Assembly: GCA_014871385.1 (NCBI GenBank)
Contig: CM026428.1
Span: 294,653-358,652 of the forward strand
Direction of reading: 5' to 3'
Length of the DNA: 64,000 bases
Origin: Ceratodon purpureus
Taxonomy: Eukaryota > Streptophyta > Bryopsida > Pseudoditrichales > Ditrichaceae
Shown in pieces: positions 1-64,000 of the stretch. The stretch's first letter is position 1. Each line of letters opens with the position of its first letter. The translations under genes and the position numbers were made by a program. Under the pieces are notes generated by a model that did no database searches, was not told the origin of the DNA, and was given only the letters and a program-made list of their open reading frames with translations.

Positions 1-300
1 TATAGAGAGATCGGAGTAGAGATAGTAAATAGATGTGGGGAGGGACGTGGAATGTATGTATAGCCAGTGTCCAAGAAGATCGGTTGGTTATTTTACAATT
101 TCCTTTTTTGGAGTAGGTGAGATCCAGCGTGGTGGATTGCGATAGTGTTGATTTCATGGAAGGCGTGGCGGATGGCCGAGTTTGAAAGTTTCAATTGGGT
201 TTCTAAGTGTTTCATGGAGGGGATGTGGATGGTGCCTCGGGCGCCGGCCGTGATGAGGGGTTTAACTTTCCAACCTTTATAATAGAATGCCACAATAAGT
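1..300 (-). mobile_element. 3' remnant of a non-LTR retrotransposon (restriction-like endonuclease tail)
   Basis: The minus-strand reading frame that stops at 93 carries GWKVKPL, ITAGARGT, HIPSMKHLE and INTIAIHHA. These align block for block with the last residues of the large retrotransposon at 34.09-45.57 kb (GWKVDPL, ITAGARATTHIPSMKLL, INTIAIQYAM). Only this C-terminal stretch survives, and the 3' untranslated tail runs off the left edge. The reading frame stays open upstream to about 593, but beyond about 300 it has no similarity to the element. It is a diverged second copy of the same family. Confidence 0.7.
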
Positions 301-1221
301 GCATGCTTCAAACAACATGAATTACCCATGATCCTTGAAGGTACACAAGTATGCAATTTTGCAAGTAAGCCTACAATGCAAAGGAGAAATGACAATGTCG
401 ATGAGGAACCCTCGAATAGTAACAAGTTTGTTATTTTAATGTAGTGTACTGATAGTAAAAAGTGACTAAAAGACCTCAATACCTCCAAGTCTTTTAAATC
501 GGAGGTCCGGAGTCTATCCACGTGCACTTCTGAGGTTACCTTAATATTACTGTATTTGGAGGTCAAAAGAACTTGACTACTCTTACAATTCAAAGAGAGC
601 TTCGAGAGAGGTGGAAAGTCGTCACAAGATTAGGGTTACAAATGATGCAGAGTGTGTCCCCACTTTATATACCCGTACCCCGGTTTAAGCATCTCAAAAG
701 ACTCTTAGAGACATAAGGCTTGAAGTTACCAAAAAGAATAATGCAGGATAGAAAGGAAATGCAAGCAAGTATCTTTTAAGATCTCAAGACAATGCCTCAC
801 ATTTACCCTGTTTTTGACAATGGTGACAAAGATACATCGTAATCAAGAAAGTGCTAGACAGCAAGCGAAAAAGGCTTATTAGGTCCATTCTAAATCTATG
901 AAATGATGAGGGAAGATCAATTTTTTTGTAGTACCCTAGGAATACAGCAATAGATGGTCATGGAGCAACATTGGCAACAACACAAATTGTTGCGGACGGG
1001 CTTTCTATGTAGGAAGCACAAATTGTTGCAGACGGGCTTTCTATAAAGGATTCAGAGAATTAGAGTTTCAAATGAAAGGAATGTATTAGAGTTAAAGCAA
1101 CCGAGTTATAGATGCCGAGTTAAAGATGGTTGAGATTCATTGGTAATGTAGGAGTAACAAAGAAATTGCAGTCTAGGAATTTTGAGAATTAGAGGATATA
1201 CGTAAAATAAGCCAAACTCCA
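301..1221. other. no gene recognised
   Basis: I see no convincing coding exon here. A short direct repeat (GCACAAATTGTTGC and GACGGGCTTTCTAT) occurs twice at about 980-1045. The right part is probably the 3' untranslated region of the minus-strand gene that ends at 1222. Confidence 0.4.
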
Positions 1222-3277
1222 TTATCTATGATCCCTATTTGAATGGTCATTCTGCCTCTCTCTCACAGACTGGGAGCCACTTTTGTTAACAGTTTTGGTT
1301 GCTCTCGAGCTCTCTAGATTACCAGGCCTAGCATCTCTCTCCCTACTCAGACTCCTATGCCTCTTCCTACTATCTGAGCTTCTCAAATTACCGACATCTC
1401 TCCGATCTCTACTTCTCTCTCGGATGTTGTCCCAGCTCCTCTCTGGACTCCTATACTTAGAGAGGCCAGAGTCTGTATGCCGCAAATTATCGTCATATCT
1501 CTCATCTCTTGGTCGATTACTCCGGCTATCCTTATCATTAGTGGAAACCTTTTGTTTCTGAGCACTATCATCAGCAGCACGCCTGCTACTATCAGAGTTG
1601 ATGTCCCTATGTTGGTTACGGCTATTCAGCAAACCACTGCTGCTGGGACTCCTACATTTCTTTCCTCCATCAGAGCTCAGTCTGTGTACATCGGAATCAA
1701 ATTCACGAATCCGAGCAGAGTCTCTTGTACTTTCCGAAGAGCCTGGCCTTCTACTCCTAGTACTCTGTTCACTACTGCCTATCTCAACAACCCGCTTCAA
1801 TACAGGGTCAAGAACTGTAGCTTCAGAGGTAGCCATCGTGACAGTAAGATGGCTTTGTGACGTCTGTCCTCCATTAGATCCTGAAGCTCCCCTGTCATTT
1901 GACATTACCGTATAACTCTGAGAATGTAATCGCTTTTCTCGAGAATGAGGGACTTCATCAAGGGATTGACCGCCAGGGGCTCCAACAATACTAAAATTGT
2001 GATGATTTCTTTCAATAGTCATCTTTCCTTGCCCGATGGTTTTATCTGAAGGTATTGCCTTATGCAAGTGAGGTCTGACGTTAGTGGGGCCTCGTGTGCC
2101 ACCGAATTTCAAACGCAAATTCCTGGAAGTACAATGCAGTGGTCAGTCACTCCCTAGGTCAGCTAGAAAAGCTAACATGCCGAACATTCGCATAAGAAAA
2201 GCCCAAGATCATTCCGGCATCTAAAGTAATGCTTATGTCCCCTGCCAACTCTTTTTTGGTACATCATAGATTTTTAAAGCGTATGAGACAGCAGCTTACT
2301 CATCTCGTAGCTCTGTCATTTGTTTGTCTTTCCTGGCCAGCTCCATTTGTGCTGTCTGCGATCTCCCTCCGAATAAAGTTCGATCATGATCAGACGTGTA
2401 AGAAAGAAATGGAAGAGAAAACACATGAGAACTGGTAAATGGGTATGTTAACCAAAACCGGAATTATTCACCTTCCAGCATATTCTTCATCTAGATACTT
2501 TTTGCACGACATTGCACCATTTTACGTCATAACAAAGAACAAAAATTTCTACACTGGACATATAATAGGCAGGTAGAAAACCTTGAACAAACATGAAATG
2601 TTGCGAGTCAGAACAGCTTTATCTTGCTGCAATGCCTCAACCTGGAAATGCAGACATGATCAATAATAAACAAGCTTGATGTGAGCGTTAAAGAACACCA
2701 TTCTTTGTAACGCCGAAATAGCACATATTTCCTAAGTACTAATATATACTCCAAAATTGTTAGACCTGACTACTTAAGACATCGATCTAATAATAAAGTT
2801 TGTAACGGAGGCAATCGTAAAACCAAAGTTACTTGTGAAATGCGTCATAACTTACCTCCTTTTGTAAAAGTTCCAACTTGCAATTAAGCTCTGCTTCTTT
2901 CTTTTTGAACTCCTCTTCACGAGTATCATTCTGAACCTCAGCATCGTAAATCCAGTAAGCTTTTGCAACTTGAGTATTTAAACGAAGCTGACGAGTTAAG
3001 ATATCTCACTACTAACCATCACATGCTGTAAGAAAAGAAAAAGAACTGATTCTTCTTTGAAGAGTTTTGAGGCTCAAGAAGTTGAGGCAAGCGGTGTATT
3101 TTACAAACACGCAAATCTTACCATTAAGGCTATAAGTCTGAAAGAAGCAGCAGGACATCATGAACAATCGTCTTACCAAATCAGGCCTTACCGTGTGGAA
3201 GGATTGGAATGGAGTCTTAGGCAATAGCATGTCACCAACATCTTGAAAGAGATCGTCATAAAGATCCTCACCTTCGG
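1222..3277 (-). CDS. FLASH-like coiled-coil protein with RS-rich C-terminus (5' end not found)
   Basis: Five phase-compatible minus-strand exons can be read: 3192-3277, 2856-2987, 2582-2641, 2300-2355 and 1222-2122 (stop at 1222-1224). The first holds an acidic motif, EDLYDDLFQDVGD. The next three form a coiled coil containing NISCLFK joined to TAQMELARKDKQ. The last exon gives about 300 residues rich in Ser, Arg, Asp and His, with RSRDRRD- and RKRHRSLSRERDA-type runs, as in nuclear RNA-processing proteins. The order DLY motif, then coiled coil with N-I-S-x-L-x-K-T-A-x-x-E-x-x-R-K-D, then long polar tail, resembles animal FLASH (CASP8AP2), a histone pre-mRNA processing factor. That likeness is recalled, not searched. 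The donor after 2582 (GTTTTC) is weak. The start exon should lie at about 3350-3670 but I could not identify it. Confidence 0.6.
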
Positions 3278-3344
3278 CTATCATCAATAGCAAACAACAG
3301 CAGCAAAACAGCAGCACAGTTGCTGAGTCTTTAGTAAACATCTA

Positions 3345-3920
3345 ATAAAGCGAAAAACATCATAGATGGGCCTCAAGATTACATCACGCAGAAAAATGTG
3401 CTTAAAGCTAGAGAAGTATAGACCGGTTGATAAGGCCATCGTCTACTGGCTTGAATAATCTTCGAGGATTTCAAGCATTGGAATGGAAGCGTCGAGGATG
3501 TAGAAAAGTGACACTAAACATGATGCCCACCAAACAAGCTGAATTGTCACATACCCATATTGAAGGAAGACGACTGGTAAGATGACGATCTCGCGGCCAG
3601 GCTCAAAAACCCATCTTCCTGATGTAAGGCCGCTGAATTGCAGGACAGTATAGAGTCCAGAATGTCAAGCAAGAGAGCTAACAGCAGACAGTTTTTTTGA
3701 CATTAGGTCTGTATGAAGTGGGGAAGTGGCAATGCAGACATGGCAATAAGCGCCGAGCAGTCGGACTCCAGAGAGACATGGAACTGAGTCCCAGGCAGAG
3801 GGATTCAGGAAAGGTGGAAACGGAAGAAGAAGGGAGAGGGGGGGGGGGGAGTGGAACAATGGTGTTCCGAAGGAACACGCGCGAACGACGCAAGTTGAAG
3901 GCACAAATGATGAGAAAGGG

Positions 3921-3959
<39 letters not shown>

Positions 3960-4887
3960 AGGGGGGCGTGCCACACAGGACAGTCACAGGAGGAGAGAGT
4001 GAGAGTGAGAGTAAGAGTGGGAGCCTTGGGGTATCCATCCACCCATCCATCCCTGCATACATTCATCCCTCTCCCTCCATCCTTTCCCTCCCTCTCCATC
4101 CCTACCCTCCCCTTCCCCCTTCCCCCTTCCCCTATTCCCAGCACATTCGTCCTCTCCTTCTTCATTCATCCATTGGCCCCTTGAACAACTTTGTGTTTTT
4201 ACTTCAATATCATCTCCACATATCCCAAATATCGTCTCAATTCCCTGACCTCCAAGTGTCTATTATCGTCCATCATGTGCTCCACATTTGCCCATGTTTC
4301 AGTAGCATACAGACTTTATTTTTATCAAACACGTCCTTGGACTCTTGATATCAAAGAGGAATATCTTCAATCAACCTTTCTTTGAAACTAAAAATTGGAG
4401 GAACAAAGATTGTAAAATTAGTAATTTCTTTTCACGCATGAATGAATATTTTTTCTCTTAAAAATATCAATTAAAGCTTTTTTTTTTTTTTTCCAAGTTG
4501 AATGAACATTAAATGATGTTAAAAACAACACGGAATGCTTGATCACATTAAAGGGCTTTCAAAGACTCTACTTCTTGAGTATCATTCATTGATGCAAGTG
4601 ATTAACCATTAATAGGTTCTATAGATTTTGAGTGATTTTTCTTCACAAGTACTAGTTTATCTCAAAATTCTAAAGAATCATAAAGTAAATAGAAGCCCAA
4701 ATATAGGAAAAGGACTTCAATAAATAGTTTTTGATTTGACAACTTATTATGTACTTGATGACTAAAACAAAATTGAAAAATTAAAGGCTAAAAGAAACGT
4801 CTTTTTGGTTATTGAGGTTGAGTATTATTCTATCAAATGTCTTGGCAAGATTGTAGTGCAGCTAGTCTTGCCTTGTTGTTATATTAA
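3345..4887. other. no gene recognised; simple-sequence DNA and AT-rich spacer
   Basis: The stretch holds a G-run near 3840, a compound (CA)n(GA)n repeat at 3922-3960, (GAGAGT)n-like and CCAT-rich tracts to about 4150, then AT-rich DNA. The long reading frames through it on both strands are simple-repeat artefacts. The first exon of the FLASH-like gene may be hidden in 3350-3670. Confidence 0.5.
3838..3960. repeat. G-run and (CA)n(GA)n microsatellite
   Basis: A run of G near 3840-3849 is followed at 3922-3960 by alternating CA and then GA dinucleotides. This is purely compositional. Confidence 0.85.
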
Positions 4888-5286
4888 CTCCTTAATGGCC
4901 ATTGTCCTAAAATGGGCGTTTTTAGAATTTCAAAAAAATCTATTCTTTGAACTTCAAATGTTATAATCTTCCAATCCGTGCGGTCAATTATGCCCAAGAA
5001 AAATCCTAAAATCTTTCAAAGCAATCTTATTTGAGATCCTACGGTTAAAATTTAAAATTTAAATTTCATTTTGACAATTATTATATCCATTTTTCATTAC
5101 TTAAACTCCTTAAAGTCATGTAAATCAAAATAGAATCCAATGTCATTATAAATTCAAAAACAATGAAAAAAAGTGAAGAACCGTTTAAAACAGTGAAAAA
5201 CAGTAATAACCAATGAAAAATCCTTGCACTAGAAATGGCAGATCTTTGACAATTTTTGAGGAAATTTAGAGATGGTCGATCAGGGA
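4888..5286. mobile_element. decayed TTAA-flanked MITE (piggyBac-like family)
   Basis: TTAA occurs at 4884-4887 and 5287-5290. The left end, CTCCTTAATGGCCATTGTCCT, matches the inverted right end of the better copy at 6794-7637 (CCCCTAAATGGCCATTGTCC). The right end, CAGGGATTAA, is only weakly complementary. The length (399 bp) equals that of the copy at 48798-49195. The left end is convincing; the right border is a guess. Confidence 0.4.
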
Positions 5287-5290
5287 TTAA

Positions 5291-6789
5291 TATAAAAGCC
5301 TAAACTCTATGGAATTTTCTATAAGAAATTTTAGAAGTCTATAAAAACTTTTAGAAGACTAATAGAAGGTTCTAAAACACTATAAAGGAATTTGAAACTT
5401 TATGTAGCTTCATGAGTATAAATTGGAAAAATATGGTTATAATAAACTTTGCATGCATTTTGAATTTCTTACTATATCATAGTCTTAAAAAGAAAATAAT
5501 CCTTTGATACAGAGATAGATGTGTAGAATTTTATTTTATTTTTTTCTTTATAATAATTCACTACAACACAACATCCAAATAATTGGTAAAAAGAAAATTA
5601 AGTGCATTCTTAGTCAAACCACGTTGTTGAAATGGTTTGAGGACATACTAATGAGTTGATAATTGGATTTAAAGAAGAATTACGGTTATCCGTGATTTTT
5701 CTTACTTTATAAAGTTTGAACTAAGATTTGACAATATAAGGTTATTTTAAGACACTTTCATATTTTTGCATGATATTTTTGATACCAAAGTATTTCTATA
5801 AATAAGCATTTGAATATTGTTTCTTAGTCATCTCAAGAAACAATCTTAATCACAAAGTTCCTTATAAACAACCAAATTTGAAAATCAAAGTTTAGAAGTT
5901 AAAATATAATGTTGACATTGATTTTGGAAAAATCACTATTTTTTGTATACATTTTTAGATTTCAAAGTTTCAATCATAAACTTTTTTAAAGTTATATATG
6001 AATACAAACCAATGATTAATAATTATGCATTTACTTTATCATTGGAATTAAACATATTCTGGCTAAAAATAATTATGAATTGTAAGACCTTCAATAAATG
6101 TTATTATTATGAATCAATTAAAAGTCATTTATGGCTAAAAATTAAAGATTTTTTGTTGTGGGATTCAATAATATCATATATCATTTTAAAATCAATCAAA
6201 ATTGTTTTTAGCCACATTTCACTCCCAATGGAAAAACCACATTGGTTAAAAGTAGAATTTGTGGTGCATTGGCTGAATCACTCAGAGATCAAGTTTTATT
6301 GTTAGACTGAATTTTTGATGTAAGAGTTCGAAAATTTTATTTTAAACTAGTTTGGTTTTTCAATGGAGGGTGAGACATATTAAATATAAACATGCTCTAA
6401 AATCTCTAAAAATAAATTTAGAACTTTATCATATCCTATTGTTGGAATGATGTGTTTCATATATTTTTATTTTTTCAGTAATTGTAAAAATATAATATTC
6501 ATACTTGATTACAAAATTACAAGATATTGATGGTCATACTTCAAACCATAAATCGATTACATTTCTCTGTCTGAGGAAAAACTATAAATTGTCTCCTTTA
6601 AGATTCATCTCACCTTGAAGGGATAAACCTTATCAACATCATTACAATAAGCAAGCTCCATAAGCAAGAACCATGATTGGTTATGCAAAAGGCCCATATA
6701 TTTTTATTATTGAAGAAAGGATTTTTAAGATTTATAAAAAATTTAAAAAATATTCTAGTTCTTTAAGATGATATGTTAGGCCTCAAGCA
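5291..6789. other. AT-rich spacer, no gene recognised
   Basis: Strongly AT-rich DNA. The 120-residue open frame at 5943-6305 is dominated by Lys, Ile, Asn and Phe, as expected by chance at this base composition, and I see no motif in it. Confidence 0.5.
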
Positions 6790-6793
6790 TTAA

Positions 6794-7637
6794 CCCTTAA
6801 ACGGCCAAAGGGTGTTTTTCATCAAAACTGCCAGAAAACAGCCTCTCTTCAAAGCAAGGTGGATTTTGCAAAGTCGGGGTCTTAATTAGTACATCTAACC
6901 GTAAGATCTTGTAGCTAACTTCTATGTCTACATGTCCACCAAATCTTACACATTTATTCCTCACCAATTGCAAGATCATAACGTTCAAAGTTGAAAAACA
7001 AGTTTTTTTTCCCTGCGCAAAAAGGAATTAGAAGAGTTTTGAAGGCCCAAAAAACCATTTTTTTGCATTTTGGATTTTGGGGGTTTTGATGCACGTCAAA
7101 GAAGACTGAGTTAGCTAATTGTGTTAATTAAAAAAAATTATATCTAAAAAAGTTGTGGAAGGTTGCCCAAAAAAATCATTTTCCGCTAGGGGTATACTGA
7201 AATTCACAAACAAAGGCCATTTTTGATAATAAAAATAGCATATTAAAAAAATTTAAATTAAAAATCCGAATGGTGGAAACATGCTCTACTAACTTCTCTA
7301 TACATAGAAATTTTTATTTTTAAAAAATATCAAAATCTCAATTTTTGGTGGAATTTCAAAGTTTCGTCTTATGCAGATTTAGGCAGTTTTGGGCAGTTTT
7401 GGGCAGAAATTGCTGCATTAACAGTGGCTGAGAGCCTGCCCGTGGAAGGGCGTTTTATGCTCAGAGGAGCATAACTTTTTCTCACTTCATCCAAAAAAAA
7501 AATAAAATTATCCCCATAAACCTCTTGAAAAAACCTTTTTCCACACAAAATTTCAAATTATTTCAAATAAATTTGAAATTTTAGGAACCTACCCAAATAT
7601 CAAAAACACCCATTCTAGGACAATGGCCATTTAGGGG
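6794..7637. mobile_element. TTAA-flanked MITE, piggyBac-like
   Basis: The 844-bp interval lies between TTAA at 6790-6793 and TTAA at 7638-7641. Its ends are inverted: CCCTTAAACGGCC on the left, and GGCCATTTAGGGG on the right, whose complement is CCCCTAAATGGCC. TTAA target sites and termini starting CCC are the hallmark of the piggyBac superfamily. No transposase is encoded inside. Confidence 0.7.
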
Positions 7638-8158
7638 TTAAATATGAATCTTCCAAAACCAAGAATAGAACCAAAGTTGAAAAATGGGAGTTGGAGACGC
7701 AAAATTAAAAAACAAAAGGAGGGCTCGCAGTGCAGGAGACGGCACTGCAGCCTAGAGGGAAAGATAAGCTACAGAATAAGCCTGAGTCCTGACATCTCAC
7801 CTACCTCAGAGCGATTGATTGGATGCTACTTCGAAGATGGGGGAACAGATGCATCCATCCATCCGCAAGAAAAAGCATCCATCTAAATGGTAGGGAGCCT
7901 AGGCCAGCCACATGCAAAAGTGTCCAAGCTGGTTGGTACCTCCCTAACTGGCACAACAAGGGTAGCTTACTGTTGGTAACTTGGTAGTGTTGGAGCAGGG
8001 CAGCAAGGCAAGGCAAGGGAGGCACTGGGGCAGGGGCCTAAGGGCCAGTTTACACGTGAAGAGGGCCGGACCGGAAGGCTGTCCCGATTTGGGGACCTTC
8101 CAGCCTCCAATCGGGACTGACCTTTCGGGTCTAGCCCAAGGGGCATGTAAACTCCTTA

Positions 8159-8280
8159 GGCCCAATTCTTGGGCCTATTTCTTGGACCCATTTCTTAGGC
8201 CCATTGCCTCGGCCCAATTCTTGGGCCTATTTCTTGGACCCATTTCTTAGGCCCATTGCCTCGGCCCATTACTTGGGCCT
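8159..8280. repeat. 52-bp tandem repeat, 2.3 copies
   Basis: The unit starts GGCCCAATTCTTGGGCC. Copies begin at 8159, 8211 and 8263 (partial). It lies just inside the left terminus of the Harbinger element and is full of GGCCC/GGGCC palindromes, typical of subterminal transposase-binding DNA. Confidence 0.85.
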
Positions 8281-8999
8281 AGTTTATAAATTATTTATGA
8301 TTTTGTATGGTTTATAAATGTGAATTACGTTTTTTTTCTTGGTACGTTGTGTGAATGTATTATGTAAAAATAATTTTAAACATACTTTGAACCTGTATAT
8401 TAAATTGTTAATGTTCGGTTTCATGTGGAAGTGGTCATTGTGAAGTAAAAAATTGACATTTTTTCTTAGGAAAACAATGTATTTCTTTGTACATAACACT
8501 TGAAAATAGAATGTAATTTTAATTTTTACTTGCAATTAAAGATTTTGATTGAATTATTAAACAAAGTGTACTTAATGTTTTTAGAACTTGAATTACTTTT
8601 TTATAATAAGCCTTTATTATGATATTTTTATATCTAACAGCCTAAATATATAACACAGACCTAAACATAACATAACATTACATCATAGACCTCCACATAA
8701 GTTTACATAACGGAATACACTTTCACATATTAAATTCATACATGTATAAAATTGAATAATGTCATGAGAAAAGTCTTTTTCTCAAGTTATTCAATTTAGA
8801 AATAGTCAAATCACTTATGATGTTCTTTTTATTTTTATTTTAACTATCTATTTATATAATTTTCCAAGAAAAAGAAAATTCCACGTACATATATATATGC
8901 TTTTGGAACTTTCAAATCTTATTTTCATATTATATTATTTGTGATCATTTTTTAACTATATACATCATAACTATTTACTTGTTGTTTAATCTATAAATC

Positions 9000-10466
9000 A
9001 TGGCGAGACCACGTAGACAGAAAATGTTAGTGTCCATCGTGTTGCTTCTTGCATACAAGTGCGTTCTGAATTGTGCATTGACTCGTATGTAGTCAGCCAT
9101 GCATTCCAATGACTTGTCAATTCTTATGATGGTTTTCTTAATGTTGGAAGGTGACTCGAGGCCACGGACAAGGACTCTTTGGAAATACAATAGACAACAA
9201 GGTTTTTTACGTAATCAACTGTTGGGAAGTTACACTGATAAAATGTTTCGAGATCGAATGAGGGTCAATAAGGAGACTTTTTATTTTCTATGTGACCTTC
9301 TAGCACCCAGCATTAAAAAAATTGATACTCCTATGACATCTAGTGTGAACATTGAAACTAGAGTCGCGGTTACCCTTGCTAGACTTGCAACTGGTAATAC
9401 ATTATCTATGATTGGAGACTTGTACGGTATAGCAACCAACACCACCTCCGTAATTGTACGAGAGTGTTGCAAAGCCATCAAAAAACATTTGTTACCTATA
9501 GTCATTGATAAAATGACTCGAAGCAAAGTGAAGACAATATCTGATGAGTTTGAATCTCTGAAAGGTATACCTTATATAATGGGTGCAATTGATGGTTCTC
9601 ACATACCGATTATGGCTCCAAGCAAGGAAGCTCCAGAATATTATTGTCGGAAAGGATATTACTCGGTACTTTTACAAGGTATTGTGGATGCACAATGTAA
9701 GTTCTGGGTCTTTGATTTTGGATGGGCAGGAAGTTCTCACGATTGGTCTGTATTTCAAAGAAGTACTATTGGTCAAAATGTTATGAAGGATAATTATTTA
9801 CCTTACAAATTAATAGGGGATGCTGCTTATCCTATGAGGCCTTGGTTTTATAGCCCATTTAAAGGAGTAAAGGAAGGATTGTCAAGAGAGAAGGCTCATT
9901 GAAATTACATCCAATCAAGCACGAGGATGGCGGTTGAAAGAGCTTTTGGATGCTTGAAAGGACGGTGGAGGATTCTTCTTAAACGAATTGATGTGCCTTT
10001 AGAAAATTTACCTGATATTGTTACAGCTTGTATTTGCTTGCATAATTTGTGCATTATACATGGTGATGGATTCAATTTGCGTTGGGCAAGAGAAGCAAAA
10101 AAAGATATTCAAGATTATTCAGACAAGCAATTTGGTGACTTGCAAAATGCATCTCATGACGTTGAAGACCTAAATATTGCTAAAGATTCCATAAAGCAAA
10201 TGCGAATAATACTGTTGCCTCCACAAGTCGCCCCCCAATCTGAACTATTACAATATGATGGAGAGGATCCAGAAACCTTAGAAGACACTACTGGAGAGAA
10301 ATCTACAACATCTAAAAAAGAGAAAGAGGAAATTATTAAAAGGATGTTAGTACAGGCTACTACTCAGCATGAGATGATGGCGGATAATTTTTGGAAGTTG
10401 CACCTAGCTAGTGAAAGCAAAATAACGTTTGATGAGGGAATGGATGTAGATAGTGAATCTGAGTAG
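9000..10466 (+). pseudogene. PIF/Harbinger transposase (HARBI1-like) with two in-frame stops
   Basis: One reading frame runs from ATG at 9000 to a stop at 10464-10466, broken by TAG at about 9090 and TGA at 9900-9902. The DDE nuclease is clear: GAIDGSHI (first Asp), FGWAGSSHDWSVF (second Asp) and SSTRMAVERAFGCLKGRW (Glu). An N-terminal helical DNA-binding segment (TRVAVTLARLATGNTLSMIGDLYGI, here split as VAVTLARLATG and SMIGDLYGI) precedes it. The acidic C-terminus ends MDVDSESE. Homologues read straight through the position of the TGA, before NYIQSSTRM. The two stops suggest this copy is dead, unless an intron or read-through rescues it. Confidence 0.85.
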
Positions 10467-11822
10467 ACGTTATTTTCATAAAATAGATTCCATTGATGGA
10501 ATGACCACTTGTACTTGTCATTCATTCACATAATTTTGAAACATTTTGGATTGCTTAATTACATCCTCTATGCAGACCCAAAATCTAATAAATGATCTTT
10601 AAATTACTAATTACTCATAAATTCCACTCAATATATCCTTTGAAATTTAATGAATCAGTAAATCAAACTTAGCCTATGCTGATTGTCTGAAAGTGAAGAA
10701 ATTACAGAAATTACAGAAGAAATTAGTGAAAATTAAGTTGGATTGGAAACAACATAGAAACGTGCATCTGAGCATTTCTATTGTATTGTCTACACCACAA
10801 TGGAAAATAAGCAATATTTGAGAAACGCAAAACCGATAAACTCTCCATTTACTCCTACCTCAAGTAATTTCATCATCTCTGTAAAGATAAAGTAAAATTA
10901 AAAAGCAACGTCCATGAACTGAAGGATAGACTCCATTAAGCACTAAGAGCTTTGGACGTGTACCAGCAAAATGAATAGCTGATGGATTAAATGAGCTAAC
11001 CATATTCGAGCATCGACATCCACTCCCAGGATAATTAACCAATACGATCATGCATAGCTTTTCGCTTCTTGACCTTTTCACTCTTCTTCTTCTTCACACT
11101 TGAGTATTGCTGATCTTTGAGACTTCATGAGAATACTCCAATGGAAACAGATACTGCTCTGGTAGCCAAGACCTACCCTTCAAAGGGTCAGATTCATAAA
11201 ACTGAGAAGTGCACTTGCTGTATTCAAAGTAGTTCTGCCTAGGTTTGATCTAGTGACAGAATAATTACCTTAAATGCTCTGGGTAAAGTGACTACCGTAG
11301 AGAATTTAACAAACCAACACGTTATAGAGTACTGATGTAATTTATCCATAAACGTTCATACACCACATGGACAGAAATTATGTTCGTATTGACACTGATA
11401 GTTACCTTATCAGTGCCGAAGGAACTGCCAAGTCCATGTACATTGGGGAGGTCACCGACATGTTGAGGATGCTGAATTGCCACCAGAGCTTCGGAAAGGT
11501 ACTCCGGTCTTTAGAAATACAAGTCATTCCAAAATTCAGTATGCAATGTGAAGGAGTTCATATGGTGCAAGAACAGATTGTAGGTGACTGAAGGGGTGGA
11601 AAAACCCGTTCCTATTCTGTGTAATTTCAACGCAGATAGATATATTCACGTACACACCTCACATCGTACCCCTACTGTTGTGTGAACTCAGACCAAAGCA
11701 TTCAAATAGAAGACAGTTCTCAATACATATGCAGTGAGAACTATTACTGCAGCAGTCAAATAGAAGAAATCTCTCATTTAAAAAAACCCAGTGGTCCCAT
11801 TACATAGACATGGAGAAAATGA
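10467..11822. other. spacer between the convergent Harbinger genes
   Basis: This is the 3' region of both genes. I see no further coding exon; short open frames here have no motif. Confidence 0.5.
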
Positions 11823-14636
11823 TTACAGCTTCTCAATAAGCTTCTCCATGTGCCTATCCAGATTCCCCATGAATCCATTGGCCACCTCTATACTATGAGC
11901 CATATTCTTACTGTTGTCTATAAGTTGGGAGATGAGATCTAGAGATTTCTCCTGAAATTTCATCTTTGTAGGCACCTTTGTCTCTGTAGTTGTTGAAGTA
12001 GGCATTGACTCCTCATTTTCCTCGTCCTCTTCTCTAGTAGCATGTGGATTGCTTGTGTCGTCAATGGAAGCGGAAATGTGTTTCACCACAGCCCCGTTGT
12101 GATGATACCACGTGTCCATTGCATCATAGAACTTGCATGTGTGACGTGACTCACCAGAAATGCTGTTTGCTTGCTTATCTTCCTTGTATGTCTTCAAAAC
12201 ATCCAGAAATTTGTTCTTGCAAGCCTTCTGTGTCTTCTTGAAGTTAGGAATGAGGCACAAAAGCCTTGAGTGCAACTTCAACCACATGTTCACTCCTGAA
12301 CCACATGAATATTGATAAAATTAGAAGTGAGCTGTGAAAGATAGGAACTCAAAAACATACAAATAGGATGGCTTTTGCAACATCATCAAAAGTAAAGTGC
12401 AGAATGTCCATCACATAATCCACTACATCTGTCCTATTCTGACATACCATAATAAAAACTTCCAACAGGCAACAGTAACTGTGAACTTAAATGAAGAACA
12501 AACCTCGTAGAAAAGGTTTCCCCTTTCTCAAGGTTCGTAGAATATGAAAACACTTCAAACACAGTGTCTGAAACAGATGAACTCGTATGGATGACCACAA
12601 ACCTTTCTCGCATTTAACTGAAAGCATCTAATTATTCTTGTTGATAGAATCAACTTCTGACAAGCTTCGGTTACAAAAAAACTACTAGTAAGCCTGTTAA
12701 TTGTTGAACTAGCCAACGAATAGTCACTGCAGAATGTGACTACATGCTCAGAACACACTAACCAAGAAATACAAGCAAAGTACTATCACTGAGTTGCCTT
12801 CGACGATCCTGCCCCTGCTAGTAAGGTTTGAGCATGAGTAAATCACCGACACAAGAAATCTGTATTCAAATTTGCAGAAAACACTTCCTACGAGCTCTTG
12901 CAAAATACCATAAACCCACCTCATCCACTTCTTACAAGTGTGTCTGACAAAACATTCCCTGACATTTTACAAATGGGCTATGTCCGACCCATACGGCAGT
13001 TAACCATGAAGTTAACCATGCCATTGGGATACCAAAAATTATACAGATCACAGGGACTTTAATTTAGGCTCACGTCTCTCAAGGTACAGACAGTTGCGTT
13101 CAAAACAGCAACGACATCTGCTGTGAATGATTCCATCCTGTGAATTTAAATGTAGAGACTCCTACTCTCGTTGCAATTTAATTAGTGGCAAACCTGCAAG
13201 CCTCTCTACACCCAAAAAAAAATAGATACATTACAAAATACCCGGACTCTCCTCACCACATCAATGGACTCAGAAGCAGAAGCTAAGACCAGTAAAGGTT
13301 GTCAAAACAGAGTCTAAGTTCCAAAAGTTGTATTATAAAGTAAACATGAAAGCTTAAGCAACAAGCCACTTGCAATTTGAACTATGAATGGAAATTGTGT
13401 ACGTGAATATGAGTTTCAGCCAAGTTCATGTAGATCACTTAATACATGCCATTTATATGTGATCTGCATGGCCGTATTCCAACTTCGCGGTATCATAGAT
13501 GGAATCTACATTAAAAAGAAGTAATCCATATTTGCATTCACTACTTTATTCCTTAGTAATAGCATGACCAACTCACTAATTGACTCGCTCCCTCACTCGG
13601 ACAAGCCCACACATATGTCATTGATGTATTCACTAACAACTTTCAACATCATTTAAAATTGAAAGATCAGACTGCGAATTCAAATGAAACTTGTAACAAC
13701 GGTTACAAGTAATGATATGATACAATACTACGACACATCCTCCTTATGTGACTACAAAACACTGTTCAAGAAGAGATAAATGCTCAAGCAGATGTTCAAA
13801 AAACGATACAAGGAACCAACCAATAACCCAGGTGGGGAAAAACTAAAACGGTATGCCTGTAGACTTCGACCTTTCACTAAGAGGGTCAGGAGTGCACAAA
13901 CAGAGCCGGTAGTTACATAAGACATTGGCTGTACAATGTGTACTTGACACAAGACACTCATATCACTACACATCACCGACGGCATGCTTTAAAAAGCAAA
14001 CACCGAATCTAAACACAAGAAGCACCAAAACTGAGAACTTGTTAACTTCCAACAAAGATTTACCAGTCAGATTCAAGGGCTATGACTTTTCCTCTGTCAC
14101 GAAGAGGTAGAGTCTCTCGAAAGTATGCTGTGATCGACCTTTGTGATAAAAATGTAGATAACTTCATGAAGTTGACTTACTACAGACACAACTCTTCTAG
14201 TTTATAAGCAGTTGCTGAGATTCACCTGACTTTTGGAATCTATTGTCAACCGAAACGTCACGAATTGTTTTAAAACCAAATCTGCTACTGTATGTGCATC
14301 TATTCGGCACCATCTGCAATACCACATTCGAAAGCACTTCACATATGAACTGAAGAAGAATTGGAAAGTACCTTGTTTTTTTGCATTCTTCTGGAACTCC
14401 GGCTGCATCTCTCCCTTTAGTTGAATTAAGGTTTCAACCTCACTATCGAGCCAATTCTGTTTGTTATCCTCATCTTCGGTTTTGGGTTCTTTCATTTTAG
14501 GTTGTTTTTTAGCCTTCTTTGGGGGAGGTGCGGCCACTACCTTAACGTCATCATCCTCATTGGCCTCCTCCCTGAGCACGTTCCTCTTTGCAGCCACAGA
14601 CGCATAATTGTTTCCTGCCATGTTCTTACTCTGCAC
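11823..14636 (-). CDS. trihelix/Myb-type DNA-binding protein of the Harbinger element
   Basis: Two exons: 14372 to about 14636 (start at 14636, or at the inner ATG giving MAGNNYASVAA) and 11823-12295, separated by a 2.1-kb intron with GT (after CAAG) and AG borders and matching phase. Exon 1 encodes a basic/acidic leader with PPPKKAKKQPK (possible nuclear signal), then NWLDSEVETLIQLKGEM. Exon 2 continues with NMWLKLHSRLL and CKNKFLDVLKTYKEDK. The spaced aromatic residues across the splice junction fit the trihelix fold. Its C-terminal part is a predicted coiled coil (LIDNSKNMAHSIEVANGFM). In PIF/Harbinger elements a Myb-like partner imports the transposase and binds the ends. Its position inside the TIRs supports that role rather than a host function. 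Confidence 0.75.
12296..14371 (-). other. intron of the trihelix gene
   Basis: GT donor at 14370-14371 and AG acceptor at 12296-12297, read on the minus strand. No other coding exon was recognised inside. Confidence 0.6.
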
Positions 14637-15958
14637 ACATCAACCACATTTGTGAATGAGTCATTTGAACCTCTCAGAAAATTGCAAGTTTAACTACGAA
14701 TTCAAATTCTACTCTGAATCTGATCTTCAAATTCAACTCTGAATCTGATTTTCAAATTCTACTTTGAATCTGACCTTGAAATTCACTAAGCAAACCATAC
14801 TGCGTTGTACATACACATATCCCATGATGCCAAGACAGAGACAAATTCCCATAATACATCAATTGTAACATTAAGAATCAAAAACCATAACACAAATTCT
14901 GAAATGTAACAAAAACTGGGAATTTCACAAAACCCCAACTGAAATTCACTACCGTTTCACCTCATAACTGAATCTTCTTCTAACGACCATCAACGTTTTA
15001 TTGAATGAGGTACTTTCTTTTTCAGTACCCAGCTACAAAAAATTGTTGTTCAAACATGCCAACCCAGAGAACGATTGCAGGCGCTTTAATTTAGGTTAAG
15101 AAATTGCATCAGCAAAGATTCTCCCCTTTTACTAAAGCTCAGAATGAAAAATTTCATCAGTGCCAAAGGAAAACAAAAACGACACCAATCTCCATGGTAC
15201 CGTGCAGGAATCTGGAATCGTACCCAACTGAAAATAAACCCAAGACTCAGACCACACGAAGAGTCAGAGACCTCACAGACTGGTGGGGAAAATAATTCTC
15301 TACTCTTATCGGCATTGAAGGCTGAAAGTCACAATTTCAATCTCAAAGCTAAATCATTTCCTTCTCAAGTTCTCAGATTGCACCCAGGAAATCAAAATTC
15401 AATGTACCATATCTTTGTTCCTACACACAGCAGCCGTGCCGTTTCATCTCCCGAGCTCATCCGGAAGAATCCATTCACAATGACTTGTGCACATACCCAT
15501 CTATCAAAACAGCCCAAGCATTAAGTGAGAAACATTACCGAATAATTCCGATGCACGTGACAAAGAGGGAAATCCTTGAGAGCTCGAATTGTTGCAGCAA
15601 TGCTCAGAAGATGGAAATCCTTCCGAGCTCGAATTGTTGCTGCAACGCAGACAAGAGACAGGAGAGAAGAGAGAAAGTAATGGAGGGTGGGGATTTGAAG
15701 GATCCAACGGAGGTGCACAATCGGGTCCAAGTTTCATCTTCGGGCCACGGAAAACCTTGCCTCGATTGCACCTCTTGGGCCCAAAGATTTGGGGCCAAAA
15801 TACTGCCACATAAGCTGCCATGTAGGATATGGTGATCCTTGGGACGGGCCCTAGTATAAAACCCTTGGGCCCGATTTGAGAGAATGGAGCAATTCTATTG
15901 GTTGAAAAGTGGAGAGTTCGGGCCGGCCCTCAATCGGGACCCATGTGTAAACTGGGCC
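14637..15958. other. 5' region of the trihelix gene and right end of Harbinger
   Basis: Non-coding as far as I can tell. Short imperfect repeats of AAATTC plus ACTCTGAATCTGAT occur at about 14700-14790. A duplicated segment with GAAATCCTT and GAGCTCGAATTGTTGC lies at 15567-15643. The last 270 bp are shared with the derivative at 57.6-58.0 kb. Confidence 0.55.
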
Positions 15959-16042
15959 TAAGTTTGGCCGTCAAAACCCCTCTTTTTTATTCAATCCAGT
16001 GCAAGCGAAGTAGAGGCAAGGCGGGCTCTAGACGCTGCCAAG

Positions 16043-18767
16043 ATGGTGAGCATCCGTTTCGTATGAATTTGGTTTGCGTGGTTTTATTGTGTCTGTCTTG
16101 TTTGAGAGAGGGAGCGAGCGGTTGATTTCAGGCTGGTGGTCAGATTCGGGTTTCGTCTCATTGAGGTGGTTTTTACCGTTTTATTTAGGTGAACGTTCCA
16201 AAGACAAAGAAGTCCTTCTGCCCTAGGAAGGCATGCAAGAAGCACACCCTTCACAAAGTCACGCAGTACAAGAAGGGCAAGGACAGCCTATACGCCCAAG
16301 GTTTGCTTGTTTTCCCTCATTACTTTCTGGCAATGGTTGTGAAGGACAGTTTATTGGTTGTCAATAATTCTTGCGTGTCAATTTTACCGTGCATAGGTCG
16401 AGATGCTCTCACTTGAGCGCATAGCGCCTACTGCTCCTGCTTTCAAACCCTAAACTGCGCCCCGAGGTCCCGTTTACTTTTCCCTTCTTTTCGCGGCACT
16501 GTCGTTATTGCAGCTCTTCTCCAGCTATTGCCAATACCGGTATGTATCCCTTTCCCTTCTCTCACAAAATCATCTTTTCCGTCTTCGCTCACATTTATTA
16601 ATCATATCTTTTATTCCCGGAATTGGCATTATTCCACTTTGTCTGCAAGCTGCCTGAATACAATTTGCTTTCACCTTTAGGTTTCCTCTGCTGTCGAGAT
16701 CGAGGTTTTTGAGTGGCTGTTAGCTTCCTGTTTCCTACTATTTTCCTGCATTTGTGTTGTTTGAATTTGTTATGATCTTGTTGAAGTCGGTACACTTGAG
16801 AGGTGCGTTCCGATTTTCGCATGATGTAGTAAGCTTGAATACTTCAAAACAAAAGCTAAAAAAATCTTGGATGCTATTAGTAAAACGAATTGCTTATTTG
16901 GAGCATTTTCTGCTCTCAGGATTGCGATGTTTTTTTTCAAATTTTAATTGAGGAGTTGAGGTTATGACCCCGGTAATGGTTACGAGTACAAATGCCTTTT
17001 TAGTTGTTGATTTGCGGCGTTGTGCGATTTAAGCAAACGTTACAGGAACGAGAGTGCAGGGGGAGAGAACGAGAGTAGCGAGGGCGAGGGTTTCTTCAGG
17101 GTTTGTTACTCGATTGCTGGAAGCGGGCCCTAAGAGGATTGAATGAATTCACCCAGTTCTTGTTTTACAATGTTACTGTATTGGGGTAGGGTATTAGGAC
17201 ATTGTATGTATCCGTTTGTACTGATGTGACCTATGTTATTTTGGTTAGTTCGGAGTCATGCCCAAGCGCAAGCGCACTGCAGATGCCATTTCCACCGATC
17301 AGGTGATGCTCATGCTCGAGCGCTCTGAAGATGCTGCTTCCAGTGATCAGGCGACACCTAAGCGCCAACTGCTTAAAGATGCCATTCATGCGATCGCAGA
17401 GCTACGCAAGACTGTGGAAGGGAATTCTACCGAAATCCGGGTAATCCTTTGCTTTGAAATGTATTCTAATGTCATATCCATGGAAATTGTCTTTGTGGTT
17501 GGTTTGTTTTCTGTATTTTGGTTATTGTCTGATTTTTGGTTCATGATTGGCCTAACCTAAACCATTTTTGTGCCATGCAGCGCCTAAGGAAGAAGGCTGC
17601 CGCGAGCAGGAAATATTCCTTCTGAACGAGTTGGTGGGTTTCATTTCTCAAATTCACAAAACTTCTACACGCCTAAGGTACGATCTTAATTATGTACCTG
17701 ACAAGTTCATAAAGCATATCGGGCAAGTAGACTTCGAGGCACATTGTCAAACATTCCTCGAGGTTGCTGCTCCATCACCTCTGGAGGAACCGGAAGTGAC
17801 ATCTACTTCCACAGTCTGCAACCTCTCTACAATAGTCACGAAGCAGCGGAATGTAGGGACACATTTCAGCGACCCTGAGACGTGCGCGAAGCGGTTGCGA
17901 AACTTCATCCGGAAAAATGAAGACATGTTGATGAAGTGCAGTACGGAGGTGATTTATTGTGTCAAAAATCTGGATCCCATCCGACATTGCTTTATTGGCC
18001 CATATCGGCTCGACCGCCTTGCCGCGGAACGTGTTGTTTGGGTTGCCGCGGCATTGGGATGGAAGACAAGCAAGAAGACAGGTAAACCCTTCTCCTTTAA
18101 TTTTGAGTTAAGTAATTACATGCAACGTTATTCATAGTAAACGTTATTTAACTCATGTTGCATCTTTTAAAAAAGGTTTGATACTCTTTCTGAAAAGCTG
18201 CAATGATTTCAAAAACCACAAGCTGCAACAGCTCAACAAACAGGTGTTTATCAATGGTGTTGAAAAGATTTTAACCGCCAGTGAACATAAGGGACCGACC
18301 TGGCGTATGGAGAAAATGGAAGGGTGGAATTATGCTGAGATTCAGGCCACGTTCATCCTATGCAAGCAGCGAAACATCTTACCTCTCCGATGTCTAATCA
18401 ATGACCTGCAGTACTTCATACTTGAAAACGTGTGGAGCTCGATCACTCACGCACCAGCCATTTCAGCCGCATACTGAATCATGGCCCTCACACAGCATGC
18501 TCTCAAGGTGATTAATCTTCTTATTCGTGTGTGGTTTGGACACTAATCAGTTGGATAAACATGCTTTAGACACTACTATGCATCCTTGTCTTAGTATAAG
18601 GGATTGGGGTTTTGGTAACAATGAGCCTGAAGTCATTAGGTAGATATGTCGGTTTCTTCATAAGCTCTGGTACTCACCGGGCTAACTTGTTTGCTTATGG
18701 TGAACAACGATGCAAGCATTTCGAAATTGGAGGAGACAAGAAGGGCAAGGGAACCACGCTTGTTTAG
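16043..18767 (+). pseudogene. RPL36A: ribosomal protein eL42 (L36a/L44), middle exons missing
   Basis: The gene begins with the usual split start: ATG at 16043-16045, GTGAGC donor, TTTAG acceptor, then 16189-16300. That exon encodes [33 protein letters not shown] and LYAQG, the diagnostic eL42 N-terminus of the cytosolic 60S subunit. The C-terminus RCKHFEIGGDKKGKGTTLV with a TAG stop appears at 18708-18767. The roughly 45 central residues, including the KRRYDRKQSGYGG block and the second zinc-ligand pair, are not found between them, and the last piece has no AG acceptor directly before it. An unrelated gene (17258-18477) lies in the gap. A working copy must exist elsewhere, because the protein is essential. 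Confidence 0.75.
17258..18477 (+). CDS. unrecognised three-exon gene inside the broken eL42 locus
   Basis: Exon 1 17258-17440 starts MPKRKRTADAIS and is basic then polar. Exon 2 17581-18081 and exon 3 18176-18477 have proper GT/AG borders, and the exon 2-3 phase is consistent (KTSKKTG joined to LILFLKSC). The stop is at 18475-18477 (ending APAISAAY). Exon 1 joins exon 2 in a frame reading RLRKKAAASRK and then stops. The long open frame of exon 2 (FLLNELVGFISQIHK, LRNFIRKNEDML, RLAAERVVWVAAALGWKT) is shifted, so there is a frameshift near 17610-17625 or a misjudged splice site. I do not recognise the family. It may be a lineage-specific or decaying gene. Confidence 0.45.
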
Positions 18768-18795
18768 ACACTATACTTGGTCTGCTTGTTTTCTA

Positions 18796-18961
18796 ATACC
18801 CTTACATGGGTGATACCCTTGTGACTAAAGTGTCTACTCTCGAAAGGAGGGAGTAGATCTTTACTCTCATACCTTTGTCCTGTGGACTCTGGCTTGGGGG
18901 TGGATCGAACTGACACTCAATTCACGTCAGTCTCCTCCGGAGACCGAAGTTTCTCTCTCTC
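18796..18961 (+). mobile_element. 166-bp 5'-truncated retrotransposon tail with 15-bp target duplication
   Basis: The 15-mer TCTGCTTGTTTTCTA stands at 18781-18795 and 18962-18976. The insert between them (GTGACTAAAGTGTCTACTCTCG, here given in two halves GTGACTAAAGTG and TCTACTCTCG, then GGCTTGGGGGTGGATC and CTCCTCCGGAGACCG, ending in TCTCTCTC) matches the 3' end of the 11.5-kb retrotransposon read on its own strand at about 34.09-34.24 kb. It lies 28 bp after the eL42 stop codon. A SINE sharing that tail is the alternative. Confidence 0.8.
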
Positions 18962-18976
18962 TCTGCTTGTTTTCTA

Positions 18977-19559
18977 GAACAGAGAAAGTAAGAATTAGAG
19001 ATTCTGTGTACTCCATTGGTTGGAATTGAAAATTTGTTGTTCTAATTGAAGTTTTTCTGTCATCCCATCACTATGCTGAAGAAAGTAATGGCTGCATGTA
19101 TTACCCATGGAAGTCATTACTTGTATGCTCACTTTATTCAAAGAGTGGAGGCTACACTATCTCATACTTCTGTAATCACAAAGCAATGTAGAATTAAACT
19201 CTAGCATCGTCGAAAACCTAGCAACCGCACAAAACTGACTCAAAAACTGCAAAAGAAAATTTGAAAAAAAACAGGTCATATACAACCCTGCCATGGACTG
19301 GACTCCTGGAGCTCCATCTGGTGAATTTCGTGTCCATGGAATGAGAGCGCAGGATTGCACGACCGCAGATGCCATAGCGAAGATCACAATCCAGAGGATA
19401 ATGGGGCAATTGAGGAGGGGGGTGGTGTATCAGCGGATGAGGATTGGATGTTTTTAATCCCATCCTATACCCCGGATGCTGTGCCGAGGGTATAGACAGG
19501 GTATCAGCATCTCTGGGCAGGGGCACTGGGGCAGGGGCAGTGCGGGAGGGAGGGGATTG
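18977..19559. other. no gene recognised
   Basis: Spacer downstream of the eL42 remnant. Open frames on the minus strand are short and Pro-rich, with no motif. Confidence 0.4.
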
Positions 19560-19563
19560 TATA

Positions 19564-19593
19564 GGGTGAGCCCCCCCTGCGGGGGGCTCACCC
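19564..19593. repeat. GC hairpin, GGGTGAGCC family
   Basis: GGGTGAGCCCCCC, a TGC loop and GGGGGGCTCACCC form an almost perfect stem. The flank read on the minus strand (AACGTGGGTTACGCCGGGTGAG) recurs at about 48091-48115 as AACGTGGATTACGCCGGGTGAG. Confidence 0.8.
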
Positions 19594-19654
19594 GGCGTAA
19601 CCCACGTTGCAAACATTTAGATTAGGGCAGCCCTAAGTATGTTCATCGGTATTA

Positions 19655-19943
19655 CCTTGGTTGTCAGTGGCTGGCACTATCCAATTCTGGTGGTCATAGT
19701 CGCTCTCAGTATCTCAGAGGAGGTCGAGAGTTCGTATCTCGCCGGCGACAACTACCTTCGGGCTGCCCGCCTAGCTTGTAAAAGTAACCCCCCCTGCCCG
19801 GGCTTTTTAGCCCCGCGGGCTTTTGGGCGTGGGGGGGGTTTTGGGGAAAACCCCGGCGCCCCAACCGTCGCGGGCGATTCCGCGGCGGGAGGTGCGTCGG
19901 GGAGAATGGAGAAATTTGCAAAAGTGGGTTACGGATTGGCACA
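19655..19943 (+). mobile_element. SINE-like element with tRNA-type head and GC-rich body
   Basis: The head has a T-arm-like GTCGAGAGTTCGTATCTCG (B box) preceded by an A-box-like TGGTGGTCATAGTCG. The body (GGGCTTTTTAGCCCCGCGGG, GGCGCCCCAACCGTCGCGGG, CGGGAGGTGCGTCGGGGAGA) recurs in inverted orientation at 47764-48035 and ends with AAAAGTGGGTTACG. A tRNA-derived, RNA polymerase III SINE is my inference. Confidence 0.55.
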
Positions 19944-20842
19944 GTGCAGTTCAAGTGGGATCCACTTCCGAAGTGGCAGCAGAGTGGACACAAACAAATA
20001 GGAGTAAGTGGACACGCTAACAGAGGCGGCACCATGCACCCCACACAGAGGCTCACACTCCACTTCAGCTCCTCTCCTCTCGATCGGCTAAGCTTAAGGG
20101 AACTAAGTTACTACAGGACTAAGTTACTACTACTGCTTCTTACTTCCACTGTGATAACTTAACTTGTTCTGTCCAGTGTAGAAGCTGCTGCTGCTGCTGC
20201 TGCTGCGCGCAGCCCGCGGGGGCCCAACACCAGGCCACAGCGCAAAGGTAGCCAACTTACAACGACACGAGGGCATGCAGCCTTGCAGCAGCTGAGCCTC
20301 CAACATACCATAGTATTGCACTTGCCCAGTTTCCTTGCTTGTCACTGCGAGCTGGCTCTGCCTCTGCGTTTCAAACAATTTTGTGTCAACAGTGACATAG
20401 GCCAGAATTACCGCCATCGCCAGCCAGTGGCCACGCCCACCTCAGACCTGTACATGTGTTGGAACTTGTAGCCCTAGCGAGCGGAGCAAGGCTGCAAGTG
20501 TAGTCAGTGCATGTTCTGTACGCACGCAGGCAGGCAGGCAGGCAGGCTCCCCCACTAAGTTAAAAACACGTACAACAACGATCGTCGACAGCAAGCTGCG
20601 GGAGGTGCCTGTGCACGGTGCACGGTGCACAGTGAGTCACATTGTGGAGTCCAGACGTTCCAGAGTCCAGACCCTCACTGCACTATTATAAACTAGTTGA
20701 CACTTACGTTAGTGGGTCGAGACTAGTTCCAAGCGCGCCCCCCCCGTCCCTCCCGTCTTGCCCCGCCGCGCCCTGCCCTGCCCTGCCCAGTGCCCAGGAT
20801 TCACAAACACAGTACTACTTCCATTGCGGCTGCCACCTGTGG
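19944..20842. other. upstream region of the small GC-rich gene
   Basis: Holds a CTG repeat (20183-20206), a CAGG repeat (about 20526-20547) and a C-rich stretch at 20736-20790. No coding exon recognised. Confidence 0.5.
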
Positions 20843-20843
20843 C

Positions 20844-20849
20844 TATAAA
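20844..20849 (+). promoter_or_regulatory. TATA box
   Basis: TATAAA lies 77 bp before the ATG of the 20926-21342 gene, within CTATAAAT. It would place transcription start near 20875. Confidence 0.55.
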
Positions 20850-20925
20850 TCTGCGCGCGCGGAGCGATCCTCAGGATATATGCACTCACTTTCCTCCGAT
20901 CGACTCACTCACACATCTGCACGCT

Positions 20926-21342
20926 ATGTCGTCTTCCACGACTTTGCAGGACAGCAGCCCCGAGCGGAGCAGCAGCAGTATCGGCAGCACTGAGCCCGGG
21001 GGCAGTGTGCTAAGGCCGCGGCAGGCAGCTCCACCACCAGCAAGAAATATACTGAGCAACCGCAACGTCTCCGAGATCACGAGATGTCAAGTCACAGGAT
21101 TCGTCAACTTCGTGGAGGCGCAGCCGTCCGTGGGGCGCTTCAAATCTGACGACCAAGAGCCACCGCCATCGCCGTCCACGCTCCTGCACATGACCGCTGG
21201 GTCGCCTGCCCGCATCAAAATCGCTAACGTTGTGGCACCCACAATCGCCCCGGTGTGCAACTACGGTGTTTTCAACCGTGGCAGCGTTAACGAGCGTGAT
21301 CCAGCGTTAGCTCCACACCGCGAGGTCGACTTCTGGGGCTGA
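20926..21342 (+). CDS. small GC-rich protein, 138 residues, unrecognised
   Basis: ATG at 20926 and TGA at 21340-21342; the frame has no intron. The protein starts MSSSTTLQDSSPERSSSS (disordered, Ser-rich), contains RCQVTGFVNFVEAQPSVGRF and a Pro-rich PPPSPSTLL, and ends EVDFWG. Base composition (GC-rich third positions), a TATA box at the right distance and a leader with CTCACTC runs all suggest a real expressed gene. No signal peptide or membrane segment is visible. The frame is open further upstream to 20758, but this ATG lies just after the predicted start of transcription. I do not recognise a family. Confidence 0.55.
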   Translation: MSSSTTLQDSSPERSSSSIGSTEPGGSVLRPRQAAPPPARNILSNRNVSEITRCQVTGFVNFVEAQPSVGRFKSDDQEPPPSPSTLLHMTAGSPARIKIANVVAPTIAPVCNYGVFNRGSVNERDPALAPHREVDFWG

Positions 21343-24300
21343 GCTCTGCTCATGCTCCACTCCGGGCGGTCGAACATTCCAGGTGCCATGGGATTGCCTC
21401 TCTCTAGTCTTTCTTTCTCCCTCCCCCACCCCCGCTCCTGTCTGCTGTGAAATCTTTTGTGTATTTGAGCTTTGCAACAATATCATCGGGTGAATTTTTC
21501 ATTTATTATGGGTATGTGGACGTCAATTACTTTTTGAAGTTGAAACAATCGTGATCAATTCTGATTGTCGTGCACTCGCATTCATGTCACTCACTGCCAG
21601 TGGGGAAGATTGTTGCGCATGGGAATTCTAGTATGTGAGCAGGTTGCAGGTTCCCACGTTTTGTCCTCTAAATGCCAGCCTTCTCCGCATGCGCAAATGT
21701 CGACGACCTGAAGATGATCTTAGACCTAAAATGCCAGTTTCCAGATTACCAGAATATGGAGCTATTTAGTGTATATTTTATATGCACTGGTTTCATGAAA
21801 ATAGTAGCTGTGGTTATATTTGTGCACATGTATTCGATGGAGTACCGGTACTACGTTCTAGCTGTAAGTTGTTACACCACTGTCGATGGGCCAGGCACAT
21901 GGTGAGACCAAACGCAGTACATCTTCAGAGTCGCTCATATGCAAGGCTGGGTTTCAAGGATGGGATTCTGATATTTGAACTGTCGGGTAATCAAATTTAC
22001 AAGATATTGTACAGAACTGCTTGAATTTGGAATAAAATCCCACTCGACTTAACTTTGTACGTTTTTTGAATAACAAGCTCGTACTGAGGTTTGAATTTTG
22101 AACGTCAGTTGGTGGTTTAGAATGATCGTCGATCTCTATTAAGCCGAGTGACACAGCTAGCTAGCGGGGCACCCTCAGGGTCCTAATTTGCTTTTGTTTG
22201 GTCTCCTGGTAACATTTGCAAGGAAGGATGGATATACCCTAATCAAGGTTGTGGCTGTAGAATATGCGGTCCTAGCCTGAAGTGTGTACGATACGAACGG
22301 TGGGTGAGTTCATTTATTTGAGTCCCAAACCCATGCTTGGAAAAAAAAATTCTTGTGATTGTAGGAGTTGCCTGCAACCTTGCAAAAAATGAATACATGA
22401 TGGAGGTTAGGCGTGGGAGCATACATGGTTGATATGCAGTGTGTATGTCGCATTACCATGCAGGAGTTTTGAAAAGTTGGACCAAAAATATTCAGAGGAC
22501 TCTCGGGGTGGAGAGCTGAGATCACCTAGGAGCCATGGCAAGGAAAAGTCCCTCGTTTTTTGCACCCCAGAATTTTGATGGATTTTTGAATGCCGAGAGG
22601 GTTCTCGGAACTTCGGTGTGGATGCAAGTGGATAATACGAGTCGGAAGAAAGGCCCACGGTACAAAGCGCGGACTTACAGTAGTGTACTATGAAACCAAC
22701 ATCCAAATCACTATTGAGAACCGACACAAGTGCCCTATACATTCGATCCCTATATATGTGATCCCTACTAAATCGTGAAGCAGTTACAAGGGACCACATG
22801 TGATATCATTTTGCTTGTTAATTTCGTTTAGGGCAGTGAAATAATGTGGGGGGTGCGTCGCAGTGATTTCAATGCGTATTTCAGCGGCATGTACATGCAC
22901 ACGCTTTCTGGAGTATATGTATAATAGTATATGGAGCCCATGCACGACGTCAGAAACGCACCTGAACGTCGTCGTACCAGAAGGGGCTCCTCACAGTGAT
23001 TTGGGATCGGCGCATGCAGGGCTCATCGACATGTACAGTATCATGTAGGCCTGCCAGTCACGACGCTGTCCGATCCAAGGATCACCAGGGTCCAGGACTA
23101 ACGTTGCTTGCGGAATCGACTAAGGTGATTTCATATTTATGTAGTATCGTATGCCGGATTCTGGTGGGTCGCAGGCCAGTGTCGGGAATCCAATAATTCT
23201 ATGGCATTATATGTTTTGATGGGCGATCATGTCATGCGTGCGTGGATGCTGATCTGCGTTTCGAACCAGGTCGGAACACATGCACGGGTAATAACGATGA
23301 TGATGGTGGCATCCTCTCTCCACTTCCGGAATCAGCATTTCTGCGATTACAACCTATGCGTTCTGCTCTTAGGTGACCATATATATCGTAAGGACTGTAA
23401 TATAATATGCTGACGTATCATGAGTACCGTAAACCAATGTACTTGAAATGAGTATCAACACATACGAAAGGAAGTTCCCTGTACGACTCTTGTAGAAAAA
23501 TCCTTTTAATGTTGAAATAAGTTGCAACACGGATGAAGTCGGTATGGGATTTTCAGCAGTTTAAGGAACGCATGGGCTAAGAGCCAACTTAGAAATCACT
23601 GGTCGCAATGCCACAACCACTCACCATTTCAATCCATAAACTATTATGAAGGATTTCCAAATGCTCTAAATCTTGGCTTAACTGGATGCTCGTCTGCCAC
23701 ACATGAATCGAACAACGACACCTTACTATGAACATTACATGTACTCTACATGTAAATGCCATGCACAAATAGAGTTTCCTAGAGAAAACACCAAAAGGTC
23801 TATCAAAAATGTGCACCCAGCAGATGAAGGCACAAGTGCACTCATTCATATATTTATTTCAGAGTTGCTGACAAGTTTTCGACAAAGTTGCATGCAGTTA
23901 ATAGTTCTAAAGCATCTCACAAACGCCCCTGCCGTGTCAACTCATCTATGTAGTATTTATCTTCCGCTCAACCACAGGCCAACACAATTTACCAGTGAAC
24001 ATTCCTAGTGATCATAACTACGCATGTGAATATTACTACTCGTGCATGTGTTACAGATGTCTAAATAGGCAGCCGGGTCAAAAGTATCATAAACAAACCA
24101 CAATAAAAAACTACAGACATAAAGGCCAACTCAAGACCTTTACCTCTGAAATTGTTCAACAAGTATAGTCGATGCATATTCAGATATTCTGGTCAGCAGC
24201 TTCCCTTGCTGTTAAATTTGAATGTCATCTTTTGGTGCTATAAAGAAGCTGGCCAACAATAAGAATAATGAACCCTGTGAATACATAATATAGTCTTGAA

Positions 24301-24655
24301 TGCTCGCAAGAAGCCAATTAGGAAAAATATTATTTACAAATTTAACCAATTCAAAGGCAAGAGATTGCACCCACTTTCGGTTTCCGCTCGAATCCAGACG
24401 AAAAACAGCCATCCAACAGACCAGGGAACTGTGTCCAAGAACTACCCTTCCCATCGACAGTGGAATCAGCGCTAAAGAACTCTCGTCGACCACATGTTTA
24501 TGTATCCAGGGCAGTCTAGAACGAATTCCAGCTGAAAGAGTCTATTTGATCTCTCCCTTCTCCTGCTTTTCAGCACCAGATAGCTCATTTTGTTGTGGAT
24601 TGCTTGCACACTATGAAAACCTCCACAGTGACTGTATCTAGGATGTTGTCTCTCA
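21343..24655. other. long non-coding stretch, no gene recognised
   Basis: 3' flank of the small gene, followed by mixed-composition DNA. I tested the longer open frames on both strands for motifs and splice-flanked continuation and found none convincing. Confidence 0.45.
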
Positions 24656-24659
24656 AGAG

Positions 24660-25256
24660 CGCCTTAGAAAGCTGGCCAACACTGTAGCTATCTCCTCTGA
24701 TAGCTTGTAACATCTCTTTCAGTCTTTGTCATCCAAGTTCCAGGAGATGTGTCAGGATCTTGTGGCATTGGGTTGCTCGTAGGTCTCATGCGATCAAATA
24801 AACCCCGTGGACCTTCCTTTAGCAAGGCACTCAACTTCTTCAAGAAGTTGACTTGTCTGCTGCACCATCCCCGTTCAGTAGCAAGGCCTTTCCAATCTCA
24901 CGCACACCCTCAAGGCGTTGCTGAATGTTATCAGCTATCAGCTCATCATCGCAGTCGAATCGCGCCTTCCAGCTCTCAACAAGTTCTTCAAGCCGTTTTA
25001 CATGCTGTATAACTACCTCAGCTGCACCCTCGCCCCCTCTAGCCAATGCCTTGTGTCAACATTCCCAGACTGGACAACTATAACATTGTCCGTGATTTCA
25101 TCTGCGCTCAAAAGTTCAACATTCTGCAAAGACGTCTTCCTTGTGCCTAGTGCATGACCCGAAAAGATCGAATCTTTCTTGTGATCCAAACCCTTCACTA
25201 CATCTCTCTCAAAGAGTGTCAACAGCTCCTTCCTGCCGTCGCCCTTTTACCGCGGA
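24660..25256 (-). pseudogene. degraded coding segment, family unknown
   Basis: The minus strand reads as protein in successive frames: KELLTLFERDVVKGLDHKK and VIVVQSGNVDTRHWLE (25256 to about 25045), then VIQHVKRLEELVESWKARF and LEGVREIGKALL (about 25040-24845), then LSALLKEGPRGLFDRMRP (about 24840-24770). The residue composition is protein-like, but the frame shifts near 25040 and stops occur near 24840 and 24680. It may be exons of one gene with unseen introns, or a pseudogene. I do not recognise the family. Confidence 0.4.
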
Positions 25257-25382
25257 CCAATCCGGAATCGCTTTTCCTTTCACCACCATAGAGTAAGAGT
25301 CGGGCAATTCATTACAATTGTAGCCACGATAAAGTAACTAAATAAGTCCCAACAGCACTACAAAACTTGGACGACCATCTGA

Positions 25383-28300
25383 TCACCAGTAATCACCACA
25401 GGAGCACACACCATCTTTGAAGTGGTGAAAGCGATATGCATCTTTAGCCACAATCTCTCGCCCAGCCACTTTCGATATAAACTTAGTTGCTGTGTGGCAA
25501 TCTGAACATACCCGAAGATTCTTGTATACACGAATTGGCTTCCCACTGTGAGGAGAGCGCATGAGTCCGTAAGCGATAGCCAGCTTCTCACTGTGAGAGC
25601 AAAGGGCTAATTCTTTGGCGTCCTCGTCAAAATTGCGTAATACAAGGCGGGTGTCAGGCACATACCCTTCAGCCTTCAATTTTTCGCTCAACCTCTTCAG
25701 CACAGCATAAATTTCCTTGGTTTCCGGGTGGGATGTATCTCCAGCGATAAAATAGTGGACCTCGTTGTCAATCACAATCCAGCTGCGCCCTGGGTCCTTG
25801 TGAATACCTCTGCCCTCCATCATGCTGCGCACCAATGACACTTGGTCCCACATGCCAGCTGCAGCGTAGATGTTAGAGAGGAGCACATACGTCCTGGCAT
25901 CCTTTGGATCCAACTTGAGACACTCTTTGGCAGCAAGTACACCCATCTCTAAATTTCCGTAAGATCTACAGGCACTAAGGAAGGCTCCCCAAGGTACTAA
26001 ACTTGGCTCCACTGGCATGTTGAGAACGAAGTGTTTAGCTTCATCCAAGTGCCCTGCCCGCCCAAGTAGATCTACCATGCAGGTGTAGTGCTCCATGGTG
26101 GGTTCTATGCCGTAGTCTTGAGTCATAGATAAAAACTGGCGACGACCTTCATCGACAAGGCCTGCATGACTACAAGCCGACAAGACCGCCACAAATGAAT
26201 ACCCGTTCGGCTTCACACCGTTTGCTCTCATTTTTTCAAAAAGCTGTAATGCTTCATGCCCACGCCCGTGCTGTGCAAGTCCACCGATCATTACGGTCCA
26301 ACTGATCACATTGCGTTCATTCATTGTGTTAAACACTATTCTGGCATCATCTATACTACCACTTTTCGCATACGTGTGAATAAGTGCACTGCCTACACGC
26401 AAATCGGATGCAATCCCCGCCTTGATAGCGTGCCTGTGTACTTCCCTCACCCATTCAAAATCCGCTACGCTTGCACTGAGAAGGCTCACATAAGTGAACA
26501 CATTTGGGACACAACCTTCCTTCTGCATTTGAAGAAAGAGTAGGAAAGCTTTCTGCGCACACCCGTGCTGCGCAAACCCACTAATCATGGAATTCCATGT
26601 TGTAACAGAACGTCCCACCATTTTGTTGAAAACCAGTTGGGCATCATCGATGCTGCCACTCTTTACATACGAGTGAATTAGCGCATTGCCCACACGCAGA
26701 TCTATGTCCAGTCCCGCTCTAACAGCATGACTATGAACCTCCTTCACCCATTTTGAAGCTCCTTCGCTTTCACTTGCACTGAGGATCCCCAGATAAGTGG
26801 TTGAATTTGGTTTAAACCCTTCTCTCTGCATCTGAAGAAAGAAGGATAAAGCTTCTTGCACATACCCGTGTTGAGCAAGTCCAGCGATCATCACGGTCCA
26901 AATAATTGTATCGTGATTCACCATTTGGTTAAACACAAGCCTGGCATCATCAATACTGCCACTCTTAAAGTACATATGAATCAGTGCGCTGCCCACTCGC
27001 AAATCAGATGCTAGGCATGCCTTGACAGCGTGTCTGTGAACTTCCTTCACCCATTCCAAAGAACCAGTGCTCGTAGACACATTGAGAATACTCACGTATG
27101 TGGTCGCATCTGGAACAAGCCCCTCTCTCTGCATCTGAAGAAAGAGTGAGAACGCGTTCTGCCCACAGCCATGTTGAGCGAACCCCCCAATCATTGCGTT
27201 GAATGTAACAACATCGCGATCCTCCATTTCGTCGAAGACTACTCTGGCATCATCAATACTACCACTCTTGGCATACATGTGAACAAGTGCATTACCCACA
27301 CGCAAATCAGAAGCAAGTCGCGACTTGACAGCGTGAATATGAACCTCCTTCACCCAATTCAAAGCCCCTGCGCATGCGCTTGCACTTAAGATGCTCAGGT
27401 ATGTAGTTGCATCTGGAACAAACCCTTCCTTCTGCATTCGGAGAAAGAGGGAGAACGCTTCCTGCCCCAACCCGTGTTGTGCAAGTCCACCGATCATCAC
27501 ATTCCATGTGACTACATTGCGTTCGTTCATTCTGTAAAAAACTAATCTTGCATCATCGATACTGCCACACTTGGCATACATATGAATAAGCGCACTGCCC
27601 ACACGCAACTCATGTGCGAAGCCTGTTTTAATAGCGTTAGTGTGAACCTCCCTCACCCATTCTAAAGCCCCTGTGCTTGCATTGGAATTGAGGATGCTCA
27701 GATAAGTGACTGGATTTGGAACAAAACCCTCCTTCTGCATCTGAAGAAAGAGAGAGAACGCTTCCTGCCCACACCCTTGTTGAGCAAGTCCACTAATCAT
27801 TGCATTCCATGTGATTATATTGCGTTCCACCATGTTATCGAAGACCAGTCGGGCATCATCAAGACTACCACTCTTGGCATACATATTGACAAGCGCAGTC
27901 TCTACACGTACATCTGGTTGGAAGCCACCGTGTTTGATGTGAGCATGAATTCCTTTGCCCCACTGTAAACCTCCTGGGCTGGCGCATGCCTTCAGAATGC
28001 TCAAGTAAGTAATCTCATTGGGCTGCTCACCTGCTTGACGCATCTGGTCATAAACTTCGAGCGCATCTCTGGCACGATCATGCTCAGCATAACCTCCAAT
28101 CATGGTTGTCCAATTAAAAACATTCTTCTCCGCTAGTTTATCAAATACTTCGCGTGCATCCTGCAACCTCGCACACCTAATGTAGACTTTCAAAAGATAA
28201 TTGGCCACGTAAGGATTCTGCTCCATTCCACTATTTTTTATGCAATTATGGACCTGCTTAGCCGATACAAGGTCTTTCTGCCTAAAGCATCTTTGCAGAA

Positions 28301-28511
28301 TATCCAGATATATGTTGGTATCTATGGTAATGCCTTGTTGCAGATTTTTCTTCAGAATAGCAACCTTTTCTCTCGTTGCACTTGCTTTTTGAAGGTGCTT
28401 ACCAACATCAACTGGTGCAGCTCGCCTCCTCTCTGTACTGCTAGGTCGAGGATATACCTTCCCATTGCTCTTGGGCAGCCTGCTCATCAAAAGAACACAA
28501 ATTACTACCAT
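25383..28511 (-). CDS. PLS-class pentatricopeptide repeat protein with E and DYW domains
   Basis: An intronless 1042-residue frame. PPR repeats run from about residue 65 to 780, with seven P-L-S triplets marked by [WF]N-x-MI[GS]G-type helices. The central triplets are near copies (GQEAFSLFLQMQKEGFVPN recurs with small changes). E1/E2 motifs follow. The PG-box region has KDPGRSWIVIDNEVHYF. The DYW deaminase has HSEKLAIAYGL (zinc ligand and catalytic Glu), RVCSDCHTATKF (CxxC) and the terminal CSCGDYW. Such proteins bind organellar RNA and deaminate C to U at specific sites. The first Met gives MVVICVLLMSRLP; the Met nine codons in is an alternative. The N-terminus is a poor targeting peptide, which bears on the possible fusion with the OSB gene just upstream. 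Confidence 0.95.
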   Translation of the reverse strand: MVVICVLLMSRLPKSNGKVYPRPSSTERRRAAPVDVGKHLQKASATREKVAILKKNLQQGITIDTNIYLDILQRCFRQKDLVSAKQVHNCIKNSGMEQNPYVANYLLKVYIRCARLQDAREVFDKLAEKNVFNWTTMIGGYAEHDRARDALEVYDQMRQAGEQPNEITYLSILKACASPGGLQWGKGIHAHIKHGGFQPDVRVETALVNMYAKSGSLDDARLVFDNMVERNIITWNAMISGLAQQGCGQEAFSLFLQMQKEGFVPNPVTYLSILNSNASTGALEWVREVHTNAIKTGFAHELRVGSALIHMYAKCGSIDDARLVFYRMNERNVVTWNVMIGGLAQHGLGQEAFSLFLRMQKEGFVPDATTYLSILSASACAGALNWVKEVHIHAVKSRLASDLRVGNALVHMYAKSGSIDDARVVFDEMEDRDVVTFNAMIGGFAQHGCGQNAFSLFLQMQREGLVPDATTYVSILNVSTSTGSLEWVKEVHRHAVKACLASDLRVGSALIHMYFKSGSIDDARLVFNQMVNHDTIIWTVMIAGLAQHGYVQEALSFFLQMQREGFKPNSTTYLGILSASESEGASKWVKEVHSHAVRAGLDIDLRVGNALIHSYVKSGSIDDAQLVFNKMVGRSVTTWNSMISGFAQHGCAQKAFLLFLQMQKEGCVPNVFTYVSLLSASVADFEWVREVHRHAIKAGIASDLRVGSALIHTYAKSGSIDDARIVFNTMNERNVISWTVMIGGLAQHGRGHEALQLFEKMRANGVKPNGYSFVAVLSACSHAGLVDEGRRQFLSMTQDYGIEPTMEHYTCMVDLLGRAGHLDEAKHFVLNMPVEPSLVPWGAFLSACRSYGNLEMGVLAAKECLKLDPKDARTYVLLSNIYAAAGMWDQVSLVRSMMEGRGIHKDPGRSWIVIDNEVHYFIAGDTSHPETKEIYAVLKRLSEKLKAEGYVPDTRLVLRNFDEDAKELALCSHSEKLAIAYGLMRSPHSGKPIRVYKNLRVCSDCHTATKFISKVAGREIVAKDAYRFHHFKDGVCSCGDYW

Positions 28512-28748
28512 TCACAAAAGGCAACAGTTCATTACGCTTCTATCATCCCATGTATCCAGATTATCTGTATGACGTCTCTACTAACACCGGTGTCCACGAT
28601 TTATTTCTGAACCCAAATCTTTCAGGTCGTTATGCACTAGTGCTAATCCACAGAAACGCAACCCTTTCTCGAAATGCAAAAATATTTCACTCTATCTTGT
28701 TTTGATCAACTTAATCAAATCTTGTTACAACCATCCTCATAAATATAC
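28480..28748 (-). other. spacer, or possible fusion intron, between OSB and PPR genes
   Basis: On the minus strand AATAG is followed by GTATAT (28748 downward), and TTCTTTTGATGAGCAG precedes GCTGCCC (28479). Both borders leave phase 2, so splicing would give N-R-L-P-K-S and enter the PPR frame. Without splicing the OSB frame stops at 28715. Confidence 0.4.
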
Positions 28749-29984
28749 CTATTAAATTGAGAGGGGCCACAAAGACTTCGAACTGCTGAAGCACCAAAAC
28801 ACTTTCTTCCAGCTCGAGTCACCTCAATTGGCATTGCCTTCACCCATTGTGGAGTTGATGGATTAAAAATCCAAAGAGCTTCACCAGTGACTTTGTGTTT
28901 GAAGTCAGGAGCTCTATAATTTCTCTGTGATCATCCAATTTCAAAAGCATATCAAAAAATTATTTAAGTCTAACAGCACCATAAAGTAACCACGAAAAGG
29001 AACCAAAATTAGAAACAGACGAAGAATTAAGAGAAATTAGGCAATCAGGTAACCCTAAATGCTCCTACAATAGCGAAAAGCCTTGATCATAGCTTAAACA
29101 ACTCAGCACTAATTGTGACAATGCACTCAAAACACATCGTTTGCAATTAAATTATCGTTGATTGATTGCTACTTGCTTCCTATATTTCCCATGCACACAA
29201 TACCTTTGTTATTGTGTTGTCCCACCACTGGGAAGGATCAGCAAAATACTTCTCCCACAAGCATTCTATACTGTCTGCTTCATCTACATCATATCCAACA
29301 TGAATCTTATGCCCTGCAGGTCATCAACCAAAGGTCGTCAACAGAGATAGATCGCCTAAATCGAAATGCCTGGACAAGTACCATAACGAACAAGAAGAAA
29401 TTTACTGTTTAACTTCACTGCGCCATACACGAATAGGCGATGGTCACTCAACATGATAAAATGTGTTCCTAATCAAGTTTTAAGAAGCCAGTGAAATACA
29501 TTTCTTGGTGTAGAAAGCAGAGTCGAGAATCATGCGAACAAGTTTGCGCCATACCTGATGACTGTACTGATACGGAAGGCAGAGGATAATTATCATACTT
29601 TCCACCCGTAAAGTTGTCATAAATTGATGCAAAACATACATGTGAATGCTGGGACTGACATCCAGTCAATAAGGTTGTGCCAAGGAAAAGTCTTTGTACC
29701 TGCAGATGCAAAAATATCCAATAAAGGTAGGATGGATTAGCACACTGTGAGTATAAATTGCGTAAGCAGCATCGTAATGAAATCCAATCATTGTTCATTG
29801 TTGGTGTAGATAAAAATGGAAATGAAAGACTTACATGGAAAGCGTGTTTGAAATTGCGAAAGGTGAAAGACGTAAGAGTGGTGACGTGATTTTGGCTAGA
29901 ATGAATAAGCGCAGTGGAAGTGGTTGCAAGAGCAGGAGCAGGAGCAGGAGCAGGTTTGAAGAGCAGGTAGAAAGTGGAGTCCAT
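28715..29984 (-). CDS. OSB-like organellar single-strand DNA-binding protein
   Basis: Five exons read by splice signals and phase: 29835-29984, 29700-29744, 29555-29654, 29204-29313 and 28715-28924 (TGA at 28715-28717). Exon 1 starts MDSTFYLLFKPAPAPAPA and is rich in Ser, Thr and Ala, like an organellar transit peptide. Exons 4 and 5 together give LWEKYFADPSQWWDN followed by RNYRAPDFKHKVTGEALWI, the PDF motif of plant OSB proteins, which bind single-stranded organellar DNA and control recombination. The stretch for an OB fold between them is short (about 60 residues), so that domain looks reduced or an exon is missed. The last exon also offers a GT donor at 28748 that would splice in phase to the PPR frame. 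Confidence 0.65.
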
Positions 29985-30159
29985 TGCAGTGCATACGAGA
30001 GCAGTGCGAGAGCAGTGCAGTTTTAAGCGGAGGGAAAAAGAGAAGCCTACCGTAATTGAAAAACATGGAGCGTGGAAGCCTAGGTGAAAAGATATAGGGA
30101 GAGAGAGAGGAGGGAGAGAGGATGTTAGAAGAGTGGAAGTGAGAAGTTAAAGGCAGCGC

Positions 30160-30450
30160 AGAGACATGAAGGAGGGGGAGGAGCAGAGAAAAGGAGGAGG
30201 GGGGGAGGAGGGGGGAGGGGGGAGGGAGGGGGGAGCGTGGGGCAGGAATAGGAATGCGAATGCGAATGGCAGGAGGGGGAGGAGGAGGAGGAGGGGGAGG
30301 AGGAGGAGGAGGGGGAGGAGGGGGAGGAGGAGGCGGAGGGGGAGGAGGGGGAGGAGGAGGGGGAGGAGGAGGAGGAGGGGGAGGAGGAGGGGGAGGGGGA
30401 GGAGGAGGGGGAGGAGGAGGGGGAGGAGGAGGAGGGGGAGAAGGAGCGAA
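30160..30450. repeat. (GGA/GGGGA)n purine tract
   Basis: About 290 bp of G and A only, mostly GGAGGA and GGGGGA units, lying 175-465 bp upstream of the OSB start. The poly-Pro, poly-Gly and Arg-rich reading frames here are artefacts. G-quadruplex or triplex formation is possible. Confidence 0.95.
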
Positions 30451-30498
30451 GGGGGATGGAGCACTGTGGGATGGGATGAGATGGCCTCTGTCGACAGA

Positions 30499-30530
30499 GT
30501 GGAATGGAATGGAATGGAATGGAATGGGAT
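30499..30530. repeat. GGAAT pentamer repeat
   Basis: The pentamer GGAAT repeated about five times. Confidence 0.9.
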
Positions 30531-30559
30531 GAAACAACATCACAAGAATGAGTTTTGCT

Positions 30560-31071
30560 TGTCGCAGTACTGCAACAGTACTGCGTCAAGTTGTACACCG
30601 TATAGTATAAAGGCAGTACTGCAAGGGTCTTGCAGTACTACCGTAACACCATAGCTGGTTCGTTCCTTGTGAAACGAATAATTATTTTTTTTGGAAAAAT
30701 AAGGTTCGTCTCTCCAAAATTGATTTTCTTGATTTTCGTTTTTTACTAAAAATTTACTAAAAATAACCTCATTTGGCTTAGATATGACAAACAATCAGAA
30801 AAAACAATTTATTCTATTTTCGTTTTTTGGTCTTCATAATTTTCAAATTTTTTCGTTTTCTATTTTTGGAATTATTTAAGAACGAACCAGCTATGGTGTT
30901 ACGGTATGTATGACATATTTGCTGCAGTACTAAGGCAGGTTAAAGGGTTGCAGTACTGTTTCCATGTGTTGTACTGTTGCAATTAAAAAGTCATATAGCA
31001 TATTGTAGCAGTACTGTTTTATAAGCTACTACTGCAGTACTGTAAAAATTGCAAAGATTGCAGTACTGTTT
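30560..31071. repeat. GCAGTACTG palindrome array (right side)
   Basis: At least eight copies of GCAGTACTG or CAGTACTG in both orientations (the palindrome GCAGTACTGC), interrupted by a 264-bp MITE. A matching array lies at 47345-47620. Confidence 0.8.
30641..30904. mobile_element. 264-bp TA-flanked MITE
   Basis: The two ends are perfect 25-bp inverted repeats, starting CCGTAACACCATAGCTGG. TA stands directly outside both ends (30639-30640 and 30905-30906), the Tc1/mariner target site. It has no coding capacity and is inserted in the GCAGTACTG array. Confidence 0.85.
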
Positions 31072-32935
31072 CAATTGGTATTGTGTTATTATTGTTCCAA
31101 GTGATTGTTTTAACCAATATCATTTAAGTGATTGATGTTTTATTATGTTCTTTGAATACAATGTGCATATTAAACATATAGTTCGAGATAACATAAACGT
31201 TTTTAATTTTTGTCCTTCCTACGATTGTATGATCGAGTACGAAGGTGGAGATAAAACATATTGTTTTAAAATTTATAAGCATTTACAAAGAAATTATCAT
31301 TTCTTTGAAAATTTGGCAAAATCTGAACAGCCTTTAGAATCGAACCTATTTCTACAATAGCATATGAACCACCGTTACTACCACGCCATTTTAATTCATT
31401 GCTATTCAATAACCTATCAAATTGAACATGGTCGTATAAACGTATCAAACACTAGTCTTTGCTTAGAGTTTCGTCATGTTCTCCTACCATGTTGCATCTA
31501 AAGAGGAGGCGGGGTTGTGCGTAATATTCATTTTCAACATCGTCTTCACTTTGAATGGAAACGCTACCAAACCATTCTCTCCCTAAAAAGTTTGGTGTTG
31601 CACGTGTGAACATAGGGATATCTCCATATTTTGGAACCACACCAGGACATAATGCCAAAGACCTATAAATCTGCATAGTCTGCAATCACAAAATAACAAT
31701 CCTTTAAAAAATTATTAATTGATTGATAAAGAGAAAATTGTTTTTTGCATTGTAAACATACCTGGGCTTCCCTGAATCCGTGCTGATTCGTATAAACATC
31801 CAAGCATTGCTTCAAATGAATAAGGACCTCCTCTTGCACCATTAGAATATTATGTAACTTTGGTTTATCCAAAAAATAATTCACATTAAATTCAGTACTT
31901 AAAATTGTTGTAGATAAACTTCCTTGGAACCCGGCTAAGATATGAGTTCCACTTTCCAAAGCCTGTGAATTACAGGAAAACCAAAAATCAACTTGACAAT
32001 TACATTTTTAATGACTAAAAAGTATTTTTACTTGCTTATCTATAAAAAATCATCATTTTAGATGGTTCTTGTAGAAAGTTAGATAAACATACCTTGTCTA
32101 ATGTACTATTATTTCCAATAGGAGGCAAAAATCCATCCATCTCCACAGCATTGCGTCTTAAGGCCTCCAATCGTCTGTTGTGTTTTATGATGTATTCAAT
32201 ATACTCTCTTTTATTCCTAGCGCGATATGGAATTTTCATTAGCGCTATATGAAGATGTTCGTACATGTTAGAGCTATATTCGACCGGAGCTCCAGAGCGT
32301 CGAATTGAAGACGCATAATGTATCATATTGTGAACCTTGATAATCTTGAAACCAGACTTCTGCCACCTCTGCAAATTTGTTGTAAATGATTGTACCACCC
32401 TGCAAACAAAAATTAAAAACAAAAAAATAAATTAACTTCTCTCTTCAACTTTGCAGTCTTCCAGTTTAAGAATGAATAAATTGTTAAAATAAACCAAATT
32501 ACATATAGGATGAGAAGTTCAAGAACATACCTTCTCATTTTTTCTTCCATTGCATTTAAAGTGTTCTCTGTGAACTCCTTAGAACAACATGCAATGTCAT
32601 ACCATTGTAAAAAATTCACAATGGTTTCAATAACGAAGGTTGGTAATAAACCCACTAAACAATACACAATCACCTGGAAAGTAGATACTCGTTAGTAAAT
32701 ATATTACAGATATCAATCATTATTTCATATTTTTAAAACATGTTCCCATTTCAACATTTGGCAAGAAAATAACAAACGTGGTTCTGATTTTTTAAAAAGA
32801 TATAATTATTTTCAAAAGACATACCTGCATAATGTTCCTGTGCTCAAATGCGGCAAAGTTTGCATTTGAGCAAAAATACCCACCCTTGTCAGTGTCTGGC
32901 ACACGAAAATGAAAAAAAACGGCTACGAAGTTTAA

Positions 32936-33689
32936 CCCCCAAATGCCTGAGCCTATGACCACGGAAATAGACTTTGACTTTGGAGACGCTATTTTTCCAC
33001 TATAAATAATGTAAAATATGAAGTTTTCATTTTTCTTAGATAGATACACATGTAATCTTCAAGCAACAATTTTTTCAAAATTAATGGGTTTATTATGTAA
33101 TTAATATAAATTTTCAAATGAGAACAAACAAAGAAAACTCATATCAAATATGGATTATATCAAAAAATTATGAAATATTTACCATAGATGTATATGACAA
33201 CCAAAAACCTTATACTAGTCACCGTGCTCAAAAATTATGTTTTAATCCAAAAATACGATGAAAAAACCTAAAACCGTGGAAAATCAAGAAATAGCCACGG
33301 TTATACCCCTTCATCTTATACCAGCTATAAATCACTCAATTTTAGGTATTTTTCAAAATTTCAAATTGGACTGGAAAGTAGATTTGTAAAGTTACATTTC
33401 ATTAGTCTGGCTCAAATGCAAAACAGATCATCCCAATAGTCAAAATTGTGTTTCAGCTGTCTATTTGAAGGAATTTTTGAATACACACACGGTATTGATC
33501 TTTTTGACTTTAAGGAGGCACCTAAATTCATGAAATCATCATTTTGAGAATTCATTAATGAGGTTAGATAGATCTCCCACAACTTTACAACATGAAAAAA
33601 AAATGGATGAAAAATTGTCATTTGGATGACAGTTATGGAGCTTGGAAAAATGAGATCGACCAGTTTTTGGTCGTTTGGGCGTTTAGGGG
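32936..33689. mobile_element. 754-bp TTAA-flanked MITE inserted in the transposase exon
   Basis: TTAA at 32932-32935 and 33690-33693. The ends are inverted repeats: CCCCCAAATGCC on the left, and GGGCGTTTAGGGG on the right, whose complement is CCCCTAAACGCCC. Keeping one TTAA joins LATI to KLRSRFF in the Plavaka transposase frame, which independently proves a TTAA duplication. An inverted, truncated copy lies at 49200-49858 and an end fragment at about 55690-55777. Confidence 0.85.
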
Positions 33690-34317
33690 TTAATGGTAGC
33701 AAGTCTTTTGTCTAAGATTGGAAGAGGATCTTCCCGAAGCTCTTTAGAGACACTGATCACAATGTCCACAAGTGTCTTAAAAATTCCAATATCTGCTTGA
33801 TGGAGTATATCAACATTGATAGCAAGATAGGGATTCCCAAAATCCGTATACCCTCCAGCAAAATCCCACAACGCACACTACATAACAAAATACAACAATG
33901 TCTTCAAAAAATGTTATTTAAAAAATTAAATTGAATTAAATTAAAATATGTTAAATTAAAAACTAATAATAATAATAATTTTGTAGATATTTAAATTAGA
34001 ATAAAAACTTTTGTAGTAATATATAATATTGGCAGTTTAAGATGAATTATATACCTTAACCGGATGTAGAGAATGACTTTTGGACAATAGAAGAAGAAGA
34101 GAAACTACGGTCTCCGGAGGAGACCAAAGTGAATAAAGTGTCTGTTTGATCCACCCCCAAGCCAATGCCCACAGGAAGTATGGAAGTAAAGATCTACTCC
34201 CCCCTTTCGAGAGTAGACACTTTAGTCACAAAGTAACTAGTAACCAGTAACCAGTAACTAGTAACAAGTAATAGTAGTGATTATCTTCTCAAGATTCATG
34301 TGATTGCAATTTTGGAC

Positions 34318-34405
34318 ACCAAGCCACGAGCTCATTTGTTGGTTGGAGGTGAGCATTTGTCTCATTTATCTGGTCCAGGTTCGAACCCTGATGGACTCGT
34401 TTGAG
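34318..34405 (+). repeat. tRNA-like A/B box segment (possible SINE) in the LINE 3' region
   Basis: A perfect B box, GGTTCGAACCC, stands at 34378-34388. An A-box-like TTGGTTGGAGG lies about 40 bp upstream, within GAGCTCATTTGTTGGTTGG. This spacing fits a tRNA-derived RNA polymerase III promoter as in plant SINEs. I found no target duplication, so the extent is uncertain. Confidence 0.45.
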
Positions 34406-34597
34406 TGGATGTGGGGGATGAAGTGGCTTGGTACTGCTGAGTGAGCGATCGCAGGTAGTAGATGAGTTGTGCCAACCAACAGCCCCCTTTGCGAGAAGTT
34501 GACAAGAGACTTGACACCCGTATGCTAACAATTTAAATAAAGTAGCTCTAGCTACTAAAAATTTTATTTGTATTTTTATTATAAATTTGGATTTTGA

Positions 34598-37500
34598 CTA
34601 TGGGGGATCTAATGTTTCGGATAATGGTTGGTGGTTTTCTATTCTTCTTTTGTGAAGAAGAATAGACATGGCATATTGTATGGCAATAGTGTTTATGTTT
34701 TTAAAGGTGTTTTTGATGGTAGGCATAGGTATTTTGAAATTGTCTACAAGTAGTTTCATTGATGGAATGTGTGTAGTAGCTCTAGCGCCTGCTGTGATGA
34801 CAATAAGGGGGTCAACTTTCCATCCTCTAGTGGTAATACTGGCAATTAATGGATTGTATTTGTTGGTTTTAGCTTCAAATGTTTCTGGTGAGAATCTGTC
34901 GTTGCAGTATGTGAATCAATGAATTGTATGGTAAGATTGGGGTTTATTTCTGTAGGGGGATCACTTTGGTATGGTAAACCTTTAACGCAAAGAATGTCTG
35001 GTCTATATTTAGAGTTACAATGACATCTTTGTGTGTCACATGTGCATGGAAGTAGCCAATTGGGAACGGTATTTTCTGAGGGTTTATCATTAAAGGTGCC
35101 CGCGTTCATTAGAATAAAACAACGAGATTTTTCGGATGAGACTAGCAGTTTTCTAATTTCCCATACTGCTTTGTTGTGTCTTTTGACTCGGAGGGAGTGT
35201 ATATGTTGTTGTTGGCATGTGAGTAATACATGTAGCCATGTATCCGGTTCATGTGAATTGCAAATAGGACATGTGATAGATGGAAATCTTTCTCTTCCAA
35301 AAAACATTTGTTTTCTAGCTTGGCCTATGTAGGTTCCCGTACGGCATTTTATGAGGCATGATTTTTGTTTGTCAGTGATGGCTGGATTTTCCCAAAATTC
35401 ATTAAAAAGTTCATTGTCTATGTCTGCATTTCCCGTCCATTTGCAAATGTTGGGGGTTTGTATGGCCATGATTTTTAGATTGTTTTCTCTGTCATATTTT
35501 TTGATTTGTTTTTCTAGAGTTCTAACTGGTCCTTTGTCTGGAACATCATTTCTCGAAGGCCAGTTATCTTTTTGGAAGTAGAATGGAGTGGCATGGGCAT
35601 GTTCGTATGAGTGTAGGGTTTTTCTATGTCCTAGCTTTAGGCCTTGTTTTGCTAAGTAATCTGCTTCTTTGTTGCCATCAATGTTGATGTGTGCTCTAAC
35701 TTTGTATAGTGATATTGGTTGTGTTCTTTGTTGGAGTAGTTCTACTATACAGGCAAGTGTGGTTTGATCGGGGTGACTATTATGTAGTGTGGGATGTTTT
35801 ATTTGTGTATTAAGTAAATATAGTACATTTAGGCAGTCGGTAAATATGTATGCTGGTTCGTTGGGGAATTGTGTGTTAATAATTCTGAGTGTTTTGTGTA
35901 TTGCCATCATTTCTGCACGTAGTATATTTTGGTGTCCGTGGAGTCTTTTGGGGATATTGAGACCTTTGGGGCTGTAAATACCGTATCCGGCTCTTTCTCT
36001 TCGCCATTTACCGTTGCCAATTTCTTTTGGGGGTTTAAATGATCCATCTGTGTAATAACTGAATTGGGGGTGGAATTTTAGTGGTAGATTTGTTTGGTAG
36101 TTTGGTAGTTGTGGGATAGGTGTTGAGTTATTTGTAGAGGTGTTTGGATAATCTAATTTGGACCATTTTTTACTAGGATTGACATGGGTGTTTAAGGGAG
36201 TTGGGGATGCAATTTGTGTGTGAATTTGTAATATTTGGAGATTGTTAATTGTATGAATGAGTTGATTCATTGGTTCGTGAGTACCTATGTTGTTGTTTTG
36301 GTGGTGGATAGAGAGTATTCTGAGCGTAGACAGTTCTTTTCTTTCAAGTTTAAGTTCGGGGAGAATTGTTGGCTCTTCATATGTAATGGTGTCTGCAGCA
36401 AAATGGGCAATAATGGGTGAGTCCGGGAATGGGCCGGTGTAAGGATTAAAGTTTTGGTACCAGTTAGTGTCTGGAGAGATGAGTATGGTCATAGTGTTTG
36501 GGTCATTTTTTGCCGCAAGGCCGGCCCAATGAATGGCTTGTTGTAAGTCGGTTTCATTGTGGGGGTGAGCGTAGCCAATTCCTTTCCATTTATGATCAAA
36601 TGCTTTCCCTAGGGAGCCAAATATTATATCTCGTGAAAATGGTGAGTAAAATTGGGTAAATTGTGTAGGGCATGTAACTGGTGATGAAAAGTAAGATTGG
36701 TGGATGTTGAATGTTGCTATTAGTAAGTCTAGTATTTCAGTTGGTATTGTATATTGAGCACATTTAAGTGGATCATTTTTTGGAATACAATATTTATATC
36801 TTTGATATAGCCACACAATTTCAGTTTCAAATGATTGGGTGGATGGCTCAAGGCCGTGTGGGGTATTTTTTGCATGTTGATATTGTTTCCATAGCCATAG
36901 TAGTCTAGTTTTCGGGATGGTGATGAGGTGTCGGCCATTATCTTCGTATATATGTGCGACGTCATGTTGTGTTTGGATAATGTTCGAGTCCGTTTCAATG
37001 TCATTTTCTGGATTGCATTCATTAATAAAGACATGTGCTAGTGGAATAATTGTGGCCGGAGTAACGTATCTTGTATCTTTTTGTTGTTCTATGGAGAAGT
37101 GTTTTTCGATGATGCTTAAAAAATGTTTATGTTGTTGTTTAGTGTAGTATTGGGTAAGTAATTCAGTATTGTGGAGACAAGTGTTATTGTTACTCCAAGG
37201 GAAAAGTTCACTTTGACTACGCCATTTGTTGTATGTGTTATTATTTGGCGTGGTCCATTGGCATAGATATGTTGTATCTTTATAGTTTATCCCATTTGGA
37301 TCTTTGATTTTATGTTGTTTGTGGTTTAGTATTGTGTGTATGGGGAATTGTCTTGGATATTTAAGCATATGGTTGGGAGGAGGAGGAAGTTCGGGAATAG
37401 GAGGGTTGGGAGGGTGCATTGGGGGGATCGGTTGTTGTGGTAGGATGTTGTGGTTTAATAATATGTAATAATTTTTTAGAGTTCTTGGGGGGAAGTGGAA

Positions 37501-38469
37501 TCGGAATCGGCATGGTATTTGGCATCTTTGATGGCAAGTGGGTTGACAGAATAATTGACTAGCAATATTTAGCGCACTTTTTATGAGTTTTGTGGGGTTG
37601 GAGTGGTATATTTTAAAGTCGTCTAGATTCATTAGGGTAGTACCGTTAGGCATGGTTATTTGTTCTAAATTTATTATATTATGTAATAGTAGTTTTTGTA
37701 ATAGTTTGAGAGAAGTTTTGGGGTTTAGGCCTTGTAGGTATTGTACTTCTTGCATCCATGCAGTTTCGAGTGGGGATGGGTTTAATAAAAAAAATTCTAT
37801 TGTGCTTTTAAGGTGGACTCCAGCTTCATGTTTAAGTAAAAACAGTGTTCTAGTGATAGGGGATCTCGTACAATCTTGATATTTGATGCGGTCTATTTCT
37901 TCGGAGCCTCCAAATTTTGCAAGTATGAATTGTATCAAGCCAAAGTATATTTTACCGAGTCTGCCTTTGTCATTGAGAGCATTTTGTAATTGTTCTCTAA
38001 TACATCTTAGATATGCATTTTTTAATGAAAAGGCTTCCATTCCGAATAGATCATGTGGGAGTTGTGTAGCAATATTAGATGTACTTTTTGGTAGTCCACA
38101 TATTGTTTTGTGGAGTGCTATGATCTTTTTGTCAAGTTTTCTAATGGATGGCATAGAGTATGGTACTGCGTAGAAGCTGTATGCAATACCGGCACGTATG
38201 ACTATATCGGCCATATTGATTTTTTGTTTCATAGTGGCTGGGCAAGCCACTAAGGCTTTGCATTGTTTGATGACTTTAGCCGTGGTGGTGTTTATTTGTG
38301 TTTTCCATTTAAGTGATGGTGCAAGGTTTATTCCAAGGTATGTATAAGGGTCATGTTGGTCCAAAACTAGTATTGGTTGGTTTTTGTAGTTTATATTGGT
38401 GGCTTGGATCTGTGCTTTGAATGCTATGGGATTCATTTTTGATTTATTTGGGCAGATACAACTTGTCAC
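34598..38469 (-). pseudogene. retrotransposon ORF2, C-terminal part: RT thumb, RNase H, CCHC and restriction-like endonuclease
   Basis: The frame from 38469 to 34846 encodes the RT thumb (YLGINLAPSLKWKTQ), then a long linker. RNase H follows with YYTDGSFK (Asp), ILRAEMMAI (Glu), IFTDCLNVL (Asp) and NKEADYLAKQ (Asp). Then come CPICNSHEPDTWLHVLLTC (CX2CX9HX4C), KRHNKAVWEI (RHN motif) and KYRPDILCVKG (RPD), the ordered signature of restriction-like endonucleases. A one-base shift near 34920 moves the last block (FTYCNDRFSPET, GWKVDPL, ITAGARATTHIPSMK) into another frame, ending with TAG at 34598-34600. Confidence 0.85.
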
Positions 38470-38590
38470 CCCTACAAAAGTTCTCTTTTGGACAATGTGT
38501 GCTTAGTGAAACTGTTAGATGAGGTGCAATATGTCTGCCCTACAAGGGCAGGGCTCAACAGATTTAAATATGAATCAGTGCAATGATTCG
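38470..38590. mobile_element. 121-bp insertion in the RT coding region
   Basis: GTCAC stands at 38465-38469 and 38591-38595. Removing one copy plus the 121 bp (126 bp, 42 codons) joins KCAVT to CICPNKSKM in one frame and removes three stops. No terminal inverted repeat is visible. Confidence 0.6.
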
Positions 38591-40118
38591 GTCACTGCAC
38601 ATTTAGATATACCAAGATCCATTCCAGCCCATTTGCAAAATTTGTCTAATTTATTTAGTTGTATTTGTAGTGATGCTAATTTGTTGGCAATAGCTGCTAA
38701 ATCATCAGCATATGCTGTAGATGAGATTGTAACTTTGGATGTACCAAAAGTGTATCCATTGTCACCTTGTTGTAACCATCTAAGAAGTGGTTTTAAAAAT
38801 ATTATAAATAGATTTGGACTAAGAGTATCTCCTTGTATTTTTCCTCTTTGGATGGGAATAGGTAGAGTTTTACCAAAGTGTTCTCCAGAAAATATAGTAG
38901 AGGATTGTGAGTATATATTTCCTATCAGGTTTATGGCATCGGTTGGGTATCCAAGATCTTTCATTATGGCTAAGAATCTCGCATGGTCAATGGAGCCAAA
39001 AGCATTTTTGAAGTCAATGTAGAGAATATATATATCTTGATTTGTAAATCTTGCATCTTCTAAGGCTGCAATAAGTAGTTGAAGTTGTCTGGATGTTCCT
39101 CTTTCTGCTCGGAATCCTTCTTGGCTGTCATGCAGAATTTGATGTCTTTCGCCGTAAGTGGAAAGGATAAAGGTTAATGTGCTAGTAAAGAGTTTGTATA
39201 TGGTGTTCGCTAAGGCGATAGGCCTATGGTTTGTAAGTTGTGATGGTTCACTTTTTTTATATAATAAGACAGTTAGACTAGTTTTCCATGTTGCAGGTAT
39301 TTGTTTTTGTTTGTAGCAGTGTTTAAAAAATAGAAATAGTAATTTGTGGAATCGTGGAGGCATATTTTTCATAATAGAGTTAGGTAGTTTGTTTGGGCCT
39401 GGGGCTTTGTTATTTCCTAGGTTTTTGAGGCATAATCGTAAGTTTCTTGGTCAAAATATGTGTGTAGGGGGATTTGTGGTTCTCCGCGTTGATCAATTGT
39501 GAATCCGTCCAAGTCATGCCATGGGTATTGTCTGACGCTGCATGTGCATTGTGGAGGGTGTGTATTTTGATAGTGACATGTGGGGACTGTTGGCCGGTTG
39601 CTGATAGATTGTTGAATGTATATTTCTTGAGCAATGTCTTTCGGACTAGTTAAGATGTTATTTTGTCTATCCATTATAGAGTCAAGAGGTGAAGTTTCAG
39701 AGTTTTTGAAGACTTTTCTATTTACTTTTTTGGGGCTTTTTTCATACAATTGTTGGTATTTTGATATGGCTTTGCGGATGCAATCTTTAGTGTATTTTGT
39801 GGTTATTTTCCTGGCTTCTTTGTTAGCAGTTTTTGCGATATTAGCTATGACATCAATCCATTCGTTCGGTATAGAGTCCGTTACTGGTGGGTGTGGGATT
39901 TGTACGTATTGGTGGCTACATATTTCGTTCAGTATAGGGTGTGTTTGCCATTCTGGGTTGTTTTTTGCGATGTATATAGTTTTTCTGATAAGATGATATG
40001 TGTCAAGGTGTTTTTTCCATTCTTTGGCTAGTTTTCGAGGTAAAAAGCCGCCTTGTTGCTTTGTTCTATTTGTGAGTTGTGGTAGTGGGGGTGCGTTACA
40101 TGTTTTTTCAATGGTTTC
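38575..40118 (-). pseudogene. retrotransposon ORF2, reverse transcriptase palm/fingers
   Basis: Going down from 40118, the minus frame runs from a TGA stop (40119-40121) through KSPKKVNRKVF to 39417. It then shifts near 39430 into the frame with NNKAPGPNKLP, NHRPIALANTIYKLF, EGFRAERGTSRQL, YIDFKNAFGSIDHARF, GKIQGDTLSPNLF and AYADDLAAIA. These are the standard non-LTR RT blocks, with the catalytic YADD. Confidence 0.9.
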
Positions 40119-42197
40119 TCAGATTTTTTCTACGATTTTGTCTAAGGATGCGCAAGCTTCTTGCCATAAAGCGGGGGTAAGATGGTCATTATTTTCTAAT
40201 AGCTTGGTTAATTCATTTATTTGTATAGAATTTTTTTCAAAAAATTCATTATTAAATTTTTCCAAGTTTTTTGGAGGTATTGGGTTTAAGATTCTAATTG
40301 TTGGGGTAGTGATGGGGGCCGGTGATCTGGCTATCAATAGGTTTTGTGGAATGTGTAAAGTGACTGGAAAATGATCTGAGTTTAAATTCAAATTTGTGTT
40401 TGTCGTGGAGGTGAATCTAATATTGTCTAGGGATTTTATGTAGAAACCATCTATGAGGCTAGCTGATGTGTAGTTGTAGCCACCTTGTCTAGAGAATGTT
40501 GTGTTTGTTGGGATGTATTCTAGATTTAGTGAGTTGGTAAAGTTTTTCCATTGAATATCTTCTTCTTGTGGTGGAGTGTTGGTGTTGTGGTTTAGTCTTC
40601 CGTTTAGTGCTATATCTCGATTGAAGTCTCCACACAAGATGTATGTATGATTAGGGTGTGCATTTATTTGGTTTGTGATTGTAGTTTGGATGTGGGGAAT
40701 GAGACGGATGTCTTCTATGTGTGTAGGCATATATAAGTGTATGATTAACCATGGTAGTAATGGATGGTTGTTAATTTTTATTATTTGTAGATATGGGGAG
40801 ATGTTTGATGGTGTAGGGATTTTGGTAATATTTCCAGGGAAAGCATATTTATTGTGTATAAGTGTGAGTAGGCCTCCTCTTCCGGGATGTAGGGCATTCT
40901 TTGTTGCATGCATCTTGTGAGGGCATGTGTGTTATTAAAAATGAGTTTGTATTCAGGAAATAGATTTTGTATCCATTTAGTGGATTTAGTTGCTGTGAGT
41001 TTTGTTTCTGGGATGTTTATAATTGCCGTATTCCTTGAAGAGTTGTATAAGAGGTTTTGTAGGTTTGGTAAAGCTGTATTAAGTGAAGATGGATTCCAAG
41101 TTATTATTTTTGTTTCGTCATTAGTGTTGATGTTTATTCTCGGGGGAGGTGTTGAGATGTTTGGAAGGGGTGGTGGATGTGAGTATTCATTTAGACTTTC
41201 GAAACAGCGTAGAGTTTCAGTGATTAATTTATTTGGTAAGAAAGGAAATTTTCTTTGGAGTATGATAGGTGTTGGTGGTGTATCTTGGTTATGGATAAAT
41301 TTGTATAGTTCATCATGAATTGAGTTTTTTGAGGATATTAGGTCTTGGTTCATTTCAATGAATTTGGTATAAGGGTGTTGGGTGAGGATGTGTCTTTCCG
41401 GAGGGTTGTTTAGGTTGGCTAGTCTAATCATTACTGTATTAGTCCAAATATCATTGAAGTAGTAAATGCGGGGATGAGCTAATATATGATTACATGTATT
41501 TATTAGTGGGTGTATGGTAACGATTAATGCATATAGTATGTGAGGTATTGGGGATTGTATTTGTGTTTGTATATATTGATGTAGATGTGGAAATTCAATG
41601 ATTGCTTGATGGTGTAGATGGTGGTTAGTTTTTAAAATTGGAGCAAAGGAATTTGCAATGTGTTGGTATTCCGGGCGCAATTTGATTGTGCTAGGGATAA
41701 AGTATCTTCTAGCTCTTTTCTTATGTTCGGCTGGATGAGTTCTAAGTATGTTGGGCATTGGCCTTGGGTTTGATTCAATGTCCCCGCATTGAAGTAGGGC
41801 TAATTTGTTTACAAAGTAGTATCCTTGGTAAATGTCGATTTTAGGATTTTTATAATTTAATTTATAATACTTTGTTGTTATGAGTTTTGTTGTGTTGAAT
41901 AAATTAGGTAAAGCATGTATTGTTTGTTCTAGACTTAAAGGTAGGTAGTGCAAAGTTGTATTGGGTTCAGAGGAATGGTTTGTAATTGAGTTAGTAGACC
42001 AATTGTATATGTGTTGATTTGTATTCTTTTCGTATTTTATTTTCTCATGATGTTGATAGGTTTTATCTATTTTCACGTGGGGTTGGTAGGTAATGGTAGT
42101 AGAGTGTTTGTTAATAAGATTATGTTTTTGTATAATATCAAGGATTATGTGAGATTGATATCGTGAGAGAATTCTTTGTTTGAAATAAGTTCTATTT
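40119..42197 (-). pseudogene. retrotransposon ORF2, N-terminal part with APE endonuclease
   Basis: The frame 42197-40781 contains the 2A-like motif and the start of the endonuclease (ITWNPSSLNT, NIPETKLTATKS). After a frameshift near 40920, the frame 40913-40119 carries HPGRGGLLTLIH, YILCGDFNRD, ASLIDGFYIK and LNSDHFPVTL, the apurinic-endonuclease catalytic blocks (ETK, GDFN, SDH). Confidence 0.85.
41759..41803 (-). other. 2A-like ribosome-skipping motif (decayed)
   Basis: The minus strand reads LALLQCGDIESNPRP-MP. The 2A consensus is D-x-E-x-N-P-G-P. Only the Gly is changed, to Arg, explained by one transition (GGG to AGG). It lies between the HPK-repeat frame and the APE domain, in the same reading frame as both, as in other APE-type retrotransposons known to use 2A. 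Confidence 0.7.
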
Positions 42198-42199
42198 TT

Positions 42200-43399
42200 T
42201 TAATAGAATTTGACTTTTTGGTGGATTTTATGATTTGGATGAGTACTATGTTTTAGATGAAATTTAAATTCTGTATGTAATATAAATTTTGGATGAAATT
42301 TGAGGTTTTGGTGTTTTATGAATTTTGGATGAATTTGGAATTTCGAGTGAATTTGGAATTTTGGGTGAATTTGGAATTTTGGCAGAGTTTTTAATTTTGG
42401 ATGAATTTTTGGTTTTGGATGGATGGCGCGTATTGTATTTTCTACTTGTATGTTTGAAGAATATGTATATCTATTTGTATTTATTGGATTATGATTTGTT
42501 ATGGTATTGGGTATTAAATTGTTTATGAATTGATATTTGTATTTTGTATTTAGGCGAGGCCGGTAGGCCGAGGCCGTTTTATGGTTGAGTTTGATATAAT
42601 GTGGTAGTTGGAGATGATGTTTTGTACTAGGGTTGTATCCATGTTGTGTATGAAATTTAAGTGTAATTTTTGGGTTAAAATTGATTTTTAAATGGAGTTT
42701 AAGTTTTGGATGAGATTTGGATTTTGAATGGGCCTTAGATTTTGGATAAAATCTGAATTTTGGGTGAAGTCTGAAATTTGGATGAAATCTAACTTTTGGA
42801 TGAGATCTGAATTTTGGGTGAAATATGAGTTTTGGATGAAATTTGAATTTTGGATGAAGTTTGAGATTTGGATAAGATCTTAATTTTGGATGAATTCCAA
42901 ATTTTGGATGAAGTATAGATTTTTGATCAAATCCAAGTTTTGGATGAAAGTAGGTTTTTGGATGAAGGGAGTATTTTGGTTGTGTATTGTATTTGTACAA
43001 GTATGGAGTATAGTAATTATTTTTGTATTTCAAAAAGTATTCAAAACATTGTAAAATACTGTGTAAGGTATGAAAATATTCCGTATTTCTTCTAATATAT
43101 ACTATATGTACAAAACTAGGTCTAAATACAAATACGTATCTAGAGTACAGTGCTATTCTACTATAGACCATACATAAGGCCCTATTCATATCATTTGTCA
43201 CAAACTTGTTGTGAGAAATAACATGACTACCTACTATTTGTAACTGTGTGTTACAAGCACATCTATAGAATCCAAAACATTTACTGAAAACCCAGTATTC
43301 AGTCTGCAGCAGTTTACTACAAACATTGCAAATAAATTCTTCTTTTGATAATGAATCCAAAGCATCAATAACCAAACAGGCATCTGCAAGCTGCTGCAT
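42200..43399 (-). pseudogene. HPK hexapeptide-repeat protein upstream of ORF2 (ORF1-like)
   Basis: A 399-residue frame, in the same frame as the APE part below it and separated by a single TAA (42200-42202). Residues about 1-100 start MQQLADACLVIDALDSL and carry ICNVC and CACN cysteine pairs. Residues about 140-240 and 325-399 are two blocks of an imperfect hexamer [KR][FL]-x-[FIL]-H-P (for example KFRSHPKVRFHP), strongly basic. By position and charge it could be the nucleic-acid-binding ORF1 moiety released by the 2A motif. I know no named family with this repeat. The frame is open upstream of the Met through a 24-bp tandem repeat at about 43435-43510. Confidence 0.55.
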
Positions 43400-43640
43400 T
43401 TTTTCTCTCAGACCATCTGAATTCTGGCTGACTTTGCTGAACCTGGTTGGTCTGCGTTTGCAGAACCTGGCTGGTCTGCGTTTGCTGAACCTGGCTGCAG
43501 ATTCTCCACCTTTTCTCCTGCTCCGTCCAGCTACGGTGGTGGTGGCTCCGGATGTCTCGTGAGTTCAAGTCCCTGCGATTAAATTCCCAACCCTCCCCAC
43601 TACAAAGGCAAGCAAGGTACGTTATCGTTGTGCTTAGGGT

Positions 43641-44873
43641 TCATTTTTTCTTGATTTGCCTAGGTTGATGTGCATTTAATGTGTTGACGATGGGTGATGG
43701 AAGTAAACAGCTCTCTTCTTCCACTAATTTACTGATTCGTTTGGAATTGACTTTTCTAAATTGAAAGAGCACACCTGTGTGCGGCCAGCGGCAGTTGCAA
43801 GCAGAGCTGGCGACGCTATTCACCTCCCGCAGTTGCCTACTCCAGTTCTGCCACAGGTTGTTAAACAAGGTGCTGCTTGGATGTGTGTTTAGCAATTTCT
43901 GATGAATTTGGGAGAATGTATCGAATGTGAAAGGCAGAGGTTGGCAACAAGTGTGTGTTGTGTGGGTACGATGTGATGTAGGTTGTACAAGGGATTGGGG
44001 AGCAATGTAATGGATTTTGGTTTTTATGATGTGTTTAGTGTATTGGCTGAATATGTTTTTGCAGAGAAGGTGAGAAAACTTACCTGGAGCTGCTACAACT
44101 CGGGGAGGAATTCGTCTGTTGTGGCACTGGCCGGCTCTTGTAGCAGCGTCTTGCATCCTTGTGCTTTCCTTTGAGATTTTCAATAGGCTGGGATACGCAG
44201 GTGAATTTCTCCAGCGCAGCAGGCAATCGCAGACTCCTCCCGATCCTTCCTCAGGTGATTCGATTACTGTCTGTAGGGTTTGGTGCAGACGGGGCAGGTT
44301 GATGTGCTCGGTTTGGTGCAAATACAGCAGGTTTCGGTGCAGCAAGCTTGTTTTTGTAGCTGATTCGAGCGAGACGGTGGTCACAGATGTTGGCACAAGA
44401 AGTTTCGGCAGGATTCTCTTCACCAGCCGTACTGCACACGCAGAGAAATTGGCGTGAGATTGTGTGGCAAGAATGTTGAGTTTAGGAGACTTACCTTGGC
44501 TGTCGGGAGAAGCGAACCGATCTTGGTGTTGTCTCCGAATTGATGGCTGCTTGCGGTGTCGGGTGCTATGACTTCGGCTCCTCCATGCTCTATTGTCGCT
44601 GCTGCTGAGTTGGTGCGGTGTCGGTTTGGTGTTGCCTCTCGTGACTGCTACTATCTCTTGTCGAGCTGGGAATGGAGGCTGAGTATCGGTAGCCGACGTT
44701 GTTGGTGATGGCAGCTGACTCCGATGATGCCAGTTCCGTTGCTGGTGGTGGTGGGCTTGACGTCGGGGAGGTGAGCCCCAGCGTTGTTTGGCGTGCGAGT
44801 TGTAGCTGATTCTACAGTTGCTTCCGTGAATGTCGTCGTTGGCTATAGATCCGGAAAGAACGGATCTGAGCAA
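43641..44873 (-). CDS. retrotransposon upstream frame, basic, unrecognised
   Basis: A 410-residue frame starting MLRSVLSGSIANDD, rich in His, Arg, Gln and Ser in the first half (RRQAHHHQQRNWHHRS), then LLHRNLLYLHQTEHINLPRL and a C-terminus with LWQNWSRQLREV and ending RQIKKK. It lies inside the inserted element, between its 5' end and the HPK frame. It could be an ORF1 or leader coding region. I see no RRM, zinc knuckle or coiled coil that would settle it. Confidence 0.4.
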   Translation of the reverse strand: MLRSVLSGSIANDDIHGSNCRISYNSHAKQRWGSPPRRQAHHHQQRNWHHRSQLPSPTTSATDTQPPFPARQEIVAVTRGNTKPTPHQLSSSDNRAWRSRSHSTRHRKQPSIRRQHQDRFASPDSQGKSPKLNILATQSHANFSACAVRLVKRILPKLLVPTSVTTVSLESATKTSLLHRNLLYLHQTEHINLPRLHQTLQTVIESPEEGSGGVCDCLLRWRNSPAYPSLLKISKESTRMQDAATRAGQCHNRRIPPRVVAAPGKFSHLLCKNIFSQYTKHIIKTKIHYIAPQSLVQPTSHRTHTTHTCCQPLPFTFDTFSQIHQKLLNTHPSSTLFNNLWQNWSRQLREVNSVASSACNCRWPHTGVLFQFRKVNSKRISKLVEEESCLLPSPIVNTLNAHQPRQIKKK

Positions 44874-45565
44874 AAGTGGCGTCTCAGTTGTTTGCTGATG
44901 TTGTGTGTGCGGCCCAGTGGTCGTGCAGGTGCGGAAGTGAAGTTGCGGCTGTGTTGTACCTGCGCGGGCGGAGGATGTAGAGGTAGAAAACTGACTAAGG
45001 ATCTGCGAGTAACTAGGCCCACAACATGCGTTGGTTTGAGCGGAGACAAGGAGGTAATAGAGAGATGTAAAGAAGAGAAGTCGAAGCCAGCAGGGCTTCG
45101 TAGGCGGGTCGGCAGCAATCGTAAGTGTGTTAAGGTCCTGGATCCAGCTACTCGGTTGTTGTGTGAACGAGTATCATAGAGGTGTGCAGTCTAGATCGAG
45201 ATAAGAATGAAGCATTGGTATACTACGAGGAAAATGGAAGGGACAGCAACTTCCAACACATGTTCAGCTCAATCAGATAACATAGCTCTGTCTCTCCCAT
45301 ACACTCGTGCAACCACTTACAACTGCTAATCTTTACCGACGGCACACCAAACCCCTTCAACATTGTAAACCTCTCAACCGTTCACAACACACTGAATAGA
45401 CAAGGCGCGGGGGTTTCCAAGAGAGGCCAGCCACACTCTCTGGCTGCAACCTTTCACTCCAGCGGCAAACTCACGAGAGCCCTCACCAGGTTTCTCGGAG
45501 CTCTACTCAACTCTCATCCTCAACCTTCTTAATTAATTACTCGTAGCATGAAACTAATGGAGTTC
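44874..45565 (-). other. 5' leader of the retrotransposon
   Basis: From the target duplication (45566) down to the first long frame. GC-richer than the rest; presumably holds the internal promoter. Confidence 0.45.
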
Positions 45566-45955
45566 CTTTTGGACAATACATCTCTAGCTCTGCCTTGTAG
45601 TCTAGTTAAGTCTTGATAAATTTCTTTCATTGCAGGTTCAGTCCGATAGGCTACCATCCTCTCAACATTTGCCAAGTCATTTGTAGGCACCATACAAGTA
45701 CTACAAGGATGTTGTGATTTATTGGTGTCAAAAGTACACGTAACCTGTGGAGGGAAAAAAAATTTAACTTTTCCATTTTTAATCACTAAATAAACCTTTA
45801 AATTAAATGAAATAAATAAATAAACAAATAAGGTGAATTGTTTAAAATTAAATATTTTAATTACCTTGCAACCTTCTGGGTGATCAACCACATAAGAGTA
45901 TAACCTCGGATAAACCGTGTGCTCATTGCCGAAAGGATCTATAAGATCTAAACCG

Positions 45956-46510
45956 CTGTATCAAATACCCCAAAAAATAACCAAAAATCAAAAACCCATG
46001 TTAAGATGTGTGTATAATATTACTGGAGTTAAAAATCATGTATAAATAAAGAGTTTTAAAATACATAACACAAAACAATAGGATAGGGTGTTTATACAAA
46101 AAACAAATCTAAAGAGAAATTCATTTACAAACTTTATAAGAGGGTGTTTGGTTCTTTTCAACATGATAAGGGCAATAATAAATATTAGGACTGTAAGGAA
46201 ACAATAAACTTACCTGAAACTAGTTTCTTTGAATGGCTTCAATACCGCTTATTTCCTTTGATGGTATGATATGTTGTAAAATTCGGATTTTACACCTTTG
46301 ACATTGAAGTTGCGTAGTATGTTTGTTGTTATGTATTTCATGTATGAGACTTAGTCACCTCTCAGTGGATGATTACAAAGCTGTATCAGATAGCAAAATG
46401 TCTTATCAATCTCTGTTATATCTTGTATCAGCACTTTCCGACTTGCATCGAGTAAATTTATGTGGTTCTGATTTTGTTATCGATTATTCCTACTTTTTGT
46501 TTGTTAAATT
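45956..46510. other. no gene recognised
   Basis: AT-rich. Upstream exons of the Plavaka transposase might be here, but no frame with splice borders convinced me. Confidence 0.35.
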
Positions 46511-46511
46511 G

Positions 46512-47034
46512 TTGAAGATGAGAAATACGTTCGACCCCCCTTACCTGTGAAAAGAGAGGCTCTGTATGAAGATGTTCTTCATGCCAGGTACTTATTTCAA
46601 TGTTGCATGTTTCTTAGAGAGCATAGGAAGACCGTTTCTGCATTATTTTGTTGTGAAGATTTTATGAATAGTTTGAATGCGCTGGCTACATGCAGTTGTG
46701 TTCCGGTATTGTGCAGGCACTCTACTCGTGCAGCATTTCCCTGCTTCTGTTGTTTGCCTTGTATTGTTGTCTCTTCATGGGTCCTAGTGTATGTCTTCTC
46801 GTATTGATGTACGTTATCCAACCCCATTACTTTAGGTGGCTATTATGAATTGAATTATGTTCCTTTGCCTGTGAACTGTAGCAGGGCGCATCACATTATG
46901 CAGCAACCACCAAGCCATAGCTTTGTAGATCCTTTCAGGAACTTTGAAGATGAAGCCAATCAGCATTCAAGCTGGGGTGCAGGAGAGTTAAGTACGTCAC
47001 TGTTGAGGCAACATTCTGGCTTGCCTGATACTTG
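46512..47034 (+). pseudogene. two exon-like fragments of an unrecognised gene
   Basis: Plus-strand DNA at about 46512-46585 reads EDEKYVRPPLPVKREALYE followed by DVLHAR and a GTACTT donor. At 46835-47034, after an ACTTTAG acceptor, it reads GYYELNYVPLPVNCSRAHH, then FVDPFRNFEDEANQH and a stop after RQHSGLPDT. The phases do not join directly, so an exon is missing or unseen. The fragments lie between the first transposase exon and the left GCAGTACTG array, so they may be host gene pieces captured by the transposon. Confidence 0.4.
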
Positions 47035-47344
47035 AGGTTAGATTGAGATTTCGTCCAGGCTTGGTTATGTTAAGTGTGGAGCAGTTTCATATATTTCTGT
47101 GATTTGTTACCAAATGATAGGTAACAGTATTCTGTTTGTCGTTTCTAGAAAGTTTCGCCTTGACTGCGAATGATTGGTATTTAGGGAAAATTGTACCCAT
47201 TTGTAATACAATAATATGTATTTTTTGACACAAATTGAGTTATGTGGAATGTATTCATATGAAACATTTCAATGATGGCAAAATCTAATGCATTAAAACA
47301 TGTCAAATTCTCCGAAATGTACTAATGCCTGTCATTTTTAAACG

Positions 47345-47620
47345 TATTTTTACATGTTTCAATATTGCTGCAGTGTTGCATCACTTCAAAAAACATATCA
47401 AATGAATTGTTGTAAAATACCTCTTTATCAATATAGTATCAACATATATACAATATTGTCGCAGTTTAAATTCAATTCACAGTACAATACAATATTTAAA
47501 TCAACTTCAGTGTTGAAACTATATTGCAATTGTTTAACTTGCCGCAGTACTGCAACAGTATAACGTGTGTACTAGACTGTTAACTATTGGCCGCAGTACT
47601 GCAACAGTATTGCGGCAATA
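47345..47620. repeat. GCAGTACTG/CAATATTG palindrome array (left side)
   Basis: Repeated GCAGTACTGCAACAGTA, GCAGTGTTGCA and CAATATTGC motifs, matching those at 30560-31071. Confidence 0.7.
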
Positions 47621-47763
47621 TTGAAAAAATTGTCTGGATGGTCGTGATGAAACACAACACGGGGAGTATCATCATCATCATCATTCAACTTGAAGGCCAC
47701 TGCTGCCCCGCAATACCTACAATGGGCCCCACAATACGCACAATGGGCCCCACAATACCCACA

Positions 47764-48035
47764 ATATCGTAATCCACTTTTGAAATTTTTTCTGTTCTCC
47801 CTAACGCACCTCCCGTAGCGGAATCGCCCGCGGCGGTTGGGGCGCCGGGTTTTTGCCCATAATCCCCCCCACGCCTAAAAGGCCGCGGGGCTCAAAAATC
47901 CGGGCAGAGGGGAAATTTCTCACGAGCATTCGGGCAGCCCATTCGTGCTCATTGGCACGGAGGATCGATCCTGGGACCTCCTATGAGGTACCGCAAGCAC
48001 CCACTGTGTAGCTTAGTGGACCTCGCAAACCTTGG
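47764..48035 (-). mobile_element. SINE-like element, second copy
   Basis: Inverted relative to the 19.65-19.94 kb copy. On the minus strand the head has AAGCTACACAGTGGGTGC (A-box-like) and CCCAGGATCGATCCTCC (B-box-like). The body has GAGCCCCGCGG, GGCGCCCCAACCGCCGCGGG and CGGGAGGTGCGTTAGGGAGA, and the end has AAAAGTGGATTACG. Confidence 0.55.
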
Positions 48036-48107
48036 CCATGTATGAAAACTCGAATGAACACTTGAAACCTTGCTCTGATCGAAATGATTTCAACGTGGAT
48101 TACGCCG

Positions 48108-48232
48108 GGTGAGCCCCCGCAGGGGAGGCTCACGCGATGGGAGCCACCTACGCCTCGGGCCGGGCTACCGCCCTTGCCCTACGGCTCGGGGCTCCTATCG
48201 CATGAGCCCCCCCTCCGGGGGGCTCACCCTTT
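48108..48232. repeat. hairpin-within-hairpin GC repeat
   Basis: The outer arms (from GGTGAGCCCCCGCAGGGG on the left and CTCCGGGGGGCTCACCC on the right) pair over about 42 bp. Each arm is itself a GTGAGCCCC/GGGGCTCAC stem. The single-stem relative is at 19564-19593. Confidence 0.8.
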
Positions 48233-48371
48233 ACCACAATACCCACAATATCCACGTTTAGGCACAGGGTAGGGCATACTTCATAGGCAGGGAGGGGAGG
48301 GGATGGGGTCACGGGTAGGGTGCCAGTGGCGGAACAACAAGTTATAATACTATACCACCAATTTTTCACTA

Positions 48372-48771
48372 AGGTATACACCCATGAGGAATCACTTACC
48401 CATAACTGATATGTAGGCTTCTCCATTCAAGAGCAATGGGAAACCAGTAAAGGATAATTGAGGAACAGTAGATTTAGGATGCATCCTCCAATAAAATGCC
48501 TTTGTGAGTGTGACGGAATCAAGTAGTCATATGTTTGTTCACTAATCTGAGTATGGTCGGTCATTGGTACACCTATATGTCAATCATGGGTAACCCTAAC
48601 TTTTGGACAAAAAAATTTGTAGTAATTTGAATTTTACTGAATTAATTTTGAAAAAATGCTCATTCTTCATGAACCTTATGATACTACGTGCAAAAAATAA
48701 CTCCTTATTGAAAACCCAAGATTTACTATGCTGAAATGCTTAAGTGATCGGTCATAGGTGTGTATACCTTA
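48372..48771. mobile_element. 400-bp TA-flanked MITE (AGGTATACAC family)
   Basis: Left end AGGTATACACCC; the complement of the right end is AGGTATACACACC; TA stands outside both. Relatives are at 53642-53925 and 58152-58547. Confidence 0.65.
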
Positions 48772-48797
48772 AGTCTCTTTCTCAATTCATACATTAA

Positions 48798-49195
48798 CCC
48801 CTAAAGGGCCCTGAGGCTGGAATATGGCCTCGGCTGGGATTGTAACATGAATTGAGGCACCTTGGAATGCATATTACGGTACTTGAAACAACCAAAAAGC
48901 AAAAGATGGGCCCAAAGATGAGGAAAATTGAAAAACCTTCAAAAAAAAATTTGGAATCACTATGTGTATTCTAAGGAGTCTTTTGTGCCCATTTATACGT
49001 ATTTGTAGCATATACGGGCGATGGTAGAGTTGTTCTAAATTACTTCAAAAAATTTGGAAAAAATATATACCATTTATAGTACTCACATTGTCTTCCACAA
49101 AAAAATTCAACATCACCACATCATTTTCCAGTCTTCAATGCATAAATACATGTGTAAACCACTGAACACATTCCGTATGCATATCCTTTTAGGGG
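48798..49195. mobile_element. 398-bp TTAA-flanked MITE
   Basis: TTAA at 48794-48797 and 49196-49199. The ends CCCCTAAAGGGCCC and the inverted CCCCTAAAAGGA are of the piggyBac-like family. Its right TTAA is shared with the next element. Confidence 0.65.
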
Positions 49196-49199
49196 TTAA

Positions 49200-49858
49200 T
49201 CCCTGAACATCTAAACCACCAAAAACTAGTCCATCTCGATTTTCCAACTTCCAAAACTCTCATCCAAATGACAAATTTTCATCCAATTTTTTTTCATGTT
49301 GTAAAGTTGTGAGAAATCTATCTAACCTTATTAATAAAATCTCAAAATAATAATTTCATGAATTTTGGTGCCTCTTTAAAATCCAAAACATCAATACCGT
49401 GTGTGTATTCAAAAATTCCTTAATACACACAGCTGAAACACAATTTTGACTATCAGAATGATCTTTTTCGAGTTGAAGTAAACTAATAAAATGTAGTTTG
49501 ACAAATCTATTTTCTAATCCAATTTAAAGTTTTCAAAAATACGTAAAATTGAGTGATTTATAGCTGGTATAAGATGAAGGGGTATAACCATGGCTAATAC
49601 TTGATTTTCCACGGTTTTAGGTTTTTTCATCATATTTTTGAATTAAAACATAAATTTTGAGCACGGTAACTAGCGTAAGGTTTGTGGTTGTCATATACAT
49701 CTATAGTAAATATTTCGTAATTTTTTAGTATAACCTATATTTGATATGAATTATTTTTGTTTTTTTTATTAAAACATTTATATTAATTTCATAATGAAAC
49801 CATTAATTTTGATAAAATTATTGCTAGTAAATAACATGTGTATCTAGCTAAGAAAAAT
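49200..49858 (-). mobile_element. truncated inverted copy of the 754-bp TTAA MITE
   Basis: Read on the plus strand it is the reverse complement of 33025-33689 (for example CCACCAAAAACTAGTCCATCT, GTAAAGTTGTGAGAAATCTA, AATTGAGTGATTTATAGC). The other terminus is missing beyond about 49858. Confidence 0.75.
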
Positions 49859-50711
49859 TCCAGTGACGACCTAAGTCGGAACTGGTTTAGCATGGCTAGG
49901 ATGGGATGGTCGTACGTCGATAGGACAGTTCCATTTCGTCACCCACGACAGTTCCATTTCGTCACCACAACAAATCTGTTTCGTTTCGTCACCATGACAA
50001 TTCCAACAATTCCAAGTAATTACGTTCCGATCGTGTTCCCGCGATGGCACGACAGATCGCAATCGATTGGGTTCCTCCTAGATGGGAGAGGGAGAGCTGT
50101 GCTGGACGGATACAACACCATGATCTAACCCAAAAGGCCGAGGCATGTGAAAATCCCTCCATCTCCCAGACATCTTATGCCTCCCCACCGCTTCCTACCT
50201 CGACAGACGGTATGGGTTTAATGTTCCTGAATTTCTTATTCACTGGATTGAGCGCAAGCGGACTTTTGAAGCGGAGTAGGAATGAGAGAAAATGGTGGAC
50301 TAGGCGGTGGTTGATTAGGTGAATTCAAAGTCTTTAGGATTTTGGGTTTTGTAGTTTGTGGTTTCTTGAACCCAAGAGTTCATGTGAGAATGGTTTTTCT
50401 TTGAATTGAGGAGAGATTTCATGTTTTCTGATGAAGTGTAGAAGCTAGCGTGGTGTCAATGCAATTGGAATTGAAAGCAGCCAATTCGATCACTTGTGCC
50501 GTGGTTTGAGAGGGTACCGGTGTTTTGAATTGGATTTATTGAGCTTCTAGTTTTATGGGGAAACCTGTCTGTCTAGAATCATGCAGAATGTAGGCTTTTT
50601 GTTTGCTAGATTGTGGATGGAGAGTTCCTCTGTTTTAGTCGAGTTTGCTAGTGTCAGAAAGAGGGGATAGTTAGACAATGTTGTGCACATGGTGTTGAGG
50701 TTGTTCCCTCA

Positions 50712-53640
50712 TTGAAAGGTTTTGGAACATGGCAGGCGAATCAGAAGAAGAGGAAGGCGTTGGATTTGGAGGCAGAGCCTAAATTGCGCAAAGTTCCGAA
50801 TACGTTTCATAATGTGGATGATTATCTGGATGTCTTTGAGTCGCTTCTTCTTGAAGAGTGTCGTGCTCAAATTTGTGTGTTGGTTTGGAAGTAGGTGGCA
50901 AAATAGATATTAATTCAACAAGGCCTGGGAATGTTTCTGTTTCATTCATTGGGTGAACAAGGGGCCGTGTTTGAGGAAACATTTAGATGCATTTTTTTGT
51001 GTTGTCATGCAGGTGTTGGAGAATGTCACATGGTGGCAGTGATACAATGCAAGAGAATTAACGAGTTTCACTTCGTCAAAGTTGCTATCGACGCACGAGA
51101 TTGTCAAGAATATTTTGAGAATGATCTTGTGCTTCTCAGCAAAGAACAGGTATAGGTGATGGTATTGCACTTATTTGGTAAATTTTCAATATCTTAGGCA
51201 TATGAAGTACATGCAAGACATTGGACTTACAAAACGCGTGATATCGTTTTTGTTATGGTATGCACCGTTTTTTGCATTTTTTGCATGGAAGTGAGGTTTT
51301 GGTTTCATGAACACAAAAGTGCGGGAAAGGACTATCTTCATTTTCGGTACTTCTGAAAACATACCGTTTGTGAGAATTTCAGCTAGGGCAAGGAAAATTA
51401 CCATCTACGTATGCTCTTGCAAATGTAGAGAGTCGTGAGGGTCAACAAGCTTTATGGTTAGGCATGTATCTGGAGAAGGAAGCTAAGAAGGGGGCCACCA
51501 TTGAGAATGACAGTGCAGCAAAAGTGCTCACATCTCTTTTGGGTCCTAAAACTGCCTGGTGGATTCTTAAGGTAGTTTCTTGCATCTACTGTTTTCGTTA
51601 GTCATTTGTCAGGCTTAGAAGCAGAATTATATGCCACTTGCAATTAGGAGTTTTCTTAGTTCCAGGGGGACTTGAGAGGGGTGGGTGGAGGGGTGGAAGA
51701 ATTTCTTGGCTGCGAAATTTCGTTATTCTTGTCTAGTTGTTACGGACCCCTTGCAATGTTTTCATTCATTTGTATTTCTAAATTGGCCTTCTCAACTAAC
51801 GCATCTTTCTGTGCATAGCTATGCAACATGTCAACTATTTTACGAGAGTACACCTCGCTTTGATCAGTGGCCACCTTGGCCACCTTGCCATTTATCGATA
51901 CCATTCTTTCTGCTAGTCTTATGAAAGAAGATGAAACCGATTCAGCACAAGAATCAGGCCGATGGACAATACCCCCTTCTAAGTACAATCACTTCAGCGT
52001 GACTCATAACATCTCACAGTTTCAGGATATTCCGGTATTTTGGACTTCTTCACAGTTGAGATTAGAGTAATCTATGTGACTCATACTTCTCACTTTGGGT
52101 GTTGGATTGTAGAAATTCTGAAGTGTTTGTGCAGTGAGAAGGTCAGCCTTGTTCATGTTCACAAGCAAACCTATATCATTAACGTAAGCCTATCTAGATA
52201 AAGTTTGGTTCGTTTGAGTCGCAGTTTATCTGCAGTATTTGGATGTGCTCATTCTGAGTTTTAATTGATATAGGCTGGGTGTTCACGTGATCCTTTGGTG
52301 CTCATTCACACTACAACAAATCCAGCCCAATGTGACTAGATGTAAACCGGCCCATGTGACCGCGTAGTCACATCAGTCATTAGTTTAGTCAAACATCAAT
52401 CATAACAGGGTCCAGTCATGGACTAGTCACGGATTAGTCATATACCCAGTCATTTTTTTGAGGACCTGGGTGGGAACGTCTTCGGGAACGAGCCATATAT
52501 TCCCCTGCGATGTTCCTATAGTCATGCATTGAATGCTTACTATCCGGAGTCATACTAACATAGTCATATGGTATTGGTCATAGATTCTTGTATGACTCCG
52601 TTGCGTAATGGATGTCATTAGGGTGACTGCATGTAGTCCTGAAGTCTTTAATCTTACTAATCAAAGTCATGTATTTCAATCAAATGACTCGACAAAATCT
52701 TCTATTCGTGGACTCAATGGGTAAGTGCTGTAAAATTAGAGTACGTCCATAATCTTCATTTGCAGGTACATAGTAGAAAAATATATTCACATAATTACAA
52801 TCACTAGATATTTAGAATACAACTCTAAAAAATGAATACCTATTTGAATGAAAGTCACCAAATATTATGACTCCACTCTCTCTAGCTTCCTACTTGCTTT
52901 CCAGATGCATGAAAATTGCTTGTACTAATAATCATGCTATAAATTTCCTTTGCTAACAATTGAACCATTATTAATTGCCTTCCCATAATATCTTGAGGTG
53001 TTAAGCTGATTGCGAATATAATGTAGTCGTTGTGACTATACTTAGTCACCTATACCATATTGGTGACTGTAGAGTGATATATGGTTGACTATACTTAGTC
53101 AACTATACCATATTGATGACGCTGTGTAGTCAATAATATATGACTCTAGATAGTCATATTTTCCCAAGTCCCAGAGCAGGTCCCTACTCGAGGTCCCAAA
53201 ACAGCATGGGAACATAGTATCGGGAACAGAAAATGTCCGATGTGACCGCTAGTCAGATTGTTCGGAGGGACTGACTCAAAATGACTGGAAATAGTATAAG
53301 TCACATTTTGGTTTATGCCCTATTCCAGTCATAAAACCCAGTCACATTGGGCTGGATTTGTTGTAGTGTCAGGTGCATCTCTTTTCCTCGTCATGTGGTT
53401 CTTATGTGAATACATTTGAGTACAACTGTTAAACAATGATAATTAGGTGAAGAATTTAAAATTATCATGTGGATGACAACCTTTTACATCTGGTTCGTTT
53501 TTCATGACATTTGGCCACTCTCCCCTAATTCTTTAATGATAGTACAGGGGCCACCTGGAACAGGCAAGACACAGACTATTCTGGGCCTTCTCAGCGTTGT
53601 TTTGCACTCCACACCAGTTAAGTTAGACAGGCTTTCATGT
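50712..53640 (+). pseudogene. MAA3/SEN1-like helicase remnant
   Basis: Exons on the plus strand: 50712-50873 (VPNTFHNVDDYLDVFE then LLLEECRAQI), 51013-51149 (FENDLVLLSKEQ), about 51388-51571 (YALANVESREGQQALWL, LTSLLGPKTAWWILK) and about 53505-53640 (LSPNSLMIVQGPPGTGKTQTI, Walker A). The order matches plant SEN1/senataxin-type helicases (MAA3), which resolve RNA-DNA structures in the nucleus. Missing are an in-frame start codon, the segment before Walker A (REY...NKSQKEAI region) and everything after motif I: Walker B, motifs III-VI and the C-terminus. A CACTA element occupies the gap before Walker A, and a TA MITE interrupts the Walker A exon 50 bp on. Confidence 0.75.
52309..53368. mobile_element. 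non-autonomous CACTA (En/Spm) element
   Basis: The 1,060-bp element starts CACTACAACAAATCCAGCCC and ends with the exact inverse (GGGCTGGATTTGTTGTAGTG), with TCA duplicated at 52306-52308 and 53369-53371. CACTA ends and 3-bp duplications define the superfamily. Subterminal repeats of AGTCAT/AGTCAC in both orientations fill both flanks. No transposase inside. Confidence 0.95.
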
Positions 53641-53641
53641 A

Positions 53642-53925
53642 AGGTAGAAACACCTGTAACCGACAACTTAAAGCAGTTTAGCATATCAAAGCTTGGGTTA
53701 TCGACAAGGAGATATTTTTGGTTCATAGGAAAATAAGGTTCATGAAGAATGAGCATTTTTTCATGAATTATCTCCCAATATTGAAATTTGTACAATTTTT
53801 CAAAGTGAAAAGTACTTCCGAACCAATAGCCGATATATACAAATGAGGTACATCTGTTCTTTCATAATCTAGGAATTAGAAGATATCGGCTATTGGTCAT
53901 GTGTCGACTATAGGTGTGTCAACCT
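53642..53925. mobile_element. TA-flanked MITE in the helicase exon
   Basis: Left end AGGTAGAAACACC; the complement of the right end is AGGTTGACACACC; TA stands on both sides. It shares the inner sequence ATGAGCATTTTTTC with the 48.4-kb copy in inverted orientation. The right border may be off by a few bases. Confidence 0.55.
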
Positions 53926-53929
53926 TAGT

Positions 53930-55511
53930 GCATTCGCTTCGTTTTCTCTCCTTTGCTGTAATTACAGTCGGAAGGACTCATGGTTTTTCAGGATGATAGT
54001 TCAACGTGTAGTTTTGTGCAATAACAGTTACTATAATTGAAATAGAGAACCGTTTGTTATTCTAGTATTTCAAACCCAACTTCTAATTTAACCTTAATTA
54101 ATGTATTTCCCTTTTCCAAGTTTCTGAAAGTTTATTGAATCGCAGGAATGGTGAAATTGCGGTTCAACATAAACCCGAGCTTACATCTGGAGAAAGGTTG
54201 TCCTTCCCGTCATTCAATTTTTATTTTTGATTTACGTTCACTTGATATGAAGACATTTCCATCATGCATCGGTTGTGTATCAAATCGATCGGTATATTAG
54301 TGGAAGGATATACCATCTTCTGAAATTCTCTTCATTAATCAATCTTGAAGCAATTTTATTTTCATTTCTTCTACCAATCTTTTCTTTCTTGTGTACGGAA
54401 GATGCTGTAATTTTTGTACCTTTGTGGTCAGTCGGTGAGGGAATTATGTATATCTCACACTGCTTGGAAGATTGAAGTCCTCGTACAAAGTTGGCTTCTG
54501 AATGTAAGATCTGCAGTTCTGTATATATTCTATTGTGAAGCGCATACGGTACAAAGATACAATCAAACCCCATGGTTTTTCTTTTCGCACAGTTGTGGAG
54601 TTTGGATCCACATTAAGGTTGAATGCTCTAAAACCACCAACTTAAGGTGATTCCGAAGTTTATAGAAGTCGTATGCATTCTCTGAAATTTTTCATCGAAG
54701 GCAGAACAAGAATGATGCCGAAGGTAGTTTTTTCCAAAATTAAATAGCAAAAAACCAATTTATTATGAATTTTGTAAGTGAAAAGTGTCCGAGACCTAAA
54801 ACCACCCACCGTGCTCTAATGTACAAATGAGGTACATCTGTTTTCTAAAATCTAGGAATTAGGCCTGATTGGTTTTGGGGAATCTACTGGTTGGTTTTGG
54901 GGCGGTGGGTGGTTTAAGGACATTCTACCTTATTTCTAAATCCCGACAACCGCAATGGGTCAACAATCGGACAAGGATTGGCCCCTTCTAAATAATTTCC
55001 ATACCTCCTTATAACTATCACTCGTTCTCTTTATCTATCCACTTTCCGAAGTGCAAAATTATTGAAACATGTTTCATATACATTCGGGAAAGAAATAGGT
55101 ACAAAAAGTAGAGACATGTGGGTTGCGTAAGGCCATTTCACACTACGACCAAGTTGAGAGGGTGATTGTTCGGATTTTTAACCAATGAAGGTGAAAGTCC
55201 TAAGTCCTAGATTGAAAAAATTCATTGAATTATACAAAGAGAAGCCTTTGGTCGTAATATGAAGCCCCAACGGTCGTAATATAGAACTCATCAACCCATC
55301 AACCAAACAATTCATTGTGTGGAGTATATGTGGAGTATTTGCTAGAGTGTTTGTGAATATGAGACATCATCTAAGAGATTGCATCACACAATCAAAACTA
55401 ATACCATTTCCAAAAAACAAATAATGAATTATTGAATATTACATACACAATATATATGAACTATTTTCAAATAAAAATAATTCATCTCTATATATAATTT
55501 AATTATACATA

Positions 55512-55570
<59 letters not shown>

Positions 55571-55690
55571 CTACTATAAGTATTATATAATATCATATAT
55601 ACCAAATTTATTTTTCAATTATGTACAAATGTCTCATGAAATAGCAATTGTCACTGGTAATGCAAAGTGTAGGGAAGCCCTAGTTAAAAA
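53930..55690. other. no gene recognised
   Basis: Repeated AT-rich DNA. GTACAAATGAGGTACATCTGT occurs at about 53840 and 54823. A GAATCGCAG acceptor-like site at 54140 is followed by a short open frame that I cannot tie to the helicase. A (TA)n tract lies at 55513-55569. Confidence 0.45.
55513..55569. repeat. (TA)n microsatellite
   Basis: About 28 TA units. Confidence 0.95.
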
Positions 55691-55777
55691 TTCATATTTT
55701 ACATTATTTATAGTAGCAAAATAGAGCACCCAAAGTCAAAGTCTATTTTTGTGGTCATAGGCTCAGGCATTTGGCGG
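55690..55777 (-). mobile_element. end fragment of the TTAA MITE family
   Basis: TTAA at 55778-55781. The preceding DNA on the minus strand (CCGCCAAATGCCTGAGCCTA, then ATAGACTTTGACTTTGG) matches the left 90 bp of the 754-bp MITE at 32936. Confidence 0.7.
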
Positions 55778-55921
55778 TTAAAACTCATGAAAACTCAAAA
55801 AATGCAGCATACAAATTTAACAGAAGACCTACATCAAAGTAAGCTTCCGTCTTCTACGACAAAGATATATGTGTCAACCAATGTTCATGCACAATATAGT
55901 AGCAGTAGTGGTAGTTGGCAG

Positions 55922-55947
55922 GGTTTTTTTTTTTTTTTTTTTTTTTT
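55922..55947. repeat. poly(T) tract
   Basis: A run of about 26 T; could be the reversed poly(A) tail of an old retroinsertion. Confidence 0.8.
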
Positions 55948-55949
55948 GG

Positions 55950-57642
55950 CGAAGTTTTGCGAGATTATCAGAAATTTGGCCTCTCTGACTTCGTCCCTCC
56001 AAAAACTAGCAACTGCAATGAAGCGAGCAATGGGGACACAGGTCCAAAAAAAACCTCTGGTAGTGCGCAAAGGACACAAGTCATGAGAAGGGCTAATGCC
56101 TCCTTACTAACCAACCTCAAGTTTGACGATTCTCATTCTTTCAATTGTACGCATCCATTCTTATTATGAATAGGGCTTATTAGCAAGAATGAAGTGGCAT
56201 GGAATTTGAAGACTTGGGGAGGGCTTGGGCGAGCGTTTAATTTGCAGGCAAAAATTCGCCAGAATCTTGCCTGGTCCAGGTGTTGGCTTTTGATATACTG
56301 GAAAAATGAGCAAAATATTGGATGAAATCGACAAAATCTTCTACAAATTAACCAAATCCGCAAGTATTTGAATGGAAGTATGTTATAATGGATAATTTTA
56401 TGGATGAATACATTCAAATGGATGAATCTATACATATTTTTTCTTACCTCGCTTCATTCCCATGTGCCTGTTGCGCTACCTCCACAAAAAAATAAAATGA
56501 ACGCTGGCTTCGGCTATAATCAGCTTCAACCACTTTTCAAAGGATTTGGAATAGTGGTCTAGTTAAGCTTAGGATATTGCTTGATAGATAAGGCATGGAC
56601 CAAAATATTTTAACTTTAGATTTTAAAAACTTCTATAAGAATAAAATTAGATAAAATAAATATTTATTTGAAATTTATTCCTTGATTTTGAAAAATAGAA
56701 GATATTTTATAAATCGAAATATAGTTATTTGAAATTTCACCTACGATCCAATTCTTCTTCTTAATTTTATTTATGTTAAAAATTCAATGCTATAATAATT
56801 TATCTAATTTCCTTTTTATCATTTATAGATGGCTCATTTTTTTTTGACACAAAATCAAAATTTATAAAAAAACCAATATGTGTATGACATTATTTATTTG
56901 CATTTAGTTTCATAATAATTTGAAATAAATCTTTAAATAACTTGAAACAACTTACATATATTATTTTTGATTTTAAAATATAAAATTTTTATTTAATTTT
57001 CTATGATTTTCATAAAGGTGAAAGTTTAAAGGTTGATTGTCTCAATGTGATTAATGTGATTAATCATTTATATTGGTATTATTCACATTAGTCTCATTAA
57101 CGCTGTCATCTATAAAGACCTGTTATTTCTTCATGCAATATCTAACTTATACAAGTAGACATGCATTTGTGTTGTCATTTATTTATTTAATATATGATTA
57201 ATCTACGCATAATTAATGGAATTATTTTCAATGAAAATTTCAAAAGAAATAATAATCATAGTCAAATGGTTATAAAACCACCATTGTGTGGACTTTTGTT
57301 ATATAAAATGGTATTTGATAAAGCATTGAGCATAATGTATTATATTAATATTCTATACCAAGGTATGATTTTTTTTTTATATATTCAATAAATTGTCATT
57401 TTTTTGAAGAAAAATTCCACATCTTCCTTACCTTTGTATTCATTTTTCTCTAATGCATCACCATTATGACCCTTTGCAATAATATATTGGCAATTTTAAC
57501 ACTCAATGAAAGTTCTATCGTCAATTTAGAATGTATTTAATACTTTCCATTTAAGAATCCACCCATTCTTAACAATCAGATTATTCATTCTTTTTGGCGC
57601 TGCAAACCTTTGTAATTTATTTTTTCTAACTTCCATATCTAA
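55950..57642. other. AT-rich spacer, no gene recognised
   Basis: No motif-bearing frame on either strand. Confidence 0.45.
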
Positions 57643-57957
57643 GGCCTACTTTATACACACTTTGGCTGTTGAGGTTGCTTGGAAGGTAAGTTGGATTGAA
57701 CATTTTTCCAGCCTCTAATTTGAGCCTTAATTTTGGCCGAAGTTGGAAGTTTGAGCCATGGAAAAGCTTGTCCCAATTGCATCAAACTTGCCCAAACATT
57801 TTGGCGCCAAAACGCTGCCATATAGGATAACTTGAAGTTCCAGCTCTGGTTTAGTATAAATCCCTTGGTCGGGTTTTAAAAATCCAAACAATCATGTTGG
57901 ATTGAAATTTGTAAAGTTTCCACCGACCCTCAATTGGGCCCAATTATAAACTGACTC
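57643..57957. mobile_element. 315-bp Tourist-like MITE derived from the Harbinger element
   Basis: TAA at 57640-57642 and 57958-57960. Ends GGCCTACTTTATACAC and the inverted GAGTCAGTTTATAATTGGGC. The interior (CCCAAACATTTTGGCGCCAA, GCTGCCATATAGGATA, AGTATAAATCCCTTGG) parallels the last 270 bp of the Harbinger element at 15.69-15.96 kb. Confidence 0.75.
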
Positions 57958-58151
57958 TAAGTCTTGTATATAAAACATGAGTGTGTGGAGCGATAATATT
58001 TCCATTCTTCTCTAGCAAAGATATTTGGCCTTTGTTCTAAAGCCATATTCTCTTCGAATACCGCCAAAAGTATTTCTTCCACCAGAATTTTCATTGCTTC
58101 AAACTGCTTAAAATTTACTAGCAGTAATGCTATTATCTTCAGATTCTACTA

Positions 58152-58547
58152 AAGTAGACAAACCTAAAACCAATCACTTAATGATTTTAGCATATGTGTC
58201 TGAGCCTTGAGGTATAGAATTTGAAGAGGATTTTTAATATATACAAACATAAAGTTCTTCTTGAATGCAAAAACTTCCATAAATTTCCAATATTGAAATA
58301 GTTACAATTATTTGAAGTGAAAAGTTGAACTCATACATGGTGGACAAATAGGCTGTTGTAAAACCGACCACCATAACACCAAAACTTGATCATGGTACAC
58401 TATCAAAACCCCCAACAAATATTTCCATATGATTCCTTTTTTACCAATCACGCTTAGGAATCACACAAAGATCTAGGAAGATCTTGCTAGATTTTGAATG
58501 GAATGGAGAAGTCTACTAATTGATTATGGATATAGGTTTGTCTACCT
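58152..58547. mobile_element. 396-bp TA-flanked MITE
   Basis: Left end AAGTAGACAAACCTA; the complement of the right end is AGGTAGACAAACCTA; TA stands outside both. Third copy of the AGGTnnACAnACC family. Confidence 0.65.
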
Positions 58548-61500
58548 TATCCATAGAACCATCTCAGCTTCCTCTACTGTACTGTGTCATTTGAATTCAT
58601 TTCATCACTATGTTTTCTAGTATAGAAGCAAGCACAATGAAGAAAAATTTTAAAAAATGTAAATTCGTACAGAACATCATACGTTTTCCTTGGAAATTTT
58701 TGTGTTGTAGTCACTCTGGATATTTTCATAACCATGTCCTTTACAAAATTAATTCCATCATTTGAATTAAGTCTTGGTCCTTTGCCCCTATCTACCATCA
58801 CTAGGACTATGAATTGAACCTTGACATGTATCTTTACTAGGATCTTTCATTCATGGAGAAAGTTGTGAGGTTTATACATGCTTGACAACAAATCAAATGG
58901 ATGCCAATATACTCATCATTAATCTTTTTTCTTCAATGATAACATGCATTTAAAATGCAACGAGAATCGTTATACTTGCATCATTCACAAGATAAACTAA
59001 CTATGTACCATTAGATTACCATTGATTGACATTGAAATGCAAATTCTAAAAGATTTGATGATTGATCTTTCTTATACTATTGGAATATTTTTTTTTCTTT
59101 CTTCAATGCTTGCTATTCATCTAGAGCCATTCTTACAGATCATTGGCCATTGTATGGGTCGCGCATCATTGCATAGACGATTTTTTTAATTCTTCAATTG
59201 ACTTTTCCATCTAGCAATGTGTACTTAGGATATTGCCGCATGCGTTCGACAAGGTTTGTGGTATTAGCATGTCTATGTCTAGATATTGAAGCCTATTTAG
59301 GCTACATATGTTTCAAAAGACTAGTGTCTCAGCTCAACCTTTCTCAAAATACATTTTCACAACACTGTAGTTATCATACTTTAACTTAAATCTTTGGTAT
59401 GTTATGTTGAAGCCGTTCTTGGTAAGTGCCTCCATCAAAGCTCACATGTGTGAATATCAATCATAGCAATATGCCTTAGGCAATTTAGGTGGCAAATGTT
59501 CACCTATGCTTTCTTTACATAGAGCCAATAAAGTAATAATTGACAATTTGTTCAAATTTCACCAATTTCTTGGTTTTACCAACACCAATACGACTACTCT
59601 ATTGTGCACATTAGCGCCACTTCTAAGCTTCAAAAATTGCTTTGTGCTATATTCCACCCATCCAATGGCATTTCCACTTATAACAAGTAAGACCTTAGAA
59701 AATTATTTGCAGTATCCAGTTTAGATCTTTGCTGATTGCAGATACAATATTCATACTTATTTTGTTCAATAATAATTATGTTTTTAGCATTCATGGTGCA
59801 ATTTATGTAGAAACTAAGAATGTATAGGTAGGTATGGATTGCATAACAAAGTATAATTCCACACAAAGGTATTTTTGGCATAAGTATTGCATTCTAGACT
59901 TGTATGTCATTACACATTCAAGAATTTGGATGGATTTTTGCTTGAAGTTTGTTATTTGAGAGCCACTCGAAGGTCTAATTCTCTATTAGCTTATGTTCTT
60001 CTACACACTATTATGGATACTTTAGGTTTGTAACAAATGTACTTTGATATTGACATTGAAACCTAATCACAAAGGCTACAGGAGCTTTAGTGGAAGTGGG
60101 AGGTGAAACGGATATAGAGCCATTGTTGATTTTGTCAACAATCTCCCTTTAATGCTCACGAATTTGTAGGCATATTCTGAAGTTTACATGTTGGAGCTCA
60201 CTTCAATAGTATACAATCATGATTAAATGATAAAGTTGATGTTGTAGACGCAACTTTGCATCTCAACATTTTCTATGGTCAAGCGTGCCAATTGAACATA
60301 GAAAACATACATATATAGTTCAAATCCTGAATTGTCAAGTTATATCAAGAATAGAAGGAATTGACATCAATAGCTTAATTATGATTGAAAGAATCAACCT
60401 CTATCAAAGAAGTTAATGTAGTGGAAGGGCATTGAATAGGTTGAAGAGAAGCTTACAATGCCACAAAAAGTGCTCCTTCACAAACTCATGTCAATAAACA
60501 TGGAAGGCATTCCTTACTAAACATCATCAACGCCAAAATCAATGAGCAATCCTATAGATAGAGATTGTTCTTTAAGGTCACCAAAAGACAAGGTGAGCTA
60601 TATTAAATCCTACTACCTTTAGATCGGTAGGGGTAGACAAAGATGTGGGAAGGTTTCTAGTTTTGACTATATTGAAAGCTATTAAAATTTACGATAATTT
60701 AAATTTTCTTCGTATAATCTTATTTACTCCTATTTACCCTTGTCTAGACAATTGCAAATAATATTGTTCTTTAAGAAGTGGACAAATTTCCTTTATTCGA
60801 TGAGAATAGGTGTTATATAATATAATAACTTATCTTTCATAACTTTGTAAGTGGCCAAATACACCTAAGTTATGAAAAGCCACCATCTTTTATCAGTAGA
60901 ACAATATGCATACATCACTAATTTTGTTGTGGAGTTTTAGGACTGAGTTTGAAAAAAATTGTCCTAATTGGTCTTATTGCTAAGATTAATATTAATCATC
61001 TATATTGTCATGTGACTACCTTCAAAAAATATTTGATACTCCCTCTGTCCCACTAAAAGATCGTGGTTTGGTCAAAAAATCAGTTTCTAAACAAGATCGT
61101 TGTTTGGTGTATGGTTACTGAATTTGCCAACATAGGCCATTCTTTGAAGGCAAATGTCATCTGGACACACCAAGGAGGTATGTATTGAAACAAACAATAT
61201 ATATTCAATGTGTTATGCTTGTGGGACATAAAAAATGTAATTGCCCTTGATTCAATGTTTATTTTTTATTTTTTCCATTGGTAGACTGAAATGCACCTTG
61301 ATATGTAGCCACATACGTAAAACATAGATAGAATCATCCATATTGATAAATTCATCCATAAATTCATCTATTATAAGGCACTTTTATCTTAATAGTGGCA
61401 ATTGTGATATTTTTTTGAGAAGATTTTGGCGATTTCATCCACTTTTTTGTTCATTTTTTCTAGTGTACAAGTAGCCACATCCAAACTGAGGTAAGATTTA

Positions 61501-62526
61501 GAAAAAAAATTGCCAAAAATTTAAACACTGCCTTAACCTCTAAAGTTCCTTGACTATGCTTCACCAAAAGATGCTTCAAAACTACCATTTCCAATGCAAA
61601 AAACATGAATGACTAAAAAATCATTATTTTCTAATTCTTATTGTAAGATCTTCAAAAAGATTAGTGTAGTAGATTGCTCAATAACTCGACCATAGAGATT
61701 AGAAGATTATAGCAATTAAAATAAAAAACAAACTTTTCTGGTACGATTTTTGACTAGGTCATCACACTCTAATTTTTTTTTCCTAAGGTTTTTTGCAATA
61801 TGGATTTTGGCGGTTTTGGTGCGTGACAAAAACAAGTGAGTGAGCTAATTGTATAAAAAAAAATCACACAAAAGACAAGTGTAGCATGTTGAAAACAATA
61901 TTTTTATTAGGTTGAATACTAAAGAATGCTAATTCATATTTCTTTCCTAAAAATTCCATTATGGCTTGTGTCAACCTCTTCCAAAACTTGTGAGTTCACA
62001 ACTCCCATGGATCTCCATTCTTGGAAAGTAGTACGTATAATCTCAAAGTCACATGAAATCAGATCATCACAATCTTCAGTTTCGTATAAAACATATATTT
62101 ACAGTACTGCTGCAGACTGAGTTTCTTGTTAAGCTCCCTGCTTAACACCAACTGTACAGTACAGTACAGAAGCATCTGTTCGCTAGAGATCTCGATTTAT
62201 GTTCAAATACCTTCTGGCAAGAGGGGTGGACTATGTAAACTAAACTTATGGAATGACTGCCAGTACATAGGAACCTGAACTGTACTGTACAATCACAAGG
62301 GACCGCTCCAGCCTTTGGCACATTTTCCTGAAATCTTCTTCGTTCAAGCGTTAACAGCATGAGATATTGGTACTATGTCATGAGACGTATTTCATATACA
62401 CCTTCCCTCCACGGTAACTCCACTTTCCCTAAGATAAGTGGTTGGAAAACAATCCTTAAATGACTGAATCATGCTTGCAAAAATGGCTTACAGAAAGACC
62501 TCTTCCAGTTTTTCCAATTTCCACAC
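58548..62526. other. AT-rich gene-poor stretch
   Basis: No gene recognised. A Stowaway-like end, TA then CTCCCTCTGTCCCACTAAAAG, begins at 61039, with only a weak GTGGGACATAAAAA counterpart near 61222, so it is a decayed MITE. CAGTAC-rich short repeats lie at 62100-62170 and 62280. Confidence 0.5.
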
Positions 62527-64000
62527 CTAAACGGCGACAGTCACGTCCTCGGTTTCATCGTGCTTCATAAAACGCTCGAACTGAACCTGTACCATTTCTC
62601 CACCACGAATTCCATCAAAGGAGCACCTGTAATAACTGGACAACGACCACAGCAAAAGTTATCAGCATGGGCTCAATGTGAGATCATTGCCAGAACGACG
62701 TGACAATACCACAAAGAATTAACAGACAACCTGAAATCTCACACAATTGCTACAATGAGCTGAAGAATGAGCTACAACAAGTGATATGCCAAACACATAG
62801 CTGGTTCTGTAAGACATGCCTGCCATTGGCGCCCACAATGACAACAGTATTTTTCTCTGGACCGAATGCAACGATTGTTCGTGTCTCTTCAGGCACGCGA
62901 TATTGGGCAAACGACCACTCCGAACTGAAGTATCTCGGCAGCACACCTGACACAAATTGTGGAAGTCAGTGGATGCGCACAACCTATTTGAGCGAAATAT
63001 ATCCCACTACATCTCAGCAGTGGCTTCAATGCAACAGAACAAGTCATCACAAAAGCCATCTTCAAAACCCAAACCAGAAAAACGATGACATCCCTTGTTA
63101 AAGCAGCCACACAGTGAAAATGGTGAAAAAATGAGAAAAGAACTGGCCTAAAGAAGAATAGTAGAGTTACCTCTAACAAGGGCCAATGGCGAACCAGTAT
63201 TTGCACTTGCAAACGAAATTAATGATGATGAGCGACCGAGTAAATAACTGCTGCGTCCACCAGATGAGGACACCGTAGTGGCTACAGCCGTAGAACGAGT
63301 TTCTCCACTTGGTGGCTTCAAACCGAATACATGCACAGTGCCCTTGTCACTAGACACTGCAAGCCAATGTGCATTTGCAGAGAAAGCAATACTATAAATC
63401 TCTGCTCGCTCAGCCCCTCGTCGAAGCTGCAAAAGATATACGTTTCCATGTAAACAATCCTTCAGATACTCCCGAATTGTTTTTCAGTGAGCCAGAACAT
63501 GCTGCCAGTAGTGCTTCTTCAAACACTCACACATGAGCAACAACCACTGAATCAAATTAAAGTTGAAGAATAATGACTACCCGATTCATTATCAACGGGC
63601 AGAGCTGAAGGACAAAACCCAGTTCTGTTACCTCTTGCAATTTCGAACCATCCCTTGTACTAAAGATGCGTATGAGAGTGCCCTTGCTACTAGCTGTGGC
63701 CAAGAAATCGCCGTTGTTGCTGAGCGCCAGACATGCGACGGTCGAGTCGTGCGCCTGCAAAAACCGGGTCTTCTTGACACTATATAGCTCTATCCGAATC
63801 TCCCCAGGATGCTGCCCAGGGCATGCAAGGACGCATGAAGCTGGTCCAGAGGACAGTGCGCAAATAGCCTTCGTATTAGCCAATGTTTCAATCTGATGAA
63901 GCAGCTTCAGGTCAGCAAAATTGTACACATAGATCTTGAATTCGAGCACGATCACAATTTTGTCCCTCCGAAGACGGACAGCTCGCACTTCACTCCTGAA
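62527..64000 (-). CDS. ATG18: ATG18 (WIPI/PROPPIN) autophagy protein, 3' part
   Basis: Minus-strand exons: 63632 to beyond 64000, 63171-63426, 62820-62946 and 62527-62635 (TAG at 62527-62529). They encode WD-repeat blades of a [63 protein letters not shown], then [16 protein letters not shown] with the LRRG phosphoinositide-binding motif. [17 protein letters not shown] and [16 protein letters not shown] follow. The protein binds PI3P on autophagosome precursor membranes. Phases agree at every junction. The intron between exons 62820-62946 and 62527-62635 uses a GC donor (CAG then GCATGT). The N-terminal exons lie outside the window. Confidence 0.93.

Follow-up and report, generated by a model that had tools for sequence, protein, structure and literature searches.

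Most LINE groups make do with one endonuclease, and R2 elements, which insert at one rDNA site, cleave by their restriction-like endonuclease (RLE) alone; to our knowledge, R2 has neither an AP-type endonuclease (APE) nor an RNase H. A different plan is known from Dualen, for which a 2005 paper by Kojima and Fujiwara is reportedly the defining one. According to the available text of two papers, Dualen/RandI elements of Chlamydomonas and its relatives combine APE, RLE and RNase H in one element of the green lineage (PMC4640811, PMC8226300), and the available part of the former cites Dualen-type elements as evidence that APE-encoding LINEs arose through RLE replacement.

The locus described here lies in the window, a stretch of 64,000 nucleotides from the moss Ceratodon purpureus (contig CM026428.1, positions 294,653 to 358,652). 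With a probability of roughly 0.8 we read it as a 5'-complete, mutated, ORF1-less copy of a very large Dualen/RandI-type non-LTR retrotransposon in a land plant, inserted by the mechanism proposed below. The element shares its three enzymes and its green-lineage host with Dualen/RandI, and, as far as Dualen/RandI is described in these papers, would differ from it in a land-plant host, copies of 13.6–14.7 kb, a separate ORF1, a 2A motif, and chromodomain-like and PCIF1-like domains. In contrast to R2, its copies have diverse 3' flanks.

The insertion and its family in the moss genome

The element is a single minus-strand insertion spanning exactly 34090–45565, with the 13-bp sequence TATTGTCCAAAAG (as read on the minus strand) directly outside it as the upstream (45566–45578) and downstream (34077–34089) copies of the target-site duplication. 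These direct repeats prove exact the borders drawn in a sequence-only reading of this DNA. The motifs which that reading had named on the minus strand (APE, YADD, RNase H, CPIC-X9-H-X4-C, KRHN and RPD) are all present, scattered over several frames because the window copy is broken. Its APE is split by a frame change, there is an in-frame stop at about 40119, further frame changes lie near 39417–39450 and near 34900, the latter inside the nuclease, and about 130 bases near 38455–38585 are absent from five compared copies. With these frame changes, in-frame stop and extra bases the window copy is dead, and ORF1 was undetectable in it. The earlier reading was thus supported as far as it went; it had overlooked the PCIF1-like domain, the chromodomain-like fold, the 2A-like motif, the missing ORF1 and the 13.6–14.7 kb copies.

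Its claim of a repeated family is borne out by at least 39 matches to the 1,218-residue C-terminal frame in the moss's own genome at 81–100% identity, window copy included, a lower bound, as scoring covered 38 of the 1834 candidates; two of the rows come from a single copy. The matches fall into two subfamilies, with 89–95% versus 81–82% identity to the window copy, and five nuclease motif patterns were each read 26–29 times in 30 fetched loci (window copy included). The scrap that the sequence-only reading had placed at 1–300 is real but degenerate: within window positions 79–279, and in the same orientation as the element, lie remains of this family's nuclease/3' part at 67–73% identity. Phage and viral-contig searches for relatives returned none.

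Of the seven long copies read, among them the window copy, five have target duplications of 12–14 bp; the copy c10_L026 has just a 10-mer match that may be due to chance, and c1_L035 showed no target duplication within the fetched stretch. Where ORF1 is present and the ends are clear, the length is about 14.7, 14.2 and 13.6 kb (three copies), while the window copy and c3_L010, without ORF1, measure 11.5 and 11.4 kb. ORF1 encodes 542, 547 and 607 residues in three aligned copies and its frame overlaps that of ORF2; a Pfam search of ORF1 gave no significant match.

Comparison of copies c7 and c10 gave dS values of 0.2–0.4 in ORF1 and the repeat region and 0.8–1.6 downstream, and the pattern was reversed for c7 and c1_L035, with dS of about 1 upstream of the 2A motif and 0–0.1 downstream. 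The subfamilies have swapped 5' halves (ORF1 and repeats) and 3' halves (enzymes), the changeover lying close to the 2A motif. Loci showing this exchange of halves are L036/L039, L026/L040 and L035/L041.

Elsewhere in the window, a 1,042-residue single-frame PPR protein with E, E+ and DYW deaminase domains (25386–28511, minus strand), of the plant organelle RNA-editing factor type, fits a land-plant host. A DDE_Tnp_4 (Harbinger/PIF-like) transposase interrupted by one in-frame stop lies at 9093–10463 (plus strand), and the edge of the window (63560–64000, minus strand) contains part of a PROPPIN (autophagy WD40) gene.

Domain order of ORF2 and placement among LINEs

Sequence, predicted structure or selection shows the order of ORF2 to be a basic HPK-repeat region, a 2A-like motif, APE, reverse transcriptase (RT), a chromodomain-like fold, a PCIF1-derived domain, RNase H, and an R2-like zinc knuckle with RLE, all features being given here as window positions on the minus strand. 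The Pfam search that the sequence-only reading had proposed recovered the APE at 40350..41110, over two frames in the window copy (Exo_endo_phos_2, PF14529, 1.4e-7; six motif blocks including TWN, ETK, GDFN and SDH), the YADD-bearing RT core at 38590..39252 (RVT_1, 9.3e-26) and RNase H at 35638..36060 (PF00075, 4.1e-12). A chromodomain-like fold of three strands and one helix at 37101..37338 is suggestive; absences from the VIA search were left unused because not every fold is listed there. The CCHC zinc knuckle and RLE occupy 34601..35430, the last part in another frame. In comparison with PDB, all seven C-terminal matches at E ≤0.001 were R2 retrotransposon proteins (5e-7 to 4e-5), with PD-(D/E)XK cap-snatching nucleases ranking next, which upholds the RLE assignment made from the letters. 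With an N-terminal APE, a C-terminal RLE and RNase H all found, filing the element as Dualen/RandI-like is supported by domain plan.

Between c7 and c10, which represent the two subfamilies, dN/dS was 0.08 for APE, 0.03 for RT, 0.11 for the chromodomain-like fold, 0.11 for the PCIF1-like domain, 0.13 for RNase H and 0.08 for RLE, at dS values of 0.8–1.6 (about 0.9–1.2 for APE and RLE), in comparison to 0.48 and 0.37 in two parts upstream of the 2A motif. A second pair, c7 and c1_L029, gave nearly the same ratios, and the very close pair c7 and c1_L035 gave noisy ones (APE 0.13, PCIF1-like 0.28, RLE 0.06, chromodomain-like undefined). These codon comparisons show purifying selection on every domain downstream of the 2A motif, and with ratios this low both endonucleases and the PCIF1-like domain are being maintained.

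The same plan is seen in pieces in the trebouxiophyte Parachlorella kessleri, where one protein carries APE and RT (P0027), another RT and PCIF1 (P0024) and two RNase H (P0022, P0023), none of them extending to the RLE; the latter was seen in P0021, whose aligned parts share 69–81% identity with Parachlorella proteins, and in further homologs. Another relative, P0091, has APE, RT, PCIF1 and RNase H in one frame, and its C-terminus is by eye the same CCHC/RHD/RPD nuclease, with the CCHC, RHD and E motifs matched. In an RT tree of 19 rows (5 of 24 thinned as near-identical), the own-genome row and homologs, including P0027 and P0091, formed one clade (100/99) apart from the references, namely three R2 and human L1, a set without I, RTE, CR1, CRE, plant L1 or Chlamydomonas Dualen. 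The RT phylogeny called for in the sequence-only reading thus sets the element apart from these references, to which it is limited; given the long branches of L1Hs and R2Bm and a sampling that lacks most LINE clades, it speaks only against L1.

An alternative is an ordinary plant LINE of L1 or I type, whose C-terminal zinc motif merely resembles an RLE. RNase H is also found in plant L1 elements according to the available text of PMC4640811; moreover, the RT profile search ranked Bombyx R2 (4.5e-19) below human L1 (1.9e-21). The best R2 (1.9e-39), however, ranked above L1, the structural match of the C-terminus was specific to R2, and a grouping of the 12 nearest rows with L1, excluding P0027, P0091 and P0100, was rejected (p-AU 0.0026, human L1 being the sole L1), which bears on the L1 half of this alternative only; as a whole we regard it as highly improbable. 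That just one of the two nucleases is used and the other is a relic would agree with the single endonuclease of most LINE groups and of R2, but APE and RLE have the same low dN/dS between lineages at the dS given above, and all six other long copies have complete versions of the motifs searched for in both, so that a relic nuclease seems quite unlikely. In the two-nuclease reading, the enzymes would share the work, in the simplest case with each cutting one strand; alternatively, one may serve target choice and the other nicking.

The 5' leader, the 2A-like motif and the 3' end

The 5' leader (43150..45565, minus strand) belongs to the family, as 1.2–1.8 kb of it is found at 90–93% at four further positions in the genome, and other sites give weaker or shorter matches. 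One sense frame is open for 510 codons in the window copy (43641–45173, minus strand) and for 510–1238 codons across five of five copies, in comparison to a maximum of 271 in 200 shuffles of each; the other open frames lie at loci L039/L044, L042/L045, L043 and L046. With aligned windows of <60% identity or <50 codons dropped, pN/pS was 0.60–1.26 in nine upstream windows (6 of 15 pairs) versus 0.00–0.47 in ORF1 windows. The leader frame is therefore kept open, with its protein little constrained. Sequences resembling plant splice sites (GGTAAGT ... CAG) were noted by eye at 44432–44500 and 43775–44090 (minus strand).

The basic N-terminal region of ORF2 (41807..43149, minus strand) contains an 18-bp minisatellite within coding sequence, at 42251–42421 and 42704–42979, that encodes HPKxKI-type repeats. 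It is followed at 41759..41806 (minus strand) by a 2A/StopGo-like sequence that reads NPRP in the window copy and NPGP in all six other long copies read, five of which carry the (D/G/C/N)(V/I)ExNPGP core as GDIExNPGP ahead of the APE, the sixth having GDMEPNPGP. DxExNPGP was found in 17 of 149 homologs (16 as GD(I/V)ExNPGP), the 149 being all homologs, whatever their reach. Ribosomes would skip at this predicted 2A, which would free a clean enzyme of about 2,350 residues from the fast-evolving N-terminal part; separation of leader from enzyme in this way would explain the open frame and weak constraint in ORF1-less copies.

A 2A-like sequence in a non-LTR retrotransposon was reportedly described by Odon in 2013. 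In its available text, PMC4981915 places such sequences in LINEs of trypanosomes and sea urchin, hosts that differ from ours. As the accessible part of a recent survey reports plant viruses to be without natural StopGo use (PMC12846837), a natural 2A-like motif in a plant mobile element is notable. A programmed frameshift between APE and RT was considered and rejected, as each break in the aligned stretch comes from a single-base indel, usually within a homopolymer run, and the positions differ; one frame break is common to three loci, and that of c3_L010 lies outside the aligned stretch.

The 3' UTR (34090..34597, minus strand) ends in a GGTCTCC-TCC-GGAGACC hairpin (34109–34125) and a pyrimidine tail without poly(A). 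This 3' end was readable in 29 of the 30 loci, with differing flanks in which no single target site was seen, and an alignment of 27 copies shows blocks of conservation over the final 500 bases (three of the 30 loci without the tail pattern were left out). Strongly conserved blocks at 34250–34480 (minus strand) include a palindrome, GGGTTCGAACC(C/T), that is like a tRNA T-arm; a tRNA-like 3' UTR was nevertheless rejected, as ARAGORN and Rfam found nothing. In the proposed mechanism, the structured 3' UTR would be recognised by the RT, the chromodomain-like fold would direct the complex to chromatin, target-primed reverse transcription would begin at a nick, and the template would be removed by RNase H.

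The PCIF1-like domain

Between RT and RNase H, at 36244..36990 (minus strand), Pfam identified PCIF1_WW (PF12237, 1.3e-10), a domain with the methyltransferase fold of PCIF1. PCIF1/CAPAM is a cap-specific m6Am methyltransferase with the catalytic motif NPPF, whereas the moss copies hold the domain inside a retrotransposon polyprotein and lack NPPF: at this position, set by the 6irv-P0035 alignment and A3, 29 readings from 30 own-genome loci gave 28 AHPH and one VHPH. The SSPxT and RDxxFGSxG segments are kept, and four relatives keep the Asn at the motif, as NPEY in P0034, P0035 and P0091 and as NPPP in P0032.

Because the catalytic Asn and Phe of NPPF are lost, we propose as the most likely role of the moss domain that it binds, without methylating, either the element's RNA at its capped 5' end or the transcription machinery. 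The retained fold and segments, purifying selection and the Asn of the four relatives would also suit an RNA adenine-N6 methyltransferase with an altered motif that marks the element's own capped RNA. We consider this unlikely in view of AHPH or VHPH in every own-genome reading and of Drosophila PCIF1, which, by the available text of PMC9916840, is catalytically dead and yet binds the polymerase CTD. LINEs are able to carry host sequence, and the domain might then be a one-off capture of a host gene, or an assembly artefact, and no family trait; its motif, however, was read 29 times in 30 own loci, and PF12237 also follows the RT in Parachlorella P0024 and lies between RT and RNase H in single-frame P0091, which leaves this explanation barely credible.

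Returning to a domain that binds without methylating, a broader proposal is possible rather than probable: an ancient green-lineage LINE branch, from trebouxiophyte algae to mosses, may carry a descendant of the cap m6Am enzyme, acting as a writer where the Asn is kept, whereas in mosses it would read the cap or the polymerase. The retrotransposase would in this way check or mark its own 14-kb RNA at the capped 5' end, either ahead of two-endonuclease insertion or while it proceeds. Such domains may already have been noted, for algal retroelements, in reviews of adenine methylases. Two DNA-cutting enzymes and a cap-enzyme-derived domain in one element were not found in the CC-licensed literature, Repbase and most subscription papers being outside this scope, and the sole paper found with both PCIF1 and a non-LTR element concerns, in its available text, m6A on human L1 RNA (PMC8324889). 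Within that literature the cap-enzyme-derived domain, 2A motif, size and land-plant host appear to be novel.

The near-intact land-plant copies, with both nucleases under selection, make the division of labour between these enzymes directly testable. A PCIF1-like domain in a LINE links retrotransposition to mRNA cap biology and provides a setting where a cap enzyme may have shifted from catalysis to binding.
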